From Chloroflexota bacterium (GTDB lineage Bacteria; Chloroflexota; JAJPGV01), in NCBI GenBank assembly GCA_021325635.1, contig JAJPGV010000049.1, positions 62,001 to 126,000 of the forward strand: a stretch of DNA of 64,000 nucleotides, given 5' to 3'. The position numbers and the translations under genes are program-made. Under the pieces are notes generated by a model. That model did no database searches and was not told where the DNA came from. It saw only the letters and a program-made list of their open reading frames with translations. Shown in pieces: positions 1-64,000 of the stretch. How positions within the stretch are numbered: position 1 is the first letter of the stretch; every line of letters starts with the position of its first letter.

Positions 1-1
1 G

Positions 2-3000
2 CTGCTCGTAGATGACGATGACAGCGTCCGGATAACACTGGCTGAGGTGCTCCGTGGCGCCGGCTACCACGTCGAGGCGGTCGCCGACGTTACGGAGGCC
101 ATGCGACTGCTCGACCGGCCCGAGACATCGTTCGACGTGATCGTCGCGGACCTCCGTCTGCAGGCGCTGGATGACGGGTTTGCGGTCATCCGGAGGGCCC
201 GGAGTCGCGATCCCGATGTAGTCAGCATCGTCCTCACGGGTTACGTATCAACGCAGACGACCATCGACGCGCTCCATGAGGGAGTCACGAATTTCCTGGC
301 CAAGCCCTGCAATATCGAGGAGCTGAAGCTGGCCATCGAGCGCGGGCTGGAACGGCGCCGGCTCGTACAAGAGGTTCGCCAATCGCGCCAGGAGGCCGCT
401 GCCCACGCTGAAACGGAGCAGGCGCGCCGCGAGCTGCAGGCCATCTTCATGCAGTCGCCGGTCGGCAAGTTCGTGCTTCGCGGCCGGGATCACGTCTTCG
501 AGCTGAGCAACCCCGCCAACGACCGCCTGACAGGGAATCGAGCCCTTCTCGGCCGTCCCGCGCGCGAGGCGTTTCCCGAACTCGCCAGCCAGGGCGTGTT
601 GGAGTTGCTGGATGAGGTGTACCTGACCGGCAAGACCGTCCAGCGGACCGAGCTGCCGATCCGCTTCGACCGAGACGGCACTGGCCAGGTGGAGGACTAC
701 TTCTTCAACGTCGTTTACCAGCCGCTCCTGAACGCAGGCGGCGAGATCACCGGTGTGCTGGGCCACGTACTGGACGTGACCGAGCAGGTCCGCGCCAGGC
801 AGGCCATCGAGGCCGCACGGAGGCGCTTTGAGATCCTGGCGAAAGTCGGGCGGGCCCTGGCAGCCTCACTGGAGTACGAGCCGCTGCTCCAAGAGATCGC
901 GCGATCGGTCGTTCCTGACTTCGCCGACTGGTGTGTCGTCGACGTCATCGAAGGAGCGGAACCGCAGGACAGGCACGTAGCCGTGGTCCACGTCGATCCC
1001 GCAAAGCAGCCAGCCGCGGAGGAAGTCCAGCGCCGCTTCGGCGCGCTGGATGACGCCGGCAACCCACTGCGCCATACCCTGGACACGGGCGAGTCGCGGT
1101 GGGTTGCCGAACTCACCGAATCCATGGTCCTGGCTGACACCCGCTCACCGGCGTACGCGGAACTCGTCGGGCGCCTGCAGCCCAGGTCGTTAATCACCGT
1201 CGCCCTGGAGACGGGGCAGCGCCGGCTCGGCCTGATGTCCTTTCTCCTTTCCGAATCGGAGCGCCGCTACACGCAGGATGATCTGGCTTTGGCCGAGTTA
1301 ATTGGCGGCCGTGCGGCGCTCGCGGTGCAGAACGCCCAGAACTTCAGGGCGATCCTGCGGGCTCGCGAGGACGCCCGGGAGCGCGAGCGGGAATTCGAGA
1401 CGCTGGCCGACCGCTCACCCAACCTCATTACGCGCGTCGACCGAGACCTCCGGCTGATGTACGTCAGCCGCGCAGCCGAGCTCATTTCCGGGCGTCCGCG
1501 GGATCACTACATCGGTCACACGGTCGATGAGCTGGCCATTCCCCAATCCGTGGCGGAGGCCTGGGCAGAAGCAGTGCGGAAAGCCTTCGACAGCGGTCAG
1601 CCGCAGGAGCTCGAGTTTGACTACCCGACGGTGTCGGGGACCCGCTTCTTCCGCTGTCAGGTCGTCCCCGAGGTCGATCCCAACGGCAGGCTGCAGTCGG
1701 TCATGTCGGTCATGAGCGACCTGACGGAGCACAAGCGGGTCGAAGACTGGAACCGCTACCTAGCCCGGGCCGGCACAGAACTGGCCGGGTCACTCAGTTC
1801 TGAATCAACGCTGCAGCGCATCGCGCAATTGGCCGTGCCCGTGCTGGCCGACTGGTGCTCCGTGGAGCTGGCTCTTCCAGAGGGCGGCTTCCGGACTGTG
1901 GCGCTGGCCCACGTGGATCCCGACAAGGTGCGGTGGGCGTGGGACCTGCAGACGCGCTACCCACCAGACCCGGAGGCTCCACGAGGCGTTCCGCAAGTGC
2001 TGCGGACGGGAAATTCCGAGCTGTACTCGGAGATATCACCGGACATCTTGGAGGAGGGAGCGCGAGATGCGGAGCATCTCCGCCTCATCCGTGAGATGGG
2101 CATCGTTTCGGGCATGGTGGTGCCCTTGAGCGTCGCCGGCCGGGTGCTGGGCGCGCTCACCTTCATCGCCGCCGAGTCCAACCGCCGCTACGGGCAGGAC
2201 GATCTGATCAGGGCTGAGGAACTGGCGCGGAGGGCCGCCCTGGCCCTGGAGAACGCGCGGGTGTACGAGGCGGAGCAGCACGCGCGTGAACTGGCCGAGA
2301 CGGTGGAGCGTCAGAAGGATCACTTCCTGAGTGCCGCGGCGCATGATTTGAAGACCCCGCTCACCTCGATCAGCGGACTGGTGCAGCTGGTGAAGCGCCG
2401 CGCCTCCGGTTCCGAGATAGTGCCAGCCAGCGCGATCGGCGGTCCATTGGCCGACGTGGATGTGGCCGTGAAACGCATGAGCTCGTTGATCGATGAGCTG
2501 CTCGACATTGCCCGTCAGGGCACTGGCCAGGCGATCAAGCTGCGCTTGGAGGAGGTCGACCTCGGCGATGTGCTTCGTGCTGTGGTCGAGGAATGTCAGA
2601 AGAGCACGAGAAAACACGAGCTGTCGGTCAACGTCAGCCAGCCACCGGTGATCGCCTCCTGCGATCGATCGCGCATCGAGCGGGTGTTCTCAAACATCGT
2701 CGGCAACGCGGTCAAGTACAGTCCCAGCGGCGGCCGTGTCGATGTGGAGCTGCGGCGGGAAGAGCAACAGGGAGGAGCAGACGGAGTGCAGCAGGAGTGG
2801 GCCGTGCTTACGGTCGCGGACCAGGGTATCGGCATACCGCCCGCGGAGCTCGCGCGCATCTTTGAGCGTTTTCAACGAGCGAGCAATGCGCCCGATCGCA
2901 TTCCCGGCACGGGTGTTGGGCTGGCCTACGTGCAGGAGGTCATTCAGCAGCATGGTGGGACGGTAACGGTGCAGAGTCAGCCTGGTCATGGGTCCACATT

Positions 3001-3052
3001 CATGGTCCGGTTGCCCCTGATGGCCAGCGGAGCAGAAGGGCGGGCGTCGTGA
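2..3052 (+). CDS. Hybrid sensor histidine kinase (5' end outside window)
   Basis: The reading frame is open from base 2, inside a receiver domain (acidic cluster VDDDDS, phospho-acceptor Asp in VIVADLRL, Lys in LAKPC), so the true start lies to the left; the GTG at 47 is internal. Domains in order after the receiver (about the first 115 residues): PAS, GAF, PAS, GAF, then a HisKA dimerisation helix with the phospho-His in AAAHDLKTPL, and a HATPase domain with N box (NIVGNAVKYSP), G1 (DQGIGIP) and G2 (GTGVGL). There is no membrane segment, so it is probably a cytoplasmic kinase sensing through PAS/GAF ligands and modulated by its own receiver. It overlaps the next response regulator by 4 bp, which makes that protein its likely partner. 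Confidence 0.93.
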   Translation: MLVDDDDSVRITLAEVLRGAGYHVEAVADVTEAMRLLDRPETSFDVIVADLRLQALDDGFAVIRRARSRDPDVVSIVLTGYVSTQTTIDALHEGVTNFLAKPCNIEELKLAIERGLERRRLVQEVRQSRQEAAAHAETEQARRELQAIFMQSPVGKFVLRGRDHVFELSNPANDRLTGNRALLGRPAREAFPELASQGVLELLDEVYLTGKTVQRTELPIRFDRDGTGQVEDYFFNVVYQPLLNAGGEITGVLGHVLDVTEQVRARQAIEAARRRFEILAKVGRALAASLEYEPLLQEIARSVVPDFADWCVVDVIEGAEPQDRHVAVVHVDPAKQPAAEEVQRRFGALDDAGNPLRHTLDTGESRWVAELTESMVLADTRSPAYAELVGRLQPRSLITVALETGQRRLGLMSFLLSESERRYTQDDLALAELIGGRAALAVQNAQNFRAILRAREDAREREREFETLADRSPNLITRVDRDLRLMYVSRAAELISGRPRDHYIGHTVDELAIPQSVAEAWAEAVRKAFDSGQPQELEFDYPTVSGTRFFRCQVVPEVDPNGRLQSVMSVMSDLTEHKRVEDWNRYLARAGTELAGSLSSESTLQRIAQLAVPVLADWCSVELALPEGGFRTVALAHVDPDKVRWAWDLQTRYPPDPEAPRGVPQVLRTGNSELYSEISPDILEEGARDAEHLRLIREMGIVSGMVVPLSVAGRVLGALTFIAAESNRRYGQDDLIRAEELARRAALALENARVYEAEQHARELAETVERQKDHFLSAAAHDLKTPLTSISGLVQLVKRRASGSEIVPASAIGGPLADVDVAVKRMSSLIDELLDIARQGTGQAIKLRLEEVDLGDVLRAVVEECQKSTRKHELSVNVSQPPVIASCDRSRIERVFSNIVGNAVKYSPSGGRVDVELRREEQQGGADGVQQEWAVLTVADQGIGIPPAELARIFERFQRASNAPDRIPGTGVGLAYVQEVIQQHGGTVTVQSQPGHGSTFMVRLPLMASGAEGRAS

Positions 3053-3558
3053 GCGCGACCGGGTTGACGGTCCTGGAAGCTGATGACCGCGCGGCCAAAC
3101 GGTGCTGGGTTACAGCGGCTCTGGGGAGTACGCCAGACGACCGCTGGGGGAGAGACTCCCTGCTGCCCGGCATCGCTTCGTCAACTCACAGCGCAGCTGA
3201 CAGCGGTTACGTACTAGTGGTCGATGATGACGACCAGATTCGGTCGTTCGTCATCGCTCTCCTGGAGGATGAGGGATTCTCGGTGGCGTCCGCTGCCAAC
3301 GGCGAAGACGCCGTGGCTCAGGCGGTCGCCTTACGGCCTGCGCTGGTGGTCCTGGACATCATGCTGCCGGACATGAACGGTGACGAAGTCGCCCAGCAGT
3401 TGCGCGCGCGGTACGGCCCGGACGTGCCCATTCTCGTCATTTCAGCGGATTCACGTGCCGAGGAGAAGGCGGGTCGGGCCGGCGCATTTGCCTACCTGCA
3501 CAAGCCGTTCGATCTGGAGCACCTGCTGCGACTCGTTCGGCAGGGTCTTGCCCAGTAG
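3049..3558 (+). CDS. Single-domain response regulator
   Basis: The GTG start overlaps the kinase stop (GTGA), so the two are translationally coupled. About 55 residues of unassigned N-terminal sequence precede one receiver domain: acidic cluster LVVDDDD, phospho-acceptor Asp in VLDIMLP, Ser in VISADS, and Lys in HKPFD. There is no output domain. It probably relays phosphate from the upstream hybrid kinase or acts through protein contacts. A later start nearer the receiver is possible, but the overlap favours 3049. Confidence 0.87.
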   Translation: MSATGLTVLEADDRAAKRCWVTAALGSTPDDRWGRDSLLPGIASSTHSAADSGYVLVVDDDDQIRSFVIALLEDEGFSVASAANGEDAVAQAVALRPALVVLDIMLPDMNGDEVAQQLRARYGPDVPILVISADSRAEEKAGRAGAFAYLHKPFDLEHLLRLVRQGLAQ

Positions 3559-3593
3559 GCTGCAAGCCGCCATCTCTCTGGATCTGAGCATTC

Positions 3594-3983
3594 CTAGCCC
3601 CAGACGGCGCGCCGCACCTCGTCCATGAAGATTTCAATGTCAAACGGCTTTGAGATAAGCCGATCCGCCTCTGCTCGTGCGGCAGCGACTTCGGCCTGAT
3701 CCGCCGGCATCCCTGACACCACCATGACGGGCAAGGCGGGACCGAACCGAGCTCGTAACGCACGCATGAAGGTTTCCGCATTCAGTCCGGGCAGCATCAG
3801 GTCCACCAGGACCAGGGCCGGACGCGTCTCCGCGCGATCGAGCGCGTCAAATGCCGCCTCGCCGTCATTAGCCTCGCTAATCGACAGCCCCAGCTCTCTG
3901 GTGAGGATTTCGCGATAGAGGCCGCGGGTAGGGGCATCGTCCTCAACTACGAGGACCCATGGCGGCATCGGCATCATACTCAT
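3594..3983 (-). CDS. Single-domain response regulator, convergent
   Basis: A receiver-only protein of about 130 residues: acidic cluster LVVEDDA, phospho-Asp in LVDLMLPG, Ser/Thr position VVSGMP, and Lys in SKPFD. I chose ATG 3983 because the receiver begins just after it; the frame is open upstream to about 4106 but that part does not look like protein. It converges on the kinase-linked regulator with a 35-bp gap, so the left end of the window forms a phospho-relay cluster. Targets are not visible. Confidence 0.83.
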   Translation of the reverse strand: MSMMPMPPWVLVVEDDAPTRGLYREILTRELGLSISEANDGEAAFDALDRAETRPALVLVDLMLPGLNAETFMRALRARFGPALPVMVVSGMPADQAEVAAARAEADRLISKPFDIEIFMDEVRRAVWG

Positions 3984-4248
3984 GCCACTACACGACGTTC
4001 GCTGGCCGATGCCGTCAGGGGCCAGAGCCTCATGACTGTTCCAGGATGCAACATTGTACGCACCCGGTGTGGGCTGACTTTGATGAGGCGGACCGGTACC
4101 GGTCACGACCTGGTGCCGATAAGCCGCGGCGACTCCCGACTTGTAGTTGCGCCCAGATGCGGCCCAATCTTGTGTTCCCGAAGACTGCCTGGGATTGGGG
4201 CATGTTTTGCTACTTCTTGCGGCAACTCGTACCCGCCAGGTTGAGCAG

Positions 4249-4581
4249 ATGCAGGCCGACCTAGCGCTGGGGACGTGTCGTGGCTTGCCGGGAGCGACTG
4301 AGGGCTACCCCTTCGGAGCTGGAGCCCTGGTATTCAAGGTTGCCGGCAAGATGTTCGCGATTGCGCACGACTCGCGCATCAGCCTGAAGTGCGATCCCGC
4401 ACTTGCGATAGTCCTGCGTGAGGCCTACCCGGCGGTGACGGCCGGCTACCACCTGGACAAGCGCCACTGGAACAGCATCGAGCTGGACGGGTCCGTTCCT
4501 GATGACGAATTGCGCGACTGGATTCAGGACTCTTACGACCTGGTCGTGGCGTCGCTCAGCCGCGCTCAACGGCGGCATTGA
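4249..4581 (+). CDS. MmcQ/YjbR family protein
   Basis: About 110 residues matching the MmcQ/YjbR (DUF419) fold: an early GATEGYPFG segment, a VFKVAGKMFA strand, an SLKCDP strand, and a C-terminal YHLDKRHWNSIELDG segment typical of the family. Family members have a CyaY-like fold; some are called DNA-binding but the function is poorly known. ATG 4249 is picked because upstream in-frame sequence has no family character. It stands alone, with the regulator cluster to its left. Confidence 0.8.
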   Translation: MQADLALGTCRGLPGATEGYPFGAGALVFKVAGKMFAIAHDSRISLKCDPALAIVLREAYPAVTAGYHLDKRHWNSIELDGSVPDDELRDWIQDSYDLVVASLSRAQRRH

Positions 4582-4938
4582 CGTCCAATGTAGCCCTTCT
4601 CCGGCTGCCACGCGCGTGCGATGTGGCGGCCGCTACGGGTACGAGAGCCCGGAGTTTACTGAGACGCGCTTCCAAGCGCAGCTGCTGCTCGACGTCCCAC
4701 CGGAGATCCCGGCACGAAAGCGCTACCGCTCGCTCATCGCATCGGGCCAGAGACCTGGCGGCGCGAGGTGCTGGCGCACACTGACGCCGTGCTCGGCGTT
4801 CCGCGACGGCGGCTGACGGTAGTGACGCTTTTCGGGCTCTTCGGCATCGGCAATGGCGACTGACCGAGTCGTTCGGGTGAAACCGATACCGACCCCCTTA
4901 TCCAGAGCCACCTGGGTCTGGACGGTCGGCAGCAGGGA
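4582..4938. other. Gap without a supported gene
   Basis: A 357-bp stretch between the MmcQ/YjbR gene and the end of the leftward membrane operon. A plus-strand frame around 4640-4760 reads like protein for about 40 residues (GYESPEFTETRFQAQLLLDV) but has no plausible start and no recognised family. It may be a decayed gene remnant. No hairpin or repeat was seen. Confidence 0.4.
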
Positions 4939-6180
4939 CTACACACGCAAGGGCAGCGCGACAGGCGCCCACAAAGCGGCGACGACTAGAACCACTCCGA
5001 TACTCACCTCGACGGCGAAGCGGCGTGAACCTCCGCCGGCGGCGATCGCCAGCTTGGTGAGAGCGTTCGCGGACACGCCGAGCAGAATCGGGATGACCGC
5101 AGATGACGAGGTCACTCGGCCGGCAGCGACCAGCGACGATATGGATATCGCCGCCGCGTGGGCGTCGGCCAGGCCGCCGAGGGCAGCGGCCGCCACCAGC
5201 CCCACGTCACCGAGTTTCGCCAGGAGGACGGTCGAGCCAACCATGATGGCCGTGACGGTGGCCGCCAGCAGGAGCGCCATGCGGAAGTTGAACGGCCGGC
5301 CCAATTGGATTTCTTCGTCCTGTCCAATGGACCCGGATCGCCGCGCGAAGAACCAACTGTAGCCGCCGGCCAAGACGGTGCCAGCCGCGAGTGACGGGGC
5401 CAGTGCCTGCAGCGTCTGAGGGCTCACCGCGGCGACCAGCAGAACCAGCTGGAGCATGGTCGCGACGGTCGACAGCACCGCGGCCGCCACCGCGGCCCTC
5501 GAACTGCCCTCTGCCCTGGAACGGATAGCCATCGCGGCGATTGTGGCCGTGCTCGAAACGAAGCCACCAAGGAATCCCGCTAGCGGGAGGCCGGCTCGCG
5601 TGCCAAGCGTTTTTTGAGCGATGTAACCGGCACCGTTGACGGCCATGACAATCACTACCAGCCGCCAGGCGGTGAATGGATTGAACGCGTCATACGGGCC
5701 AAAGCCGCGGTCGGGCACGATGGGCAGGATGACCAGCGCCGCTGCTGCCATGATGAGCGCGTCGTGGAACTCTTGCTCGGTCAGGGTGTCGCGCACGAGA
5801 CGGTGCAGCGCCGACCGCGACGCCAGCAGGATCGTGACCAGAACGGCCGCGGCTGCGGCCAGCGCCGGCTGGGACTGCGTCAGGACCCCAAGCCCAAACG
5901 TGGTCACGAGGGCGACTTCGGTCGTAATGCCGGGGTCCGACCGCGGCGATTTCCAGTAGGACGTCAGAGCAGCCGATGCCACGAAAGCGCCAGCCAGGAT
6001 GGGCAAAGCCGGGTTGCCGGCCAGCTGGGTGACCGAGCCCAGCAAACCGACCAGCGCGAAGGTTCGGATACCCGCGGCTGCCCTGTCCTGCCCCTCGCCC
6101 TTACGCCGCTCCCGTTCCAGGCCCAGCAGCAACCCGATACCAACAGCCACCAGAAGGGCGACGGCCTCTTGCGGCGGCAT
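4939..6180 (-). CDS. MgtC/SapB-DUF4010 membrane protein
   Basis: 413 residues with about a dozen hydrophobic helices. The N-terminal quarter matches MgtC/SapB (LLLGLERERRKGEG, then RTFALVGLLGS), and the rest matches DUF4010 (GFLGGFVSSTATIAAMA, GGLADAHAAAIS). It is an integral membrane protein of unknown transport role; MgtC-type proteins are linked to Mg limitation and ATPase regulation, but full-length DUF4010 proteins are uncharacterised. It is the last gene of the leftward operon that begins at 9144, 26 bp after the AI-2E-type gene. Confidence 0.85.
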   Translation of the reverse strand: MPPQEAVALLVAVGIGLLLGLERERRKGEGQDRAAAGIRTFALVGLLGSVTQLAGNPALPILAGAFVASAALTSYWKSPRSDPGITTEVALVTTFGLGVLTQSQPALAAAAAVLVTILLASRSALHRLVRDTLTEQEFHDALIMAAAALVILPIVPDRGFGPYDAFNPFTAWRLVVIVMAVNGAGYIAQKTLGTRAGLPLAGFLGGFVSSTATIAAMAIRSRAEGSSRAAVAAAVLSTVATMLQLVLLVAAVSPQTLQALAPSLAAGTVLAGGYSWFFARRSGSIGQDEEIQLGRPFNFRMALLLAATVTAIMVGSTVLLAKLGDVGLVAAAALGGLADAHAAAISISSLVAAGRVTSSSAVIPILLGVSANALTKLAIAAGGGSRRFAVEVSIGVVLVVAALWAPVALPLRV

Positions 6181-6206
6181 GATCGCCTTCGATGCCTCCC
6201 CGGTGC

Positions 6207-7343
6207 TTACGCGGCCTGTGGCGGCCGAGGTTGTACGGTGTCACGGGGGAGCTGTTCCAGTTCTGGCACAGCGCCGGCGATCAGTCGCGGACGGAAATAC
6301 TTCTGGGCCACGCGCCCGGCCGCGACGCAGCAGCCGAGAAGAGGGGTCACCAGGAGCGCACCCCAGACTCCCGCCAGTTGCGACGCCGCGAGAACCGCGA
6401 AGAGGACAACGAGCGGATGCAATCGCACGGCGTCCGCCGTGATCTTGGGAGCCAGGATGTTGCCCTCGAGCTGCTGGATGACGACAAACGCGATCAGGAT
6501 GGCTATCACGCGCCAGAGCGGACCTTCAACGCCGGCCACAGTCAACGCCGGCAGGGCGCCGAGCACCGGACCCAGGAATGGGATCAGCTCGAGGACGCCG
6601 GCCGTTGTCCCCAGGATGACTGGGTACGGCAGGCCGATGGCGTAGGCGGCGGCTCCAAACAGCACGCCCACGCAGACCGACAGAAAGAGCCGGGCGCGGA
6701 GGTAGCGCGCCAGCGTCTCGGCGACCTCCGGCTCGACCGCGCTTACGACGTCCTGCTGCTGCGGACTGAGGCCCGGGACGAGGGTCGCCAGGCGTGCTCC
6801 CGAGGTGAGCATGTAGAAGCTGATGACGAACAGCAGGAACAGCTCGACCAGGCCGACGCCGATACTCCGGACCAGGGTGAAGGCGACCCGCGCGATGTCG
6901 TCCGCCATGCTCTGCAGCTGGGCAATCAGGGCCGCAACCGCCTGTGTCATGCCGGCCGCGAGGCCGGCGCGTTCCGCGGCCGCGTACCAGGGCGAAGCGG
7001 GATCGGTCAAACTTCGCGCCACACGGACAGACAGCCCGAGGAGCTGGCCCGCCTGGTCGAGGAGGGGCGGCACCACCAGCCCGCCCAAAGCCAGCAAGAC
7101 CCCGACGACGAGCACGTAGGTCAGCAGCACGCCGACCGAGCGGGGTACGCGCAGCCGTCGGTGGGCCATCGACACGACTGGTTCCAGTACGAAGGCTAGG
7201 ACCAGGGCCAGCGCAAACAGCACCAGCACGGGCGCCAGTGCATGGGCGACGACGCCAAGCGCGATCAGCAGCAGCAGGCCCAGCGCAAGGGCGGCCAGCA
7301 GCTCAAGGGTGTACAGCAGGTTTGCGCGGCTGGCCGGATTCAC
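6207..7343 (-). CDS. AI-2E family transporter (PerM-like)
   Basis: About 378 residues with the eight-helix pattern of the AI-2E/PerM family, including the C-terminal signature PFLGPVLGALPA and the QQLEGNILAPKI segment. Family members export small molecules or act as Na/H exchangers; quorum signalling cannot be inferred from sequence. I place the start at GTG 7343, since the open frame upstream (to 7433) overlaps the coding part of the small gene at 7357-7578 and reads as Arg/Trp-rich noise. Confidence 0.85.
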   Translation of the reverse strand: MNPASRANLLYTLELLAALALGLLLLIALGVVAHALAPVLVLFALALVLAFVLEPVVSMAHRRLRVPRSVGVLLTYVLVVGVLLALGGLVVPPLLDQAGQLLGLSVRVARSLTDPASPWYAAAERAGLAAGMTQAVAALIAQLQSMADDIARVAFTLVRSIGVGLVELFLLFVISFYMLTSGARLATLVPGLSPQQQDVVSAVEPEVAETLARYLRARLFLSVCVGVLFGAAAYAIGLPYPVILGTTAGVLELIPFLGPVLGALPALTVAGVEGPLWRVIAILIAFVVIQQLEGNILAPKITADAVRLHPLVVLFAVLAASQLAGVWGALLVTPLLGCCVAAGRVAQKYFRPRLIAGAVPELEQLPRDTVQPRPPQAA

Positions 7344-7356
7344 GCTCTGCGCCCCT

Positions 7357-7578
7357 TTAGCGAGCGTCCTCCGGGTGCTCGACAACCCGCACCAGGATCG
7401 CCACCATGCGCTCCGAGGTGGTCGCGTGGACATGCACTAGGCGGTCGACGTCGAGGGCTCCGGAGTTCAACACCGCCTCGATCGCCGAGCGCGCGGCCAG
7501 GCCGCTGGCGGACCGATCTTGCATCGTTCCGAGCACCTCCCCCGATGCTGACGGCAGGAATGTCGCTTCGAAGTTCAT
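7357..7578 (-). CDS. Small hypothetical protein (73 aa)
   Basis: ATG 7578 sits 6 bp after a strong Shine-Dalgarno (GAGGAG), which decides the start. The product, beginning MNFEATFLPSASGEVLG, has a central helix and a basic/Asp-rich second half (DVDRLVHVHATTSER) and no membrane segment. I do not recognise a family. It lies between the YhfC protease and AI-2E-type genes with gaps of about 14 bp, so it belongs to the same operon. Confidence 0.65.
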   Translation of the reverse strand: MNFEATFLPSASGEVLGTMQDRSASGLAARSAIEAVLNSGALDVDRLVHVHATTSERMVAILVRVVEHPEDAR

Positions 7579-7592
7579 GTGTCTCTCCTCGG

Positions 7593-8462
7593 CTAGGGAT
7601 GGCCAGCTGCATGGAGCCAGCGCCTGCCACGCGCCGGTCTCCCACCGGCAGGCAGTTGCAGGCGCGCCGCCTCGATGTCCCGCAGCCTTATGATCGTCCA
7701 CAGGGCGGCCAGGCCGAACAGCCCTACCAGCACCTCAGTGACCATGTAGGCCGCCACGGGACGGGCGCTCAACAACTGGACCGTGCTCACGCTGACCATG
7801 TCGACGACCGCGTGCGCCGCGATTGCCAGCCACAGCCAGATCAGGCGCCGGCGAGTGAAAACCTGCAGCACGATCAGCGCCATGGCGATCTGAATGAGCA
7901 TGGCCCACGTCCGTTCCCAGGCGCCCAACAGCTGGATCCAGGCGGGCTGCGCCGCGATCCTGGCGAACTGATCGAGCACCTGCTGGCGCTGCGCGGGTCC
8001 GAGGCTGTCCAGGCTGCTGCGAGACAGCGCCCACAGCTGCGCAGTGCTAAAGATGGCGGTCGCGGCCACCATCAAGGCTTCGAGTCCGCCATGGCCGATA
8101 CCGAACATGACCGCCTTGGACCAGGTCTTCTGGTCTGATCGGAAGAAGACCCGGAAACCCAGATACCGACCAACCTCTTCGAAGACCCCCGCCGTGAGCG
8201 CGAGCACGGCCAGCCAGCCCCACAACAGCGGCGAATGCTGCACGTAAGCCAGCACGCGCGGCCCGAAGATTTCGACCGCGGGAATGCGCGTGAGTATCTG
8301 AAACACGAGGAACACGGCCGCGCCATACAACGCGTAGCGCCAGCCGACCTGCAGCCAGTGGTGCGCAGCAATGGTGGCGGCCACCGGCAGGAGGAGCAGG
8401 AACACGATCGTGAACGAACCGGCCACCAGGGTGCCCAGGGGCAGACTCAGTGCGGGGTCCAT
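7593..8462 (-). CDS. YhfC family intramembrane protease-like protein
   Basis: About 289 residues with seven or eight hydrophobic helices. It carries the three motifs of the YhfC/CAAX-protease-like superfamily: EEVGRYLGF (catalytic Glu pair), GHGGLEAL, and a late AHAVVDMVS histidine motif. Members are glutamic-type intramembrane peptidases; the substrate is unknown. ATG 8462 follows the haem-protein stop by 8 bp on the same strand; the long open frame further upstream is Arg-rich antisense of that gene. Confidence 0.8.
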   Translation of the reverse strand: MDPALSLPLGTLVAGSFTIVFLLLLPVAATIAAHHWLQVGWRYALYGAAVFLVFQILTRIPAVEIFGPRVLAYVQHSPLLWGWLAVLALTAGVFEEVGRYLGFRVFFRSDQKTWSKAVMFGIGHGGLEALMVAATAIFSTAQLWALSRSSLDSLGPAQRQQVLDQFARIAAQPAWIQLLGAWERTWAMLIQIAMALIVLQVFTRRRLIWLWLAIAAHAVVDMVSVSTVQLLSARPVAAYMVTEVLVGLFGLAALWTIIRLRDIEAARLQLPAGGRPARGRRWLHAAGHP

Positions 8463-8470
8463 CGTCCCTC

Positions 8471-8938
8471 CTAATCCCGCCCGCTCGCCAGGCCAGCCGG
8501 GGTGCGACCCGAGCCACCGGAAGCGGACAGCGCGTTGACCAGCTGCTGACGTTCGTCGGCGGTGAGGCCGGTGCCTGGCCGAACGAGCGTGTAGTACGGT
8601 GGCGGCATCTCGCCGCCAATCACGGCCTCGGCTGCTTCTCGGCTGCCGCGGCTGCGGTTCCAGTCGGAGAGGTTCAGGGCTGCTCGACCCACATCGACGT
8701 CGCGCTGGACCAGCCACGACGCCGGCGCGACACTGCTGTACCACGGCCAGGTGGTCTCGTTGCTGTGGCAGTCGAAACATGCTCGCGCAGCCACTGTCCG
8801 GACCTGCGGGCTCGTCCAGGCCGGCTCAGATATCACCGGCGGATTCGTGTGCTGCCGGCCATACGGCACCAGCTGGATGAGGCCGAAGCCCACCAGCAGC
8901 GTCGCGGCTGCTCCCATCACGACGCCCCGGTGCCTCAT
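8471..8938 (-). CDS. Haem-binding domain protein (single CxxCH)
   Basis: 155 residues: an N-terminal hydrophobic anchor (about residues 5-25), then an exported domain with the c-type haem motif CFDCHSNETTWPWY, an aromatic segment (YSSVAPASWLVQRDV), NLSDW, and a late MPPPYYTLVRP that can supply the distal Met. This is the haem-binding domain pattern seen in small extracytoplasmic cytochromes. Its start overlaps the upstream small gene by 4 bp (ATGA). It probably acts as a membrane-anchored electron carrier or redox sensor; the partner is unknown. Confidence 0.83.
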   Translation of the reverse strand: MRHRGVVMGAAATLLVGFGLIQLVPYGRQHTNPPVISEPAWTSPQVRTVAARACFDCHSNETTWPWYSSVAPASWLVQRDVDVGRAALNLSDWNRSRGSREAAEAVIGGEMPPPYYTLVRPGTGLTADERQQLVNALSASGGSGRTPAGLASGRD

Positions 8939-9144
8939 GGATGGGTGTGCCGGGCGGATTCAGAGACAGCGGCCAGGAAGGTCCCAATCAGCGACCCAAA
9001 GCCGCCGCCCAGCGCGATGCCAACCATGACCCCAGCCAGCGTCGGATGGAAATCGATTTCGATCAGCACCGCGCCTAACGTGGCGCCCACGAGGGCTCCC
9101 AGCAGCGTACCGACGCCGATACCAAACCTCAAGAAGCGCAGCAT
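8935..9144 (-). CDS. Small glycine-rich membrane protein
   Basis: 69 residues with two hydrophobic segments rich in Gly spaced like a glycine zipper (GIGVGTLLGALVGATLG and VMVGIALGGGFGSLIG). ATG 9144 has GGAGG six bases upstream, better than the TTG two codons earlier. It is the first gene of the leftward operon ending at 4939 and is coupled to the cytochrome by ATGA. Possible roles are a membrane oligomer or helper protein; the function is unknown. Confidence 0.65.
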   Translation of the reverse strand: MLRFLRFGIGVGTLLGALVGATLGAVLIEIDFHPTLAGVMVGIALGGGFGSLIGTFLAAVSESARHTHP

Positions 9145-9377
9145 GACCAACCTCCACTGTGACCATGTCGCGGCCGCGCTAAACCAAACGTCAACAGCTC
9201 ATGAACAACGCCTCACTGGCGCCAACCGCGTCGGGGGCTACGACACAGACGGCAGACAGCCAGCCGCTATTCCCGAACTGTTCCCGCCACCTTGCCACCC
9301 GACGCGGATTTCATCCCGGCGGCACGACGACGGGCACCAATACGGGGTTCAAGAGGACGGGACGATGTCCCGGGTGC

Positions 9378-9698
9378 TCAGTCCTCGCCACCAAAGTTCC
9401 CGAGTATGTCTCCGAGCCAGCCGCCAGCCCCACGGCGCCGGCCGCCGCGCTCGACGACCTCCCGGTCGCGGTGGTTAAACCGATCGTCGTCGTGATCCCG
9501 CCGGTCCTCACTGCGATCTCGTTCGAAGCCCGGCTGTCCGCCGCGTACTGGCTCCCTGACCACACTCGCTGAGCGCTCGAGAATCTTGTCCAGTTCTCCT
9601 CGATCGAGCCATACCCCTCGGCATTGCGGGCAATAGTCAATCTCCACCCCCTGGCGTTCCGCCAGCAGCAGTTCAGTGTTATCGACCGGACACAACAT
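9378..9698 (-). CDS. Zinc-ribbon (zf-TFIIB) protein
   Basis: About 106 residues. The N-terminus is a zf-TFIIB-type ribbon with two CxxC-type knuckles (MLCPVDNTEL and YCPQCRGVWLDRGEL), followed by a charged Arg/Asp/His-rich linker and a Gly-rich tail ending WLGDILGNFGGED. ATG 9698 has AGGAG 8 bp upstream. These short proteins are common and usually uncharacterised; zinc binding is well supported and the partner is not. Confidence 0.8.
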   Translation of the reverse strand: MLCPVDNTELLLAERQGVEIDYCPQCRGVWLDRGELDKILERSASVVREPVRGGQPGFERDRSEDRRDHDDDRFNHRDREVVERGGRRRGAGGWLGDILGNFGGED

Positions 9699-9954
9699 GT
9701 CGGTTGACTCCTGAAGAAACAGTCTGGTGAGCCTGACGAAAGTCGCGCCCACCACACGGAACGTATCGGCAGAGGACGTAACGCGGGGCTAACGACGGAT
9801 GAACTCGAGGTAAACACCTGGAAGCAGGCTCGGCCGGAACTCCTGGCGCCGGGCACGGCGGGGTTACCATCCGGGGCGATCGCATGGAGGCATGTGCGTC
9901 CTGACGGCTGGCCAGGATCAACCGTCGCGAAAGGCCTACAGTGAGACGACACGC

Positions 9955-10596
9955 ATGAAGCCCTTACGAGACCGGCCGCAGGCGCGCTGGCTGTTCAGCC
10001 AGTTCGCGCTGCCGCGTGGGCTGCTCGGGTCGTTGGCCGGCGCGATCATGGCTCGCGGCAACGCGGATATGGCGCGCCTGACACTCGACATGTTGCAGCC
10101 CGAGCCCGCTGAACGCGTGCTGGAGATTGGCTTCGGGCCAGGAGTTGCCATCGAGTTGCTCGCGGAGCATGTGACCGCAGGACTCGTCGCCGGCGTCGAT
10201 CCCTCGCAGGTCATGCTCAACCAGGCGGTCCGGCGCAACCGACAAGCCATCGTCACCGGCCGGATAGATCTGCGGCTTGGCTCATCCGATCACATTCCCT
10301 GGGCGGATGGAACGTTCGATCGAGCCTGCTCCATCAACAACGTCATGCTCTGGAACCTGCGCACCGACGTCCGGGAGGTGCGGCGTGTCCTACGTCAGGC
10401 TGGGCGGCTGGTCATCGCGGTCCACAAATGGACCCTGGGCGGCGAAAGTGGCGGGCTGCTGCGTCTGGGCGCGACGTTCCCCTCCCTTGAAGGCGTGGTT
10501 CAGGCCCTGGAAGGCGCCGCGTTCAGGGACCTTGACGTCCGCAGGTTACCGACTAGATCCGGTCCAGCGGTGTTCGTCGTAGCGCAGGCCAGCTAG
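9955..10596 (+). CDS. Class I SAM-dependent methyltransferase
   Basis: About 213 residues with a Methyltransf_11/25-type fold: motif I VLEIGFGPGVAIE, the acidic motif II in VAGVDPSQVM, motif III region IPWADGTFDRACSINNVML, and a RVLRQAGRLVI strand. The substrate is unknown (small molecule or lipid). ATG 9955 (MKPLRDRPQ) fits the family; the frame is open back to 9892 with a poor upstream sequence. It converges with the next gene. Confidence 0.82.
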   Translation: MKPLRDRPQARWLFSQFALPRGLLGSLAGAIMARGNADMARLTLDMLQPEPAERVLEIGFGPGVAIELLAEHVTAGLVAGVDPSQVMLNQAVRRNRQAIVTGRIDLRLGSSDHIPWADGTFDRACSINNVMLWNLRTDVREVRRVLRQAGRLVIAVHKWTLGGESGGLLRLGATFPSLEGVVQALEGAAFRDLDVRRLPTRSGPAVFVVAQAS

Positions 10597-10604
10597 CCAC
10601 TGCC

Positions 10605-10641
10605 GGGCACGTTCGCGCGCTTGGCCTCACGCCAAGTGCCC
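10605..10641. terminator. Hairpin between convergent genes
   Basis: Between the methyltransferase stop and the end of the leftward gene at 10645, CTTGGC (10620-10625) pairs with GCCAAG (10631-10636) around a 5-base loop. The stem continues as GGGCA/TGCCC after a bulge on the left arm. Its location suits a bidirectional terminator, but there is no U-tract on either side. Confidence 0.35.
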
Positions 10642-10644
10642 GCT

Positions 10645-11163
10645 TCAGACAGTTGCTGGATGGGGCGCTCGACCGTGGAGGTCGCGGATGCCCAGCAGGG
10701 CGGCCCGCCCGTTCAGGGCGGCAGTCACCAGCAGAATCGGCAGGCCAAGAAACACCATCCCGAGCAGGTCATAGAAATCGCCCGCCAGGTCGCCGGTCAT
10801 GAGCCAATTCACACCCAGGACGAGGATGGCTCCGAGCCAGACCACGGCGACGGTCGCCAGGACCAGCACGCCCACGATGCCAGCTATCGGCGTTGCGATG
10901 CCCGAGTGGCGAAGCGCCAGGCCAGCCGCGGCCTGGATGACCAGGGGCGGGACGGTGAAGTAGAGCCACGTGATGGCCGGGTTTCCACGCCCGGGGCCGA
11001 AGATAGCGTTCATCGGCGACACCTGCTCGCTTTGCGTGACCACCACCACCAGTGCGATAAATGGAATAACAGCCACGACTCCCAAGAACGCGGCGGCGGA
11101 CAGAGCCCATTTCGCCGCTGGCGGCGACGCCCTCCAGAAACTGTGGTGAAGGTTGACTGACAT
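10645..11163 (-). CDS. Hypothetical multi-pass membrane protein
   Basis: About 172 residues with four or five hydrophobic helices (WALSAAAFLGVVAVIPFIAL, GIVGVLVLATVAVVWLGAIL, LLGMVFLGLPILLVTAAL). ATG 11163 has AAGAGG upstream. I recognise no family. A TTTATG box about 35 bp upstream on this strand, with TTCCCG 16 bp before it, could be its promoter. The gene is monocistronic by spacing. Confidence 0.6.
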   Translation of the reverse strand: MSVNLHHSFWRASPPAAKWALSAAAFLGVVAVIPFIALVVVVTQSEQVSPMNAIFGPGRGNPAITWLYFTVPPLVIQAAAGLALRHSGIATPIAGIVGVLVLATVAVVWLGAILVLGVNWLMTGDLAGDFYDLLGMVFLGLPILLVTAALNGRAALLGIRDLHGRAPHPATV

Positions 11164-11394
11164 GGCTACCTCTTCCCTGACCATGACGCGACACGCATAA
11201 AGGGACCGACAACAGCCCGGGAACAAGGGCTTACGTTGGGGGACCTGGTGCGCTGCGACGTGCAGGAATTCGTGGGCATCGTCTTGCTGGCCGTGGAGAA
11301 GACCATTGGCGACGCTTGCCTGGCGTATCGCCTTCTTACACACCAGGTCTGAAGGTGGCGGGACTCTGATCTCTTAGCCAGGTAAGGGCGAGAC

Positions 11395-12087
11395 TTAGCT
11401 CCGACCGATTTGGGACGCGGCTAGCTGCTGGCCGCCGCCACCCGAACGCCACACGGTAAGGGCCGCCACGCTGGCTCCGGTGAGCAGGTACATGGCGCGC
11501 ATCGGTGACAAGAACGAATCGGAGCCGGACTCCAGGCCGTGCAACAGCGCCAGGGCGAATACGGCGTAGCTGACGTAGTGAATGCCGCGCCAGACGCGGT
11601 AGCCGATATGCGGCCGTAGGCGGATGCTCCACTGCACCATGGCCGCCAGGTAAAGCGCCAGGATGCCCAACCCCGTCCAGAGCGGCCGGTAGGTCGCCTG
11701 GAAGGGGACGACCAGTGTCGCGGGCGTGAAACCGGCGAAGCGATCGCCGAGCAGCAGGAGGGCGTGGAGCACGCCGAGCGACAGGGCCAGGTCGCCGAGC
11801 TGGTGCAGGAAAAACAGCGCGCCGGTGGGTAGCCCCGGCAGGCTGACCCGCCGCGCCAGGCACAGGCCGGCGGCTGTGGTCAGCCACAGCACCAGGTACG
11901 CGGCCACACCCGCGCCGCGAACGCCGTACCACAGCAAGGTCGCCGCCGAATCGGACATGGACTGGGCGTGCACGAAGCGCAGCGCCAGCAGCACGGCGAC
12001 CCCGGCGCCCGCCAATGCGCCCATCACTAGGCCGATGTACTCGGTCCAGCTTGCCTGAATCCCGCGAGTCGGCGCCGCCGTACTCAC
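11395..12087 (-). CDS. Ferric-reductase-like transmembrane haem protein
   Basis: About 230 residues with six hydrophobic helices. Two helices each carry a His pair about 13 residues apart (LHQLGDLALSLGVLHAL and IHYVSYAVFALALLHGL), the bis-His pattern for two b haems in ferric-reductase-like (MsrQ/NOX-type) membrane domains. There is no FAD or NAD-binding tail, so it must take electrons from a partner. GTG 12087 overlaps the ApbE stop (GTGA). The coupling suggests that a flavin attached by ApbE feeds this protein. Confidence 0.8.
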   Translation of the reverse strand: MSTAAPTRGIQASWTEYIGLVMGALAGAGVAVLLALRFVHAQSMSDSAATLLWYGVRGAGVAAYLVLWLTTAAGLCLARRVSLPGLPTGALFFLHQLGDLALSLGVLHALLLLGDRFAGFTPATLVVPFQATYRPLWTGLGILALYLAAMVQWSIRLRPHIGYRVWRGIHYVSYAVFALALLHGLESGSDSFLSPMRAMYLLTGASVAALTVWRSGGGGQQLAASQIGRS

Positions 12088-13016
12088 GCGGCGCGGCTCC
12101 CGACGAAGCTGATGCCGGCTGTCGCCGTGACAGCGCCGTCTGCCGCAAAGAGCATGAAATCGATGCCGGGCTTGCGCTGCAGCAGTTCCTCGCAGCCGTC
12201 GCGCCCGAGGATCACCGCCGTCTTGGCCCACACGTCCGCGCGGACGGCGCTGGTGGCGCGGGCCACCGCCTGAACGACGTCGCTGCTCGCCGGAGTTCCA
12301 GTTCGGGGATCGATGATGTGGTGCAGGACAGCCTGACCGGCGCGCCAGCGGCGCCGAACGGTGCCGGACGTGGCGACGCCGCCCTCCTGAACGGCGAGCA
12401 TGGTCGCGACTGTGCTGTTGGCATCGGGCGATTCCACGCCTACCTGCCACGCGCCGCCCGGCGGCCGGCCGCGGACGGCCATATCACCGCCCAGGTCCAC
12501 CAGCGTCGGCCCGAGATCGGACAGCGCGTCGGCCGCGCGGTCAGCCGTCCAACCTTTGACGATGCCCCCAAGATCGAGGCGGCAGCCGATCGACAGTCGG
12601 ACGCGTTCGCCGACTACCTGGAGTGCCTCGATGCCGGCGGCGGACAGCAGCGCGATCCGCGAAGCGGGTCGGTCCGCGGGCAGCAGTTCGAAGGAGCGGT
12701 CATAGCCGGACCACTCGAGTGCAGGCAGGACGCCGGGGTTGAACAGTCCGCCGGTCTCGTCATGCATCTGTTGAGCCAGGGTCAGGACCTGAAGCATTTC
12801 CGCCGAGGGCCTAAGCCAACGCCCTGCCGAGCGGTTGAGCTGTGATAGCTCACTGTCCGGGAGAAAGCGGCTGAACCGCGCCTCCTGCTCGCGAACGTCG
12901 CGCTCCGCTAGGTCCAGCGCTCGCTCACACCCGGCGCCAGCACCGATGGTCGGATACAGCAGCAGCCGCATGCCGGTGTTCATCGCTCGGAAAGAGCGTT
13001 CCAGCAGTTGCGTCAC
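12084..13016 (-). CDS. apbE: FAD:protein FMN transferase
   Basis: 310 residues matching ApbE: an RFSRFLPDSELSQLN region, GGLFNPGVLP, the DLGGIVKGWTADRAAD core, LVDLGGDMAVRG, HHIIDPRTGTPA, and the metal-site segment RADVWAKTAVILG. ApbE uses Mg and FAD to attach FMN covalently to Thr/Ser of extracytoplasmic electron-transfer proteins. There is no clear signal peptide on this copy. GTG 13016 overlaps the stop of the Pro-rich gene; ATG 12983 is an alternative. No obvious FMN-binding-domain substrate is encoded next to it, which is unusual. Confidence 0.9.
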   Translation of the reverse strand: MTQLLERSFRAMNTGMRLLLYPTIGAGAGCERALDLAERDVREQEARFSRFLPDSELSQLNRSAGRWLRPSAEMLQVLTLAQQMHDETGGLFNPGVLPALEWSGYDRSFELLPADRPASRIALLSAAGIEALQVVGERVRLSIGCRLDLGGIVKGWTADRAADALSDLGPTLVDLGGDMAVRGRPPGGAWQVGVESPDANSTVATMLAVQEGGVATSGTVRRRWRAGQAVLHHIIDPRTGTPASSDVVQAVARATSAVRADVWAKTAVILGRDGCEELLQRKPGIDFMLFAADGAVTATAGISFVGSRAA

Positions 13017-13480
13017 GACGTACGGGTGACGGCGTGCGGGCGATTCACCACCGGCGGCAGGGTTGGAACCGGCTGAAGCTTCGGAGCTGGAGCCACGGTT
13101 GGCGCCGGTGCCGGTGGCGGCGGACTGGCGGGCGCCGCGGCGGAGGGCGCGGCTTTCACCGGCTGAGCGGGAGGCGGCGGGGCGGCCTGGCTGGCCGGCG
13201 ATGAGGGTGCGGACACGACAGCTGGTGGTGGACTGGCCACAGCCGCCGGCTCGAAGGACTTGCCGGCGGGGACGGGCGGCAGGTCGGGAATGGACGGTAC
13301 CGGCGGTAAGGCCTCCGCTGCACTTGCTGCGGGATCGGCGGGCGGCGTCTCGGGACCGGCTGCGCTCGCGGCATCTGTCTGGCCCTGCACGGCGAACGCC
13401 GCCCAGCCGGCCAGGAAGCCCGCAAGAGCACCGGCCAGCACACCGCGGCGGGCAGCGTGCCCCAGGACTTTGGCGTTCAT
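13013..13480 (-). CDS. Anchored Pro/Ala-rich extracytoplasmic protein
   Basis: 155 residues: an N-terminal hydrophobic anchor (about residues 13-30, GVLAGALAGFLAGWAAFAV) followed by about 120 residues of low-complexity Pro/Ala/Val with repeated PPVP and PPPPAP runs. It is probably a disordered tether across the envelope. It is coupled to apbE by a 4-bp overlap, which suggests a spacer or scaffold for the redox module. There is no family assignment; the low complexity lowers confidence in function but not in coding. Confidence 0.6.
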   Translation of the reverse strand: MNAKVLGHAARRGVLAGALAGFLAGWAAFAVQGQTDAASAAGPETPPADPAASAAEALPPVPSIPDLPPVPAGKSFEPAAVASPPPAVVSAPSSPASQAAPPPPAQPVKAAPSAAAPASPPPPAPAPTVAPAPKLQPVPTLPPVVNRPHAVTRTS

Positions 13481-13504
13481 GAGCCAGTCTTCGCCGAATG
13501 GATG

Positions 13505-14197
13505 TCAGTCATCGAAACCTCGCGAGCGCTCACGCCGAAGTGGGATCTGCTGGGCCGGATTGGGATTCTGCGGAGCCGGCTGGACAAGGCGATTGGCGGC
13601 TGGCGAGGGGGAAGTTGGGGCTGGTGCGGCCTGGACGGCGGCCGACTGCGACTGCACCGCTGCCTCGGAACGCGACAGATGTGCCGAGACCGATTGCATC
13701 TGCGCTTGCAGCTGCTGGATCTGGGCATTGGCCTGCTGCAGCTGCTGGTAGGCGTCGGCAAGCTTGGCGGCCGTGGTCTGGTCCGCCGTCTGGAGATTGG
13801 CGGCCGAGATTTCGGTCACCTGCAGAGCCTGCTGATAGGCAGCGTCGCGCTGCTGCAGGGTGGCATAGCTGACCTGGAGTTGGTCGTACGCCTGCTGCAG
13901 GCGGTCACGATAGGCGCTCAGCTGCGCCTCGGTGTCCACGCTGGCCTGCGCGTCCTGCTGAGCCAGCACTACTTGAGCTCTGGTGTGGTCGGCAGCGGCC
14001 GAGCGCGCCGCATCCGCGGTGGTCGCGATCAGCAAGCCCAGACCCGCCGCGGTGATCGCGGCGACGAGCGCCGAGATCGCCAGGCTGAGACGCCGCTCAC
14101 GCGCCGCCGTGATGCTGGCGGCAGCGCTTCCACGCTGCGGAAGCAGCCGCAGTGGTTCCGTGCCGCCGTGGTCGACGGACTGTGGCGCGGTGGCCAT
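13505..14197 (-). CDS. Membrane-anchored coiled-coil protein
   Basis: 230 residues: a cytoplasmic N-terminus of about 35, one transmembrane helix (LSLAISALVAAITAAGLGLLIA), a long Gln/Ala-rich coiled coil (residues about 65-190, YRDRLQQAYDQLQVSYATLQ and following), then a Pro/Gln-rich tail. It is the first gene of the leftward operon with the Pro-rich, ApbE and ferric-reductase-like proteins. It probably oligomerises outside the membrane and organises that module. No family recognised. Confidence 0.65.
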   Translation of the reverse strand: MATAPQSVDHGGTEPLRLLPQRGSAAASITAARERRLSLAISALVAAITAAGLGLLIATTADAARSAAADHTRAQVVLAQQDAQASVDTEAQLSAYRDRLQQAYDQLQVSYATLQQRDAAYQQALQVTEISAANLQTADQTTAAKLADAYQQLQQANAQIQQLQAQMQSVSAHLSRSEAAVQSQSAAVQAAPAPTSPSPAANRLVQPAPQNPNPAQQIPLRRERSRGFDD

Positions 14198-14738
14198 CAG
14201 GAACTCACGGTCTCGATGCTCAGGTGGTTCATCGTGCTGTCGTCGTCAGCCCACACTCGGCAGACATGACATTCAGACAACGAGCAGCTGCTCACTGAGG
14301 TGATCGCCTTAGCTCGAAGGTCCCGCCCTGCACGGCTCTCAGCTCGGCATGATCCATCGCCGTCGGCGCGCTACGAGAGGTCGTCGGGTCTTGCATTGGC
14401 TCTCTGAGGCTAGACGCCGGGGCTTTGAAGGCGCTGAGCCTTCCATAAGAAGTCGCTGAGTTCTCGTCTGCAGAGTTGCGCGTCCGCGCTTATGTGCCCG
14501 TTGACTGCTAGCCAGGAGACCTCTGGGCCTGGGTAAGGACAGGTCGCCAGAAAAGCCCAGACGATACGGGCTCCAGTAACCGTCAGATGGGAGTCGGATA
14601 CGGAACCGATCTCGGGCTCGCTGAATCAGCGAAAACTCGCCACAGTTTTCGGCCCTGTTGACGCGACGTTCACACGTCTGTGGCGACACGCTCGCAATGC
14701 TTCGTGCGGGCGCAAAGGCGCCGCCTCAGGAGTACGCC
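14198..14738. other. Divergent intergenic region, no gene seen
   Basis: 541 bp between the leftward redox operon and the rightward SIMPL gene. It should hold promoters for both. No protein-like frame, tRNA or known riboswitch core was recognised. The stretch 14520-14640 has several short self-complementary pieces but no convincing conserved fold. Confidence 0.4.
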
Positions 14739-15506
14739 ATGTCTGCGGGAAAACCGGTTGTCTGGCTTGTCAGCGCGCTGCTGGTCGTGGCGCTCGCCGG
14801 CAATGTCTACTTCGGCTATACGACACTGGCCGGACGGTCAACGCAAGCGATGAGCACGGGCACTGCCGGGGCGACCGTCAGCAGCGGGGATCGGCAGATC
14901 ACCGTCACTTCCGAGGGCAGCGTCGACGCCGTTCCTGACATCGCCTACCTGACGGCGGGTGTGGAAACGCGTGCAGCCACGGCGCACGAGGCGATGGACC
15001 TTAACGCGACCACCATGCAGCGCGTGCTGGACGCGGTTGGCCAGGCCGGTATCAGTCCTGATCAGATTCGGACGGAAGCGGTAAACCTCTATCCCATCGT
15101 GGGCCAAACCCCGGGTGAACCCGGTCTGCCGGAGGCCGTTCGATCCTACGCGGCGAGTAACAGCGTGACCATGACCATTACCGACCTGTCGCGAGCGGGG
15201 GCGATTCTCGACGTCGCTATCCAGGCCGGAGCCACCACGTCCAACGGCATGCACTTCGCCGTTCGTCACGAGCGCCAGCTGCGCGACCAGGCGCTGGTGC
15301 AGGCGACCGCCGCGGCGCGGGCTCGAGCCGAGATCGTGGCCCAGCAACTCGGTGTCCGGCTCGGTGCGCTCACGAACCTGACTGAGGAGACCACGGCCGT
15401 CGGCTCGCTGGCCACGGGCATGGGGGGTGCCGGTGCAGTACCAATTCAACCTGGCCAGCTGACGTTCAGCACTCGCGTCCAGGCAAGCTACAGCTACGAG
15501 CCATAG
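14739..15506 (+). CDS. SIMPL domain (DUF541) secreted protein
   Basis: 255 residues: an N-terminal hydrophobic anchor (VVWLVSALLVVALAGNVYFG), then a SIMPL/DUF541 domain (ITVTSEGSVDAVPDIAYLTAGVETRA, conserved QIRTEAVNLYP, and the C-terminal ATAAARARAEIVAQQLGVRLG). ATG 14739 has AGGAG 7 bp upstream. SIMPL proteins are periplasmic or surface proteins, some implicated in oxidative-stress tolerance; the biochemical role is unknown. Confidence 0.85.
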   Translation: MSAGKPVVWLVSALLVVALAGNVYFGYTTLAGRSTQAMSTGTAGATVSSGDRQITVTSEGSVDAVPDIAYLTAGVETRAATAHEAMDLNATTMQRVLDAVGQAGISPDQIRTEAVNLYPIVGQTPGEPGLPEAVRSYAASNSVTMTITDLSRAGAILDVAIQAGATTSNGMHFAVRHERQLRDQALVQATAAARARAEIVAQQLGVRLGALTNLTEETTAVGSLATGMGGAGAVPIQPGQLTFSTRVQASYSYEP

Positions 15507-15571
15507 GAGCGGCGTGGCGGGCTCGCTGGCCACATCTGTTGGCACGCCGTTGTTGGGTCGTTTATCCGTCG

Positions 15572-15599
15572 TTGACCGTGTCTGCGGCACACGTATAGA
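15572..15599 (+). promoter_or_regulatory. Sigma70-type promoter candidate
   Basis: TTGACC (15572-15577), a 16-bp spacer, then TATAGA (15594-15599). This is the closest match to a housekeeping promoter in the window. Transcription would start around 15606, leaving almost no leader before ATG 15612 and cutting through the GGAGGT at 15601-15606, so the message might be nearly leaderless. Confidence 0.5.
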
Positions 15600-15611
15600 C
15601 GGAGGTACAGC

Positions 15612-16148
15612 ATGTTCCTGCGGTTCGTGTATGTCGTGTTCGTTGGCATCATTGCGGCCGCCTTCATCGGCGTGGGCGTGGCCGCCTTCTACCCGGAGCC
15701 GAGTAGGCCCGACGCCCCGCTGTCGGTCAAGTACAACCAGAACGTCCAGATCACCGACGTTGCCGCCCTCAACGTCATACGGGCCGAGCAGGCGCAATAC
15801 GACACCGAGCTCAAGGCCTACATGGCGGCGGAGCAGGTCTATAGCCGAAACGTGTCCATCGTCACGCTGGTCGCGGCGGTGCTCGTGCTCGCGACAAGCC
15901 TCACGGCGATCAGGAAGATTGGACTCATCGCGGACGGGGCGCTGCTCGGCGGCGTCCTGACGCTGGCGTACAGCATTGTCCGGGGCTTCGGGACGGAAGA
16001 CAACAGGTTCCGTTTCCTGGTGCTGTCGGCCAGCCTGGTCATTACCCTGGTTCTGGGCTATGTCAAGTTCCTTCAGCCGAGCGCCCCGGCGGGCCAGGCC
16101 AACCATAGGCGGGCGCACCGGCCAGCCCGGGCGACCGTCCAAACCTGA
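15612..16148 (+). CDS. Hypothetical membrane protein with three or four helices
   Basis: 178 residues: an N-terminal helix (VYVVFVGIIAAAFIGVGVAAFY), an extracytoplasmic or soluble segment of about 55 residues (YNQNVQITDVAALNVIRAEQ), then three more hydrophobic helices and a basic tail. ATG 15612 has GGAGGT 6 bp upstream. No family recognised. It lies just before the ABC export operon, 10 bp upstream of the permease start, and may be cotranscribed with it. Confidence 0.65.
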   Translation: MFLRFVYVVFVGIIAAAFIGVGVAAFYPEPSRPDAPLSVKYNQNVQITDVAALNVIRAEQAQYDTELKAYMAAEQVYSRNVSIVTLVAAVLVLATSLTAIRKIGLIADGALLGGVLTLAYSIVRGFGTEDNRFRFLVLSASLVITLVLGYVKFLQPSAPAGQANHRRAHRPARATVQT

Positions 16149-16158
16149 GCGCCGGGCG

Positions 16159-17388
16159 ATGCTCGATCGCCTCTCACCGCCGCTCGTCAGCGGGACTGAT
16201 GCACAGCCAACCGCCGGGGGGCGGTTGGTCGACATTCCCTATCCCGTCCGGAGCGTGCTCCGGCGCTGGCACGAGATGATCGGCATCGTCCTCGGGGTCG
16301 GCATTGCCCTCGGCATCGTGATGACGCTGTCCGGCGTCGGCCGGGCAATCATGGATGTCTACACCGTCGACTACCTGCGCTCCAGCGCGTCGCTGTACGT
16401 CACAACGCAGGGTGGCAAGCTCATCCCGCTGCTGCCCAACGATTCGCCGGGGACCATCAAGCAGGGGTCGAACGTGCTGAGCGAGATCCGAGGCCTGCCC
16501 GGCGTGCAGTCCGCGCTGGGCGTGATGACCTGGACCATGGTGCGCGACCGCGAGGGTCCGCGGCGATCCGACCAGCCAGCGGAGCAGGTTTTGGTGATGG
16601 GCGTTGACGGCGACCCGGCCAGCATGCCCGGCGTGCTCGACCTGCAGCAGGGCCGCTGGCTGCGGCGATCGGACGAGGTGGTGCTGGGCGCCAAGCTCAG
16701 CCGCGACAAGCAGCTGCACGTCGGCGACACCCTTCGCCTGAATGGCCGCAACTTCACCGTCAGCGGTATCGGGCGGCTGCGCGGCTTTGGCTACGGCCTC
16801 GACTCGACGGCCTTCATGGACATGCCTGCTTTCCGGCAGCGGGCGGACGTACAGGACGTGACGAGCATCATCGCCGTCCGCACGGCCCCAGGCGAGGACC
16901 TGCGTCAGCCGATCGCACAGCTGGGTGAGCTCGCGGTGTGGGACGTTCAGAACCTGGTCGCGGAAGCCGAGCGCATCCTCAGCTCGGAGCTGGTCACCTA
17001 CTACGTGCTGGATGCGTTGGCGCTGGCCGTCGGCGCGCTGTTCGTGGCCACCATGCTGAACCATTCCGTGGCGGAGCGCCGCCTCGAGTTCGCCACTCTC
17101 AAAGCCATCGGGGTGCCTACGCGCTCGATCCTGACCAGCGTGGCCACCGAGGCGGTGGCCATCAGCCTGGTGGCCGGCGTGGTCGGCGTCCTCCTGGCCC
17201 TGTCGCTGGGCTGGATTCTCAACAGCTATCTGGCGCCGGCTTACGGCTTCGAGATGATCTTCTCGGCCGATGCCGGGCTGTTCCTGCAATCGTTCCTGCT
17301 GGCGAGCCTGCTCGGGCTGGCCGCCGGTCTCCTTCCCGCCCGGCGAGCGACGCGGGTCGATCCGGTCGAGGTGCTGAGGGAGGCCTGA
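16159..17388 (+). CDS. ABC transporter permease (FtsX/MacB type)
   Basis: About 409 residues. An N-terminal helix (MIGIVLGVGIALGIVMTL) is followed by a long extracytoplasmic MacB_PCD-like domain (residues about 55-270). Three C-terminal FtsX helices follow, with the typical ERRLEFATLKAIGVPTRSI and GLLPARRATRVDPVEVLREA signatures. ATG 16159 is chosen; the frame is open upstream but unrelated. It is followed after 4 bp by the ATPase and then the membrane-fusion protein, forming a complete MacAB-like exporter for peptides, lipids or drugs. Confidence 0.9.
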   Translation: MLDRLSPPLVSGTDAQPTAGGRLVDIPYPVRSVLRRWHEMIGIVLGVGIALGIVMTLSGVGRAIMDVYTVDYLRSSASLYVTTQGGKLIPLLPNDSPGTIKQGSNVLSEIRGLPGVQSALGVMTWTMVRDREGPRRSDQPAEQVLVMGVDGDPASMPGVLDLQQGRWLRRSDEVVLGAKLSRDKQLHVGDTLRLNGRNFTVSGIGRLRGFGYGLDSTAFMDMPAFRQRADVQDVTSIIAVRTAPGEDLRQPIAQLGELAVWDVQNLVAEAERILSSELVTYYVLDALALAVGALFVATMLNHSVAERRLEFATLKAIGVPTRSILTSVATEAVAISLVAGVVGVLLALSLGWILNSYLAPAYGFEMIFSADAGLFLQSFLLASLLGLAAGLLPARRATRVDPVEVLREA

Positions 17389-17392
17389 GGCA

Positions 17393-18064
17393 GTGATTGA
17401 GCTGAGCCACGTCTGGCGGACCTACCGCGTGGGCGACACGCCAGTCATCGCACTGCGCGACGCCAACCTCACCATCGGGGCCGCGGAGTTCATCAGCCTG
17501 GCCGGCCCGTCCGGCTCGGGCAAGAGCACCATGCTGCAGATGATCGGCCTGCTGGACCGGCCGTCCTACGGCGCCATCATGCTGGACGGGCGCGACACCG
17601 TCGATCTAACCGACGCCGAACGGACGGCTGTGCGTCTGCATACCATCGGCTTTGTCTTTCAGCGTTTCCATCTGTTGCCAGCGTTGACCGCGCTTGAGAA
17701 TGTGGCCCTCCCGCTGGAGGCCGCCGGCATGGGCTCGCGCGAACGCTACGCACGGGCGGCGAGGCTCCTGACCCAGATCGGCCTCGGCGATCGGCTGCGC
17801 TTCTGGCCGGCACAGTTGTCGGGCGGACAACGCCAGCGCGTGGCCATCGCCCGCGCGCTGGCCAATGATCCGCAGTTCATCCTGGCCGACGAACCGACCG
17901 GCGAGCTGCACTCTGAAGACAAGCGCGCCGTGCTGGCCGTGTTCGAAGCGCTGCACCAGCAGGGCCACACCATCGTCGTCGTGACCCACGACCCAGAGGT
18001 CGCGGCGGTCGCCGAGCGCCGCCTGGAGATACGAGACGGACGCCTGAGAGAGGTAGCGGCATGA
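17393..18064 (+). CDS. ABC transporter ATP-binding protein (MacB/LolD type)
   Basis: 223 residues: Walker A GPSGSGKST, Q-loop FVFQRFHLLPALTALENV, signature LSGGQRQRVAIARAL, Walker B FILADEPTGEL, and H-loop VVVTHDPEVA. The length and motifs are typical for the LolD/MacB-class ATPase that powers FtsX-type permeases. The GTG start lies 4 bp after the permease stop; the end overlaps the next gene by 4 bp. Confidence 0.95.
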   Translation: MIELSHVWRTYRVGDTPVIALRDANLTIGAAEFISLAGPSGSGKSTMLQMIGLLDRPSYGAIMLDGRDTVDLTDAERTAVRLHTIGFVFQRFHLLPALTALENVALPLEAAGMGSRERYARAARLLTQIGLGDRLRFWPAQLSGGQRQRVAIARALANDPQFILADEPTGELHSEDKRAVLAVFEALHQQGHTIVVVTHDPEVAAVAERRLEIRDGRLREVAA

Positions 18065-18807
18065 GCAACAAGGTCCTGATACCCGACAACACCACCCACA
18101 GTGCGAGCGCTGACATCCGCCAGGGAAACGCTGATCTTGCCGATGATCTGCCGATCGGTCCGCAGCGCACGGCTCCTCGGCCGCGAAGCTGGCGGCGATA
18201 CGCGGTCTGGGCCGGCGCGGTCCTTTTGCTGGGCGCCATGCTGGCAGGCTGGTCCGCCACGAGGAGGCCCGCAGCCCTGCCTGCGCCGGTCATCGCCGAA
18301 TCCGGGTCGTTGACCATGCGCGCTGAGGTGCGACCGGCCAGACGGGCCACGCTGGCGGTCATAAATCCCGGAACCGTCGAAGCGCTGTATGCCGAGGCTG
18401 GGCAGAGCGTCGAGAGCAGAGCCCCCATCGCCCGCGTCCAGGGGCCGAGTGGCGCCGAGCTGGTAGCTGCCCCATGGCGTGGGACACTGACCACTCTGCA
18501 GGTCCATGTGGGCGACACGCTGCAGCCGGGCGCAGTCATCGGGACAGTGGCTGACCTCGGCCAACTGCAGGTCGAGACGGTCGACGTTGACGAGTTCCAG
18601 GTGGCCAGGCTGCAATCCGGTCAGGACGTCACGCTGACCATCGACGCGCTGAGCCAGACCATCCCGGGACGCGTTCGCACGGTCGCTCTGGAACCACTGC
18701 TGAACCCCAGTGGGGACAGCACCTATCTGGTGATCATCGACCCTTTGGGCCGGCCCTCCGGACTGCGCTCCGGCATGACCGTGCGAGTGCGAACCGCCGG
18801 CGAGTGA
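18061..18807 (+). CDS. Membrane-fusion (HlyD/MacA-like) adaptor
   Basis: 248 residues: a cytoplasmic N-terminus of about 40, one transmembrane helix (AVWAGAVLLLGAMLAGW), then a short lipoyl-type barrel (NPGTVEALYAEAGQSVESRAPI ... APWRGTLTTLQVHVGDTL) and a beta-barrel segment (VETVDVDEFQVARLQSGQDV). It lacks a long alpha-hairpin, as expected for adaptors without an outer-membrane partner. ATG 18061 overlaps the ATPase stop. Confidence 0.85.
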   Translation: MSNKVLIPDNTTHSASADIRQGNADLADDLPIGPQRTAPRPRSWRRYAVWAGAVLLLGAMLAGWSATRRPAALPAPVIAESGSLTMRAEVRPARRATLAVINPGTVEALYAEAGQSVESRAPIARVQGPSGAELVAAPWRGTLTTLQVHVGDTLQPGAVIGTVADLGQLQVETVDVDEFQVARLQSGQDVTLTIDALSQTIPGRVRTVALEPLLNPSGDSTYLVIIDPLGRPSGLRSGMTVRVRTAGE

Positions 18808-18932
18808 CCCGGAACCGCACCGCGATCGCCGTCTCTCCCGAATCACCGCATAGCCGTGCGTTTGTCGAGTGTTCCGGCCGCGTTGCCGGTCCCTTTACGT
18901 GGTACTAGGCACCCTGTGATCGGACGGTTGAG

Positions 18933-19766
18933 ATGCGCTGGTTAACCACGGCGGCACTGATTGTGAGCACGTTGTTGGGTACGGAGCGCGTCGCCCTGGC
19001 TCAGGACAGTTCTTCCGGCAGCGTCACGATCACCATGACGGACACCGAGTTCCGGCCGGCTGGCGTCGTCATTCCGCCGGGTGGCAGTGTCACCTGGCTC
19101 AACCAGGGCAGCCGCGTTCACACGGCGACAACGATTGGCGGCGCTCCATTGCCCTTCGACACGGGCGGGTTGGGAGCCGGACAGAGCAAGTCCTTCAGCT
19201 TCGGCCTCCCTGGCGACTACTACTACACGTCGGCGACGGACTGCCCGAAGACCGGCGGCAACAATCCGGCCTTTCCGTGCAGCATCAGCTATGTGGTTTC
19301 AGTCGTACAACCCGGGGAAGTGACGGCGGCTGCTCCAGTGGCCGCGACGATCGCAAGCCAGTCGGGTTGGGCCTGGCGTTCCAAGGACATCAACGATCCT
19401 CCGGTGAACTGCGGGCCGGCGCAACGATTCTTAGGCTGGCTGCCGCCACACCAGACGCCGTGTTCGGACAGCGCTCCCAATGCTGGTACGCAGTACGTCC
19501 AGGGCCACGTCATGGACCGCAACGGCAAAGGTGTCGGCGGCATGATCGTGCGCGCCAGCATTTACGGCAATAACTACGATGCCACGAGCGACCAGGACGG
19601 AACCTTCAGCATCGTCCTGTCGGTGAGCTGCCCCATCGAGGACCGCGTGTACAGCGTGTTCATCATCGACGGCCGGGGACAGCAGTCATCTGACGTGCGC
19701 TCGGTAAATTACTCGAACTGCAACATCGCTGGCGAGTTCCATTTCGACTTCGTCAACCAACTCTAG
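18933..19766 (+). CDS. Secreted cupredoxin-like protein with C-terminal Ig-like domain
   Basis: 277 residues: signal peptide (about 1-23, cleavage after LAQ or nearby), a plastocyanin-like domain (residues 30-130: ITMTDTEFRPAGVVIPPGG, VTWLNQGSRVHTATT), and a C-terminal carboxypeptidase-regulatory-like beta domain (GHVMDRNGKGVGGMIVRAS, DQDGTFSIVL). The His of HTATT is present, but the usual Cys-His-Met loop is replaced by YYYTSATDCPKTGG, so type 1 copper binding is doubtful. It is transcribed alone, 125 bp after the export operon. Confidence 0.75.
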   Translation: MRWLTTAALIVSTLLGTERVALAQDSSSGSVTITMTDTEFRPAGVVIPPGGSVTWLNQGSRVHTATTIGGAPLPFDTGGLGAGQSKSFSFGLPGDYYYTSATDCPKTGGNNPAFPCSISYVVSVVQPGEVTAAAPVAATIASQSGWAWRSKDINDPPVNCGPAQRFLGWLPPHQTPCSDSAPNAGTQYVQGHVMDRNGKGVGGMIVRASIYGNNYDATSDQDGTFSIVLSVSCPIEDRVYSVFIIDGRGQQSSDVRSVNYSNCNIAGEFHFDFVNQL

Positions 19767-19973
19767 GCAGAGCACCACGGCGACTTCGACCCCGGTTGTA
19801 GGGCCGGCACGCGTTCACCCGCTCGCTGCCGAACGACTTCTCCAGACGGGCCGGAAACGACTGCCCGACAGGCCAGCTCCTTCAGACGACAGTGTTTACT
19901 TTCCGTTCGGCCGCCATTCACGCGCCGTTCGATGACCTGGACCTAACGTGGTTCCGGAGGTTATGGAAGAGCA

Positions 19974-20180
19974 ATGGCCACCCTGATCCAAGAGCCATCC
20001 TGGCGGTCCTTCCTGACCGTTGAGGAACCCATCACCGAAGCGAGCCTGGAGGCAATGGGCTTCGATGTCCGGCGGTTGGAGTTTTATGCCTGGCTCGTCG
20101 CGAAAGGTAAAGAGCCCTTGGTCGACGCGGGCACCGCCATCCTCGTGCCCCGACGCGAGCACGCCCCTCTGACCAATTAG
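19974..20180 (+). CDS. Small hypothetical protein (68 aa)
   Basis: A soluble, mixed-charge protein with an SFLTVEEPITEASLEAMGFDVRRLEFYAWLVAKGK core. GGAAGAG lies close before ATG 19974 and GGAGG further up. No family recognised. Codon use and composition look like a real gene; the following gene starts 30 bp downstream on the same strand. Confidence 0.5.
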   Translation: MATLIQEPSWRSFLTVEEPITEASLEAMGFDVRRLEFYAWLVAKGKEPLVDAGTAILVPRREHAPLTN

Positions 20181-20210
20181 TCGCAGCCTGGCGGCCGTGG
20201 GCCATGCGTT

Positions 20211-20840
20211 ATGGATACATTGCTAAAGCCCCTTGACGGCCAGCAACACATTCATGTGCTGGTGATCGAACCTGACGCGGCACTGGGCAATCTAGTGCGG
20301 CTCGTCCTTGAATCCGACTCTTGTCGTGTCACCGTGGCGACAACGGCCCACGCGGCACTGGCAGCTGCTTCGGCGGATGCGCCACACCTCGTGATCCTGG
20401 ACGGCGATGCGCCTGGAGTTTCACGCGAGACCGCGGTGACGGCCTTGCGCATGCTCGCCGGTGCGCGCCTCCCTGTCTTGCAGCTCACGACGCAGCCGGC
20501 CAACTTGTCGAATGACGACGGCTTGTTCTACGACACGCTCCGAATGCCCTTCGAACTCACCGACTTGATTACGTCGATTGAACCGGGCATTGCACAGGCC
20601 CAGCTGCTGGATAAGGGCGGCCCACGACCTCTGCGTAGCGACACGGCCGCGCGACGTGACCAAGGCCGCCGACCAGGTACGACGAGCCAGTCCTCTAAGC
20701 CTGCGGCGCACGAGGATCCGGCCGTCAAGGATTCGCAGGTCCAAATGGGTGTGGCTGCCACAGCGCCCGAGCGGGTTCAGCGTCGTGACGGCCATGCGTC
20801 CGCTACCCCATCGAATTCAGACGGCTCGCCGGGGCCTTGA
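20211..20840 (+). CDS. Degenerate receiver-domain protein
   Basis: 209 residues. Residues 14-125 follow the response-regulator fold (HVLVIEPDAALGNLVRLVLE, LVILDGDAPGV, LPVLQLTTQP, MPFELTDLITSI). The acidic pair is reduced to EPD and the conserved Lys of the KPF motif is Met, so normal phosphorylation chemistry is unlikely. The remaining 85 residues are hydrophilic, charged and probably disordered. It may act as a phosphorylation-independent regulator; the partner is unknown. Confidence 0.65.
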   Translation: MDTLLKPLDGQQHIHVLVIEPDAALGNLVRLVLESDSCRVTVATTAHAALAAASADAPHLVILDGDAPGVSRETAVTALRMLAGARLPVLQLTTQPANLSNDDGLFYDTLRMPFELTDLITSIEPGIAQAQLLDKGGPRPLRSDTAARRDQGRRPGTTSQSSKPAAHEDPAVKDSQVQMGVAATAPERVQRRDGHASATPSNSDGSPGP

Positions 20841-21065
20841 CCGTAGACCGCTCTTCTTCGCCCGTGTGCTCCGGTTGCCGGCAGCGATTGTGATAGTTGA
20901 TAGGCAAACGCGCAGAAAAAGCTGGCGGGCTGAAGCTCGCACTTGTCGCTCTTCGCCGACAGCGCTTCGGATGGCGCTCACCAGTGTGGCGGCGGTCTTA
21001 ACGGGGTTACCCCAGCCGGGCCGACGCAACGCTGGTCCTAGCGCAGCGCTTCAATCCAGTCAGAC

Positions 21066-21557
21066 TCAGCTTTCCGCGTGCAGGGCGTCGCCGGTCCCGA
21101 CGGGGTGCGGCTCGAGGACGACGACCGCGGTCTGTTGGGGACGCCGTGCGGCGTAGCCTTCTAGGTTCTCGTCCAGATCGCGCCAGCGCTGCCAAAACCG
21201 TTCACGCTCGTCGCTCACCGCGGCCCTGCCGAGGACCTCACGCCGAATTCCACCAGCCAGCTCGACGACAGCCTCAGGATGGGCCTGCAGGTTCAGCCAC
21301 CAGGCTGGCTCGGGCGCACCCCAACCGTTCATAGCCATCGAGATGAGATTCTCCCCGTCCTGGAAATAGGCGATGATCACACTCCGCGGCAAGCCGCTCC
21401 GCCGGCCCCTCGTGGTGAGTCGCAAAGCGCCCCACTTGTCCCCGCGCGGAGGCCACAACCCCTTGCGTCCCCTACTTGCTCGAACGATCTGACGGTGCAC
21501 GTGCCAGAAAGTCACTATGAACCACCGAGGTGGTAGCCATGCGTTACCTGTGGCCAT
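21066..21557 (-). CDS. Deazaflavin (F420)-dependent nitroreductase-family protein
   Basis: 163 residues matching the DDN/FDOR split-barrel family: LRLTTRGRRSGLPRSVIIAYFQDGENLISMAMNGWG, PAWWLNLQAHPEAVVEL, and a C-terminal barrel strand (TAVVVLEP). These proteins bind F420 or act as related oxidoreductases in Actinobacteria and Chloroflexota. ATG 21557 has AAGGAG upstream; the longer open frame to 21815 is unrelated. The presence of F420 in this organism is inferred from the family only. Confidence 0.82.
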   Translation of the reverse strand: MATGNAWLPPRWFIVTFWHVHRQIVRASRGRKGLWPPRGDKWGALRLTTRGRRSGLPRSVIIAYFQDGENLISMAMNGWGAPEPAWWLNLQAHPEAVVELAGGIRREVLGRAAVSDERERFWQRWRDLDENLEGYAARRPQQTAVVVLEPHPVGTGDALHAES

Positions 21558-21793
21558 GCCCACTCCTTCTACCGTTCGCCACACCAGCGCTGGTACGCCT
21601 TGAGGTGCTGAACGATTTGTGCCTACGGGTCTCGATCCACCGCGGTCTGAGCGACCGATGGGGTCAGGAGAGCCAGGCCGGACACTACGGCGACGACCAA
21701 TCGAAGCCGGCCCAGGACGCGAGTTCCCACGGTACAACTCTGGGCGTTCCGCAATCAACAGCACGGCAATAGGGCCTGAAAGCTGTCGAAATT

Positions 21794-21829
21794 GGGCGCT
21801 GAGGCTGTACTGCATCAGCCGCAGCGCCC
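21794..21829 (-). terminator. Strong hairpin downstream of the bactofilin-like gene
   Basis: GGGCGCTG plus GGCTG pairs with CAGCC plus CAGCGCCC around an 8-base loop, with one mismatch. It begins about 20 bp past the stop at 21850 on the minus strand and is followed on that strand by AATTT. It is a likely terminator, though the U-run is short. Confidence 0.5.
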
Positions 21830-21849
21830 TTAGGCGATTCGGGCCGAGT

Positions 21850-23082
21850 TCAGGCCGCCAGCGTCAGCGGCACTGGCCTGGTGCCGGCCTCAGGCCCGCG
21901 AAAGCCGCTGCCGATGGCCACCAGGATGGCGCCGAAGCCAAACATGATCGCCGCCGCAGTGATCAGCCACCCGAGGAACGGGATGTGCGACAGCAGCGTC
22001 AGCACCACGACACCGGCCAGCAATTGCCACACGCGATGCACCCGGTTGGCTGCCAACCGCTCGAATGCCTCGTGTCCGGCGACATAGCCAGTCACCGTGT
22101 AGCCGGCCACCGCGGCCATGGCATACAGGGCCAGGGCGAACAGCGCCAGATACCAGCCGCCGATGAAGATGCCGGTAACCAGCAGGATGGTGCCAGCGAT
22201 CGGGGCGAACAGGACGACCGCCGCGCCGATGCCAAGACTCGCCCAGGCTGCGTGGACCAGCTTCGAGGCGGCGGTTGAGGTGAACGCGGGCCATAGCAGG
22301 ACGAACAGCAGGCCGACCGCGAATAGCCCAACGACCGTGCGGACCCAACCCACGAACTCGCCAACGAGCTTGCCCGCGAGATTTACGCCCTCATTCCTGG
22401 GCGGCTGTTGGGGAGGCGCGATGCGGCTGACGGTGCCTGACACCACTGCTCCCGGATCCAGCGTGGCATCGTTCTGACCGGTGTAGCTCAGATTGCCCCC
22501 GATCCTCGCCCCCGATGTCAGGTGGACCGATTCGGCATTGCCGGTCACATTCCCGCCGACGGGGGCCTGGATGGTCAGCTGGCCAACGCCCATAAGCACG
22601 TTTCTGGCGACCGGGCCACCGAGCGAAACAGCGCCAGCGCCGAGCAGCGCGTCACCGCCAACGCTGCTCTGCGGCGCGACCGTCAAGGTGCCGGCCCCCG
22701 CCAGCAGGTCGCGTCCGACCGGTGACGACACGTTTACCGTGCTTCCGGCGACCCGCACCGTGCCCTGGACGGCACCGGTGATGTTGACGTTATTGCCGGC
22801 GGCGATCACGTTACCGTTCACGGCGCCGGAAATGTTAGTCGTCTGCGCGGCGGCGATGACGTCGCCGTTGACGGTCCCCTGGATGTCGACGGTCTGGCCG
22901 AAAGCGTAGACGTCGTCGTTGATCGTCTGACCGGCTGGCACGGCCACAATGTCCGCGGCGCGTATGTCAGCCGCGAGGGCAGTCGCTGGGGTCGAGAGGA
23001 CGGTCAGGATGGTGGCGGCGACAGCCCATCTGAGCCAGGTCGCCCTTCCAAGCCGGTTGTCTGGATGTTCTGCGGGATTCAT
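21850..23082 (-). CDS. Bactofilin-like beta-helix protein with C-terminal membrane domain
   Basis: 410 residues: a signal or anchor helix (residues about 17-37), then about 170 residues of repeats such as NGDVIAAAQTTNISGAV and NITGAVQGTVRVAGSTVNV, the right-handed beta-helix repeat of polymer-forming (bactofilin-type) proteins. Four C-terminal hydrophobic helices follow (VVGLFAVGLLFVLLWPAF onward). The beta-helix is extracytoplasmic if the leader is real. It probably forms an envelope scaffold; the transcription unit is single-gene. Confidence 0.82.
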   Translation of the reverse strand: MNPAEHPDNRLGRATWLRWAVAATILTVLSTPATALAADIRAADIVAVPAGQTINDDVYAFGQTVDIQGTVNGDVIAAAQTTNISGAVNGNVIAAGNNVNITGAVQGTVRVAGSTVNVSSPVGRDLLAGAGTLTVAPQSSVGGDALLGAGAVSLGGPVARNVLMGVGQLTIQAPVGGNVTGNAESVHLTSGARIGGNLSYTGQNDATLDPGAVVSGTVSRIAPPQQPPRNEGVNLAGKLVGEFVGWVRTVVGLFAVGLLFVLLWPAFTSTAASKLVHAAWASLGIGAAVVLFAPIAGTILLVTGIFIGGWYLALFALALYAMAAVAGYTVTGYVAGHEAFERLAANRVHRVWQLLAGVVVLTLLSHIPFLGWLITAAAIMFGFGAILVAIGSGFRGPEAGTRPVPLTLAA

Positions 23083-23228
23083 CGCGATTCCTCCGTTCGT
23101 GGTGAGCGCACAAAGGGCTCCTTACCTCGACGCTATCGACGCCGCTGTAAACACGATGGCAATTCAGGGCAAACGCCGACGCAAATGCGACCCTGTCCGA
23201 TGTCGCCGGATCTCCCATTTCGGGCACG

Positions 23229-23256
23229 TTTACGGCGCGCTAAGACGCCTTTTAGC
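23229..23256 (+). promoter_or_regulatory. Promoter candidate for the stress-protein operon
   Basis: TTTACG (23229-23234), a 16-bp spacer, then TTTAGC (23251-23256), about 38 bp before the universal stress protein start. Similar boxes with the same spacing occur at 31850, 40254 and 48231. Confidence 0.35.
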
Positions 23257-23293
23257 TCGCCCGGCATAGGCTACGCATTGGAGGTTTGTCGCC

Positions 23294-24193
23294 CTGTACT
23301 CGCGCGTTCTCGTCCCCACGGATGGATCGGATGTGGCCCTTGGAGCGCTTCACTGGGCCGAACGGCTGGCGGCCAGCGGGCAGGCCGAGCTGTTCCTCCT
23401 GCAGGTGGTCCAGCCACTTGCCAGCGTTTTTACTCCCCGACCGACCCTACCGTTGCTCGCGGCGGCGAAGCGAGAGGAGCAGCTCGAGGTTCGTGCAGCC
23501 ACACAGGCGCTCAGCAATCAGCTCCACGAGCTGCACGGCCGGGGGCTCAGCGGCGGCCGCTACGTCGAGGTCGGGTCGCCCGCACTGAAGATCGTCGAGT
23601 TCATCCAGGCGCACGACATCGACCTGGTGATCATGGGTACGCACGGCCGCGGCGGCCTGCCGCGGGCCATCCTGGGCAGCGTCGCCGACGAGGTGCGGCG
23701 GCTGGCAACCGTTCCGGTCCTCCTGGTGCCCCGGGATAGTCCACTGCCACTCGGCCAGCCTTCAGTGCTGATCTGCCTCGACCAGTCGCCCGAAGCGGAA
23801 AGCGCTATGGCTGCTGGCCTGCAGCTGGCGGCCGGGCTGGGCGCGAGCGCCGAGCTGTTTGAGGTCACGGACAGCGTGCGCGAGTCGCTCTTCGCAACCT
23901 CGTATCTCCATACCAGGGCGCAAGCTGCCCGCGGTTCCGGCGTGCACATCACCTGCGTCAGCGGCGAAGGATATCCAGGTCCGACCATCCTGCTGCAGGC
24001 AGACATCATGCAGGCGAGCGTCATCGCGATGGCCTCCCGGGGTCGCTCCGGCATGGCGCGTGTGCTCCTGGGGAGCGTGGCCAGCTACGTCCTTGAACAC
24101 AGCTCGGTGCCGGTGCTGCTGGCCCATCGTGGCGGCACGGCGCAGCAGGGAGAACCCGAGCCACAGGTACAGGCCGTGAGCCGGAGGGCATGA
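23294..24193 (+). CDS. Tandem universal stress protein
   Basis: Two UspA domains in one chain: domain 1 ends with GTHGRGGLPRAILGSVADEV, domain 2 with ASRGRSGMARVLLGSVASYV, both matching the G-2x-G-9x-G-S ATP-binding motif. The first beta strand (YSRVLVPTDGSD) is encoded upstream of the first GTG (23333), and the only suitable start is CTG 23294, ten bases after GGAGG. I therefore choose this rare start. It is followed 1 bp later by the HtrA protease and then an EEP hydrolase, forming a stress operon. Confidence 0.82.
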   Translation: MYSRVLVPTDGSDVALGALHWAERLAASGQAELFLLQVVQPLASVFTPRPTLPLLAAAKREEQLEVRAATQALSNQLHELHGRGLSGGRYVEVGSPALKIVEFIQAHDIDLVIMGTHGRGGLPRAILGSVADEVRRLATVPVLLVPRDSPLPLGQPSVLICLDQSPEAESAMAAGLQLAAGLGASAELFEVTDSVRESLFATSYLHTRAQAARGSGVHITCVSGEGYPGPTILLQADIMQASVIAMASRGRSGMARVLLGSVASYVLEHSSVPVLLAHRGGTAQQGEPEPQVQAVSRRA

Positions 24194-24194
24194 C

Positions 24195-25259
24195 GTGCCA
24201 GTGAGATCCCCCACGCTAGCGGCAGCCGCCCTCCTGGCGGCGCTGATCGTTGCGCCGACGGTAGGCGCCGCGCCGGCCAGCACCGGACAGGGAACCGTGC
24301 ATTCCGTCGCGGAACGGGCTCGGCCGGCGGTTGTCCAGATCACCACCCAGCAGGCCGTGTCGGATGTCTTCGGACAGAGCTTTCAGGCGCAGAGCGGCGT
24401 GGGCTCGGGCGTCATCTACGACGCCAGCGGCCTGATCCTCACGAACAGTCACGTCGTCGACCAGAGCTCTTCGCTCCTCGTCAGCCTGCCGGACGGCCGC
24501 ACATTTCCCGGCACCCTGCTTGGTCAGGACCGCCTGATGGACCTGGCTGTGGCCAAGGTCGACCCCGAATCCGGCGGTTCGCTGCCAGTGAACGAGCTGG
24601 GAGATTCTTCCAGCTTGAGCGTCGGCGATGAAGTCGTGGCGATCGGCAATGCCCTGGCCCTGCCAGGCGGACCGACCGTGACCGCGGGCGTGGTGTCGGC
24701 CCTCGACCGGGCGGTCCAGGAACCCGGCAACGGCAGCGGCAATCCAGGTCCGTACCTGTACGACCTCATCCAGACCGACGCCGCCATCAACCCCGGCAAC
24801 TCGGGCGGGCCGCTGCTTGACATGGACGCGCGCGTGATCGGCATTAATACCCTCGCCGCGGGCAGCGCCGGCAGCACCATGGCCCAGGGTGTCGGTTTCG
24901 CCATCTCCATTAACGCGGCCCGTCCCATCGCCGCGCAGCTGGCGGCCGGTCAGACGGTCTTCCATCCCTATCTCGGCATCGCCTACGTGGCGATGAACCC
25001 AGGCCTGGCCTGGCAGCTCAACATGACCGTCCAGCAGGGGCTCCTTGTGACCAGCGTGGCCTCTGGCTCGCCCGCGGCCAGCGCCGGACTGCAGCGCCGA
25101 GACGTCATCGTGCAGGTCGACGGTCAGCCGATTCGCGACGAGACCACCCTCGGCCGCGTGCTCAACCGACACGCCCCCGGCGACCAGGTGCAGCTGACCG
25201 TCGATCGCGCCGGTAGCCGGCCCACGCTGACCGTGACACTCGGCAAGCGATCGGAGTGA
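24195..25259 (+). CDS. HtrA/DegP-like serine protease with PDZ domain
   Basis: 354 residues: signal peptide or anchor (about 1-26), trypsin-like domain with catalytic His86 (TNSHVVD), Asp116 (LMDLAVAK) and Ser203 (NPGNSGGPL), then one PDZ domain (residues about 255-345, GLLVTSVASGSPAASAGLQRRDVI). All catalytic residues are present. It acts outside the cytoplasm in protein quality control. The GTG start follows the USP stop by 1 bp, with GGAGGG upstream. Confidence 0.92.
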   Translation: MPVRSPTLAAAALLAALIVAPTVGAAPASTGQGTVHSVAERARPAVVQITTQQAVSDVFGQSFQAQSGVGSGVIYDASGLILTNSHVVDQSSSLLVSLPDGRTFPGTLLGQDRLMDLAVAKVDPESGGSLPVNELGDSSSLSVGDEVVAIGNALALPGGPTVTAGVVSALDRAVQEPGNGSGNPGPYLYDLIQTDAAINPGNSGGPLLDMDARVIGINTLAAGSAGSTMAQGVGFAISINAARPIAAQLAAGQTVFHPYLGIAYVAMNPGLAWQLNMTVQQGLLVTSVASGSPAASAGLQRRDVIVQVDGQPIRDETTLGRVLNRHAPGDQVQLTVDRAGSRPTLTVTLGKRSE

Positions 25260-26062
25260 GTTGTCAGGGCGCCACCGCGCAGCCGGCCCGGTTGCATGTC
25301 TGCTCCTGGAACATCCACATCGGTCTCGAACGGCACACCCTGCTGCGCTCGATTGCCGAGAACGCCCATTTCGCGGACCTGGACCTGCTGTTCTTGCAGG
25401 AAGCCTCGGCCGACCACGACGGGGCGGATACTGACTTGATAGCCGAGGTCCTCGGACCGCCCTACGCCGCTCTTCAACGGAATATCGACCGCCGGCAAAA
25501 CCGCATCCGTGGCCTGGGGCTCATCTGGAACCCGGCGGCGATCAACGTGACCGAGGTCGATCTGCTCGAATTGCCGCACGTCCGGCACCCCAACATCAAA
25601 CGGCTCCACCGCTACGCGTTGACCGCCGTACGCGCTCGCCGGCGCTGGGCCCTCACGGTCACAGCAGAGATCGGTGGCCATACCCTGCGCGCCTACAACG
25701 TCCACCTGAATCCGGGCGCGTTCGCTTACCAGATGGAGCAGTTCCAGACCATTCTGCGCGACGACGAGCATCGCGCACCAGTTGACGTGGTTGTCCTGAT
25801 CGGGGACTTCAACAGCCTGCGCATCGACCGCCGCAAGTGGCTGGCCTGGTTCGCCGAGCTCGCGCGCCGCGGCTATGTCAACGTAAGCGAAGACGTGGAC
25901 TGGACCTTTGGCGCCTTCCGCTCACGACGCTTTCTGCGGCAGAAGCTCGACAACATCCTGGTCAAGACGCGCTGGCCGCTCGAGCACTCGGCCCACAGCC
26001 AGGACATCCCTGGCTCCGACCACCTGCCGCTGTTCGCTCGGCTCTGCTGGCCGGCGAGCTGA
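25256..26062 (+). CDS. Endonuclease/exonuclease/phosphatase family hydrolase
   Basis: 268 residues with EEP-fold motifs: CSWNIHIG (Asn), FLQEAS (catalytic Glu), YNVHLNPG, IGDFNS (Asp/Asn), and the C-terminal GSDHLPL (Asp-His pair). There is no signal peptide. The substrate could be nucleic acid, phospholipid or phosphoester. GTG 25256 overlaps the HtrA stop (GTGA), so it is coupled to the stress operon. Confidence 0.85.
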   Translation: MSCQGATAQPARLHVCSWNIHIGLERHTLLRSIAENAHFADLDLLFLQEASADHDGADTDLIAEVLGPPYAALQRNIDRRQNRIRGLGLIWNPAAINVTEVDLLELPHVRHPNIKRLHRYALTAVRARRRWALTVTAEIGGHTLRAYNVHLNPGAFAYQMEQFQTILRDDEHRAPVDVVVLIGDFNSLRIDRRKWLAWFAELARRGYVNVSEDVDWTFGAFRSRRFLRQKLDNILVKTRWPLEHSAHSQDIPGSDHLPLFARLCWPAS

Positions 26063-26134
26063 TCTTTCGGCTCGTGGCAACCGACGCGACGGCAACCGGA
26101 CCGACCCGTGCTGCGCCATAAGGCGCTCCAGGCA

Positions 26135-26644
26135 TCAGCCTCTTGTGGCGAAGGCCGCGTGAAACACCGCCGTGCCGCTGGGCTCGTCCGTTCCGAGAGG
26201 CAACGCCAGCACGTACTTGGCCGGTACATCGTCGACACCGAGGTTCGGGAGGCGCCTGAAGCCGAAACGGTGGTAGTAGCCCGGCTCGCCCACCAGCACG
26301 CAACCTTGCGCGCCTCGAGCCCTCAGCAAACGCAGGCCTTCGAGGAGGAGGGCTTGGCCGATACCCTGACGCTGGTGGGCCGGCGCAACCGACACTGGCC
26401 CGAGACCATACCACTCGCGGCTGCCATCCGACATGATCACGGGCGAAAAGGCCACATGGCCGACCACCTCGTCGCCCCACTGAGCCACCAACGAGATGGT
26501 GAGGGCTCCGGCGCGACGCAAGGCCTCGATGACGAACTGCTCCGTGTGCTGACTGTGCGGATGGTCGTGAAACGCGGCCGCCGTGATGTCGGAGATTACG
26601 TCGATATCCGAATTGCGTTCGTCGCGGATGATGATGTTGTCCAT
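26135..26644 (-). CDS. GNAT-family N-acetyltransferase
   Basis: About 169 residues starting MDNIIIRDERNSD. The acetyl-CoA motif is VAPAHQRQGIGQALLLEGL, with the YYHRFGFRRL segment typical of the YhbS-like group. The acceptor is unknown. The frame is open further upstream (MNLRPF at 26725), so the N-terminus is uncertain. It converges with the EEP gene. Confidence 0.83.
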   Translation of the reverse strand: MDNIIIRDERNSDIDVISDITAAAFHDHPHSQHTEQFVIEALRRAGALTISLVAQWGDEVVGHVAFSPVIMSDGSREWYGLGPVSVAPAHQRQGIGQALLLEGLRLLRARGAQGCVLVGEPGYYHRFGFRRLPNLGVDDVPAKYVLALPLGTDEPSGTAVFHAAFATRG

Positions 26645-26797
26645 CTTCGAACTCACGTTGCTGTGCTGACCGTTGAGTGACACGTCTCCGACCGCCGTTT
26701 TACGGGAGAACGGACGCAGGTTCATTTTATCGAAGCCTTTACTCGACGTTGACGCGGCCGTCGTTCCGCCATCCGTAACGTGAAATCTGGACATCCA

Positions 26798-26944
26798 ATG
26801 CCAGTGCACTCCGGCCCAGCCGACAGGCATCCATCGTCCGGAACCCGGACGGCGGCAGCATACTTCGGCGCAATTGGCATCGCCGTTATTGGCCTGCTGC
26901 TCGTCATCACGCTGCTCGTCTTGCCGTTGCTGCACGCGCCGTAG
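26798..26944 (+). CDS. Possible small membrane protein (48 aa)
   Basis: An ATG-to-TAG frame encoding a 20-residue hydrophilic N-terminus and one strong transmembrane helix (YFGAIGIAVIGLLLVITLLV) with a short LPLLHAP tail. It runs opposite to the P-type ATPase and overlaps its last 38 bp. There is no clear Shine-Dalgarno. The helix composition is the only support. Confidence 0.35.
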   Translation: MPVHSGPADRHPSSGTRTAAAYFGAIGIAVIGLLLVITLLVLPLLHAP

Positions 26945-29432
26945 CGTCCCCATCTGATGCGATCGCCGCCCGCTCGGGCTGCGGCCAGACCAGCCAGAGC
27001 AGCTGCGACCAGATGAATGACGCGAGCGCCAGGCACGTGGCGATACCGAATTGGGCTGCCGACAGCGCCTGGACGTGCAGCACCTCGGCGAATCCGGGAT
27101 AGTACGGCAGCAAGGCGGACAAGGCGCTCAGGCCAAGCAGCAGCGGCAGGAGCCGGTTGCCGCGGTTGGCGACGCGCCAGAAGGCACCTTCGGCGCGCTC
27201 CGGCAGGACCACACCGGCCTGCCCCAGCAGCAGCGTGGTGAACCCGAAGTTACGAGCAAGTGCCTCTGGCCACCCGTGGCCGAGACCCCAGGTGTACGCC
27301 GCCCACACCACCGCGAACAGGCCCAGCCCTTCAAGCACGGCGCGGACCAGGCGACGGTTGTCGACCAGTGCGCGCGTTTGACGCACCGGAGGTTCCGTCA
27401 TTGCTCGCGGGTCGGGCTGATCGCGCTCAAAGGCCAGGGTGGAGGTGGTGTGCACCACCAGCTGCAGCCACACCAGGTGCGCCGGCTGAAGGAGAAGCGG
27501 CAGGCCCAGCAGGGGCGCGAGCAGGGCAGGCAGCAGGAAGGGCACATGGAAGGCCACCAGGTAGGAGAAGGCTCGCCGCACATTGCCCAGAATGCGGCGT
27601 CCTTCGCGCACTGCTGTCACGATGGTGCTGAAGTCGTCATCGAGGAGCACCATGGTGGCCGCCTCGCGGGCAACTTCCGTCCCACGCTGCCCCATCGACA
27701 CGCCGATGTGGGCGGCTCGCAATGCCGGCGCGTCGTTGATGCCATCACCGGTCATGGCCACCACCTCGCCGAGTGACTTGAAGGCGTCGACGATGGCCAG
27801 CTTCTCAGAGGGCCGGATACGGGCAAAGACATCGGTCTGTTGCACAGCCTGCCGCCATTGCTCGGGTGTGGCGTTCACCAGCGCCTCCGACGAGGCCACT
27901 TGGGGATGATTGGCGAAGCCTGCCTGCTCGGCAATGGCCCGCGCGGTTATGGGGTGGTCGCCGGTAATCATGACCACGCGGATACCGGCTCGGCGGCACT
28001 CGCGCACGGCCGCGGCCACTTCGGGACGGACCGTATCGGACACCCCGATCAGGCCGAACAGCTGCAGGTCGCGCTCATCGGTGGCCCTGACTCCGCTGAC
28101 GCGGTCGAGCCGGCGGCCGGCCACCGCCAGCACACGCATCGCCTGCCGGGCCATCACGGCATTGGCTGCTTCCGCTCGAGCGCGGAGCGCATCATCAATG
28201 GCACAGCGCGCCAGGATGCCCTCCAGGGCGCCTTTGGCATAGATCGTCAAGCCCTGCGCCGAGCGCCAGACGTGCGACATGTACTTGTCGACGGGGTCGA
28301 ACTCGTATTCGCGGGCGAGCTCGAGACCGTCGTACACGCCTGCCGGAGCGCCAGCGACGATGGCCTGCTCCATGGGATCGAACGGATGCGGCTCACAGGC
28401 GAGCGCAGCGGCACTTCGCAAGTGCTCCCGACCGCCGTCGCCGTCGGCCACCGGCCAGAGGTCGGCCAGGGCCATGTGGCCGAACGTGATCGTGCCCGTC
28501 TTATCGCTGCAGATGACGGTCGTGGCGCCCAGCGTCTCGACACCAGCCATGCGCCGCACCAGAGCGTTGTCCCTGGCCAGCCGCCATGCGCCAAGCGTGA
28601 GATACAGCGAGTAGATGACCGGCAGCTCTTCGGGGATCGTGGCAATCCCCAGGCTGACGCCGCCGAGGAAGGCCTCGCGCGGATCCATGCCGCGGGCGAT
28701 GGTCAGCGCTACAACGGCCCCGCACAGCACCAACGCGCCGATGAAGAGCCGCCCGACCAGGTGGCGGATCCCTTGCTGGAGTGGGGTTGCCTCCGTCTTC
28801 AGTTGCCCGAGCAGCTGGCCAATCTGGCCGTACTCAGTGGACGCCCCCGTCTTCCGGATTTCAGCGACGCCTCGCCCACTCAACAGTGAGCTGCCGGCGA
28901 GCAGCATACCAACGCTCGGTTGCTTCGAAACGGGCTGCGATTCGCCAGTCAAGGCCGACTCGTCGGCCATCACGTCTGATCCGTCGAGCAAGAAGCCATC
29001 GGCCGGCAGGACGCCGCCCTCCTGGACGCGGATGACGTCACCGGGCACCAGCTCTTCGATGGGCACCCCCCGCCACTGCCCGTCGCGCATGACGGTGGCA
29101 CGGGGCTCGTTCAAAGCGCGCAGCTTTTCCAGAGTGTGCTCGGCGCGCCCTTCAAGCAGGACGTTCATGGCCAGGACGGGCACCAGCGCCGCGCCCATGA
29201 CGGCCGCGTCACTGACTTCTCCAAGGGCCAGGTAGATGCCGCTGGCGACGAGCAGCAGCAGCACCATCGGGTCGGCCACAATGCCCGCCCAGCGGCGAAG
29301 CCGCCCATAACGCCGCTTGGGCACCACGATGTTCGGGCCAAACGTCCGCAGCCGTTCGCCGGCTTGCGCGCTGGTGAGCCCCATCTGGCCGACCGTGGAC
29401 GGCTCGGTGCTCACAGGTAGCCCCAGGCTCAC
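26907..29432 (-). CDS. Cation-transporting P-type ATPase (P2-like)
   Basis: About 841 residues: actuator loop with DESALTGESQPVSK, TM4 with IPEELPV, phosphorylation site CSDKTGTIT, nucleotide domain, MITGDHPITARA, and hinge TGDGINDAPALR, then C-terminal helices. In TM6 the P2 signature NLxxD is replaced by QLVVH (LVWLQLVVHTTSTLAFE), so the ion is unlikely to be bound as in Ca pumps. GTG 29432 overlaps the DedA stop (GTGA). It forms an operon with DedA and a cardiolipin-synthase-like gene. Confidence 0.92.
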   Translation of the reverse strand: MSLGLPVSTEPSTVGQMGLTSAQAGERLRTFGPNIVVPKRRYGRLRRWAGIVADPMVLLLLVASGIYLALGEVSDAAVMGAALVPVLAMNVLLEGRAEHTLEKLRALNEPRATVMRDGQWRGVPIEELVPGDVIRVQEGGVLPADGFLLDGSDVMADESALTGESQPVSKQPSVGMLLAGSSLLSGRGVAEIRKTGASTEYGQIGQLLGQLKTEATPLQQGIRHLVGRLFIGALVLCGAVVALTIARGMDPREAFLGGVSLGIATIPEELPVIYSLYLTLGAWRLARDNALVRRMAGVETLGATTVICSDKTGTITFGHMALADLWPVADGDGGREHLRSAAALACEPHPFDPMEQAIVAGAPAGVYDGLELAREYEFDPVDKYMSHVWRSAQGLTIYAKGALEGILARCAIDDALRARAEAANAVMARQAMRVLAVAGRRLDRVSGVRATDERDLQLFGLIGVSDTVRPEVAAAVRECRRAGIRVVMITGDHPITARAIAEQAGFANHPQVASSEALVNATPEQWRQAVQQTDVFARIRPSEKLAIVDAFKSLGEVVAMTGDGINDAPALRAAHIGVSMGQRGTEVAREAATMVLLDDDFSTIVTAVREGRRILGNVRRAFSYLVAFHVPFLLPALLAPLLGLPLLLQPAHLVWLQLVVHTTSTLAFERDQPDPRAMTEPPVRQTRALVDNRRLVRAVLEGLGLFAVVWAAYTWGLGHGWPEALARNFGFTTLLLGQAGVVLPERAEGAFWRVANRGNRLLPLLLGLSALSALLPYYPGFAEVLHVQALSAAQFGIATCLALASFIWSQLLWLVWPQPERAAIASDGDATARAATARRAA

Positions 29433-30061
29433 ACGCCACTCCACAGGCGGCGACGCACAACCAACGAACCGGCGACCGCTAGGACGAAGAGCCCGATAAC
29501 CACGAGTCCGGCACGCTGGACGATGATCTCCACGGTGTCCAGATTGGATGCCATCACGTAGCCGAGCGAGGTGTATACCAGGCACCAGGCTAACGCCGCC
29601 GGTATCTCATACCGCAGATACACGGCGTACGGCAGTCGGGAGCTGCCGGCAGCGAGGGCGACAAAGCCGCGCATGTGGCCGAGTGCGTGGGCCAGCAGGA
29701 TGGCTATCGCCCCATGTTTCGTGAGAAAGGCCTGCGCCTGGTCGAGCCTCCGCTGGTGGCGCCCGCCTCCAGGCAACCGGTCTATCACCGGGCGGACCCC
29801 GGCCCGGCCCAGCCAGTAATCGAGGCTGCTGCCGCTGACCATGCCCGCCCAACCAGCGACGACCACCAGGGGCCACATCAGGGTGCCCAGCCGAGCGTAG
29901 GCCGCAGCCAGGAGAACGACCGTTCCGCCAGGCAACATGACGCCCAACGTCGTGTTCTCCAGCAAGGCGCCCAGGAAGGTCAGCGGATAACCGAACGTGT
30001 CGAACGCGCCCTGCAGCCAGGCGCCGAGATCGCGCCAGGGGGCGGATGCGAGGGCGCCCAT
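29429..30061 (-). CDS. DedA family (VTT domain) membrane protein
   Basis: 210 residues: an N-terminal LENTTLGVMLPGGTVVLLAA motif, GMVSGSSLDYWLGRAGV, the ALGHMRGFVALAAGSSRLPY loop, and C-terminal helices. DedA proteins are implicated in lipid flipping and membrane homeostasis. ATG 30061 directly abuts the stop of the phospholipase-D-type gene, which supports a membrane-lipid theme for the operon. Confidence 0.88.
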   Translation of the reverse strand: MGALASAPWRDLGAWLQGAFDTFGYPLTFLGALLENTTLGVMLPGGTVVLLAAAYARLGTLMWPLVVVAGWAGMVSGSSLDYWLGRAGVRPVIDRLPGGGRHQRRLDQAQAFLTKHGAIAILLAHALGHMRGFVALAAGSSRLPYAVYLRYEIPAALAWCLVYTSLGYVMASNLDTVEIIVQRAGLVVIGLFVLAVAGSLVVRRRLWSGV

Positions 30062-31345
30062 TCAGGCCAGCACCCGCAGCGGCGCGATCAACGTCTCGCC
30101 CAGACGCAATGTAGCCGGTCGCCGTGCCCAGGCCTCGGCCGTGATTTCCGTCGCCTTTCGGGCGTCTGACTCGAACAGCGCCTCCATCTGCGACGCCAGG
30201 GCCTCGCTGTAGACCTCGACGTTGATCTCGTAGTTCCCGGCCGAGCTGAGCCGGTCGAGGTTGGCAGTCCCAATCGTCGACCACACCCCGTCGACAGTGC
30301 ACGTCTTGGCGTGGATCATGCCGTCGTAGCCGAAGATGCGAATGCCTGCCGCCAGGCAGGCGGAGAAGTTGCCACGAGACAGCCAATCGATGGCGCCGTG
30401 GTTGGACTGCCATGGCAAGAGCACCCGCACATCGACGCCGCGACGCCCGGCGGCCTTCAGCTCGTCGAGCAGCGCCGGGTCGGGGACGAAATACGGGTTG
30501 GTCAGCCAGATCCGACGCTCGGCGCGTTCGACGGCTTCCATATACATATTGCGAATCGGAAACGTCATCCGGTGGGCATCGGTGCCCAACACGCGGATAA
30601 GTGGATCGAGAGTCCGCCGGTAGCGGCGCTCGATCCGTTGCTTCGGAGCCAACCAGCTCCAGAAGTGCTCGAACTCGCCGGCCAGCTCGGCTGCCGCGGG
30701 ACCCTCGATGCGCAGCTGGGTATCGCGCCAACTGACGGAGTTTGCGTCCGCGATGTTGAAGCCGCCAATAAAGCCCACGCGTCCGTCGGCGACCAGCAGC
30801 TTTCGGTGCTCGAAGGCGTAATGTCGCAGGTCGATGACGTCCCACGGCTGACGGAACGGCGTGTAGGCCAGGGTGTGGACGTTCTTGGGAAACCGCTTGA
30901 ACCTCGCCGGCTCGAGGAGGGTCGCGAAGCCGTCGACCAGCACGTAGACGTCGACACCTGCATCGGCCCGGGCGCTCAGCTCCGCTTTGAACGCCCGACC
31001 AATCGCATCGTCGCGAAAGATGAACGACTCTAGATACACCGCTTCACGGGCGGTCCTGATCGCGGCCAGCATGTCGGGGAACAAGTCTTCCCCGTCCGCG
31101 TACAGCAGCAGCCGGTTCTGGCCGACGGTGACCGACGTAAAGTCAGGATGCCCGATGTACTGGTGGCGATAGCGCTGCCGACGGGCCAGCCACGTCAGCT
31201 CCAGGATGGTCACCGCGGCAGCCTCGAAGACCGCCCAGAGCGCGAGACCGCGCTTGAGCAAAGGCAGGAGAACCGGCCTCAACTGCGTCCACCGACGAGC
31301 GGACCAGCTTGCACCGGTGTCACCGTGGCCGGTCACGCGCTTCAC
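30062..31345 (-). CDS. Cardiolipin-synthase-like phospholipase D protein
   Basis: 427 residues: one N-terminal hydrophobic helix (LLKRGLALWAVFEAAAVTIL), then two PLD domains with HKD motifs HRKLLVADGRVGFIGG and HAKTCTVDGVWSTIGTANLD. The AVYLESFIFRDDAIG start of the first domain is typical of cardiolipin synthases. It would join or transfer phosphatidyl groups at the membrane. It is the first gene of the operon that continues with DedA and the P-type ATPase. Confidence 0.88.
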   Translation of the reverse strand: MKRVTGHGDTGASWSARRWTQLRPVLLPLLKRGLALWAVFEAAAVTILELTWLARRQRYRHQYIGHPDFTSVTVGQNRLLLYADGEDLFPDMLAAIRTAREAVYLESFIFRDDAIGRAFKAELSARADAGVDVYVLVDGFATLLEPARFKRFPKNVHTLAYTPFRQPWDVIDLRHYAFEHRKLLVADGRVGFIGGFNIADANSVSWRDTQLRIEGPAAAELAGEFEHFWSWLAPKQRIERRYRRTLDPLIRVLGTDAHRMTFPIRNMYMEAVERAERRIWLTNPYFVPDPALLDELKAAGRRGVDVRVLLPWQSNHGAIDWLSRGNFSACLAAGIRIFGYDGMIHAKTCTVDGVWSTIGTANLDRLSSAGNYEINVEVYSEALASQMEALFESDARKATEITAEAWARRPATLRLGETLIAPLRVLA

Positions 31346-31444
31346 CTGCGTTGAGGCTAGGTCAGCGCCTCGAACATGTGCATGAATGGACCGGCAACGC
31401 CCCGTGAATAGGCGGCGCCCGCGCCAAGCCGTGCGGGACTGTCG

Positions 31445-31669
31445 CTACCTTACGAGGCGCACCGCAGACGCCACGAATGCCGCTGCGACGGCGGCGGCAA
31501 GCAGGGCCAGGCCGCCGCGGCGACGATAGGCCGGAAAGAGCGCCAGGCCGGTGAGCGCGAGCAGGCCCGCCAGGGCGGCGACGATAAGGGGTTCGAGAAA
31601 GGCAGTCCCCAGCATCAGGAGCGCGATGGCCGCGCTCGTAAACCACCACTGTCCCTGTTCCCTGGTCAC
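31445..31669 (-). CDS. Small two- or three-helix membrane protein (74 aa)
   Basis: Hydrophobic segments FTSAAIALLMLGTAFLEPLIVAALAGLLALTGLAL and LALLAAAVAAAFVASAV flank a short YRRRGG loop. GTG 31669 has AAGG upstream. No family recognised. It lies 99 bp before the cardiolipin-synthase-like gene on the same strand. Confidence 0.5.
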   Translation of the reverse strand: MTREQGQWWFTSAAIALLMLGTAFLEPLIVAALAGLLALTGLALFPAYRRRGGLALLAAAVAAAFVASAVRLVR

Positions 31670-31849
31670 AGCCTTGCGCTAAGCAACATCGCACTTGCGG
31701 AATGAACGCCGCGACAATCAGAAGACAACGCTCGGCTAACCTGGCGCAGGCACCCCGGATTGTGCCGCGCCTGCGCCGTACGCAGTGTCAATCGCGGCGA
31801 CCGTCCAGCAGACCACCGGAGAAGACCCGGCCATCGTCTTTGTGTGGCA

Positions 31850-31877
31850 TTGGCCCTCCGTTGCTGCACTTTTTAGG
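31850..31877 (+). promoter_or_regulatory. Promoter candidate for the S41 gene
   Basis: TTGGCC (31850-31855), a 16-bp spacer, then TTTAGG (31872-31877). It shares spacing and the -10-like box with the element at 48231. Confidence 0.35.
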
Positions 31878-31975
31878 ACCCACGGCTCAGACTCCCGCCA
31901 GAGGCACTGTGCGTGAAGCATGCCCTGCTCTCGACGGGGTTCGCGTGGAGACGAGGACCACACCGGAGCGATGCA

Positions 31976-33295
31976 ATGCACACGACCGCAGGTTCCAACC
32001 GAGCTGGCAACCGAAAGGGCCCAGTGGTCTTAAGCGCAGCGCTCGTGCTTTCGCTGTGCGCCTCATTCCTGGGAGGCGCTCGCTATGGAAACCAGGCTGT
32101 CGAGCGTCTGCATCTGCCCTGGGCTGTCGAGCGATGGCTCATCAACCCCGCAGTCGAGCCAGCCGATGCGGCAGCGACCTCCGGTTTACTGTGGGAAGCG
32201 TGGAACGTCATCGACCACAACTACGTCGACCGCTCCGCCATCGACGCGCGGAAGATGACTTACGGGGCCATCGCCGGTGTCGTCGATAGCCTTGGCGACA
32301 CCGGCCACAGCCGCTTTCTGACGCCGGACGAAGTCCACCGGGAACATGAAGCGCTCAGCGGCAGCTTTGTCGGCATCGGCGCCGAGGTTGGTGTACGCAA
32401 CGGCCAGCCGGTCATCGTTGCGCCGCTGGAAGGCGGCCCGGCCCAGCGAGCTGGGCTGCTGCCCGGAGACGCCATCATCCGAGTCAACGGCGACGACGTG
32501 ACCCGGCTGACTCTGTCCGAGCTCGCCTCACGGATGCGTGGCGAAGCCGAAACTCAAGTGACGTTGACCGTGGTGCATCCAGGCACCGACCGCGAAGTGG
32601 ACATCCAGGTCACCCGTCAGCGGGTAACGCCCCGGTCGGTTAGCTCACAGGCCATCCCAGGAAGCGACATCGTCGACGTCCGGCTCTCCGGGTTTGACAA
32701 CGAGACGACCGCGCAGCTCGTAGAGGCGCTTCGAGCGCTTCCCAATGGAGGACTAGCCGGCATCATCCTCGACGTGCGAGACAACCCCGGTGGGCTGCTC
32801 GATCAGGCGGTGGACGTCGCCAGCCAGTTCTTGAGCAGCGGCACCGTCGTGCTGGTCCGAGACAGCGCCGGCCACGAGCAAGCCTTCGAGGCAAAGCCGG
32901 ACGGCGCCGCCACGAGCGTGCCTATCGTGGCGCTCATCGATGCCAGTACCGCGAGCGCAGCGGAGGTCGCGGTCGCTGCCCTACAGCAGCACCATCGTGC
33001 CTTCGTCATTGGCCAGCCCAGTTTCGGGACGAGCACCGTACTAAGTACGTTCGAGCTGAACGATGGGTCGGCCATCATGCTGGGCAGCGCCGAGTGGCTT
33101 CCACCCAACCGCACGCCCGTCAAAGGGAAGGGCGTTCAGCCTGACCTCGCTGTCCGTCTGACCTCCGATGGCGACCTACTGACGCCCGCTCGTCTCAAAG
33201 TCATGGACGCCGGGCAGGTGGCGACCAGCGGCGACAGCCAGTTGTTGGCCGGCGTCAGGTACCTGCGGCAGCGGATCGCACCAGACGCACCATGA
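31976..33295 (+). CDS. S41 (CtpA-like) peptidase lacking the catalytic lysine
   Basis: About 439 residues: one N-terminal transmembrane anchor (VVLSAALVLSLCASFLGG), a PDZ domain (SFVGIGAEVGVRNGQPVIVAPLEGGPAQRAGLLPGD), and an S41 domain with VRDNPGGLLDQAVDVAS and GKGVQPD. The nucleophile Ser is present in STASAAEVAVAAL (codon 32954-32956). Exactly 25 residues later, where Lys455 of E. coli Tsp sits, the usual FGKG reads FGTST (ACG codon, 33029-33031). The aspartate position is Gln. ATG 31976 follows GGAG; GTG 31913 is an alternative start. Confidence 0.87.
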   Translation: MHTTAGSNRAGNRKGPVVLSAALVLSLCASFLGGARYGNQAVERLHLPWAVERWLINPAVEPADAAATSGLLWEAWNVIDHNYVDRSAIDARKMTYGAIAGVVDSLGDTGHSRFLTPDEVHREHEALSGSFVGIGAEVGVRNGQPVIVAPLEGGPAQRAGLLPGDAIIRVNGDDVTRLTLSELASRMRGEAETQVTLTVVHPGTDREVDIQVTRQRVTPRSVSSQAIPGSDIVDVRLSGFDNETTAQLVEALRALPNGGLAGIILDVRDNPGGLLDQAVDVASQFLSSGTVVLVRDSAGHEQAFEAKPDGAATSVPIVALIDASTASAAEVAVAALQQHHRAFVIGQPSFGTSTVLSTFELNDGSAIMLGSAEWLPPNRTPVKGKGVQPDLAVRLTSDGDLLTPARLKVMDAGQVATSGDSQLLAGVRYLRQRIAPDAP

Positions 33296-33353
33296 CCGCG
33301 CCGCGCGGGTCCCGCCGAGACGGCCGTTCCGGTTTCGTTGTTCGGGTGTTTAC

Positions 33354-33656
33354 GTGCCCGTCATTCCGCCCTTGCCAGGCTTAAGCCAGACGATGGAGCG
33401 GTCACGCGAGACGGTCGACGGCGGCACGCAGCTGACAGCGCACGGGCTCACGGCCTACACCATTGGGGCCGCCATTGTGTGGGCGGGCCTGTTTGTGGCA
33501 ATTGCTGTCGTGCTCAGCGGCAGCGCCTACTTCGGGCAACTCCTCCCAATCCTGACGGGGGCGATGGTGTGGTTCGTCATCATCGTGCCCGCCGCCGCAT
33601 CCCGCAACGGGCGACACAAGCACCCGGGGGGCTCGCGGCAGTCGCCAGCAGGCTGA
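33354..33656 (+). CDS. Small membrane protein (100 aa)
   Basis: GTG start; two transmembrane helices (TIGAAIVWAGLFVAIAVVL and LLPILTGAMVWFVIIVPAAA) between a hydrophilic N-terminus and a basic tail. No family recognised. It ends 4 bp before the ICMT-like methyltransferase and is probably cotranscribed with it. Confidence 0.5.
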   Translation: MPVIPPLPGLSQTMERSRETVDGGTQLTAHGLTAYTIGAAIVWAGLFVAIAVVLSGSAYFGQLLPILTGAMVWFVIIVPAAASRNGRHKHPGGSRQSPAG

Positions 33657-33660
33657 TACG

Positions 33661-34272
33661 GTGGCCCGCATCGATCGCGCCGAGAAGGCGGCTCGCCTCA
33701 CGGGCATTGTCCCCGCCGCGGCGGCGAGTGCTATGGCGCTGCGCGGACTGGCGGCAGCCCGCCAGCAGCCGGTTGGTCGGACCACTGGCACGCCGTATCG
33801 CCGCATTCCCCTGATCGTGTACCTCGTCGCTGGCAGCATCTACACCGGCCTGAGCGTCAAGGGCTGGCGTCCTGTGCCGGTGCGCCTGCCCACCTGGGCT
33901 CGATGCCTGTGCACCGTCGCCGGCCTATCGCTCTACAGCGCCGGGATGGGCTTCGTCTTCTCCGGGCGATTGGCGCTTGGCAGGATGTACAACCTGTCGT
34001 CGGCGACCGGCGCTGAGCTGTTCGCCAACCATCAGCTGGTGACCACGGGTCCGTTCCGCTGGGTGCGCCACCCGATGTATTTCGGAGCCCTCCTGGCGGG
34101 CGCCGGGGCCCTGCTGCTCTACCGGACGTGGACTATGGTCTTCATCTGTCTGCACTTGCCGGTCTTCTGTATCCGCGCGCGCCGCGAGGAGGAAGTGCTC
34201 GAGCAGGAGTTCGGTGACGAGTGGCGTAAGTACCGGGCACAGGTGCCCGCCGGTGTGCCCGGCCTGCCCTAG
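33661..34272 (+). CDS. ICMT/PEMT-type membrane methyltransferase (left copy, intact)
   Basis: 203 residues with four hydrophobic segments and the C-terminal signature of isoprenylcysteine carboxyl-methyltransferase-like proteins: TTGPFRWVRHPMYFGALLAGAG and EEEVLEQEFGDEWRKYRAQVP. It would methylate a lipid or small hydrophobic acceptor using SAM; bacterial substrates are mostly unknown. From 33702 it is the intact member of a duplicated pair; the copy at 43096 has two frame-breaking deletions. Its stop shares one base with the next GTG. Confidence 0.82.
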   Translation: MARIDRAEKAARLTGIVPAAAASAMALRGLAAARQQPVGRTTGTPYRRIPLIVYLVAGSIYTGLSVKGWRPVPVRLPTWARCLCTVAGLSLYSAGMGFVFSGRLALGRMYNLSSATGAELFANHQLVTTGPFRWVRHPMYFGALLAGAGALLLYRTWTMVFICLHLPVFCIRARREEEVLEQEFGDEWRKYRAQVPAGVPGLP

Positions 34273-34676
34273 TGCCCAGCCAACTCACTCATGCTGACAA
34301 CCCGTCGCATGCCTCGTTCTCAGCGCCTCGGCGTCGGTCGATCGGCATCAGGCTGCTGGCCATCGAGAAAGCTCTTGGCGCGTGCTTTTTCCTGGCGGCC
34401 GCCACCACCCTGGCTAGTGCTGCAGGCCCGGAACGTCACGCATCCACTGCAGGTCCTTTTGCCGGGGAGCTGCGGGAAGACCCGCATGACGCTCCGGCAA
34501 ACCTGCTCATCGGCTTTCTGCCACAGGTCAGCACGACCGCGCTGCTGACGCTCGGCCTCGTCGCCCTGGGCGACATGCTTCTGCACGCCATCGAGGCCGC
34601 CGGACTGTGGCTCGGGCAACTGTGGGTCGAATACCTCATCCTGATCGAGACGGCCGGCCTCCTGCCTTACGAGGCC
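33702..34676 (+). repeat. Left copy of a duplicated ICMT-DUF2127 gene pair
   Basis: This 975-bp segment aligns along its whole length with 43096-44068 (973 bp), same strand. Similarity begins at GGG(C/T)ATTGTCCCCGCC and stops sharply after GAGGCC at 34671-34676. The length difference equals the two deletions in the right methyltransferase copy. It carries many substitutions, so the duplication is not recent. Confidence 0.85.
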
Positions 34677-35012
34677 ATCCGCAATCTCCTGCAGCAGGTA
34701 CTGGCGGAGGCCGGACATGAGGTCGACAGCGCGCCCGACAGCTTGAGCGCCATGGACCAGGTGCGCTTCCAGGCGCCGGACTTGATTGTGCTCGACCTGT
34801 TCACGCCGCGAATGGATGGCTGGGAATTCCTCAATGTGACGCGCACTTCAGCTGCTTGCCAGAAGGTGCCGGTGGTGGTGGTCACCGCCAGCGACCAACT
34901 GCCGAGCGATCGGCGCATTCGTGCCGTTATCAAGAAGCCCTTCGACCTGTCGCTGCTGACCGCGACCGTGGACAGCCTGCTGCACACACCGGCCACTCAG
35001 CTGGTCGTGTAA
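34272..35012 (+). pseudogene. Chimera: broken DUF2127 fused to a headless receiver
   Basis: 246 codons. The first 135 follow the DUF2127 membrane protein at 43664. A +1 insertion near 34404 and a -1 deletion near 34450 scramble about 16 residues, and the protein's last two helices are missing. At GAGGCC (34671-34676) the frame joins a response-regulator receiver that lacks its first strand and acidic cluster: EAIRNLLQQVLAEAGHEV, then Asp in IVLDLFTP, VVVVTASD, and Lys in IKKPFD. The open frame could be translated, but neither half looks functional. The GTG start overlaps the methyltransferase stop by one base. Confidence 0.8.
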
Positions 35013-35240
35013 GGGTGGTGCGCCCGTTCCGAGGCGTGGGCTCTTGCATGGGACCGGCGCCTTCCGCAGCCCGGGTCGGCCACTCTCGACGATGGGCGTG
35101 CTTGCGGGTTCCGCCCAAGCGCGAGCTGTGGGAGGATCTGCCCGGTTGAAGGCTCAGGGCATGACAGCCACCACGCCTACCCGCCTCGCATCAATCGCAC
35201 AAGGCGTCTTGCGAGGACTCACGGCGGACGCCGCAACGAT

Positions 35241-36053
35241 TTGAACGTGCGGGTCTTCGCCGCGACCACCGGCGTACCGGAAGCTGGGCGGAACCCTGCC
35301 GCGGGGTTTGCCGGCGGCACCCTCATCGGAGCGCTCGTTGGCCTCGGCGGGGCCGAATTTCGCCTGCCGCTATTGGTCGGCGCATTTCGTTTCGCCACCC
35401 TAGAAGCGGTGATCCTCAACAAAGCCATGAGCCTGATCGTCGTCACGACCGCACTCCCGTTCCGAGCCACGGCCGTGTCGTTTGGCGCGCTGGCCGGACT
35501 CTGGCCGGTGATTGTGAACCTCCTAGCTGGCACTGTAGTAGGTGCCTGGATGGGAGCAAGCGGGGCGACGAAACTCAAAGCTCAAACGCTTAATCGCGTC
35601 ATCGCTATCCTGCTCGTAGGGATTGCGGCCGTGCTGCTGCTCGGCCATTCGGCGGAGCAGTCGCAGCCGCTGCTATCAGGTCCCGCACAAGCAATCGCTG
35701 GCGTGCTGGCCGGAGTCGGGATTGGCGCCGTTGCGGCACTCATGGGCGTGGCCGGCGGCGAACTGCTCATCCCCACGCTCGTGATTCTGTTCGGTGTTGA
35801 CGTCAAGCTGGCGGGCAGCGTCTCCCTGGCGATCAGCCTTCCCACGATGCTGGTCGCATTTGCCCGCTACAGCCAGGACCAGAGCTTCGTAGTGTTGAAG
35901 CAGAATCTCAACTTCGTCGTTGTCATGGGACTCGGCTCCATTCTGGGAACATTTCTTGGCGGCCAGCTGCTACGCTGGGCGCCGGCAACCATCCTGCTGC
36001 CTGCACTCGCCGTCATCCTCCTGCTTTCGGCCTGGAAGATGTGGAGGCATTAG
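35241..36053 (+). CDS. TSUP family (TauE/SafE) membrane permease
   Basis: 270 residues with eight hydrophobic helices and the two-repeat TSUP pattern: FAGGTLIGALVGLGGAEFRLPLL in the first half and VLAGVGIGAVAALMGVAGGELLIPTLVILFGVD in the second. TSUP proteins move sulfite, thiosulfate, sulfonates or related anions. The start is a TTG (35241) or GTG (35247). It is the first gene of an island with a metal-sensor regulator, DUF169 and an Fe-S carrier, so a sulfur-compound role is plausible. Confidence 0.85.
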   Translation: MNVRVFAATTGVPEAGRNPAAGFAGGTLIGALVGLGGAEFRLPLLVGAFRFATLEAVILNKAMSLIVVTTALPFRATAVSFGALAGLWPVIVNLLAGTVVGAWMGASGATKLKAQTLNRVIAILLVGIAAVLLLGHSAEQSQPLLSGPAQAIAGVLAGVGIGAVAALMGVAGGELLIPTLVILFGVDVKLAGSVSLAISLPTMLVAFARYSQDQSFVVLKQNLNFVVVMGLGSILGTFLGGQLLRWAPATILLPALAVILLLSAWKMWRH

Positions 36054-36241
36054 TAACCAAGTCCTCTTCACACGGACACCGTAGGCAGCGCTAGGCTGCT
36101 CGTCCAGGACGCCTCCACGAACTCTTTGCCCGCGAGTTCGCTCCTGATTCGGAGACCCATTGAAGTCATGTCTAGCAGAGGAGCCGCCGCTCCTCTCGTC
36201 TGGCAGCTGACACGCAGCCGCACGTCTGGCAGTCACCTGCG

Positions 36242-36484
36242 ATGTCCGGTGCGCCGCCAGTGCGCTTCATAGATGAGCAAGTCCATGTCGTTACCGAAAC
36301 GACTGTGTACAGCCTTGACGAATCCACGTTGTTGCGACGTCGGCTGAGACCATTACCCGATGGAGGCATGGCGGCGGAAGCCAACGTGGTACGGGAGTGG
36401 AGACGCCGGCGTCATCATCCGCTCTGCGAGGCGTGTCAGCGCCTGACTTCTACGGCTCACGCCGGATCTCTGCGCCCTGGTTGA
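36242..36484 (+). CDS. Uncertain small protein (80 aa)
   Basis: An ATG frame beginning MSGAPPVRFIDEQVHVVTET, then an Arg-rich second half with one CEAC. There is no good Shine-Dalgarno and no known family. It fills most of the 470-bp gap between the TSUP permease and the fused regulator; the rest of that gap (36054-36241, 36485-36525) shows no feature. Confidence 0.3.
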   Translation: MSGAPPVRFIDEQVHVVTETTVYSLDESTLLRRRLRPLPDGGMAAEANVVREWRRRRHHPLCEACQRLTSTAHAGSLRPG

Positions 36485-36525
36485 AAGCCCGGGCTCTCAA
36501 CCAAGGGGGTGTTAATCTCGGCCAC

Positions 36526-37437
36526 ATGGCGATGGGCCACCGGCTTCAACCAGGCCACGAACGTCAGAGTGACCTGGGCAGCCAACCGTCGGCTTCGGAT
36601 GCCGAGGTCAGGTTCTTCCAAGGACTGAGCGACGGTACTCGCCTGCAGATGCTCAAGCTGTTGCTCGACCATGGCGAGCAGTCGGTGTCTGGTTTTGAAA
36701 CTTCGCTCGGCCTTCCTCGGACGAGGGTTTCCCTTCACCTAGCCTGTCTCAAATCGTGTGGTTACGTCGCCGCCCGAAGGGAAGGCCGTTTCGTGTACTA
36801 CCGGCTAGCCGACGAGCGCGTCAGGCAGATACTGCGTCTCGCGCGGAGCGTCAGCGATGAGCACTGCGTGGCACTGGCGGCGTGTCCCACCATTGAGGGG
36901 CGCCGCCAGGTCGAGCATTCGAACGCAGCGAGCGAACCAGCGACCATCCCCCTAATGGAGGCTGACGGGACGTGCTGCTGCCAAGAGGACGCGCGAGACA
37001 ACGGCGTGTCTGCTGAGGCCAATCTCGCCTTCGGGCCGTGGCTTCACCGACGCCTCGTTGGACGTGGTCTCACGCCTGCAGAACTTGCAACAGCGTTGGG
37101 CGTGAGCACGTCGGCTGTGCGGCGCTGGCTGCTGCGCGGCGGCTATCCGTCGCCCGAGCTGCGATCGCGCCTTGCGGAGGTCTTGGGCGTCTCAGCGGAG
37201 GAGGTCCGTAAACGTGTTCGGGCCTTCCCATCGCCTGCGCTATCGCCGTTCGCCGCATGGCTCGACGTCGAAATTCACGCCAGAGACTGGACGCGGGCCG
37301 AGCTGGCGCGACGACTGGGACTGGCGCAGCACTCGGTCACAGCCTGGTTTTCGCGAGGCTTGCGACCACGGCGGTCCACGCGGCTCCGCCTGGCAAACGT
37401 GCTGCACATAGCTGTGGGGCAAATCCCGGGAAACTAG
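36526..37437 (+). CDS. CmtR-like metal sensor fused to two helix-turn-helix domains
   Basis: 303 residues from ATG 36526. Residues 25-115 are an ArsR-type winged helix with the CmtR Cd/Pb site: Cys74 and Cys78 in the recognition helix (HLACLKSCGYV) and Cys114 after the dimer helix (DEHCVALAAC). A Cys-rich linker with Cys150-152 follows (GTCCCQED). Two XRE-like helix-turn-helix units come next (about 168-232 and 240-302), each with an LA..LG(V/L) core. This architecture is not one I know. It probably represses or senses for the surrounding island; the target is unproven. Confidence 0.82.
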   Translation: MAMGHRLQPGHERQSDLGSQPSASDAEVRFFQGLSDGTRLQMLKLLLDHGEQSVSGFETSLGLPRTRVSLHLACLKSCGYVAARREGRFVYYRLADERVRQILRLARSVSDEHCVALAACPTIEGRRQVEHSNAASEPATIPLMEADGTCCCQEDARDNGVSAEANLAFGPWLHRRLVGRGLTPAELATALGVSTSAVRRWLLRGGYPSPELRSRLAEVLGVSAEEVRKRVRAFPSPALSPFAAWLDVEIHARDWTRAELARRLGLAQHSVTAWFSRGLRPRRSTRLRLANVLHIAVGQIPGN

Positions 37438-37483
37438 CTGGGCTAGCACCGCCGCTCGCACTGTTCGGCGGACCCACCGCGCG

Positions 37484-37511
37484 CTGACAAATTATTCCAG
37501 AGGCGCTTATC
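37484..37511 (+). promoter_or_regulatory. Promoter candidate for DUF169 gene
   Basis: CTGACA (37484-37489), a 16-bp spacer, then CTTATC (37506-37511) in an AT-richer stretch 23 bp before ATG 37534. A CATACATACT repeat follows the -10 box and might be an operator for the regulator encoded just upstream. Confidence 0.45.
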
Positions 37512-37533
37512 CCGAAACATACATACTGCTACC

Positions 37534-38343
37534 ATGTCCGCAGATAGGAACAACAGTAGCCGTAATGTCCAGCTTCGCCTGGGTGAGAAAGAAGAGCAGT
37601 TGGCGACGAACCAAGAACTCGCGACCCTCCTGACCGAATCCCTGAAACTCGAGACGCCCCCAGTGGCTGTGCGGTTCGTGACTGAACGGCCGGCGGGTGT
37701 GCGTGTGTTCCAGGGCGAAGTGCCCTCGGCCTGCACCTTCTGGCGGCGAGCCGAGCACGAGACCTTCTATGCCGACACACCCTCGCACTTCAACTGCCTC
37801 GTCGGTGCCCACACTATGGGCCTCGACATCCCTCCGGCGAAGGGGCAGGAGCTCATGGAGCTGGTGGGCCAGATGCACGCCAATGAGTATTTGGACCCGG
37901 CTGAGGTCGCCCACATTCCGACTGTTCCAGGAGCGAAGAGTGGCATCGTCTACGGTCCGGTCGCAGACACGCAAGAGGCGCCGGACGTTGTGCTCGTTTG
38001 GGTTGCACCCTATCAAGCCATGCTGCTGCAGGAAGCCACCGGTGGATCGGTCTGGAGCGAGCACTCCGGGGTGCCCACGTTTGGGCGGCCGTCGTGTGCC
38101 GCGATCCCGGCAGCCATCGCGCAGGCGCGGGCCACCCAGTCGCTCGGCTGCATGGGTATGCGGGTGTTCACCGAAGTCGGCCGCGACCAGCTCCTGGGCG
38201 TGCTGCCGAAGCTGCTTCTGGAGAAGCTCTCACCAGAATTGGAGCGCGTTGCTCGCGCGAACGACAAGATGACCCAGCACTATCGTGGGCAAAAAGCCAT
38301 CCATACGCGGGAGCAAGGGGCAACCGCGTCGGCGGGAGCCTGA
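37534..38343 (+). CDS. DUF169 family protein
   Basis: 269 residues: PPVAVRFVTERPAGV near the N-terminus, ACTFWRRAEHETFYADTPSHF, FNCLVGAHTMGLD, and RPSCAAIPAAIAQARATQSLGCMGMR. These are the conserved Cys-containing segments of DUF169. Four conserved Cys suggest a metal or Fe-S centre, but the family is uncharacterised. It lies between the fused metal sensor and the IscA-type gene, about 65 bp before the latter, so the two probably form one operon. Confidence 0.85.
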   Translation: MSADRNNSSRNVQLRLGEKEEQLATNQELATLLTESLKLETPPVAVRFVTERPAGVRVFQGEVPSACTFWRRAEHETFYADTPSHFNCLVGAHTMGLDIPPAKGQELMELVGQMHANEYLDPAEVAHIPTVPGAKSGIVYGPVADTQEAPDVVLVWVAPYQAMLLQEATGGSVWSEHSGVPTFGRPSCAAIPAAIAQARATQSLGCMGMRVFTEVGRDQLLGVLPKLLLEKLSPELERVARANDKMTQHYRGQKAIHTREQGATASAGA

Positions 38344-38409
38344 GGACTCCGAACTCAGAAAACAACGGCGATGTGACCCAAGAATCCGGAAAGGACTTGC
38401 TACATCTGA

Positions 38410-38808
38410 ATGGAAGCAATCACCGCAACCAACATCGTGCTCACCGCGTCGGCCGCGGAAAAGGTCAACGAACTGCTGGACAAAGAGGGCCTGCGCGGCC
38501 AGAAGCATCTGCGGATCTTTGTGCAGGGCGGGGGCTGCGCAGGCTTCTCGTACGGGATGGCCTTTGACGACGCCGACGAAGCTTCAGGCGATCTGGTCCT
38601 GCAAAGCAACGGGACTATCGTGATTATCGACAGCGCCAGCGCGTCCTACCTCAATGGCGCCGAGATCGACTACGTGGACGGCCTCATGGGGCAAGGCTTC
38701 ACCTTCGCCAACCCGAACGCAAAAGGCGGCTGCGCCTGTGGTCATTCCTTCAGCACCGAGAGCTCGGACGTTCAGTCCGGTGGCTGTGCATCAGGACACC
38801 AGCACTAA
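38410..38808 (+). CDS. HesB/IscA-type iron-sulfur cluster assembly protein
   Basis: 132 residues with the A-type carrier pattern: first Cys43 in VQGGGCAGFSYGM and the C-terminal pair Cys108/Cys110 in KGGCACGHSF. A longer tail than usual adds GGCASGHQH, giving an extra Cys and two His. It carries or delivers Fe-S clusters. AAAGGA lies upstream of ATG 38410. Its client could be the DUF169 protein next to it (inference). Confidence 0.9.
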   Translation: MEAITATNIVLTASAAEKVNELLDKEGLRGQKHLRIFVQGGGCAGFSYGMAFDDADEASGDLVLQSNGTIVIIDSASASYLNGAEIDYVDGLMGQGFTFANPNAKGGCACGHSFSTESSDVQSGGCASGHQH

Positions 38809-38857
38809 GGACATGATCGACCAGACGGTAGACCGCGAAAGCTGGATAGTTCACAAC

Positions 38858-38883
38858 AAATCCGACTGCTTAGATCGGATTTT
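38858..38883 (+). terminator. Hairpin with T-run after the Fe-S carrier gene
   Basis: AAATCCGA (38858-38865) pairs perfectly with TCGGATTT (38875-38882) around a 9-base loop, ending in TTTT. It is 50 bp past the IscA-type stop, where a terminator is expected, though the stem is modest. Confidence 0.45.
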
Positions 38884-38907
38884 GCTGGCAACTATGAGTG
38901 TGTCGCC

Positions 38908-39246
38908 ATGAAGGCGGCACTCACCACACTCGCCAAACCGTTTTATCTCGGGTTGATAGTCGTGGTCACAGTGCTGCTCACCTGGCTGTACTACACCTTC
39001 AGCTTGAGGTCGGCTGGCGAGCACACGACGATCTTCACCACGACGCTGGCTACACCAGCCTTCGAGATGAAGACGTTTGGCCCCGCATTCTTCTATGGTG
39101 GCGTTGCGCTCGACGTGGTTCTTGCCCTACTGACGGCAATTCTTTTGGCGCTCACCGTGGCCAGTCACCGATCACGAAAGAACGTTGTCACTGGCTCCGT
39201 AGCATCTGGCGCGACGGTGGCGGTAGCGATAGCGGCTTTTGGCTGA
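38908..39246 (+). CDS. Hypothetical three-helix membrane protein (112 aa)
   Basis: Hydrophobic helices at about residues 12-32 (YLGLIVVVTVLLTWLYYTF), 58-82 (FFYGGVALDVVLALLTAILL) and 92-112. No family recognised. ATG 38908 is overlapped (ATGA) by a 5-codon frame starting ATG 38894, which might couple translation. It is probably a membrane component of the sulfur/Fe-S island. Confidence 0.6.
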   Translation: MKAALTTLAKPFYLGLIVVVTVLLTWLYYTFSLRSAGEHTTIFTTTLATPAFEMKTFGPAFFYGGVALDVVLALLTAILLALTVASHRSRKNVVTGSVASGATVAVAIAAFG

Positions 39247-39276
39247 CCAACCTGCGTCATACCGATCGCTGGCACC

Positions 39277-39417
39277 GTGAGTGCCATGGTTATGGGCAGC
39301 GCCCTTCCCCTTTTAGGACTGGAATTCAAGCTTCTATCGCTCGTCGTTCTGGGCGTCGCGTTGGTGTGGCTCGTGCGGCGCCTGGAGGGTCTTCACCCCG
39401 CAATGGTGGCCAGGTAA
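39277..39417 (+). CDS. Possible small membrane protein (46 aa)
   Basis: GTG 39277 (or ATG 39286) to TAA 39417, one helix (LLSLVVLGVALVWLVRRLEG) with a basic flank, 30 bp after the preceding membrane gene. It is too short for family assignment; position and composition are the only support. Confidence 0.4.
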   Translation: MSAMVMGSALPLLGLEFKLLSLVVLGVALVWLVRRLEGLHPAMVAR

Positions 39418-39743
39418 TGCCAGGGACGAAGCGTCCGCTGTCCGCTGTTGGCGGGCCAACTCAGTCGACGACGTGTGGAATTTCCGCATCGTGTCCAGGG
39501 TCCTAACGAGTCTGCCAAACGATGCACGTATGGGTGGAACCGCGGCGGCACGCTGGCTAAGCGCCTCAAAAATGCAGCCGAGTAGACGTGGTCCTGGCCC
39601 TTCGCCGAGGCGGTTGCGGGCGGAAGCTGAGACACGCACGCTGATGGCCACGGCGATTTCGTCGGGCGATGCGAGTGGTGGTGGCCGTTATGTCCATCGG
39701 CTTGGCGCAGGCCACCTCGCGTACCGGACCTAACAGGCAATAA
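39418..39743. other. Gap without a supported gene
   Basis: Open frames here are Arg-rich or antisense in character with no ribosome-binding site. No repeat or hairpin was recognised. It ends at the in-frame stop (39741-39743) that precedes the beheaded regulator. Confidence 0.35.
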
Positions 39744-40205
39744 GGCTGTTCCCGGGTCCTCCCCGAGGCCGATAAGATTCGGGCACTCGATCTCGGCGCG
39801 GACGATTACCTGACAAAGCCGTTCGGCATCGGTGAGCTCATGGCCAGGATGCGCGCCGTGATGCGTCGGGTGCATGGAACTGGGCGCCGCGACCAGCGCC
39901 AGGACGTGCTCCAGGCTGGCGATGTGGTGGTCGACTTTGCGCAGCGCCGTGTGACCTTCAAGGCCGCCGCACTCAGGCTGACACCAACCGAGTACACGCT
40001 GCTCGAGGAGCTCGTCACCCACGCTGACCAGGTTTTCAGCCGCAGCGAGCTGCTCGCCAGCGTGTGGGGCGACGAGTACCGGGATGACCCCGACTATCTG
40101 CGGGTGTCGATGGGTCGCTTGCGACGCAAACTGGAGGACGACCCGGCGAATCCGACCAGGCTTCTGTCCGAGCCAGGCGTAGGCTACCGCTTCAAGCTGA
40201 ACTGA
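39744..40205 (+). pseudogene. 5'-truncated OmpR/KdpE-type response regulator
   Basis: The frame picks up in the middle of a receiver domain (EADKIRALDLGADDYLTKPFG), immediately after unrelated sequence with an in-frame stop and no start codon, so the first three quarters of the receiver are gone. The winged-helix DNA-binding domain is intact (LRLTPTEYTLLEELVTHADQVFSRSELLASVWG through EPGVGYRFKLN). Translation from ATG 39840 would give a receiver-less DNA-binding protein of 121 residues. No sensor kinase or kdp genes are nearby. Confidence 0.75.
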
Positions 40206-40253
40206 TTTCCTCGCTGTTCTCAGTGCGACTCAACGCTTCGGACGAAGCGCTCC

Positions 40254-40281
40254 TTTACGTCACGCACCGCCAGCTTTTATG
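40254..40281 (+). promoter_or_regulatory. Promoter candidate upstream of zinc-ribbon gene
   Basis: TTTACG (40254-40259), a 16-bp spacer, then TTTATG (40276-40281), about 110 bp before GTG 40392. Confidence 0.35.
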
Positions 40282-40391
40282 CGGTGTTTATGAGGCCAGT
40301 CGCAAGCTGGCCGCACTCGACCCGTGGCGGCCGCCGGTTTCCCGGCAATCTGACACAGGTGGCCAAACGCGCGGGGAAAGGAGAGTGCCAC

Positions 40392-40595
40392 GTGACGTTC
40401 AAAGCCGACCTGCGGTGCATGATGTGTGGACACTTCCTGGGCGAAGTCACAGCGGACCGTGACGGGCAAGCCACGCGGGTGCGGGGCTTTGCTCCGGGGC
40501 CGCGGTTTCGTGGACTGGGCCATCAGGCTCCGCACCGTTGCGACAAGTGCGGCGGTTCGCTCATCTTCGATGAGATCGAGCAGGTAGCCGCGTAG
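40392..40595 (+). CDS. Small zinc-ribbon protein (67 aa)
   Basis: Two CxxC knuckles (CMMCGHF and CDKCGGSL) about 40 residues apart form a probable zinc ribbon; a short acidic helix follows. GTG 40392 has GGAGAG 8 bp upstream, which decides the start. No named family. It is in line with the next receiver-like gene. Confidence 0.6.
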   Translation: MTFKADLRCMMCGHFLGEVTADRDGQATRVRGFAPGPRFRGLGHQAPHRCDKCGGSLIFDEIEQVAA

Positions 40596-40764
40596 TCCGC
40601 TCCTTCGGCCGTGAGGGCCGGCGGGATTCCCTGGCTGACAGCTGGCTGCGCCGGGTGCAGCGGGCGCGGATATACCTCGCGTCGTGCTCGTGGCGCACAC
40701 GGAGCCGCTGGCGTGAGAAGCGTGCCGCGTACCAGCTCTTGCGGCACGTGGCCTGAGACGCCCT

Positions 40765-41454
40765 GTGGCTGCTGTTCTCGTCGCTGAGCCCGCGCCCGTC
40801 CACCTGTTGCTCATTAGTCGTGACAAGCAGGCCGCCAATGCCCTGAGCCACGAGCTCGAGCAGGACGGCTACCAGGTCGCCTGTCGGGTCTCCAGCCACG
40901 CCGCGTTCGCAACGGGCCTGGATCCGGAGCCAGACGTGGTCTTGCTGGATCCCGGGCGCCAGCTGTTGCCGGCCGAGACAGTAGTTGCCGCGATGCACCA
41001 GTACCTTGGCCGCGGCGTCCCGGTGCTCACCCTTCCCTCGATGGCCCGGTCAGACCTGATGGGCGTAGCCGGCGATGTCCGGGATCAGCTGGCGTCCATG
41101 GGGCTCGAGCGGAGGGCTGACGAGCCATGCAGCATCTTCCATTGCACTGGCGCCGGCGCAGCTGCTGTCGCGGCCGGACCCGAACCTATACCCACGCTGT
41201 CGCTGCATGCGGTGAGCCATGACGCCGGAGTCGTTTTACGGAGCGCTCACCAGACGATTGAAGACGCGAGGACCATCATCCGTACCGCCAAGCGACGCAT
41301 GGTCGCTTCTCGGACCACCGCTTATGGCGCCGTGCTGCTGATGAGCCGCCTGCTCCGTGATGACCTGGAGCGCGTCACGACCCTGGCCGGGGAACTCGAA
41401 CGCACGCAGCTGGCTCTAGGGCTACGACTGCTGTCAGAGAAGCCGGAGGAGTAG
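40765..41454 (+). CDS. Degenerate receiver-like protein
   Basis: 229 residues. Residues 10-120 resemble a receiver (HLLLISRDKQAANALSHELEQDGYQV, DVVLLDPGRQ, VPVLTLPSMAR), but the acidic cluster is SRD and no KP motif is visible. The C-terminal half has a helical region (residues 150-229, IEDARTIIRTAKRR, DDLERVTTLAGELERTQLAL) that could dimerise or bind a partner. A phosphorylation-independent signalling role is inferred. Confidence 0.6.
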   Translation: MAAVLVAEPAPVHLLLISRDKQAANALSHELEQDGYQVACRVSSHAAFATGLDPEPDVVLLDPGRQLLPAETVVAAMHQYLGRGVPVLTLPSMARSDLMGVAGDVRDQLASMGLERRADEPCSIFHCTGAGAAAVAAGPEPIPTLSLHAVSHDAGVVLRSAHQTIEDARTIIRTAKRRMVASRTTAYGAVLLMSRLLRDDLERVTTLAGELERTQLALGLRLLSEKPEE

Positions 41455-41822
41455 CCTCGCTAGTCCGCGGGTTCCGCCGAAGGGAAACCGCCGCGCGGCA
41501 GCCAGCTTGGCCCGGTTCGATGGCGGTAGCGGAGCACCAAGGAGCGCTGGTTCCGCGAGGTGACGGCCCGGCGCCTTGGCGTGACACGAGCTGAACGGGA
41601 CCTGAGGGCCAGGATCGCATTAAAGCGAGGGATGGCCTCGTCAGGCGAGGCGGCATAGGCGACCCATCCGGTCACCGATCGCCGCCCAGCCGCCCGGCAC
41701 GCGAACAAGGTCGGGCGCCGCCCCACGCGGCCCAAGCCTCACCCGAATGCGGCCTCGTCCCGCTTGCGCTGCTCCGTGGCTCTGAACCCAGCGCGTGTGA
41801 TCACCGGGAGCATGGGGTTGCG
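41455..41822. other. Gap without a supported gene
   Basis: Plus-strand sequence around 41560-41660 reads as a basic helix-rich fragment (ERWFREVTARRLGVTRAERD) ending in a stop, with no start or ribosome-binding site; it could be a gene remnant. Nothing else recognised. Confidence 0.35.
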
Positions 41823-42062
41823 TCAGGCCGCGAGCTCATCGGCCTCGCGTTTGGCCTGATTGGTCGACTGGCTGCGCTGGTACACCATGGATGCCTGTCT
41901 CGAGCCCACCAGGACCCATCCCAGCGCGGTTAGATGGGAGTCAGCCATGCGCTGCAGGTTCACAGCAGTATCAGAGTCAGCGCTAGCCAGCCCAGACTGC
42001 CCAAATTGAGCCGAGCCGCGACGAACCGGGATTCGCACGGGCCGCGTCAACGTTTGATTCAT
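41823..42062 (-). CDS. Small hypothetical protein (79 aa)
   Basis: ATG 42062 has AAGAGGAG about 12 bp upstream. The product is soluble (TAVNLQRMADSHLTALGWVLVGSRQASMVYQRS) with an Ala/Glu-rich end. No family recognised. Confidence 0.45.
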   Translation of the reverse strand: MNQTLTRPVRIPVRRGSAQFGQSGLASADSDTAVNLQRMADSHLTALGWVLVGSRQASMVYQRSQSTNQAKREADELAA

Positions 42063-42515
42063 CTAATCGGACACTCCTCTTGTCGTGGGTAACAGAAGAG
42101 GCTCGGACGTGCGCCTTGTCCAAGCCTCAAGTGGCGACCCGTACGCATGTCTGCGACGGTCACCGCTGCAGGATCCGAGCGGGCTTCTTTCTTTTCAGTC
42201 CGAGGCTGCCCTGTTCCTTGCTCTGTGCCGTTACTATGCGCTCGCCGAAGTAAAGCAGGACGGAATGGTGGCTAAATCTTCCGTAAACGCGGCCCAATCA
42301 TGCCCCGGAGGTGTCGGCACATGCCGGACGATCTCCTGGCACTCTCCGGTTTCCATCCAGCCCGGCGGGCTGGACCGCCGACGGCTGCGCGATTGACTGA
42401 GATCGGTGCGGCGAGGGCCCGCGACAACAAGCCAATTGACAGCCGCGCTGCGCAGAGGGAAACTGACGCTGGACGAGCGCCACTCAACAAGCGTCGAAAT
42501 AAGGAAGCTGGCTAA
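42063..42515. other. Gap without a supported gene
   Basis: 453 bp between a leftward small gene and a rightward one, so it should hold divergent promoters. On the minus strand TTTACG and TTTAGC occur five bases apart near 42275. No protein-like frame is convincing. Confidence 0.35.
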
Positions 42516-42869
42516 ATGCAAACTGATGGGCTCGATTCCTGGACGTGGTCAGGCGCGACGGCGCGACCAGTGTGGGTGCCGAACTCCGCCCCTGGACCGT
42601 GGATGTGGCTCTTGGCCGCGTGCATGCTTGCCAGCTTTCTCGCTTTACTGGTGATACTGATCGTCGACTGCCCGGACGCGATCAGTACGTTGGCTGGACG
42701 AGAGTTTCAACCCCTCATAGGTCGTCCGATAGGGTCACTTACTCCCAGAGAGATCGTATGCGTGCTTGCCGGGCTGCGGGAGCAGCCGACGCCAGGTCCG
42801 CCCGACTCCTCATCAGCTATCGCAAATAGTCTGCGTGCCGAGCTTAGGCGTTGGGAATGCCCCGTCTGA
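42516..42869 (+). CDS. Hypothetical one-helix membrane protein (117 aa)
   Basis: AAGGAAG precedes ATG 42516. A hydrophilic N-terminus is followed by a transmembrane helix (WMWLLAACMLASFLALLVILIV) and a C-terminal domain with a LTPREIVCVLAGLREQPT helix. No family recognised. It is close to the left edge of the right duplicated pair. Confidence 0.45.
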   Translation: MQTDGLDSWTWSGATARPVWVPNSAPGPWMWLLAACMLASFLALLVILIVDCPDAISTLAGREFQPLIGRPIGSLTPREIVCVLAGLREQPTPGPPDSSSAIANSLRAELRRWECPV

Positions 42870-43072
42870 CAAGCAAGGCTGCGATGCTGCTTTGCTCGCC
42901 GCATGCTCTCACCAGCCCTCCTCCTCGTTATCACCACTTCCCCACCAGCCGCCACCACCCACCCGCGCACTACAACAAGCCGAGGCGACTACTCGGCCAG
43001 CCGTGGAGGCTGCACTCCGAGACCGCAGCGAAGCGCGGCGTCAGCTAGCGAGCGGGCTGAGATGCCCGCCGC

Positions 43073-43664
43073 GTGGTCCGCCGAGAGACCCTAGCGGGTA
43101 TTGTCCCCGCCGCGGCGGCGAGTGTCATGGCGCTGCGCGGATTGGCGGCAGCCCGCCAGCAGCCGGTTGGCCGGACCACGGGCACGCCGTATCGCCGTAT
43201 TCCCTTGTTCGTGTATGTTGTCGCCGACACCATCTACACCGGACTCAGCGTCAAGGGCTGGCGTCCTGTGCCGTTGCGCTTGCCGGTCTGGGCTCGATGC
43301 CTGTGCGCCGGCGCCGGCCTATCCCTCTACAGCGCCGACATGGGCTTCTTTTCTCCGGGCGATTGGCATTGGGCAGCCTGTACACCTGTCGACAACGACT
43401 GGCGCCGAGCTATACGCCGAGCATCAACTGGTGACCACGGGTCCGTTCCGCTGGATGCGCCACCCGATGTACTTCGGCGCCTTGCTGGCCGGCGCCGGGG
43501 CGCTGCTTCTCTACCGGACGTGGACCATGGCCTTCATTTGCCTGCACTTGCCGATCTTCTGTATTCGGGCTCGTGGTGAGGAGGAGGTGCTCGAGCAGGA
43601 GTTCGGAGACGAGTGGCGCGCGTACCGGGCACGGGTGCCTGCCGGTGTGCCCGGCCTGGGCTAG
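43073..43664 (+). pseudogene. Frameshifted ICMT-type methyltransferase (right copy)
   Basis: Compared with the intact copy at 33661, one base is missing near 43350 (CTTCGTCTTCTCC became CTTCTTTTCTCC) and one near 43386 (TACAACC became TACACC). The protein continues in three successive frames: VPAAAASVMALRGL, then FSGRLALGSLYT, then TTGPFRWMRHPMYFGALLAG to the normal stop. The catalytic C-terminus is preserved but cut off from the start. It is a pseudogene unless the deletions are sequencing errors. Confidence 0.85.
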
Positions 43665-44068
43665 TGCCGAGACAACTCGGTCACGCCACTAATGCGTCGC
43701 AGGCCCCGTCCCTAGCGCCTCGTCGACGGTCGATCGGCATTAGCCTCCTGGCGATTGAAAAAGCCTGTGGCGCCTGCTTCTTCCAAGCCGCGGCCACCAC
43801 CCTGCTCGTGCTGCACGCCCGAAACGTCACGCATCCACTGCAGGTCCTGTTTGCCGCCGAGCTGCGCGAAGACCCGCACGACGCAGCGGCCAACCTGCTG
43901 ATCGGCTTTCTGCCCCAGGTCAGCACGACTGCGCTGCTGACGCTCGGCCTGGTCGCCCTGGGCGACATGCTGCTGCACGCCATCGAAGCCGCTGGACTGT
44001 GGCTCGGGCAACTATGGGTCGAGTACCTCATCCTGATCGAGACGGCCGGCCTCCTGCCCTACGAGGCC
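43096..44068 (+). repeat. Right copy of the duplicated ICMT-DUF2127 gene pair
   Basis: Homologous to 33702-34676 on the same strand. The right end of homology (GAGGCC, 44063-44068) lies inside an intact DUF2127 gene, so the left copy is the one interrupted there. The two copies bracket the rearranged 34.7-43.1 kb block. Confidence 0.85.
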
Positions 44069-44209
44069 TACGAGATCGTCCGTCACCTCACCCCATTCAA
44101 GCTACTGGCGTTCGGCATCAACCTCGTCATCGTCGCCTACCTGGCGCGGCGGCGGCTGCGGAGTAAATCGGCCCGTGCGGCGACCAAGCTGGCGTCGATG
44201 TCCGACTGA
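43664..44209 (+). CDS. DUF2127 membrane protein (right copy, intact)
   Basis: 181 residues with four hydrophobic helices: ISLLAIEKACGACFFQAAATTLLVL, ALLTLGLVALGDMLLHAIEAAGLWLG, LWVEYLILIETAGLLPYEAYEIVRHLTPFKLLAF, and a last helix before a basic tail. DUF2127 proteins are uncharacterised. GTG 43664 overlaps the stop of the methyltransferase frame by one base, the same arrangement as in the left copy. This is the only complete DUF2127 in the window. Confidence 0.85.
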   Translation: MPRQLGHATNASQAPSLAPRRRSIGISLLAIEKACGACFFQAAATTLLVLHARNVTHPLQVLFAAELREDPHDAAANLLIGFLPQVSTTALLTLGLVALGDMLLHAIEAAGLWLGQLWVEYLILIETAGLLPYEAYEIVRHLTPFKLLAFGINLVIVAYLARRRLRSKSARAATKLASMSD

Positions 44210-44234
44210 ACCGGCCGGCCAGTCCGCGCCAACC

Positions 44235-44993
44235 TTAGTAGCCGAGCGCCCGCGGCAAGTAGGTGCCCAAAAAGTAGCCGCCAGCCGCCGAGAGGCCGCC
44301 CACCACCAGGATCTCGGCGATGCTGCGGCCCAGCTGCAGGCTGGCCAGCTTGCCCTTGATAACGCCGATGATGACCAGTGCGACAAACGTCAGCACCAGC
44401 GAGGCGATGAACGCGCTCCGCACCGGCAGGAAGAAGTAGCTGATGAGTGGCACGATCGAGGCGACGACATACGACAGGCCGATCGTGGCCGCCTCCGGCA
44501 GCTGCACCGTCTCGGGCGCGAAAGGGATGCCGAGCTCCTTCTCGACCATCGTCTTGGCATAGGCCTCGGGGTGCTGCGCCAGGATGGCCGCCACATGCGT
44601 CGCGTCCGCCTCGGAAATACCCTCGTGGCGCAGCAGTTGAGCCATCTCATCCAGCTCGAAGGTTGGCGCCGACCGCATCTCCTGCATTTCCTTCTCAACC
44701 TCGGTGCGCTGCACCTGCGCCTCTGATCGAGTGGCGATGAACTCGCCCGCACCCATCGAGAGTGCACCGGCGAACGCCTCCGCGACGCCAGCCACGATGA
44801 CTGCTCGGGAATCGCCGGTGCCACCCGCCACGCCGCTGATGACCCCCAACGGCACCAGCAGGCCGTCCAATGACCCGAAAACGAGCTGCCGGATGCGGCC
44901 CAGCTTGGCCATCCGCTCGCGTTCCGCGAACAGGCGCGGCCCCTCGTTCGGCGGCGTTGTCGTTTCGCGCGCGGTCGGCCCGACGGTGCTCAC
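44235..44993 (-). CDS. VIT1/CCC1-type Fe/Mn transporter
   Basis: About 252 residues: LRQLVFGS-type first helix (IRQLVFGSLDGLLVPLGVIS), the SMGAGEFIATRSEAQVQRTE segment, a Glu/His-rich cytoplasmic metal-binding region, then three C-terminal helices (VVASIVPLISYFFLPV onward). It probably moves Fe or Mn out of the cytoplasm. GTG 44993 overlaps the preceding gene's stop (GTGA). It is the last gene of the leftward operon from 47184. Confidence 0.9.
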   Translation of the reverse strand: MSTVGPTARETTTPPNEGPRLFAERERMAKLGRIRQLVFGSLDGLLVPLGVISGVAGGTGDSRAVIVAGVAEAFAGALSMGAGEFIATRSEAQVQRTEVEKEMQEMRSAPTFELDEMAQLLRHEGISEADATHVAAILAQHPEAYAKTMVEKELGIPFAPETVQLPEAATIGLSYVVASIVPLISYFFLPVRSAFIASLVLTFVALVIIGVIKGKLASLQLGRSIAEILVVGGLSAAGGYFLGTYLPRALGY

Positions 44994-45799
44994 CGCGCCG
45001 GCCCGACCTGGCTTGAATGGACGAACGAACGCGTCGGAGCCGTGGGCGATACGACCTCCTGGGTGACGCGCCCTGTGGTCCGCGACCCGGCTGTGCCCTC
45101 CCGTCCGAGCGTCAACAGCGCCCGGCCGACGAGTACGTACCACACGACCAGCGGCAGCAGCGCAATGAACCCGATGGCGAAGCCGACCACGGGCAGGAAC
45201 ATCCCGGGATTGAGCACGTTGGCAAGGACGCCGCAGCTGCCTGCCACCTTGCCGAACAGCTTCGAGCGCAGCATGGCGGCGCTGAGAATCGCCCCGCCAG
45301 TCGAGACCAGCAGGATGTACAGATCAAAGCCGGTGCCTTTGTAGATCGCCAGAGCCGTTTGTCCGGCGGCGAGCGCCGCCGCGCGTTCCGCCTCATTGGC
45401 CGCCACTGCGTACTGATCGCTCAGGGTCAGCATGGAGAACGCGGGGTTGATGGCGAAGTAGCCGGCCGTGCCGACCAGGGCGGCGGCGAGCCCGAGCGTC
45501 ACCCAGGATGGACTGACCCGACGCAGCGCCAGGAACAACGCCAGAAACAGCGGGACGGCCAGCACGCTATCGACGACCATCACCAGGTCGAGGTTGAAGA
45601 TGCCGGCCAGGCGGTGCGCCTCGAAGAACGCGAACCACTCACGCGTGTTCGCCGCCGTAGGCTCGAAACCCGGCGGCGGCCAGGTCATGAACACGGCGCC
45701 GGCCACGAAGATCAGCGCTGCGGACACGAACGCGGCAACGCCCGCGACGCGATAGAGCGAGCGCCAATCGAGCCGGTTGTCGAGGTCAGCAGATTCCAT
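44990..45799 (-). CDS. DUF4386-like multi-pass membrane protein
   Basis: 269 residues with seven or eight helices: SLYRVAGVAAFVSAALIFVAGAVF, the IFNLDLVMVVDSVLAVPLFLALFLAL pair, and PGMFLPVVGFAIGFIALLPLVVWYVLVGRALL. This resembles DUF4386 proteins; the function is unknown. AAGGGA lies before ATG 45799. It is coupled to the VIT1-type gene. Confidence 0.65.
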   Translation of the reverse strand: MESADLDNRLDWRSLYRVAGVAAFVSAALIFVAGAVFMTWPPPGFEPTAANTREWFAFFEAHRLAGIFNLDLVMVVDSVLAVPLFLALFLALRRVSPSWVTLGLAAALVGTAGYFAINPAFSMLTLSDQYAVAANEAERAAALAAGQTALAIYKGTGFDLYILLVSTGGAILSAAMLRSKLFGKVAGSCGVLANVLNPGMFLPVVGFAIGFIALLPLVVWYVLVGRALLTLGREGTAGSRTTGRVTQEVVSPTAPTRSFVHSSQVGPAR

Positions 45800-45907
45800 A
45801 GTGACGTCCCTTCGAAGTTGTGTGGTGGTTGCTCAGGATGATTTTGGTCCCGCGCCGCGGGGCCACCTCGCAGTGCCTGGCGCGTGCGAGAGGAACACCA
45901 GCAGCAG

Positions 45908-45970
45908 TCAGATGACCGTGATGTCCTGCAGCCACGTCGGCCAGGTCAGCCACCAGTTAATGATGTCCAC
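45908..45970 (-). CDS. 20-residue Trp-rich peptide
   Basis: A full-consensus Shine-Dalgarno (AAGGAGGTGA) sits 4 bp before GTG 45970, and the frame closes at TGA 45908. The peptide has four Trp in eight positions (NWWLTWPTW) and ends IQ-free hydrophobic (DITVI). It lies 26 bp after the stop of the gene ending at 45997 and 108 bp before the start at 45799. It could be a membrane-surface peptide or a leader peptide controlling the downstream genes. Confidence 0.5.
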   Translation of the reverse strand: MDIINWWLTWPTWLQDITVI

Positions 45971-45996
45971 AAGCTCACCTCCTTCGTTGCAGGGCG

Positions 45997-46845
45997 CTAG
46001 GCGACCATCCGCAGGCGCGTGCTTTTCACGCTGGGGCCCAGCCCCGCGAGATGGAAGACGCTGAGGCCAATGCAGGCCAGGACGATGACGCTCATCAATA
46101 CGGCGCTGCCCGGAATTGCGCCACTGCTCAGGACCAGGGCCGCGACAATCCCGATGCCTGTCAGCGCCATGAAGACCAGCAGCGGCGCCGCCAGCGCGAA
46201 GCCCCAGGGCCGGCCTTGCCACAACTGCAGGCCGATCATGTCAGCGCCGGGCAGGATGAATGCCAGGTCGAGCACGTGAATAGGGTTGGTCAGGAGCCCG
46301 CTACTCTGAACGGTCGCCGGTGCCACTCCCGCGAGGACGGCCGGCACATCTTCGCTCAGCCAGAGGAAAGCGAAGAGCGCGGCAACGACAACGAGAAACC
46401 CGCCGACCAGGCGGCTACGCCAGCCGCCAACCGTGCCGGCCGTCGCGTGCTGGGGGTCGAAGTGCAGTGCGGCCAGCAACAGGGTGTAGACCGACAGGCC
46501 CAGCGTTGCGACATACACCAGAAAGAGCCGGTTGAAATGCGCGGCGAAGGCGTACACCACAAAGGCGTACAGCATGAACAACAGGACGCCCGCCCAGACC
46601 AATCGGGCCTTTAGGGAGCCTCGCGCGGCCAGGTAAGCCGCGGCGATGAGCAGCGGCAGGCTCAGTAAGTTGGCGATATCCTGGCCGAGCGCTTCGAGCC
46701 GCCATGAAGACGTCTCCCCGGCGTACACGTTTGCCAGCAGGCCCGACACACTGGTGGCCGCTACCAGCGCGACCAGCAGCGCCGTGCTCCAGCGCTCCCG
46801 TTGATTCAGCTCCGTGCGTTCGCCGCGCGCGACGCGGTCAAGCAT
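45997..46845 (-). CDS. Hypothetical multi-pass membrane protein
   Basis: 282 residues with about eight helices (STALLVALVAATSVSGLLANVY, LVWAGVLLFMLYAFVVYAFA, LVGGFLVVVAALFAFLWLSED, and others). The PIHVLDLAFILPG and GRPWGFALAAPLLVFMALT segments look conserved. No named family I can assign firmly. It is 15 bp after the DUF5808 gene on the same strand. Confidence 0.65.
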   Translation of the reverse strand: MLDRVARGERTELNQRERWSTALLVALVAATSVSGLLANVYAGETSSWRLEALGQDIANLLSLPLLIAAAYLAARGSLKARLVWAGVLLFMLYAFVVYAFAAHFNRLFLVYVATLGLSVYTLLLAALHFDPQHATAGTVGGWRSRLVGGFLVVVAALFAFLWLSEDVPAVLAGVAPATVQSSGLLTNPIHVLDLAFILPGADMIGLQLWQGRPWGFALAAPLLVFMALTGIGIVAALVLSSGAIPGSAVLMSVIVLACIGLSVFHLAGLGPSVKSTRLRMVA

Positions 46846-46860
46846 GCTCTTGGCCTGACC

Positions 46861-47184
46861 TCACGCCACGCCGCCTGCTGTATCACGCGGGCGCTGGCAG
46901 GGGCCGCCCATGCTCCGAAGAAGACGGCCGAGGTTGACGCTCCAACCAACGCCAAATGCCGTATCCGTGAAGACGTGCGGGTTCTCGGGCGCCCAATACG
47001 CCTCCCGCAGCCGGTCCATGGTCGGCAGGCGAAACTCGTAAGGCACTCGTTGCCACAGCCGGCCGTGCCAGGTACGTTCCTGGGACGGCTTGCGCAGCTC
47101 CTGGATCACCGCCGCGCCGGCGAGCCCAATACCCACGACCGACGCCAGCCGGCGTAGTCTCTCCACACTTCGTAGGGCTTTCAT
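46861..47184 (-). CDS. DUF5808 protein
   Basis: 107 residues: a short N-terminal helix (VVGIGLAGAAVIQEL), then RVPYEFRLPTMDRLREAYWAPENPHVFTDTAFGVGWSVNLGRLL, which is the DUF5808 pattern (polypeptide with PxxxF and a G-W-(S/T)-(V/I)-N motif). Function unknown. GGAGG lies 7 bp before ATG 47184. It is the first gene of the leftward operon to 44235. Confidence 0.7.
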   Translation of the reverse strand: MKALRSVERLRRLASVVGIGLAGAAVIQELRKPSQERTWHGRLWQRVPYEFRLPTMDRLREAYWAPENPHVFTDTAFGVGWSVNLGRLLRSMGGPCQRPRDTAGGVA

Positions 47185-47521
47185 CCGAACCTCCGCTCAT
47201 GGCCGCGTTCGGCGGCTCGTTAGTCCGGGACCTCCCACCGTCATCTGGACACGCCGGAACAGCCCCGCACTTTGAGGTTCGCATTGCAGCTGTGAACTGT
47301 CCCGCAACTGATCTGTAACACCGCGTAAACGAGACGTGCTGGCTGGGCGGTTAGGCACTGTTTCGGCGTCCTTAACGGCGTGTTCGCGCCAGTCGTGCGA
47401 CTGTTTGCGATGAGGGACTCACACCAGCGGCGCGTTCGCTCCAGCGCGACAAGCGTCGAGCGTAGGCCTGCGCTGGCGTCAAGCGTCGATGTGGGCCTGG
47501 CTCATGTGACGCGGAGGAACT
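47185..47521. other. Divergent promoter region
   Basis: 337 bp between the leftward DUF5808 operon and the rightward SdpI gene. GTAAAC-type and TTAACG boxes are present near 47327 and 47372, but no pair with a clear 16-17 bp spacing. No gene seen. Confidence 0.35.
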
Positions 47522-48196
47522 ATGAACTACAAACCGGGATTATTGACCAGCCTGTTCGTCGTCGTTCTGACCTGGGCAGCAACCGCCCTGGCGTGGGTAC
47601 GACTGCCCGCTGGCGGGAGCTATCCAGTTCACTGGGGCCTATCGGGTACGGCCGATCGCTACGGAGGCAAGTTCGAGGCGATGGCCCTAGTGCCTCTCAT
47701 CATCCTGGCCGTCGTCGGGCTGTTTCTCGTAATGCCGCGCATCGAGCCGAGACGTCTGCACCTCGAGGAGTCGGCGGCAGCCTATACCGCGGTATGGGTA
47801 GGCGTGGTCACTCTGCTGGCCGCCGTACAGGGCGCGATTCTGCTCAGTGCCTTCGGAGTCATCCTCGAAACGGGCTTCCTCATCAGCGCGGGGGTGGGTG
47901 CCCTGCTGATCGTTGTCGGCCTGGCAATGCCGCATGTCAGGAGCAACTTCCTGTTTGGCATCCGGACGCCCTGGACCTTGACCAGCGAGCGCTCGTGGCG
48001 GCTGACCCACCGTCTGGGCGGTTGGCTCTTCGCGGGGTTTGGCCTGGCTCTCATCGGCGCGGCGCTGGCAGGCTCACCAATGGCCATGCTCTGGGTTCCC
48101 ATGACTGGAGTGGTGGTGCTCGTGCTAGGCCTGTTCGTCTATTCCTATCTAATCTGGCGAACTGACGATCGGCACGGCCCGCCGATGGCGGCGTAA
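47522..48196 (+). CDS. SdpI/DUF1648 family membrane protein
   Basis: 224 residues. The N-terminal DUF1648 region has YPVHWGLSGTADRYGGKFEA; the later SdpI signature is HVRSNFLFGIRTPWTLTSERSWRLTHRLGG. Six helices. SdpI in Bacillus is an immunity/signal protein for the SdpC toxin; most homologues have no known toxin, and none is seen here. GGAGG lies upstream of ATG 47522. Confidence 0.87.
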   Translation: MNYKPGLLTSLFVVVLTWAATALAWVRLPAGGSYPVHWGLSGTADRYGGKFEAMALVPLIILAVVGLFLVMPRIEPRRLHLEESAAAYTAVWVGVVTLLAAVQGAILLSAFGVILETGFLISAGVGALLIVVGLAMPHVRSNFLFGIRTPWTLTSERSWRLTHRLGGWLFAGFGLALIGAALAGSPMAMLWVPMTGVVVLVLGLFVYSYLIWRTDDRHGPPMAA

Positions 48197-48230
48197 CAGC
48201 TGGCGACCGTTCACCAGCGTGCCGAGCGCG

Positions 48231-48258
48231 TTACGAACGAGTTGCGCCATTTTTTAGG
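48231..48258 (+). promoter_or_regulatory. Promoter candidate for YbjQ operon
   Basis: TTACGA (48231-48236), a 16-bp spacer, then TTTAGG (48253-48258), 65 bp before ATG 48323. Same -10-like box as at 31872. Confidence 0.35.
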
Positions 48259-48322
48259 GACTGTTCACCGCCGCATGGCCACAGTTCAGATGAGGGGCTC
48301 CGTCCCCAACGAGGAGATTGGC

Positions 48323-48700
48323 ATGGCAGTACAGGCCCGGTCTGATCAGCAGCAAGATGTTCGCGGACAGCCCGCCACGCTCATGGTCGTGACCACGGAC
48401 ACCATCATGGGGCAGCGCATTCGGGAGACGAAGGGCGAGGTGTTCGGTTTGGTCGTCCGAAGTCGGGGCCTCGGCGGCAACATCATGGCCGGTCTGCGGT
48501 CCCTCGGCGGCGGTGAGATCTTCGAGTACACGGAGTTGCTGGAGGATGCGCGGCGACATGCCATCGATCGCATGATCGAGAACGCCACGGCCATGGGCGC
48601 CAACGCCATCGTCCGCATGCAGTTCGACTCGTCCGAGATCGGCAACACCATGACGGAAATCGTGGCCTATGGCACAGCAGTCGTCGTCGAGCCGGAGTAG
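48323..48700 (+). CDS. YbjQ family (DUF74) protein
   Basis: 125 residues matching YbjQ: VVTTDTIMGQRIRETKGEVFG, SRGLGGNIMAGLRSLGGGEI, ARRHAIDRMIENATAMGANAIV, and a closing AYGTAVVVE strand. Members form pentamers and are sometimes labelled heavy-metal-binding; the function is unknown. GAGGAG lies before ATG 48323. It overlaps the next gene by 32 bp. Confidence 0.88.
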   Translation: MAVQARSDQQQDVRGQPATLMVVTTDTIMGQRIRETKGEVFGLVVRSRGLGGNIMAGLRSLGGGEIFEYTELLEDARRHAIDRMIENATAMGANAIVRMQFDSSEIGNTMTEIVAYGTAVVVEPE

Positions 48701-49052
48701 GCCGCGCTTTCGCGACGCCATCCTCGGCCTGATCGCCGGGCTGTACCTCCCCGGGCTAGGCGCGGCGCTGTACTTTCACGTCCCCGGGCCGGTGGTGGTC
48801 TATTTGGCCGTGACCGGCGCGATCATCATCGCCGCCCTCATGCTCGAGCGCGGCCGTTACCGAGCGAGCGCAGAAGGCGGCGCGTCATGGCCGCCGACTG
48901 GGGAACGGTTCCGCGACCCCGTCTCCAACCGGCTCATGGAGGTGCGGTCCGATCCCAGGACAGGCAAGCGCGCCTACGTGGAGACGCCGGAGGGCGAGGC
49001 ACGTCGGGCCGGCGGCCCTCCGGCTGAGAGGAGAGGAGTCCAGAACCCATGA
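48669..49052 (+). CDS. Small membrane protein with C-terminal soluble domain (127 aa)
   Basis: Two hydrophobic helices (DAILGLIAGLYLPGLGAALYF and VVVYLAVTGAIIIAALML) followed by a hydrophilic domain with FRDPVSNRLMEVRSDPRTGKRAYV. No family recognised. The start lies inside the end of the YbjQ gene and the stop overlaps the next start (ATGA), so all three are coupled. Confidence 0.65.
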   Translation: MAQQSSSSRSRPRFRDAILGLIAGLYLPGLGAALYFHVPGPVVVYLAVTGAIIIAALMLERGRYRASAEGGASWPPTGERFRDPVSNRLMEVRSDPRTGKRAYVETPEGEARRAGGPPAERRGVQNP

Positions 49053-49741
49053 GGAAGCACGCACTGGCGTTCATCAGCGTCGGACTGCTGGCAAGCATCC
49101 TGGCCCTGGGCGGCCTGGGCATTGCTCTGGCGCAGACACCTGGGCTGCACACGCCGTTTGGCCGCGATTACGGGCCCGGCATGATGGGCGGCTATGGGTC
49201 CGGCTACGGCCCCGGCGGCATGATGCGCTGGGGCTGGGGCAGGACGGGAACGACGCTGAATTCGATCGCCGATGCCCGAACGGCGTTTCAATCCTACCTG
49301 GACCAGACCGGTGACGCCGATCTCAGGCTGGATGAGATCCTCCAGTTCGCGCAGAACTTCTACGCCGAGGTCAAGGAGAACAGCACGGGCACGGGCGCGT
49401 ACGAATTACTAGCCGACCGCCGCACCGGTCATGTTTTTCCCGAGTTCGGACCGAACATGATGTGGAACACCAAGTACGGCCACATGGCCGGCTGGCTGCA
49501 GCCCGAAACATCGCCGGCCTTGACGACTGATCAAGCGCAGGCGGCCGCGCAGCAGTGGTTGGATGCCAATCAGCCCGGCAGCACGACGGAAGCGCCGGAC
49601 GCCTACTACGGCTACTTCACGATCCACATCCTGCGGGACGGCAAGGTAACCGGCATGCTGTCGGTGAATGCCTCCAGCGGTCAAGTCTGGTATCACACTT
49701 GGCACGGATCGTTTATTGCCAGCAGTGAGACCAGCGGCTAG
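49049..49741 (+). CDS. Secreted Met/Gly-rich protein with PepSY-like domain
   Basis: 230 residues: signal peptide (about 1-29, ending IALAQ), a Met/Gly/Trp-rich stretch (PGMMGGYGSGYGPGGMMRWG) like those in copper-handling proteins, then about 160 residues with two PepSY-like halves (EILQFAQNFYAEVKENSTG; QAQAAAQQWLDANQPG, with GKVTGMLSVNASSGQVWYHTW). It may bind metal or inhibit a protease in the envelope. The ATGA overlap couples it to the preceding gene. Confidence 0.65.
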   Translation: MRKHALAFISVGLLASILALGGLGIALAQTPGLHTPFGRDYGPGMMGGYGSGYGPGGMMRWGWGRTGTTLNSIADARTAFQSYLDQTGDADLRLDEILQFAQNFYAEVKENSTGTGAYELLADRRTGHVFPEFGPNMMWNTKYGHMAGWLQPETSPALTTDQAQAAAQQWLDANQPGSTTEAPDAYYGYFTIHILRDGKVTGMLSVNASSGQVWYHTWHGSFIASSETSG

Positions 49742-50117
49742 CTGACGGGCGGCACCGGGAGCGCGGACAGCACCTCGTCCACCCCCAGTCGATTGCTAGA
49801 GATCGGCCCCCTCGCCCTGGGATGCGGCTCTAACACCGGGAGAGTGCACGCAAAATCAACCCAGCGCCGTCCGCGAGGCAGCGCGGGTAGCGCAGCGCGC
49901 TCGGGGCTTCTTACCTAGCTCCAATGGCATTTGCGGAAATCCCTAAGGCGGCTCTCACGCTGCGTATCAACAACAAGGCGAACCGAGCTTCTGTCCATTT
50001 CGGCCGATTAGAGGAACCTGGCCTAACCTGAGCTGCGACCACGTGACCTGAGGTTCGCGGGCAGGTGGTACGCCGCGTCACCACGATGTCACGTTCACGT
50101 CACGTTCCGATCCCTAG
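49742..50117. other. Upstream region of the conjugation-like operon
   Basis: No gene seen. Close to its right end, CGTCAC/TCACGTT units recur (50077-50108: GTCACCACGATGTCACGTTCACGTCACGTT), which could be regulator or replication/transfer protein binding sites. No oriT of a known type was recognised. Confidence 0.35.
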
Positions 50118-50156
50118 CCTGACCTCCGACAAAGCGAATTCGTCGGAGATGTCAGG
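50118..50156 (+). promoter_or_regulatory. Inverted repeat immediately before the operon's first start codon
   Basis: CCTGACCTCCGAC (50118-50130) is complementary to GTCGGAGATGTCAGG (50142-50156) apart from a two-base bulge, with an 11-base loop. It ends 3 bp before ATG 50160 and buries the only GGAG that could serve as a Shine-Dalgarno. It could be an operator or an RNA hairpin that limits translation of the first gene. Confidence 0.5.
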
Positions 50157-50159
50157 CGC

Positions 50160-51599
50160 ATGTTTGTACATACACCACCCCAGCTTCCTTTTGTAATCGT
50201 CGTCGAGCCGCCAACGCGCGGCGATATGGTGCGGTTGTTCAGGCGGCCCGCCTTCTGGCTCCTTCTGCTCATCGCCGCGGCCCTCGTTGCCGCCACCGAA
50301 CACTGGAGCCACACGAGACGGCAGGCCGAGCAGGTCAACGCAGCGCACGTCAATGTGGCCAGCGTTCCTGCGGGCGCGCACATCAAGGTCGATGGCGCAG
50401 ACGAAGGCTCGACGCCGGCCGTGCTCGCCGTCGCACCCGGTCCGCACACCATCGCGCTTAACCGCGCCGGCTATGGGAATGCCGTCTACTCCGTGGCGCC
50501 CGGCTCTGCCTCCACGAGCGAGCTCCAGTCCAGGATGTGGCGCAGCGCACCCGACGTTGTTCCGCTACTGCCAGCGCTGCCCGGCACAAAAATCACCAAC
50601 GCACAGCCCCTGGGCGACGGACAGATCGCCGTCACCATCGAGTTCCCCTCGGGCCTGCACCAGATCTGGCTGGCCGATGCGGATGGCCGGCCTCAACGCA
50701 GCACCGACGCGCAACCCTCCAAACAAGCTGCCTTGTCCATGGATGGCAGTCAGCTGGCCTCTGCAAGAGCTTCCACGCAGGCCGCCGGGCTCGGTGTACG
50801 CGCAGACGAGATATGGGTCGCGAACATCAGCGACAGCGGCCCCGGACGCAGGCTGTATGGGGTCCCGCCAAACGGACCGAACAGCGCACTGGTCGATGTC
50901 GGCTGGACACCGGACGGCAATCATCTCTTGGCAGTCGTGTCCACCGGCTCGGCGACCGGGGCCACCACCAGCATCCTGTTACTCGACGTCACATCCGGCC
51001 AGAGCCAGGCATTGGCTGCACTGCCGAGCCAGGTCGTGCCAGGCAGCTACCGCTGGGCGCCGGACCACGGCTCAGTCGCGTTCCTGACGCGCACAGACCA
51101 GGGCCTCTCGCTGTGCCTCCTCCGACTATCCGACGGTCAGCTGCAGTACCTCAGTGACGTCGCCGGCCAGGCCACCGATCCGATCCCATTCGCTCCCATC
51201 GCCTGGTCGCCAGATGGGACGCAGATGGTCTACCAGGCATACGACCGGCGGCATCCGGCGACCTCCTGGTTCTTCGGAAGCACGCCTCAGGCAGTCATCG
51301 TCCGCGCCAACAGCGATGGATCGGGGGCGCACAACCTCGGAGCGCTGCAGCTCCACTACCCGGTCTGGTATCCCGACGGTTCGGTCGCCGCCTGGGCACC
51401 CCCGGGCTCCGGCAAGCCGATCTCGTTGAAGTCCGTCAGCAGGCCGGGCGACGTCCTGGCGACGCTGCCACTGTCGAACGCGGAGTTCGGCGTCCGCTGG
51501 GATGCGGCCCACGACCAGGCGCTGATCGCGGTTCGACGCTCAAGCGGATCAGCCCCACTCGATTTCTCGCTGGTCCGCTTCGTTGGAGACGACCAGTGA
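50160..51599 (+). CDS. Membrane-anchored PEGA plus beta-propeller protein
   Basis: 479 residues: one transmembrane helix (AFWLLLLIAAALVAATEHW), a PEGA domain (NVASVPAGAHIKVDGADEGSTPAVLAVAPGPHTIAL), then a TolB/WD40-like propeller with blades such as GWTPDGNHLLAVV and AWSPDGTQMVYQA. The bulk is extracytoplasmic. ATG 50226 is an alternative start. It heads the type IV secretion operon and overlaps the VirB6-like gene by 4 bp, so it may be a surface or cell-wall component of the transfer machine. Confidence 0.8.
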   Translation: MFVHTPPQLPFVIVVEPPTRGDMVRLFRRPAFWLLLLIAAALVAATEHWSHTRRQAEQVNAAHVNVASVPAGAHIKVDGADEGSTPAVLAVAPGPHTIALNRAGYGNAVYSVAPGSASTSELQSRMWRSAPDVVPLLPALPGTKITNAQPLGDGQIAVTIEFPSGLHQIWLADADGRPQRSTDAQPSKQAALSMDGSQLASARASTQAAGLGVRADEIWVANISDSGPGRRLYGVPPNGPNSALVDVGWTPDGNHLLAVVSTGSATGATTSILLLDVTSGQSQALAALPSQVVPGSYRWAPDHGSVAFLTRTDQGLSLCLLRLSDGQLQYLSDVAGQATDPIPFAPIAWSPDGTQMVYQAYDRRHPATSWFFGSTPQAVIVRANSDGSGAHNLGALQLHYPVWYPDGSVAAWAPPGSGKPISLKSVSRPGDVLATLPLSNAEFGVRWDAAHDQALIAVRRSSGSAPLDFSLVRFVGDDQ

Positions 51600-52627
51600 A
51601 GCACTGCCTTTGGGCGCCGATCGTCATGGCCTTGCTGCTCAGCTTTCTTCGAACGCCATCGACATGGGCCGCGGACCCGAGCGACGCTCCAGCGACGGTC
51701 GTCAACGCACAGACCCAGGCCGGCGCGCCATCGGACCAGTCGAGCGCTGGCCCGGGCCTGCCCGACCCAAGAGAGCTGGTGCGCGACGTCTTCGACCAGG
51801 CAATGGTCGACCTGCTCAATGGCATTTCCGCGGCTCTCAAGCGAGTCATCGCCGGGGTGATGGGCTCGTCGCTCAACGTGATCACCCAGACCCCGCCGCA
51901 GGCCTCCTACAACAACGGCATGGTCCGCTCGCTGTGGGGAACGGTTCGGACCATCGCCAACAGCGCCCTGCTGCTGGTCGCTCTGGTCGGCGCTTTCAAC
52001 CTAATGGTCCGAGACCATATCGGCGCGCCCTATCACGACCTTATGGAGCTGCTGCCCCGGCTCGCGCTCGGGTTTCTGTTGGTCAACACGAGTATGTCCT
52101 GGGGCCAGCTGGTCATCGACGCCAACAACCTGCTGTGCCAGGCGATCGGTCAGGCACAGCTGCCCGGCTGGCAGGGCGCAGACGCCGGATCGCAGCTGCT
52201 GGCGCAGGTCATTGCGGCGCTCATCTACCTCATCACGAGCCTGCTCCTGCTTATCCAGTCGCTCATGCGGCTGGCGCTGATCGACGTACTGCTGGCCGTC
52301 GCACCACTGGCGCTGCTGTGCTGGGTGCTCCCTCAGACCCAGAGCTGGGCGCGGCTGTGGTCGACGACGTTCTTCGGCGGCGTTGCCACCCAGTTCGTCC
52401 AGGTGCTCGCCCTGAAGCTGGGCGGCTCGCTCATGACGGATCTCACACCGATGGCTGGTGACGCCGCTCTCCTGGCCGTGTTCCTCGGCATCGCCCTGCT
52501 GGCCCTGACGCTGAAAATTCCGAGTCTCATGCGCGGCCAGCTCGGCGACGGCCTCGGCTTCGCCCGCTACTTCGCTTACCGCCAGATTGCCGCTTCGATG
52601 GAGCATCGCGGGCGAGGAGGCGAGTGA
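51596..52627 (+). CDS. VirB6/TrbL-like polytopic membrane protein
   Basis: 343 residues: signal peptide (about 1-25), a hydrophilic linker, an amphipathic region (FDQAMVDLLNGISAALKRVI), then six or so helices (LLLVALVGAFNLMV, LIYLITSLLLLIQSLMRLALIDVLLAVAPLALLCWVL, and others). The layout and operon position match VirB6/TrbL channel proteins of type IV secretion. The GTG start and stop both sit in 4-bp overlaps. Confidence 0.78.
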   Translation: MKHCLWAPIVMALLLSFLRTPSTWAADPSDAPATVVNAQTQAGAPSDQSSAGPGLPDPRELVRDVFDQAMVDLLNGISAALKRVIAGVMGSSLNVITQTPPQASYNNGMVRSLWGTVRTIANSALLLVALVGAFNLMVRDHIGAPYHDLMELLPRLALGFLLVNTSMSWGQLVIDANNLLCQAIGQAQLPGWQGADAGSQLLAQVIAALIYLITSLLLLIQSLMRLALIDVLLAVAPLALLCWVLPQTQSWARLWSTTFFGGVATQFVQVLALKLGGSLMTDLTPMAGDAALLAVFLGIALLALTLKIPSLMRGQLGDGLGFARYFAYRQIAASMEHRGRGGE

Positions 52628-53289
52628 TGGGCCAGGCGGTCCTCGCGCTCGTTCTCTCGGACCTCGGCAAAGAGGCTCGACGAACGCTGGCCGGTCTGGG
52701 ACTGGCCGTGCTCATCGTGCTCGCGTTCGCCATCAGCTGCCTGGTCGCGCTGTTCACGGCAGCCGTTCCGCGACTGCCGCCCGGGTCGGCAACGGGCGCG
52801 GTCGCGGCGGTCGAGCCGGCCGGCGCGTTCCTCTCATTTCCGCTGGCGCCGGCGCCAGCAGCGCCGACTGTGGCTGCTCCCAATGGTCCCGCTGGCCTAG
52901 CGGTCATGACGGCCATTGCCAATCTAGGCAGCCAGCGCTGGCACGACGCCTCCGGCGGCAGTCTGTGCGAGCAGTTCGTCGAGAACATGTACGGCTCCAC
53001 CGGGCAGTACCCCTCCGCCATTGCCGCCTGGCTGGCGCAGTTGCCGAGCGATGCCGGATCGGTGGCGCGGCAGCACGACCTCACTCAGGCACCCCTAGGG
53101 GCCGAGGTGTATTTCACCGGCGGCAATCAGCCGTACGGACACGTCGGTCTGTACCTGGGCAACGGCGGCTTCATCAGCGCCGCCGACGCTGGCGTGCAGT
53201 ACTGGAGTGTCAGCCGCTGGCAGCAGGTCACCGGTCAGCAGTTTGCCGGCTGGGTGCCCCCGGGCGGCAGTTGGAGTCACGCGCAATGA
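52624..53289 (+). CDS. NlpC/P60-like cell-wall hydrolase
   Basis: 221 residues: one transmembrane helix (LGLAVLIVLAFAISCLVALF), a Pro/Ala linker, then a cysteine-peptidase-like domain with Cys115 (GGSLCEQFVENMYG) and His173 (YGHVGLYLGNGGFISA). It is a probable VirB1-equivalent that opens peptidoglycan for the transfer apparatus. GTG 52624 overlaps the VirB6-like stop. Confidence 0.78.
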   Translation: MMGQAVLALVLSDLGKEARRTLAGLGLAVLIVLAFAISCLVALFTAAVPRLPPGSATGAVAAVEPAGAFLSFPLAPAPAAPTVAAPNGPAGLAVMTAIANLGSQRWHDASGGSLCEQFVENMYGSTGQYPSAIAAWLAQLPSDAGSVARQHDLTQAPLGAEVYFTGGNQPYGHVGLYLGNGGFISAADAGVQYWSVSRWQQVTGQQFAGWVPPGGSWSHAQ

Positions 53290-53383
53290 CCGCGTTGGGC
53301 ATCGCTGAGCGGCCGCCGCCTCGGTTCACGAAGCAGTCGCTCTCACATCAGTCCGTTCTTAGTTCAGTTCAAGGAGTTCGTCA

Positions 53384-53617
53384 ATGGATGCCATCGGCAC
53401 CTTCTTCACCAACCTGGTGACCAGCGCGACCAGGATCGCTGTCCCGCTCGCCATGTTCATGCTGCTCCTCGCGGGCGTCATCATCATGACCTCCGGCGGC
53501 AATAGCCGCCAGATGGAGCTCGGCAAAAAGGCGGCGCTGGCCTCGCTCGGCGGGTTCGCCATCGCCATGACCGTCCGGCTCATCGTGACCGGCTTTCAAG
53601 CGGCTCTGCCGTCATAG
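53384..53617 (+). CDS. VirB2/TrbC-like pilin candidate
   Basis: 77 residues: two hydrophobic helices (RIAVPLAMFMLLLAGVIIMTSGG and AALASLGGFAIAMTVRLIVTGF) joined by a short polar loop (NSRQMELGKK). This is the size and topology of VirB2-type subunits. AAGGAG lies 8 bp before ATG 53384. It sits between the hydrolase and PrgI genes. Confidence 0.72.
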   Translation: MDAIGTFFTNLVTSATRIAVPLAMFMLLLAGVIIMTSGGNSRQMELGKKAALASLGGFAIAMTVRLIVTGFQAALPS

Positions 53618-53626
53618 GGCGCAGCC

Positions 53627-54001
53627 ATGGTCAAGCCGCACGAGATCCCAACCCATCTCAATGTCGAGGACAAGCTGCTGCTCGGGCTAACCGTGCGCCA
53701 GACGCTCAACCTCATGGCCGGCGTGTCGGGCACGTACGGCATGTGGAACCAGTGGCCGGACATGCCGGCCCTACCCCGGTGGTCCATGATCGCCGCCTCA
53801 CTGATCCTGACCTTGGCGTTCACGCTGGTCCGCATCCAGGGCCGCGGTCTGGACGAGTGGGCCTTCGTGCTTCTCCACTACACCGGCACACCGAAAGCGC
53901 TCGTCTGGCGGCCGGCGGCCGCCGATCGTCCGGCGGCCAGCTCAACCCAGGGCCTCTGGGAGGAGCTCAATCCCCATTTGTCATGGGAGGTAACGAAATG
54001 A
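53627..54001 (+). CDS. PrgI family (VirB3-like) protein
   Basis: 124 residues opening with the PrgI signature HEIPTHLNVEDKLLLGLTVRQ, two helices (TLNLMAGVSGTYGMW and MIAASLILTLAFTLVRI), then a hydrophilic tail. PrgI/VirB3 proteins are inner-membrane partners of VirB4. Its stop overlaps the next start (ATGA). Confidence 0.82.
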   Translation: MVKPHEIPTHLNVEDKLLLGLTVRQTLNLMAGVSGTYGMWNQWPDMPALPRWSMIAASLILTLAFTLVRIQGRGLDEWAFVLLHYTGTPKALVWRPAAADRPAASSTQGLWEELNPHLSWEVTK

Positions 54002-54669
54002 GCCGGCCATCGGTGCAGACCGTTTCGGTCCCGATCGAGACGCTCGAGGACGGCATGGCTCGACTGACCGGAGGCCGCTTCCGCGCGGTGCTGGAAGTCA
54101 GCAGCGTGAACTTCGCGTTGCTGAGCGAACCACAACAGGAAGCCGTTATCGCGAGCTTCGCCGCCTGTCTCAATAGCGTCAACTTTCCGCTGCAGTTCGT
54201 GATTCGCGTCCTGCCGGTGGATATCGAGGTTTACGTCAGCGCACTGGAACACCGGCTCCGGTCGGAACGATCTGCTAGGCTGCTCGACCTCGGGCGCGAC
54301 CACCTGGCATACGTTCGTCGGGCGGCCAGGGCTCGCACACTCCTCGACCGGCGGTTCTTCGTCGTGGTGCCGGTCGGCGACCCGGAGGAGCGCACCGGCC
54401 TGTTGCGCTGGTTCTGCGGCGGCAAACGGCAAAGCGAACTCGATGAAGCCAGTGCCCGCAGGCAGCTGAGCTCGCGCTGCGACGAGGTTGAGCGCCAGTT
54501 GACCCGCGTCGGGGTGGCGGTCCGCCGCCTGCAGACGGTCGAGCTGGTGAACCTGTACTTCAGCGGCCTGTGCTCGGAGCTGGCCTCACGTCAGCGATTC
54601 CGGGACGAGCTGGCCGGCTATACCGCTCCGGTCGTTCAGGCTGCGCATGGAGAGGAGAGGGCGGCATGA
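53998..54669 (+). CDS. TraC/VirB4 N-terminal-domain-like protein
   Basis: 223 residues, soluble, with FRAVLEVSSVNFALLSEPQQEAVIASFAACLNSVNFPLQFVIRVLPVDIE, which resembles the N-terminal domain that precedes the ATPase core in VirB4/TraC proteins. Here it is a separate gene coupled (ATGA) on both sides, between PrgI and the VirB4 ATPase, so VirB4 function is probably split over two chains. Confidence 0.72.
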   Translation: MSRPSVQTVSVPIETLEDGMARLTGGRFRAVLEVSSVNFALLSEPQQEAVIASFAACLNSVNFPLQFVIRVLPVDIEVYVSALEHRLRSERSARLLDLGRDHLAYVRRAARARTLLDRRFFVVVPVGDPEERTGLLRWFCGGKRQSELDEASARRQLSSRCDEVERQLTRVGVAVRRLQTVELVNLYFSGLCSELASRQRFRDELAGYTAPVVQAAHGEERAA

Positions 54670-56480
54670 GCCTGTTCACGATTCGCGCACGGCGGCCAAA
54701 TGGGGAGACCTCACGGACGCCGGACCAGGAGCGCTTTGAGCGCGGCACGCGCACAGTAGCCGACCTGATCGCGCCCTCGGCGATCGAGATCACCCGGGAC
54801 CATTTGCGGCTCGAGTATCAGTACGCGCGGACGCTGGCCATCACCGGCTATCCGCGCAGCGTGCGGCCGGGCTGGCTGTCGCCGCTGATCGACTTCGACG
54901 CGCCGATCGAGATCGCCATGCACTTGCGGCCGCTGGACAGCAGCCAGATGGTAAAGAGCCTGACCCACAAGATGGCTCTGCTCCACTCGTCGCGGATGCT
55001 CGCGGCCAAGGGTGGCCGGGTGGCCGACCCCGAGCGCGAGATCGCCTACCAGGACGCCGAGCGGCTGCGAGAGGCGCTCCAACGCGGCGACGAGCGCGTC
55101 TTCTCGGTCGCTATCTACGTGCTGGTTCGCGCCGGCTCGCTAGCCGCGCTGGACGAGCTGACCCGGCGAATCGAGTCGGCTGTGGACGGGATGCTGGCGC
55201 AGTCACGGGTCACCTTCCTGGAGCAGGACAGCGGCTTCCGCTCCTGCTTGCCTTTCGGCGAGGACCGGCTGCTCGTCCAGCGCAACCTGGACACCTCTTC
55301 CCTGGCGACCACGTTCCCGTTCTCGTCCACCAGCCTGGCCATGCCAGAAGGGGTGCTCTACGGCATCGCCAAGCACAACTCGTCGCCCGTCATCTTCAAC
55401 CCCTTTGACACGTCGTTGGAAAACGCCAACACCGTCATCTTCGCCAAGAGCGGCGCCGGTAAGAGCTACTTCGTAAAGCTCATGGCCCTGCGCAACCTGC
55501 TGAACGGGGTCGAGTTCTGGATCATCGATCCGGAGGACGAATACCGCCGAGTGTGCGATGCCGTCGACGGCCAGTACATACGCATCGCCTCGACCTCCGG
55601 CCAGCACCTCAACCCGTTCGATCTCGCACCCGTGGACGTGGCGGACGACGAGGGACGGGACGCGCTGGCGGAACAGGTCGCCGCGTTGCTCAGCCTCTTG
55701 GAGCTGATGCTGGCCGAGAACGGCGGCCGGCTCAGCACGCACGAGCGCGCGGTTCTGGATCGGGCCATCTACAAGACCTACGCCGAGGCGGGTATCACAG
55801 CCGACCCGGCCACACACACCAGACCCGTTCCGCTCATGCGCGATCTGGCAGCCACCTTGGCTGGCAGCCCGGGTGACGTTGCTACCGGACTGCACACCCG
55901 GCTTAGTCGCTACGTCAGCGGCTCGCTGGCCGGTCTGTTTGGCGGGCAGACCAACGTCCAGCTCGATCGCAAGCTGGTCGTATTCAACATCCAATCTCTC
56001 GAAGAGGAACTGCAGGGCATCGGCACCCACCTCATCGCGACCTTTGTGTGGAACCAGGTGCGACGCAGCAAGCGTCCCCGACAGCTGGTCACCGACGAGG
56101 CCTGGAAGCTGATGAAGTACCCAGCAGGCGGCGAGTTCCTGGCAGAGCTGTCGCGGCGGGCGCGCAAGTACTACCTGGGCCTTCTCACTGTGACCCAGGA
56201 CGTATCGGACTTCCTGCAGTCGGCCCATGGCCGAACGGTGCTGACGAACGCCGCCGCCAAGCTGCTGATGAAGCAGGACTCGACCACCATCGAGCCCGTC
56301 GTCGACGCCTTCCGCCTATCTCCGGAGGAGCGTCAGTTCCTGCTGGGTAGTGCCAAGGGCGAAGGCCTGTTCTTCGCCCGCGGCGGCCACCTCGCACTGA
56401 AAGTGGAGGCCAGCCCGCTTGAGCACCGGCTGGCGACCACGGCTCCGCAGGAGCTGGCCGATGAGAGGAGGGCCGCGTGA
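54666..56480 (+). CDS. virB4: VirB4-like conjugation ATPase
   Basis: 604 residues. Walker A AKSGAGKSYFVKL at about residue 259, IIDPEDEYRR, Walker B region QLVTDEAWKLM at about residue 474, and the C-terminal TQDVSDFLQS and LLMKQDSTTIEPV segments typical of VirB4. It powers pilus assembly or substrate transfer at the membrane. It overlaps its neighbours by 4 bp on both sides. Confidence 0.92.
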   Translation: MSLFTIRARRPNGETSRTPDQERFERGTRTVADLIAPSAIEITRDHLRLEYQYARTLAITGYPRSVRPGWLSPLIDFDAPIEIAMHLRPLDSSQMVKSLTHKMALLHSSRMLAAKGGRVADPEREIAYQDAERLREALQRGDERVFSVAIYVLVRAGSLAALDELTRRIESAVDGMLAQSRVTFLEQDSGFRSCLPFGEDRLLVQRNLDTSSLATTFPFSSTSLAMPEGVLYGIAKHNSSPVIFNPFDTSLENANTVIFAKSGAGKSYFVKLMALRNLLNGVEFWIIDPEDEYRRVCDAVDGQYIRIASTSGQHLNPFDLAPVDVADDEGRDALAEQVAALLSLLELMLAENGGRLSTHERAVLDRAIYKTYAEAGITADPATHTRPVPLMRDLAATLAGSPGDVATGLHTRLSRYVSGSLAGLFGGQTNVQLDRKLVVFNIQSLEEELQGIGTHLIATFVWNQVRRSKRPRQLVTDEAWKLMKYPAGGEFLAELSRRARKYYLGLLTVTQDVSDFLQSAHGRTVLTNAAAKLLMKQDSTTIEPVVDAFRLSPEERQFLLGSAKGEGLFFARGGHLALKVEASPLEHRLATTAPQELADERRAA

Positions 56481-57592
56481 TGCGCCCCGACAACCGCCAG
56501 TTCGACACCGATGCCATCCGGCGCGATTACCCGGTCGAGCAGGTAGTGGCGGGCTACGGCATTGCGCTCCACCAGCGAGGCACGGCGCTGGTCGGACTCT
56601 GCCCCTTCCATGACGACCGTGAGCACCCGAATCTACACGTCTATCCAGCCAAGGCCAGCTGGTACTGCTACGCCTGCGCCGATCAGCCAGACGGCTGGAA
56701 GACAGGGGGCGACGTCATTCGCTTCGTGCAATTAATCGAGCGCGTCGACTTCCTGGAGGCTTGCCGGCGACTGGTGGGCCGTCCGGCGGCGCCACCCCGG
56801 CCATCCTCGCATCCGGCAGAGGTTAGAGCCCGGCGGCAGTGGGACCGCCTGTCCATCGACGAGCAGGACCTCCTCAATCGAGTCGCGGCGCACTACCACC
56901 AGCAGTTGGACGGCTGTGTGCAAGCGCTGGCTTATGTCCGCAGCCGGGGCATTCCTGACCGTCTTATCGCGGATCAGCAGCTTGGCTATGCCGACGGACG
57001 CTCGCTTCGCGCGGCCTTCCGTGAACCGGCCGATATCGACCATCTGGTCGATCTTGGTCTGCTGAACCGACAGGACCCGGAGCATCCTGACTGTTTCACT
57101 GAGCTCTTCCGACACCGCGTCCTGGTTCCGGAGCTGCGAGGCGGCAACTGCATCTGGCTCATCGGCCGGACTCTGGTGCCCGACCGCGACGACCTCAAGT
57201 ACCTGGCGCTCAGCGGCGAACGCCCCATTCTCGGGTTGGAACGAGCCAGCGGCCACGCTGAGGTGCTCATGTGCGAGGGCGTGTTCGACTACCTGACTGC
57301 CCTCGCCTGGGAATTCCCAGCGTTCAGCACCTGCGGGACGTATCTGCCCTGCGACCGGCTGGGCTTCCTGGCGAGGGCTTCGGCCGTCTTCGCCGTGTTC
57401 GATCCCGACGCGGCCGGGCGGCTGGCCAGTGGCCGATTCGCCGCGCTGCTTGGCCAACGTTTGCGGCAGGTCGCACTGCCGCCTAGGTGCGACCTGAATG
57501 ACCTCGGAACGCGGACCGGGGGGCGCGAACAGTTTCTGGAGCTGCTGGCGAGCGCCCACAACGGCTCTCAGGAGGTGAACCAGTGCGCATAG
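56477..57592 (+). CDS. DnaG-like primase (CHC2 zinc finger plus TOPRIM)
   Basis: 371 residues: CHC2 zinc finger (Cys42, His45, Cys64, Cys67 in CPFHD and CYACA), a linker domain, and a TOPRIM domain (residues about 255-330: EVLMCEGVFDYLTAL, VFAVFDPDAAGRLASG). It lacks the DnaB-interacting C-terminus of chromosomal DnaG. Element-borne primases make primers on the transferred strand in recipients. GTG 56477 overlaps the VirB4 stop. Confidence 0.88.
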   Translation: MMRPDNRQFDTDAIRRDYPVEQVVAGYGIALHQRGTALVGLCPFHDDREHPNLHVYPAKASWYCYACADQPDGWKTGGDVIRFVQLIERVDFLEACRRLVGRPAAPPRPSSHPAEVRARRQWDRLSIDEQDLLNRVAAHYHQQLDGCVQALAYVRSRGIPDRLIADQQLGYADGRSLRAAFREPADIDHLVDLGLLNRQDPEHPDCFTELFRHRVLVPELRGGNCIWLIGRTLVPDRDDLKYLALSGERPILGLERASGHAEVLMCEGVFDYLTALAWEFPAFSTCGTYLPCDRLGFLARASAVFAVFDPDAAGRLASGRFAALLGQRLRQVALPPRCDLNDLGTRTGGREQFLELLASAHNGSQEVNQCA

Positions 57593-60318
57593 GTATCGAG
57601 CGGCGTCAGCCGGCGGCACCGCAGAACTGCATCCTCCAGATCACGCCGGCCTGCGTGGACGCCGGCATCCTCAGCAAGATGGAAGGCGTCCTGGGCTCCA
57701 TGCCGGTCGGCCAGCCGTTCTCGCTCGAGTGTGCGGCGACCAGCGATGGGCCGTGGCTCAGCGCGAGGGCTGAGAGCGATGACGTCATCACCCAGCTGCA
57801 CACGCAGCTGGGCGCCCGGTTTCAGCACGCGGTGCTCGGTCGGTCGGACAAGCGGCCCTTTCCGCCAGCTGACCCGGGGCGCCTGGCCGACGGTGAGCGT
57901 CTGGTAGCCGGCACGTTCAAGCTCCGGACCGACGAGTACCTGCCTGTCCGCACCTTCGATGACACTGCGCTTGAGGCCTCGCCCCAGGCAGACCCTCTGG
58001 TTGGCATTCTGAAGGCACTCGGCAGCGTCCCGGAAGGCTGGCGCGCAATCGCGCAGCTGGTGCTCCGCCGCGCGCCTCATAACTGGGCCGATAAGCATCG
58101 CCGGCGAGCGCTGGAGCCACTGCCGTACGAGCAGACCGGACCAGATGGTCCCGTATCAATGGCCAGCGTACGGCTGTTCGGCGGTCTGATCTGGGCCGTC
58201 TTAACCGTGCTGGGTGTCTGGATCTTCTTCCAGTCGGCCCAATGGCTGAACCTGCTGCAGACGCTGGCCACCTCGGCGGCAGTCGCGGGCGTGGGTCTTG
58301 GGATTCATCGGCTCAATCGAACCGCGATCTACGACCGCAAACTCGTCGCCGAGAAGCTGGACGGCATCGGCTATCAGGCTGAATTGCGTATCGCCGTCGT
58401 CGCCCCGGTCGACGCTTCTGATTCGGCCCTGAACAGCTGTCTGGACCGCATCGCAAGCTCCTACGGACAGTTCAATCTCGGCTCCGGGAATGGGCTGGTA
58501 TTCCAGCCACTGAAGAGACCCGAGGCCGTCGATCTGCGATCGCTGCAAGGGCTTCCTGGCAGCTCGCCCTGCCTTTTGACCGCGCACGAGTTGCGCAGCC
58601 TGTGGCATCTGCCGCACAGCGGGACCGACGTGGCCTTGCTCGAGCGCAACAGCTCCCGACGCCTGCTGCCGTTGCCCGATGCCGTTCGCTCCGGCTGCTT
58701 CATCGGCTGGTCGCGCGCACAGGACAAAGACATCTCAGTGTGCCTGCCCGACTACCTGCTGAGGCGCAACCTGCTCATGGTGGCCAAGACTGGCAGCGGC
58801 AAGTCCTCGCTCATGCTGCACATGGCGCGGCACCTCATGGATACGCAGCCGTCCGGCGAAGATGCCCCGGCTCTGCTCATGGTCGATCCTCACGAGGACC
58901 TGGCGCGGACGCTGCTCGGCCTCGTGCCCGCCCACAAGCGCGGCGAAGTCATCTATCTCGATGCGTCGAACACGCAGCGGCCGTTCGGCTTCAACTTCCT
59001 CGACGTTGGGCTGGGCTGGGAACGCGACAAGGCGCTCCGCACCACCCTCACGGTCCTCCGGCGCGAGTACAACAACTACTGGGGGCCGCGGATGGAGAAC
59101 GCCTTCAGCGGCGGGCTTCGGACGCTGTACGAGGCCAACCTGACGATCTGCGCCCGCGACCCGCTCGGCCGAAAGCGGCAGTACACCCTGCTGGATACGC
59201 CGGCCGTCCTACTCAATCACGAGTTCCGAAAGATGGTGCGCAAGGACGTTCACGACCCGGAAGTCGACGACTGGTGGAATAACTTCTTCGCCGAGAGCGA
59301 CAACCGCATCTGGCTGGACTCCATCAATCCTGTGCTCACCAAGGTCTACCGGCTGCGCGCCGACTCGGTCACCTACGCGATCGTCGGCCAGCCGGTGACC
59401 ACCATCGATCCGCGCGCCTGGCTGAAGCCCGGGACCATCACCATCGTCAACACCTCGCAGGGCGAACTGCAGGAAGCGACGGCCGCGGTGATCGGCGCAG
59501 CACTGGTGAACCTGGCTGCCCTGGCCGTAGCCGAACAGGCCGCCAAAGAGCCCTCCGAACGCCGGCGGCTGACGCTGATGGTTGACGAGATGCAGACCAT
59601 CCCCGGCATTAGCTACGAGAGCATCGTGTCGGGGCTGGGCAAGTTCGGCGCCAACCTGATCGCCGCGACCCAGAGCCTGTCAAGCCTCGACGTGCTGGAC
59701 AACAAGGACGACGACGCGCGCGGGCTGAAGGCGAACGTGTTCGCCAACATCAAGGGCCTGTTTGTGTTCGGCGTCAGCGCCGAGGATGGAGAGTACCTGG
59801 CCCCGGAGCTGGGCAGAGGGCTCGAGAAAGGGGACCTCACCGATCTCGGGGACCACCACTGCTACGTCCGCATGCCCGACGCCAAAGGGCAACCGCTCCC
59901 GCCCTTCTCGGTCGAGCTCCAGCAGCCGCCGCGGTCGGATCGCTGCACGCGCGACACGCTCGCGGCTGCATCAGCAGCGCTGTACGGCCGCGACATCGAG
60001 GACGTCCGCGAGGACCTGCGCGCGGCCCTCGACCGGGTCAGACAAGCGCACGACAGTGGAATCGCCACCGAACCCGGGAGGCCCGGAGAGGGCGTCTCAA
60101 GGGACGCTCCCGTGCTCGCGGTCCCCGGATCAGAGCCGGAGGCGAAGAAGGAGCCGCGCAGCCACTACAAGGCCAAAGGCAAAGGCCTCATCCACGTGCA
60201 GCAGGGCACCCTTCTCTCACTGGCCGGGGATGGGAATCGGCCAGCTCCTGAAGAGTCATCGGCTGAGGAAGCCGACGAAGTCATGCCCCGCAGCAAGGAA
60301 GGCGAGGGCGAAGCATGA
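57583..60318 (+). CDS. VirD4/TraG-like coupling ATPase
   Basis: 911 residues: a soluble N-terminal region of about 185, two transmembrane helices (about 188-245, LFGGLIWAVLTVLGVWIFF), then a large ATPase domain with Walker A AKTGSGKSSLMLH near residue 401, MVDPHEDLARTLL, Walker B LTLMVDEMQTI near residue 665, and IAATQSLSSLD. The tail is charged. The topology fits a coupling protein that delivers DNA or protein to the channel. GTG 57583 has GGAGG upstream and overlaps the primase by 10 bp. Confidence 0.85.
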   Translation: MRIGIERRQPAAPQNCILQITPACVDAGILSKMEGVLGSMPVGQPFSLECAATSDGPWLSARAESDDVITQLHTQLGARFQHAVLGRSDKRPFPPADPGRLADGERLVAGTFKLRTDEYLPVRTFDDTALEASPQADPLVGILKALGSVPEGWRAIAQLVLRRAPHNWADKHRRRALEPLPYEQTGPDGPVSMASVRLFGGLIWAVLTVLGVWIFFQSAQWLNLLQTLATSAAVAGVGLGIHRLNRTAIYDRKLVAEKLDGIGYQAELRIAVVAPVDASDSALNSCLDRIASSYGQFNLGSGNGLVFQPLKRPEAVDLRSLQGLPGSSPCLLTAHELRSLWHLPHSGTDVALLERNSSRRLLPLPDAVRSGCFIGWSRAQDKDISVCLPDYLLRRNLLMVAKTGSGKSSLMLHMARHLMDTQPSGEDAPALLMVDPHEDLARTLLGLVPAHKRGEVIYLDASNTQRPFGFNFLDVGLGWERDKALRTTLTVLRREYNNYWGPRMENAFSGGLRTLYEANLTICARDPLGRKRQYTLLDTPAVLLNHEFRKMVRKDVHDPEVDDWWNNFFAESDNRIWLDSINPVLTKVYRLRADSVTYAIVGQPVTTIDPRAWLKPGTITIVNTSQGELQEATAAVIGAALVNLAALAVAEQAAKEPSERRRLTLMVDEMQTIPGISYESIVSGLGKFGANLIAATQSLSSLDVLDNKDDDARGLKANVFANIKGLFVFGVSAEDGEYLAPELGRGLEKGDLTDLGDHHCYVRMPDAKGQPLPPFSVELQQPPRSDRCTRDTLAAASAALYGRDIEDVREDLRAALDRVRQAHDSGIATEPGRPGEGVSRDAPVLAVPGSEPEAKKEPRSHYKAKGKGLIHVQQGTLLSLAGDGNRPAPEESSAEEADEVMPRSKEGEGEA

Positions 60319-62135
60319 CCGCGGACGTGCCCTATGGCCAAGCCAAGCAAGCCATCCTCGCAATGATCAGCAACCTGCCGTTCATCACCCCAAAGCAGCT
60401 GCAGCGCGTCTTCGGCCTGCAGGGAGACTCCAGCCTCAACCGGCACCTCATCGCGCTGCGCGACGAAGGCCTGATCAACGACATTACGGCGGCAGCCCCG
60501 GATGGTCGCCCGCCCACCCGCCTCTATCTCACGGACCGGGGGCTCGCGGCCGCGGCGCGCTTCCAGCGCCAGGATGTTCGGGGGCTAGTCCGACGGCTCG
60601 GACTATCCCGCAACGGCCTGCTGAAGCTCATCCCGAAATTGCCGCTGCTCGATGCGGCCTATGACCTGCTCGGGTCGGTAATGCGGTCCGGCACGGGCTG
60701 CCCTGAGCTCTGGGTGTGCCAGCGGCCTTTCTGGCGGAGTTACCGCCCGCGTCTGGGTAGGACCAAGACCACCGTGCAGCTGCCGCTCGGGGTGACCGTC
60801 GCCTGGGATGGACGTTTCAAACTCGAGTGTCTGCTGCTGCCGGATGCCGGCATCGTATCGCCGCACCATCACCGTCTCCTGGTCTCCAAGCTCATGGAGC
60901 TGCGCCAGGTCCTGTATGGTCATCTGCCTGTCTTGGTCGTGATGACCCAAGCTGGCCGCAAGCAAGCCTGGTCGACAGTTATCCAGGCCGAAGCTGCTCG
61001 GCGTGGCGAGCCGCGACTGGAAGCAGTCATCGTGTCCACGACCAGCGTCGACGAGCAGCTCAGGCAGCAGCTGGCGAGCTGGATGGAACAGGTCGTGCCG
61101 GGACAGAAGAAGGACGTTGTCGCGTTGCCCGTGCTAGGCGAAGACCCCAAGCCAACGCACATCCTCGGCGATCGGCTGGAGCTGGATGACCTCTCCACCC
61201 GATTGCTGCAGCTCGTTCCCACGGAACGCCGAGGCCTGTGGCTCGTCGGCCGATCACCGGGGATCACGGAGCAAGACCTGAATCTTCTGGAGGACAGGCC
61301 CGAATACGAGCATCGAAAGCGGCTGTTTGGTCGCGGTTTCCTGAAGACCAAGGTCATGACTACCCGTCCACTCGACGGGAAGGAAGTGCGTCCGTTCGAC
61401 ACCCTGGCCCTCACGTCGGATGGCTTCGCAGCGGTGGCCGGACAATCCGTCCTCCCCACGTGGCAGGTACGGCGGCAGCTGGTGGACGGCGACTACGTCG
61501 CGCGCGAGGTACGCCGGAAACACGAGAGCAGCGTGAGGCCACAACAGCGCAAGAAGAAACGCCAGCGACAGAACGCCATCGACGTGCATCCGTTCCACAC
61601 GCTGGGAGCGATCTGGCCAATCACCAATCTGCTGCGCCGGGCGAAGGAGAACCGTCAGGCAAAGGGTTGGGACGACGCGGTAATCGATTGGCAGAGCGAG
61701 GTCTTTGCCTATCACGGCTCGCTGCGCCCGGATGGCTATGTGCAATATCAGCACTGGGGCGACATTTACGCAGCCTTCATCGAGTTCGACTGCGGCACAG
61801 TGAACGACCTGCAGTACCGGGCCAAATTCGGGCAGTACCACGACTACCTGGCGTCGGGAGCCTACCGAGCCGACTTCGACGGCTTTCCCACGATCCTGGT
61901 CATCACCACCAGCCAACCCGCGGAACGACGCATTGCCAGGGAAGTGCGCGAGGTCGCGCGCGGACGGCCGGGCCGGCTGCCGTTGCTGCTGACCAATTAC
62001 AGGGCGCTGCTCGACGCGAAAGACGGCATGCTCGGAGCCATATGGTGGCTACCTGGCACTGCCCAGACCGAGCGTCGGCGCTGGTTTGACACCGGGGTGC
62101 AGACGTGGCCATTGAGCGGCAGAAAGGCGAGCTGA
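60315..62135 (+). CDS. Replication-relaxation family protein
   Basis: 606 residues. A winged helix near the N-terminus (PKQLQRVFGLQGDSSLNRHLIALRDEGL) and LYLTDRGLAAAARFQ, then two Replic_Relax-like cores. The C-terminal one has RPDGYVQYQHWGDIYAAFIEFDCGTVNDLQYRAKFGQYHDYL, resembling the PD-(D/E)xK-like core of the family. Such proteins occur on plasmids and ICEs and are thought to act on element DNA. It occupies the place where a relaxase would be expected. It overlaps the coupling ATPase by 4 bp. Confidence 0.8.
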   Translation: MTADVPYGQAKQAILAMISNLPFITPKQLQRVFGLQGDSSLNRHLIALRDEGLINDITAAAPDGRPPTRLYLTDRGLAAAARFQRQDVRGLVRRLGLSRNGLLKLIPKLPLLDAAYDLLGSVMRSGTGCPELWVCQRPFWRSYRPRLGRTKTTVQLPLGVTVAWDGRFKLECLLLPDAGIVSPHHHRLLVSKLMELRQVLYGHLPVLVVMTQAGRKQAWSTVIQAEAARRGEPRLEAVIVSTTSVDEQLRQQLASWMEQVVPGQKKDVVALPVLGEDPKPTHILGDRLELDDLSTRLLQLVPTERRGLWLVGRSPGITEQDLNLLEDRPEYEHRKRLFGRGFLKTKVMTTRPLDGKEVRPFDTLALTSDGFAAVAGQSVLPTWQVRRQLVDGDYVAREVRRKHESSVRPQQRKKKRQRQNAIDVHPFHTLGAIWPITNLLRRAKENRQAKGWDDAVIDWQSEVFAYHGSLRPDGYVQYQHWGDIYAAFIEFDCGTVNDLQYRAKFGQYHDYLASGAYRADFDGFPTILVITTSQPAERRIAREVREVARGRPGRLPLLLTNYRALLDAKDGMLGAIWWLPGTAQTERRRWFDTGVQTWPLSGRKAS

Positions 62136-62137
62136 AG

Positions 62138-62668
62138 ATGAGAATCGCGGTCTTTGTCGACGGCGCCAACTTGTTCTATGCCGAGCGTGACCGGCTTGGC
62201 TGGCGTGTCGATCTGCAGAAGCTCCTAGAGTGGATCGCTTCGCGCGGAACGGTCACCGATGCCATGTACTACACCGGCGTAATTGAGCCGGTCGAGGTCA
62301 GGTTCGCCGCGTTCCTGCACGCACTGCCGCATCTCGGCTTTTCGGTCGTCACCAAACCCGCGAAAGCGCTCGTCCACCACAGTGGCGAGACGTCGTTCAA
62401 AGCGAACCTGGACGTGGAAATCGTGCTGGACATGTTCACCATGCTCGAAGCATTCGACATGGCTGTGCTCGTTAGCGGCGACGGCGACTTCCGCCGGCCG
62501 CTGGAGCTGCTGCGCACGCGGGGCAAGCAATTTCTCGTCATTTCCACGGCAGGCACCATGGCCCGCGAGCTACGTGAAATCGCGGGCCGACACTTTGTGG
62601 ACCTCCGCGACATTCGCGGCAGCGTCGAGCAGACCAGGACCGAAGCAGCTCTGCCCCGCGCGAGCTGA
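62138..62668 (+). CDS. NYN domain (LabA-like) putative nuclease
   Basis: 176 residues with the PIN-like NYN fold: AVFVDGANLFYAERDR (first Asp), KANLDVEIVLDMF (middle acidic), and VLVSGDGDFRRPLELLRTRGKQFLVIS. These metal-dependent RNases or nucleases are often linked to RNA turnover. ATG 62138 follows the preceding stop by 2 bp with AAAGG upstream. It is the last gene of the transfer-like operon. Confidence 0.85.
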   Translation: MRIAVFVDGANLFYAERDRLGWRVDLQKLLEWIASRGTVTDAMYYTGVIEPVEVRFAAFLHALPHLGFSVVTKPAKALVHHSGETSFKANLDVEIVLDMFTMLEAFDMAVLVSGDGDFRRPLELLRTRGKQFLVISTAGTMARELREIAGRHFVDLRDIRGSVEQTRTEAALPRAS

Positions 62669-62764
62669 GTGCTTTCGTACCCAGTTCCAGGGATCTGACG
62701 CCTGCAATCCGCCTCGGGGTACCAGCTACCACGCCTACGATGTATTGATCACAACATGAGTTAT

Positions 62765-62772
62765 ATGTACAT
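62765..62772. promoter_or_regulatory. Palindrome before the toxin-antitoxin pair
   Basis: ATGTACAT lies 4 bp before ATG 62777 in an AT-rich patch of the 108-bp gap (62669-62776). TTGATC at 62735-62740 could be the -35 box. It is a candidate autoregulatory operator; no other feature is visible in the gap. Confidence 0.35.
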
Positions 62773-62776
62773 TTAG

Positions 62777-63058
62777 ATGAGCGTGCGGTTCATCTGGGAT
62801 GCTGAGAACATCCTTCACATCGCGCGCCACGGGGTTACGCCACAGGAGTGTGAGGACGTGTTGCTGGACGACCACACCATCCATGTGCCTTCCCATTCCC
62901 AACGCTTAAGCGCGTATGGCGCGACCTCGGCCGGGAGAGCGATGCGCGTCATCTACGAACAGCAATCGGATGGCATCCGCGTGACAACGGCCTATCAGAT
63001 CAGGCATCGGCTGCTGAACCGCGTTCAAGAGGAGGCGGGTTATGACCGAGAAGGCTAG
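62777..63058 (+). CDS. BrnT-like toxin
   Basis: 93 residues with the BrnT pattern: VRFIWDAENILHIARHGVTPQECEDVLLDD, a central Arg/Gly loop, and RVIYEQQSDGIRVTTAYQIRH. BrnT toxins are RelE-fold RNases. It overlaps the antitoxin gene by 17 bp, in the usual toxin-first order of brnTA. Confidence 0.78.
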   Translation: MSVRFIWDAENILHIARHGVTPQECEDVLLDDHTIHVPSHSQRLSAYGATSAGRAMRVIYEQQSDGIRVTTAYQIRHRLLNRVQEEAGYDREG

Positions 63059-63443
63059 GACCGTGGACAGCGCAGCATACGAGGAACAGACCGACGAGGA
63101 GATGCTCACTGAGATCCGTGCTGCTCGCAAAGCCGGAACGTTGCGGCGGGGGAGCCTCAAGGTGCCGCGCACGCCTGCTGCCGAACTGGCAAAGCAGCTG
63201 GCGGAATCGGAGCAAGGCCTCGCGGAGGCCACTATTCCAGTGACCCTTCGGATGCCCGCCTCCATGGTTGCGTCGCTCAAGGACCAGGCACGCCGGCAGG
63301 GCGTTAGAGGCTATCAGACGCTGATGAAGCGGTGGATTGAGGAGCGCCTTACAGGAGAGCCCGTGATAAGCGCACGCGACGTATCAAACGTGCTTGGCCA
63401 GCTTCACAGCGCCGAATCGGCGCTCGAGAACTTGCTCAAGTAA
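63042..63443 (+). CDS. BrnA-like ribbon-helix-helix antitoxin
   Basis: 133 residues. The C-terminal half has the RHH signature IPVTLRMPASMVASLKDQARRQGVRGYQTLMKRWIEERL; the N-terminal half is charged and would wrap the toxin. GGAGG precedes ATG 63042. It would neutralise the toxin and repress the promoter. The pair may stabilise the adjacent transfer element. Confidence 0.78.
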   Translation: MTEKARTVDSAAYEEQTDEEMLTEIRAARKAGTLRRGSLKVPRTPAAELAKQLAESEQGLAEATIPVTLRMPASMVASLKDQARRQGVRGYQTLMKRWIEERLTGEPVISARDVSNVLGQLHSAESALENLLK

Positions 63444-63485
63444 ACGGTTTCTGCGGCAAAGCCCGCCTTCCGGGCTGACGACAAT

Positions 63486-64000
63486 CTACGCCGCAGCTTC
63501 AGGGGACGGCCCAGGAGAAACCTCGACAAGTCTGTGCGGGCGGGCACTCCAGTGAACGTCACGCACTTCGTCAAGCTGCGCCAGCACGGCGTGTTTGACC
63601 GAGTGGCCAATCTCTTCGGCATCGCGCACTGACACGTCGTCGGCAAGGCCACCTTCGATTTCCATGACCAGGGAACGCCCCATCCAGCGACCGCGTGCCA
63701 CGGCTACCTGGACGCCGTCAATTGATTTCGCCGCCTGCTCGGCCACCTCCAGACGAGATGGGTCCACGCCATCCAGCAGGTGCTCCAGGACGTCTTTGGT
63801 TACCTCATAGCCGACATGCACGATGAACAGGGTGACGGCAAATCCAGCGACCGGATCGCCCAGCGGATAGCCCAACGCGACGAGCACTAGACCCAGCAGC
63901 GCGCCCCCTGACGAGACGGCATCCAGCCAGGAATGCTTGGCATCGGCGAGCAGGGTGACGGAGTTGATACGCCGCCCGACGACGGCTTTGTATCGAGCCA
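63486..64000 (-). CDS. Cation diffusion facilitator (5' end outside window)
   Basis: The frame is open to the right edge. Visible: NSVTLLADAKHSWLDAVSS (TM5 metal-site Asp/His/Asp), a last helix pair, and the cytoplasmic C-terminal domain with LLDGVDPSRLEVAEQAAKSIDGV and KHAVLAQLDEVRDVHWSARPH. CDF proteins export Zn, Fe, Mn or related ions by proton exchange. It converges on the toxin-antitoxin pair. Only the C-terminal 170 or so residues are in the window. Confidence 0.87.
   Translation of the reverse strand, partial: ARYKAVVGRRINSVTLLADAKHSWLDAVSSGGALLGLVLVALGYPLGDPVAGFAVTLFIVHVGYEVTKDVLEHLLDGVDPSRLEVAEQAAKSIDGVQVAVARGRWMGRSLVMEIEGGLADDVSVRDAEEIGHSVKHAVLAQLDEVRDVHWSARPHRLVEVSPGPSPEAAA

Follow-up and report, generated by a model that had tools for sequence, protein, structure and literature searches.

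The duplication-degeneration-complementation model describes complementary damage in two copies, and where such loss is what preserves the duplicates, it should come early. In bacteria, redundant copies are also lost late, after duplication or horizontal re-acquisition; of the E. coli transcription-factor paralogues most were acquired by horizontal transfer (PMC2395238). The literature consulted on DUF2127 and on similar situations had no bearing on the pair of loci described below.

We analysed a window of 64,000 nucleotides from a Chloroflexota draft genome (4.64 Mb, 63 contigs). BLAST comparison of the window with itself revealed direct repeats at 33701-34676 and 43095-44068, which are 86.9% identical over 977 aligned columns and are the only repeat of such strength in it; the homologous segments claimed in the original prediction are thus real. 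Each of the two units, lying 9.4 kb apart, consists of an ICMT/PEMT-type methyltransferase gene (MT) followed by a DUF2127 gene through a stop/start overlap, TAGTG, and both families were recognised by Pfam profiles. The features are as follows.

33661..34272, + strand: left MT, ICMT/PEMT-type, intact, 203 aa; PF04191, PF04140
34272..34676, + strand: left DUF2127, GTG start over the MT stop (TAGTG); PF09900, E 3.6e-19, profile positions 1-113 of 140
34412..34457, + strand: misread segment of left DUF2127, ~15 codons, bounded by the +1 and -1 indels
34677..35012, + strand: receiver part of the fusion; PF00072, E 1.1e-13, profile positions 9-110 of 111
43073..43664, + strand: right MT, frameshifted, matches divided between two frames; stop and DUF2127 start overlap in TAGTG
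43664..44209, + strand: right DUF2127, intact, 181 aa from GTG; PF09900, E 1.3e-30

The left MT has an open and family-like frame, as had been predicted. It scored above the curated cut-offs of PF04191 (49.7 bits against 25; E 5.5e-13) and PF04140 (43 bits against 24; E 6.1e-11), which places it among the ICMT/PEMT-type membrane methyltransferases, and an alignment with seven homologues from the phylum showed that its RHPMY and RARREEE..FG.EW motifs are conserved. The MT-family profile also matched the solved isoprenylcysteine methyltransferases 4a2n, 5v7p and 5vg9, with which the C-terminal region is shared. Unlike a protein-S-isoprenylcysteine O-methyltransferase proper, however, the left MT scored only 57.3 bits on NF040696, for which the NCBIfam equivalog cut-off is 160.

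In the right copy the MT carries two single-base deletions relative to the left one, at ~43348 and ~43383 (net -2), in agreement with the prediction. The reading frame thus changes between the N- and C-terminal halves, and the Pfam match is confined to the 3' half. The near-invariant residues G95, M109 and R175 of the family are altered, and the N-terminus is divergent as well, with several small gaps upstream of 43095 in the best local alignment. Programmed frameshifting was considered and rejected here; two separate shifts would be required, and no canonical slippery heptamer was seen by eye at 43348. The right DUF2127 frame is open and covers practically the whole profile (106.9 bits, positions 2-139 of 140), so it is intact, as stated originally.

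The right copy adjoins ~4 kb of poorly coding DNA that includes a truncated response-regulator gene. Across 39240-43070 (~3.8 kb) coding potential is low, except in two islands at 39.75-40.2 and 40.75-41.45 kb. At 39744-40205 we observed the remnant of an OmpR/KdpE-type response regulator that has a whole DNA-binding domain and only the last ~29 receiver positions, and no coding potential upstream of it. A frame of 229-245 aa at 40717-41454 had no Pfam match.

The left DUF2127 was proposed to have +1/-1 indels and a lost C-terminus. Both indels were found by alignment, +1 at 34412 and -1 after 34457, but they compensate each other and the family frame resumes behind them, so that the gene is not simply broken and only ~15 codons are misread. 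The C-terminus is indeed gone, the profile being matched at positions 1-113 of 140 only, but another sequence takes its place in frame. At 34676/34677 the resemblance to the right copy stops and the frame continues into a receiver domain, giving an ORF of 246 aa that is open throughout (34272-35012). Hydropathy analysis showed that the final hydrophobic membrane helix of DUF2127 is missing. The receiver is 53% identical to an intact 120-aa receiver gene on another contig (C24:167127-167432); compared with this paralogue it lacks the first ~12 residues, including the acidic pair, while the VLDLF phospho-acceptor region is kept, so the receiver of the fusion is incomplete. The simplest reading of the fusion is a deletion that would have joined two neighbouring genes in frame. 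The indel state of the left copy is derived, because the right copy shares the other state with a DUF2127 paralogue on contig C24 and with the family.

Taken by itself, the pair has one intact member of each kind and the lesions of its two copies are complementary. The statement that just one working member survives in each copy holds within the pair but not genome-wide, as two other intact DUF2127 genes are present on contigs C24 and C57 (61% and 31% identical), along with distant MT homologues. Given these genes, losing one copy of DUF2127 may be of no consequence to the cell. Outside the genome, the best MT matches were labelled Chloroflexi, and the nearest homologue in the MT-alignment scan was 50% identical. 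None of the 80 best MT loci of that scan, from a collection of 84,980 species, has DUF2127 adjoining MT, and the loci retrieved from 400 genomes of this phylum showed no such neighbours. A scan of a collection of genome contigs with the DUF2127 alignment returned no relative, the DNA-level search gave short weak matches only, and the plasmid search one weak partial match; the class-level search covered a single genome, this one. Another genome of the phylum (G080, contig C111) has two intact MT paralogues, L064 and L077, in opposite orientation and ~22 kb apart, with dS ~0.1.

We next consider the substitutions that separate the two copies. For MT, dS is 0.33 and dN 0.078 (dN/dS 0.235); for the DUF2127 core, dS is 0.385 and dN 0.021 (dN/dS 0.054), with 29 synonymous and 5 nonsynonymous changes. 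Third codon positions account for 33 of the 41 changes in DUF2127 (binomial p 8e-10) and for 42 of the 74 in MT (p 3e-5). The similar dS of the two genes is as expected for one shared origin. If branch lengths are equal and the neutral rate equals dS, at most ~11% of the left DUF2127 branch was unconstrained; taking the upper Poisson limit raises this bound to ~23%. Judged by similarity to homologues, the excess of changes in the right MT lineage is small (12 versus 8 differences). The largely synonymous substitutions indicate that constraint acted on both copies during most of the time since they separated, and that the lesions arose late. Both units would thus have been working genes during most of their separation and damaged only towards its end, an order and timing that we deduce from the substitution pattern. 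Late lesions fit better with two diverged copies, either old paralogues or a native and a re-acquired one, that recently became redundant.

The reading that we favour, with a probability of about 0.62, is the late and independent loss of redundant copies after a duplication or the re-acquisition of a diverged copy. The MT-DUF2127 unit with its TAGTG overlap is present twice, and both units would have been functional and under purifying selection during most of the divergence between them (dS ~0.33-0.39). Late in this history, two single-base deletions would have disabled the right MT and the left DUF2127 would have gained its compensated +1/-1 pair, and a deletion would have removed the last helix of the left DUF2127 together with the beginning of the receiver gene that followed it, producing the in-frame fusion. 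At present, MT is probably supplied by the left copy and DUF2127 by the right one, the damaged products being presumed inactive. The second copy may have come either from duplication within the lineage or from re-acquisition of a diverged homologue. The locus resembles bacterial late loss after duplication or horizontal re-acquisition in having two homologous copies in one genome, with small indels and a deletion-fusion; it differs in that the lesions hit different genes and neither copy has been lost whole. The altered near-invariant residues of the right MT and the poorly coding surroundings of the right copy also favour late loss. Three points speak against it: the left frame, open for 246 codons, could mean a maintained gene; the two tight lesion clusters could come from an assembly fault; and none of the relatives found shows the ancestral state.

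Assembly or consensus errors might account for all four single-base indels or for some of them, in which case the right MT would be intact and only the DUF2127-receiver fusion on the left would be real. This would be consistent with the low dN/dS on both sides, with the grouping of the indels as two pairs in tight clusters of 35 and 45 bases, and with the draft state of the genome in its 63 contigs. As a yardstick for the background we used ~64 ABC_tran and 29 adh_short genes of the same genome (~44 kb of domain sequence). One gene of each family was found to be split across frames, a background that is not zero and also favours error, amounting to 2 frameshifts in ~93 genes. The split genes, both outside the window, are an ABC transporter (G000:C56:92233-92684) and a short-chain dehydrogenase (G000:C16:51443-52008), and may be either pseudogenes or assembly errors themselves. 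At this rate, however, 0.09 indels are expected in 1.95 kb where four are seen; the probability of four or more is 2.5e-6, and it rises to 0.004 when each cluster is taken as one event. Neither value includes a correction for the selection of this region from 64 kb. Moreover, no long homopolymer is present at any of the four sites. Assembly error is improbable as a general explanation, and we regard the version in which the right MT is intact as unlikely too.

The original prediction explained the pair as subfunction partition by complementary loss following segmental duplication. On this reading, degenerative mutations of a complementary kind, arising shortly after the duplication, would have fixed both copies, one gene each. 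The retention of one intact gene per copy is what this would produce, and complementary damage is indeed common to the duplication-degeneration-complementation model and this pair. The timing, however, does not support it. Lesions responsible for keeping both copies would be early, whereas the damaged DUF2127 was under strong purifying selection over nearly all of the divergence (core dN/dS 0.054; unconstrained fraction at most 0.11-0.23), which makes the damage late. Furthermore, the damage strikes whole neighbouring genes and not separable parts of one gene, so that two independent losses, and no division of one gene's subfunctions, would be involved, and the genome holds other intact DUF2127 genes. 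We consider early partition improbable.

The ORF on the left could also be a new, selected fusion gene, a membrane anchor with a receiver, and not debris. Its 246 codons are open, its indels compensate, the fusion is in frame, its start overlaps the MT stop, and the coding potential of the DUF2127 frame runs on into the receiver. On the other hand, compensation (~1/2) and an in-frame junction (~1/3) by chance are not small probabilities. Receivers need the acidic pair for Mg2+ binding and phosphorylation; this one is without it, the last DUF2127 helix is gone as well, and a second example of the fusion was not found. A selected fusion is in our estimate less probable even than early partition. 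The more specific proposal, that deletion-fusion in a redundant copy created a working membrane-anchored, non-phosphorylatable receiver protein while the MT and DUF2127 functions became split over two loci, is the most doubtful of these readings. Recombination between the repeats, the other origin offered in the prediction, has nothing specific in its favour, the divergence being spread along the entire repeat with no mosaic pattern of identity in 75-base bins.

Returning to late loss, we conclude that the case is real but ordinary: redundant copies were probably lost one gene at a time, and one deletion gave an in-frame fusion. It contains no new mechanism. It is at best a minor example of bacteria resolving redundancy by gene rather than by copy, and of a deletion giving rise to an open fusion frame along the way.
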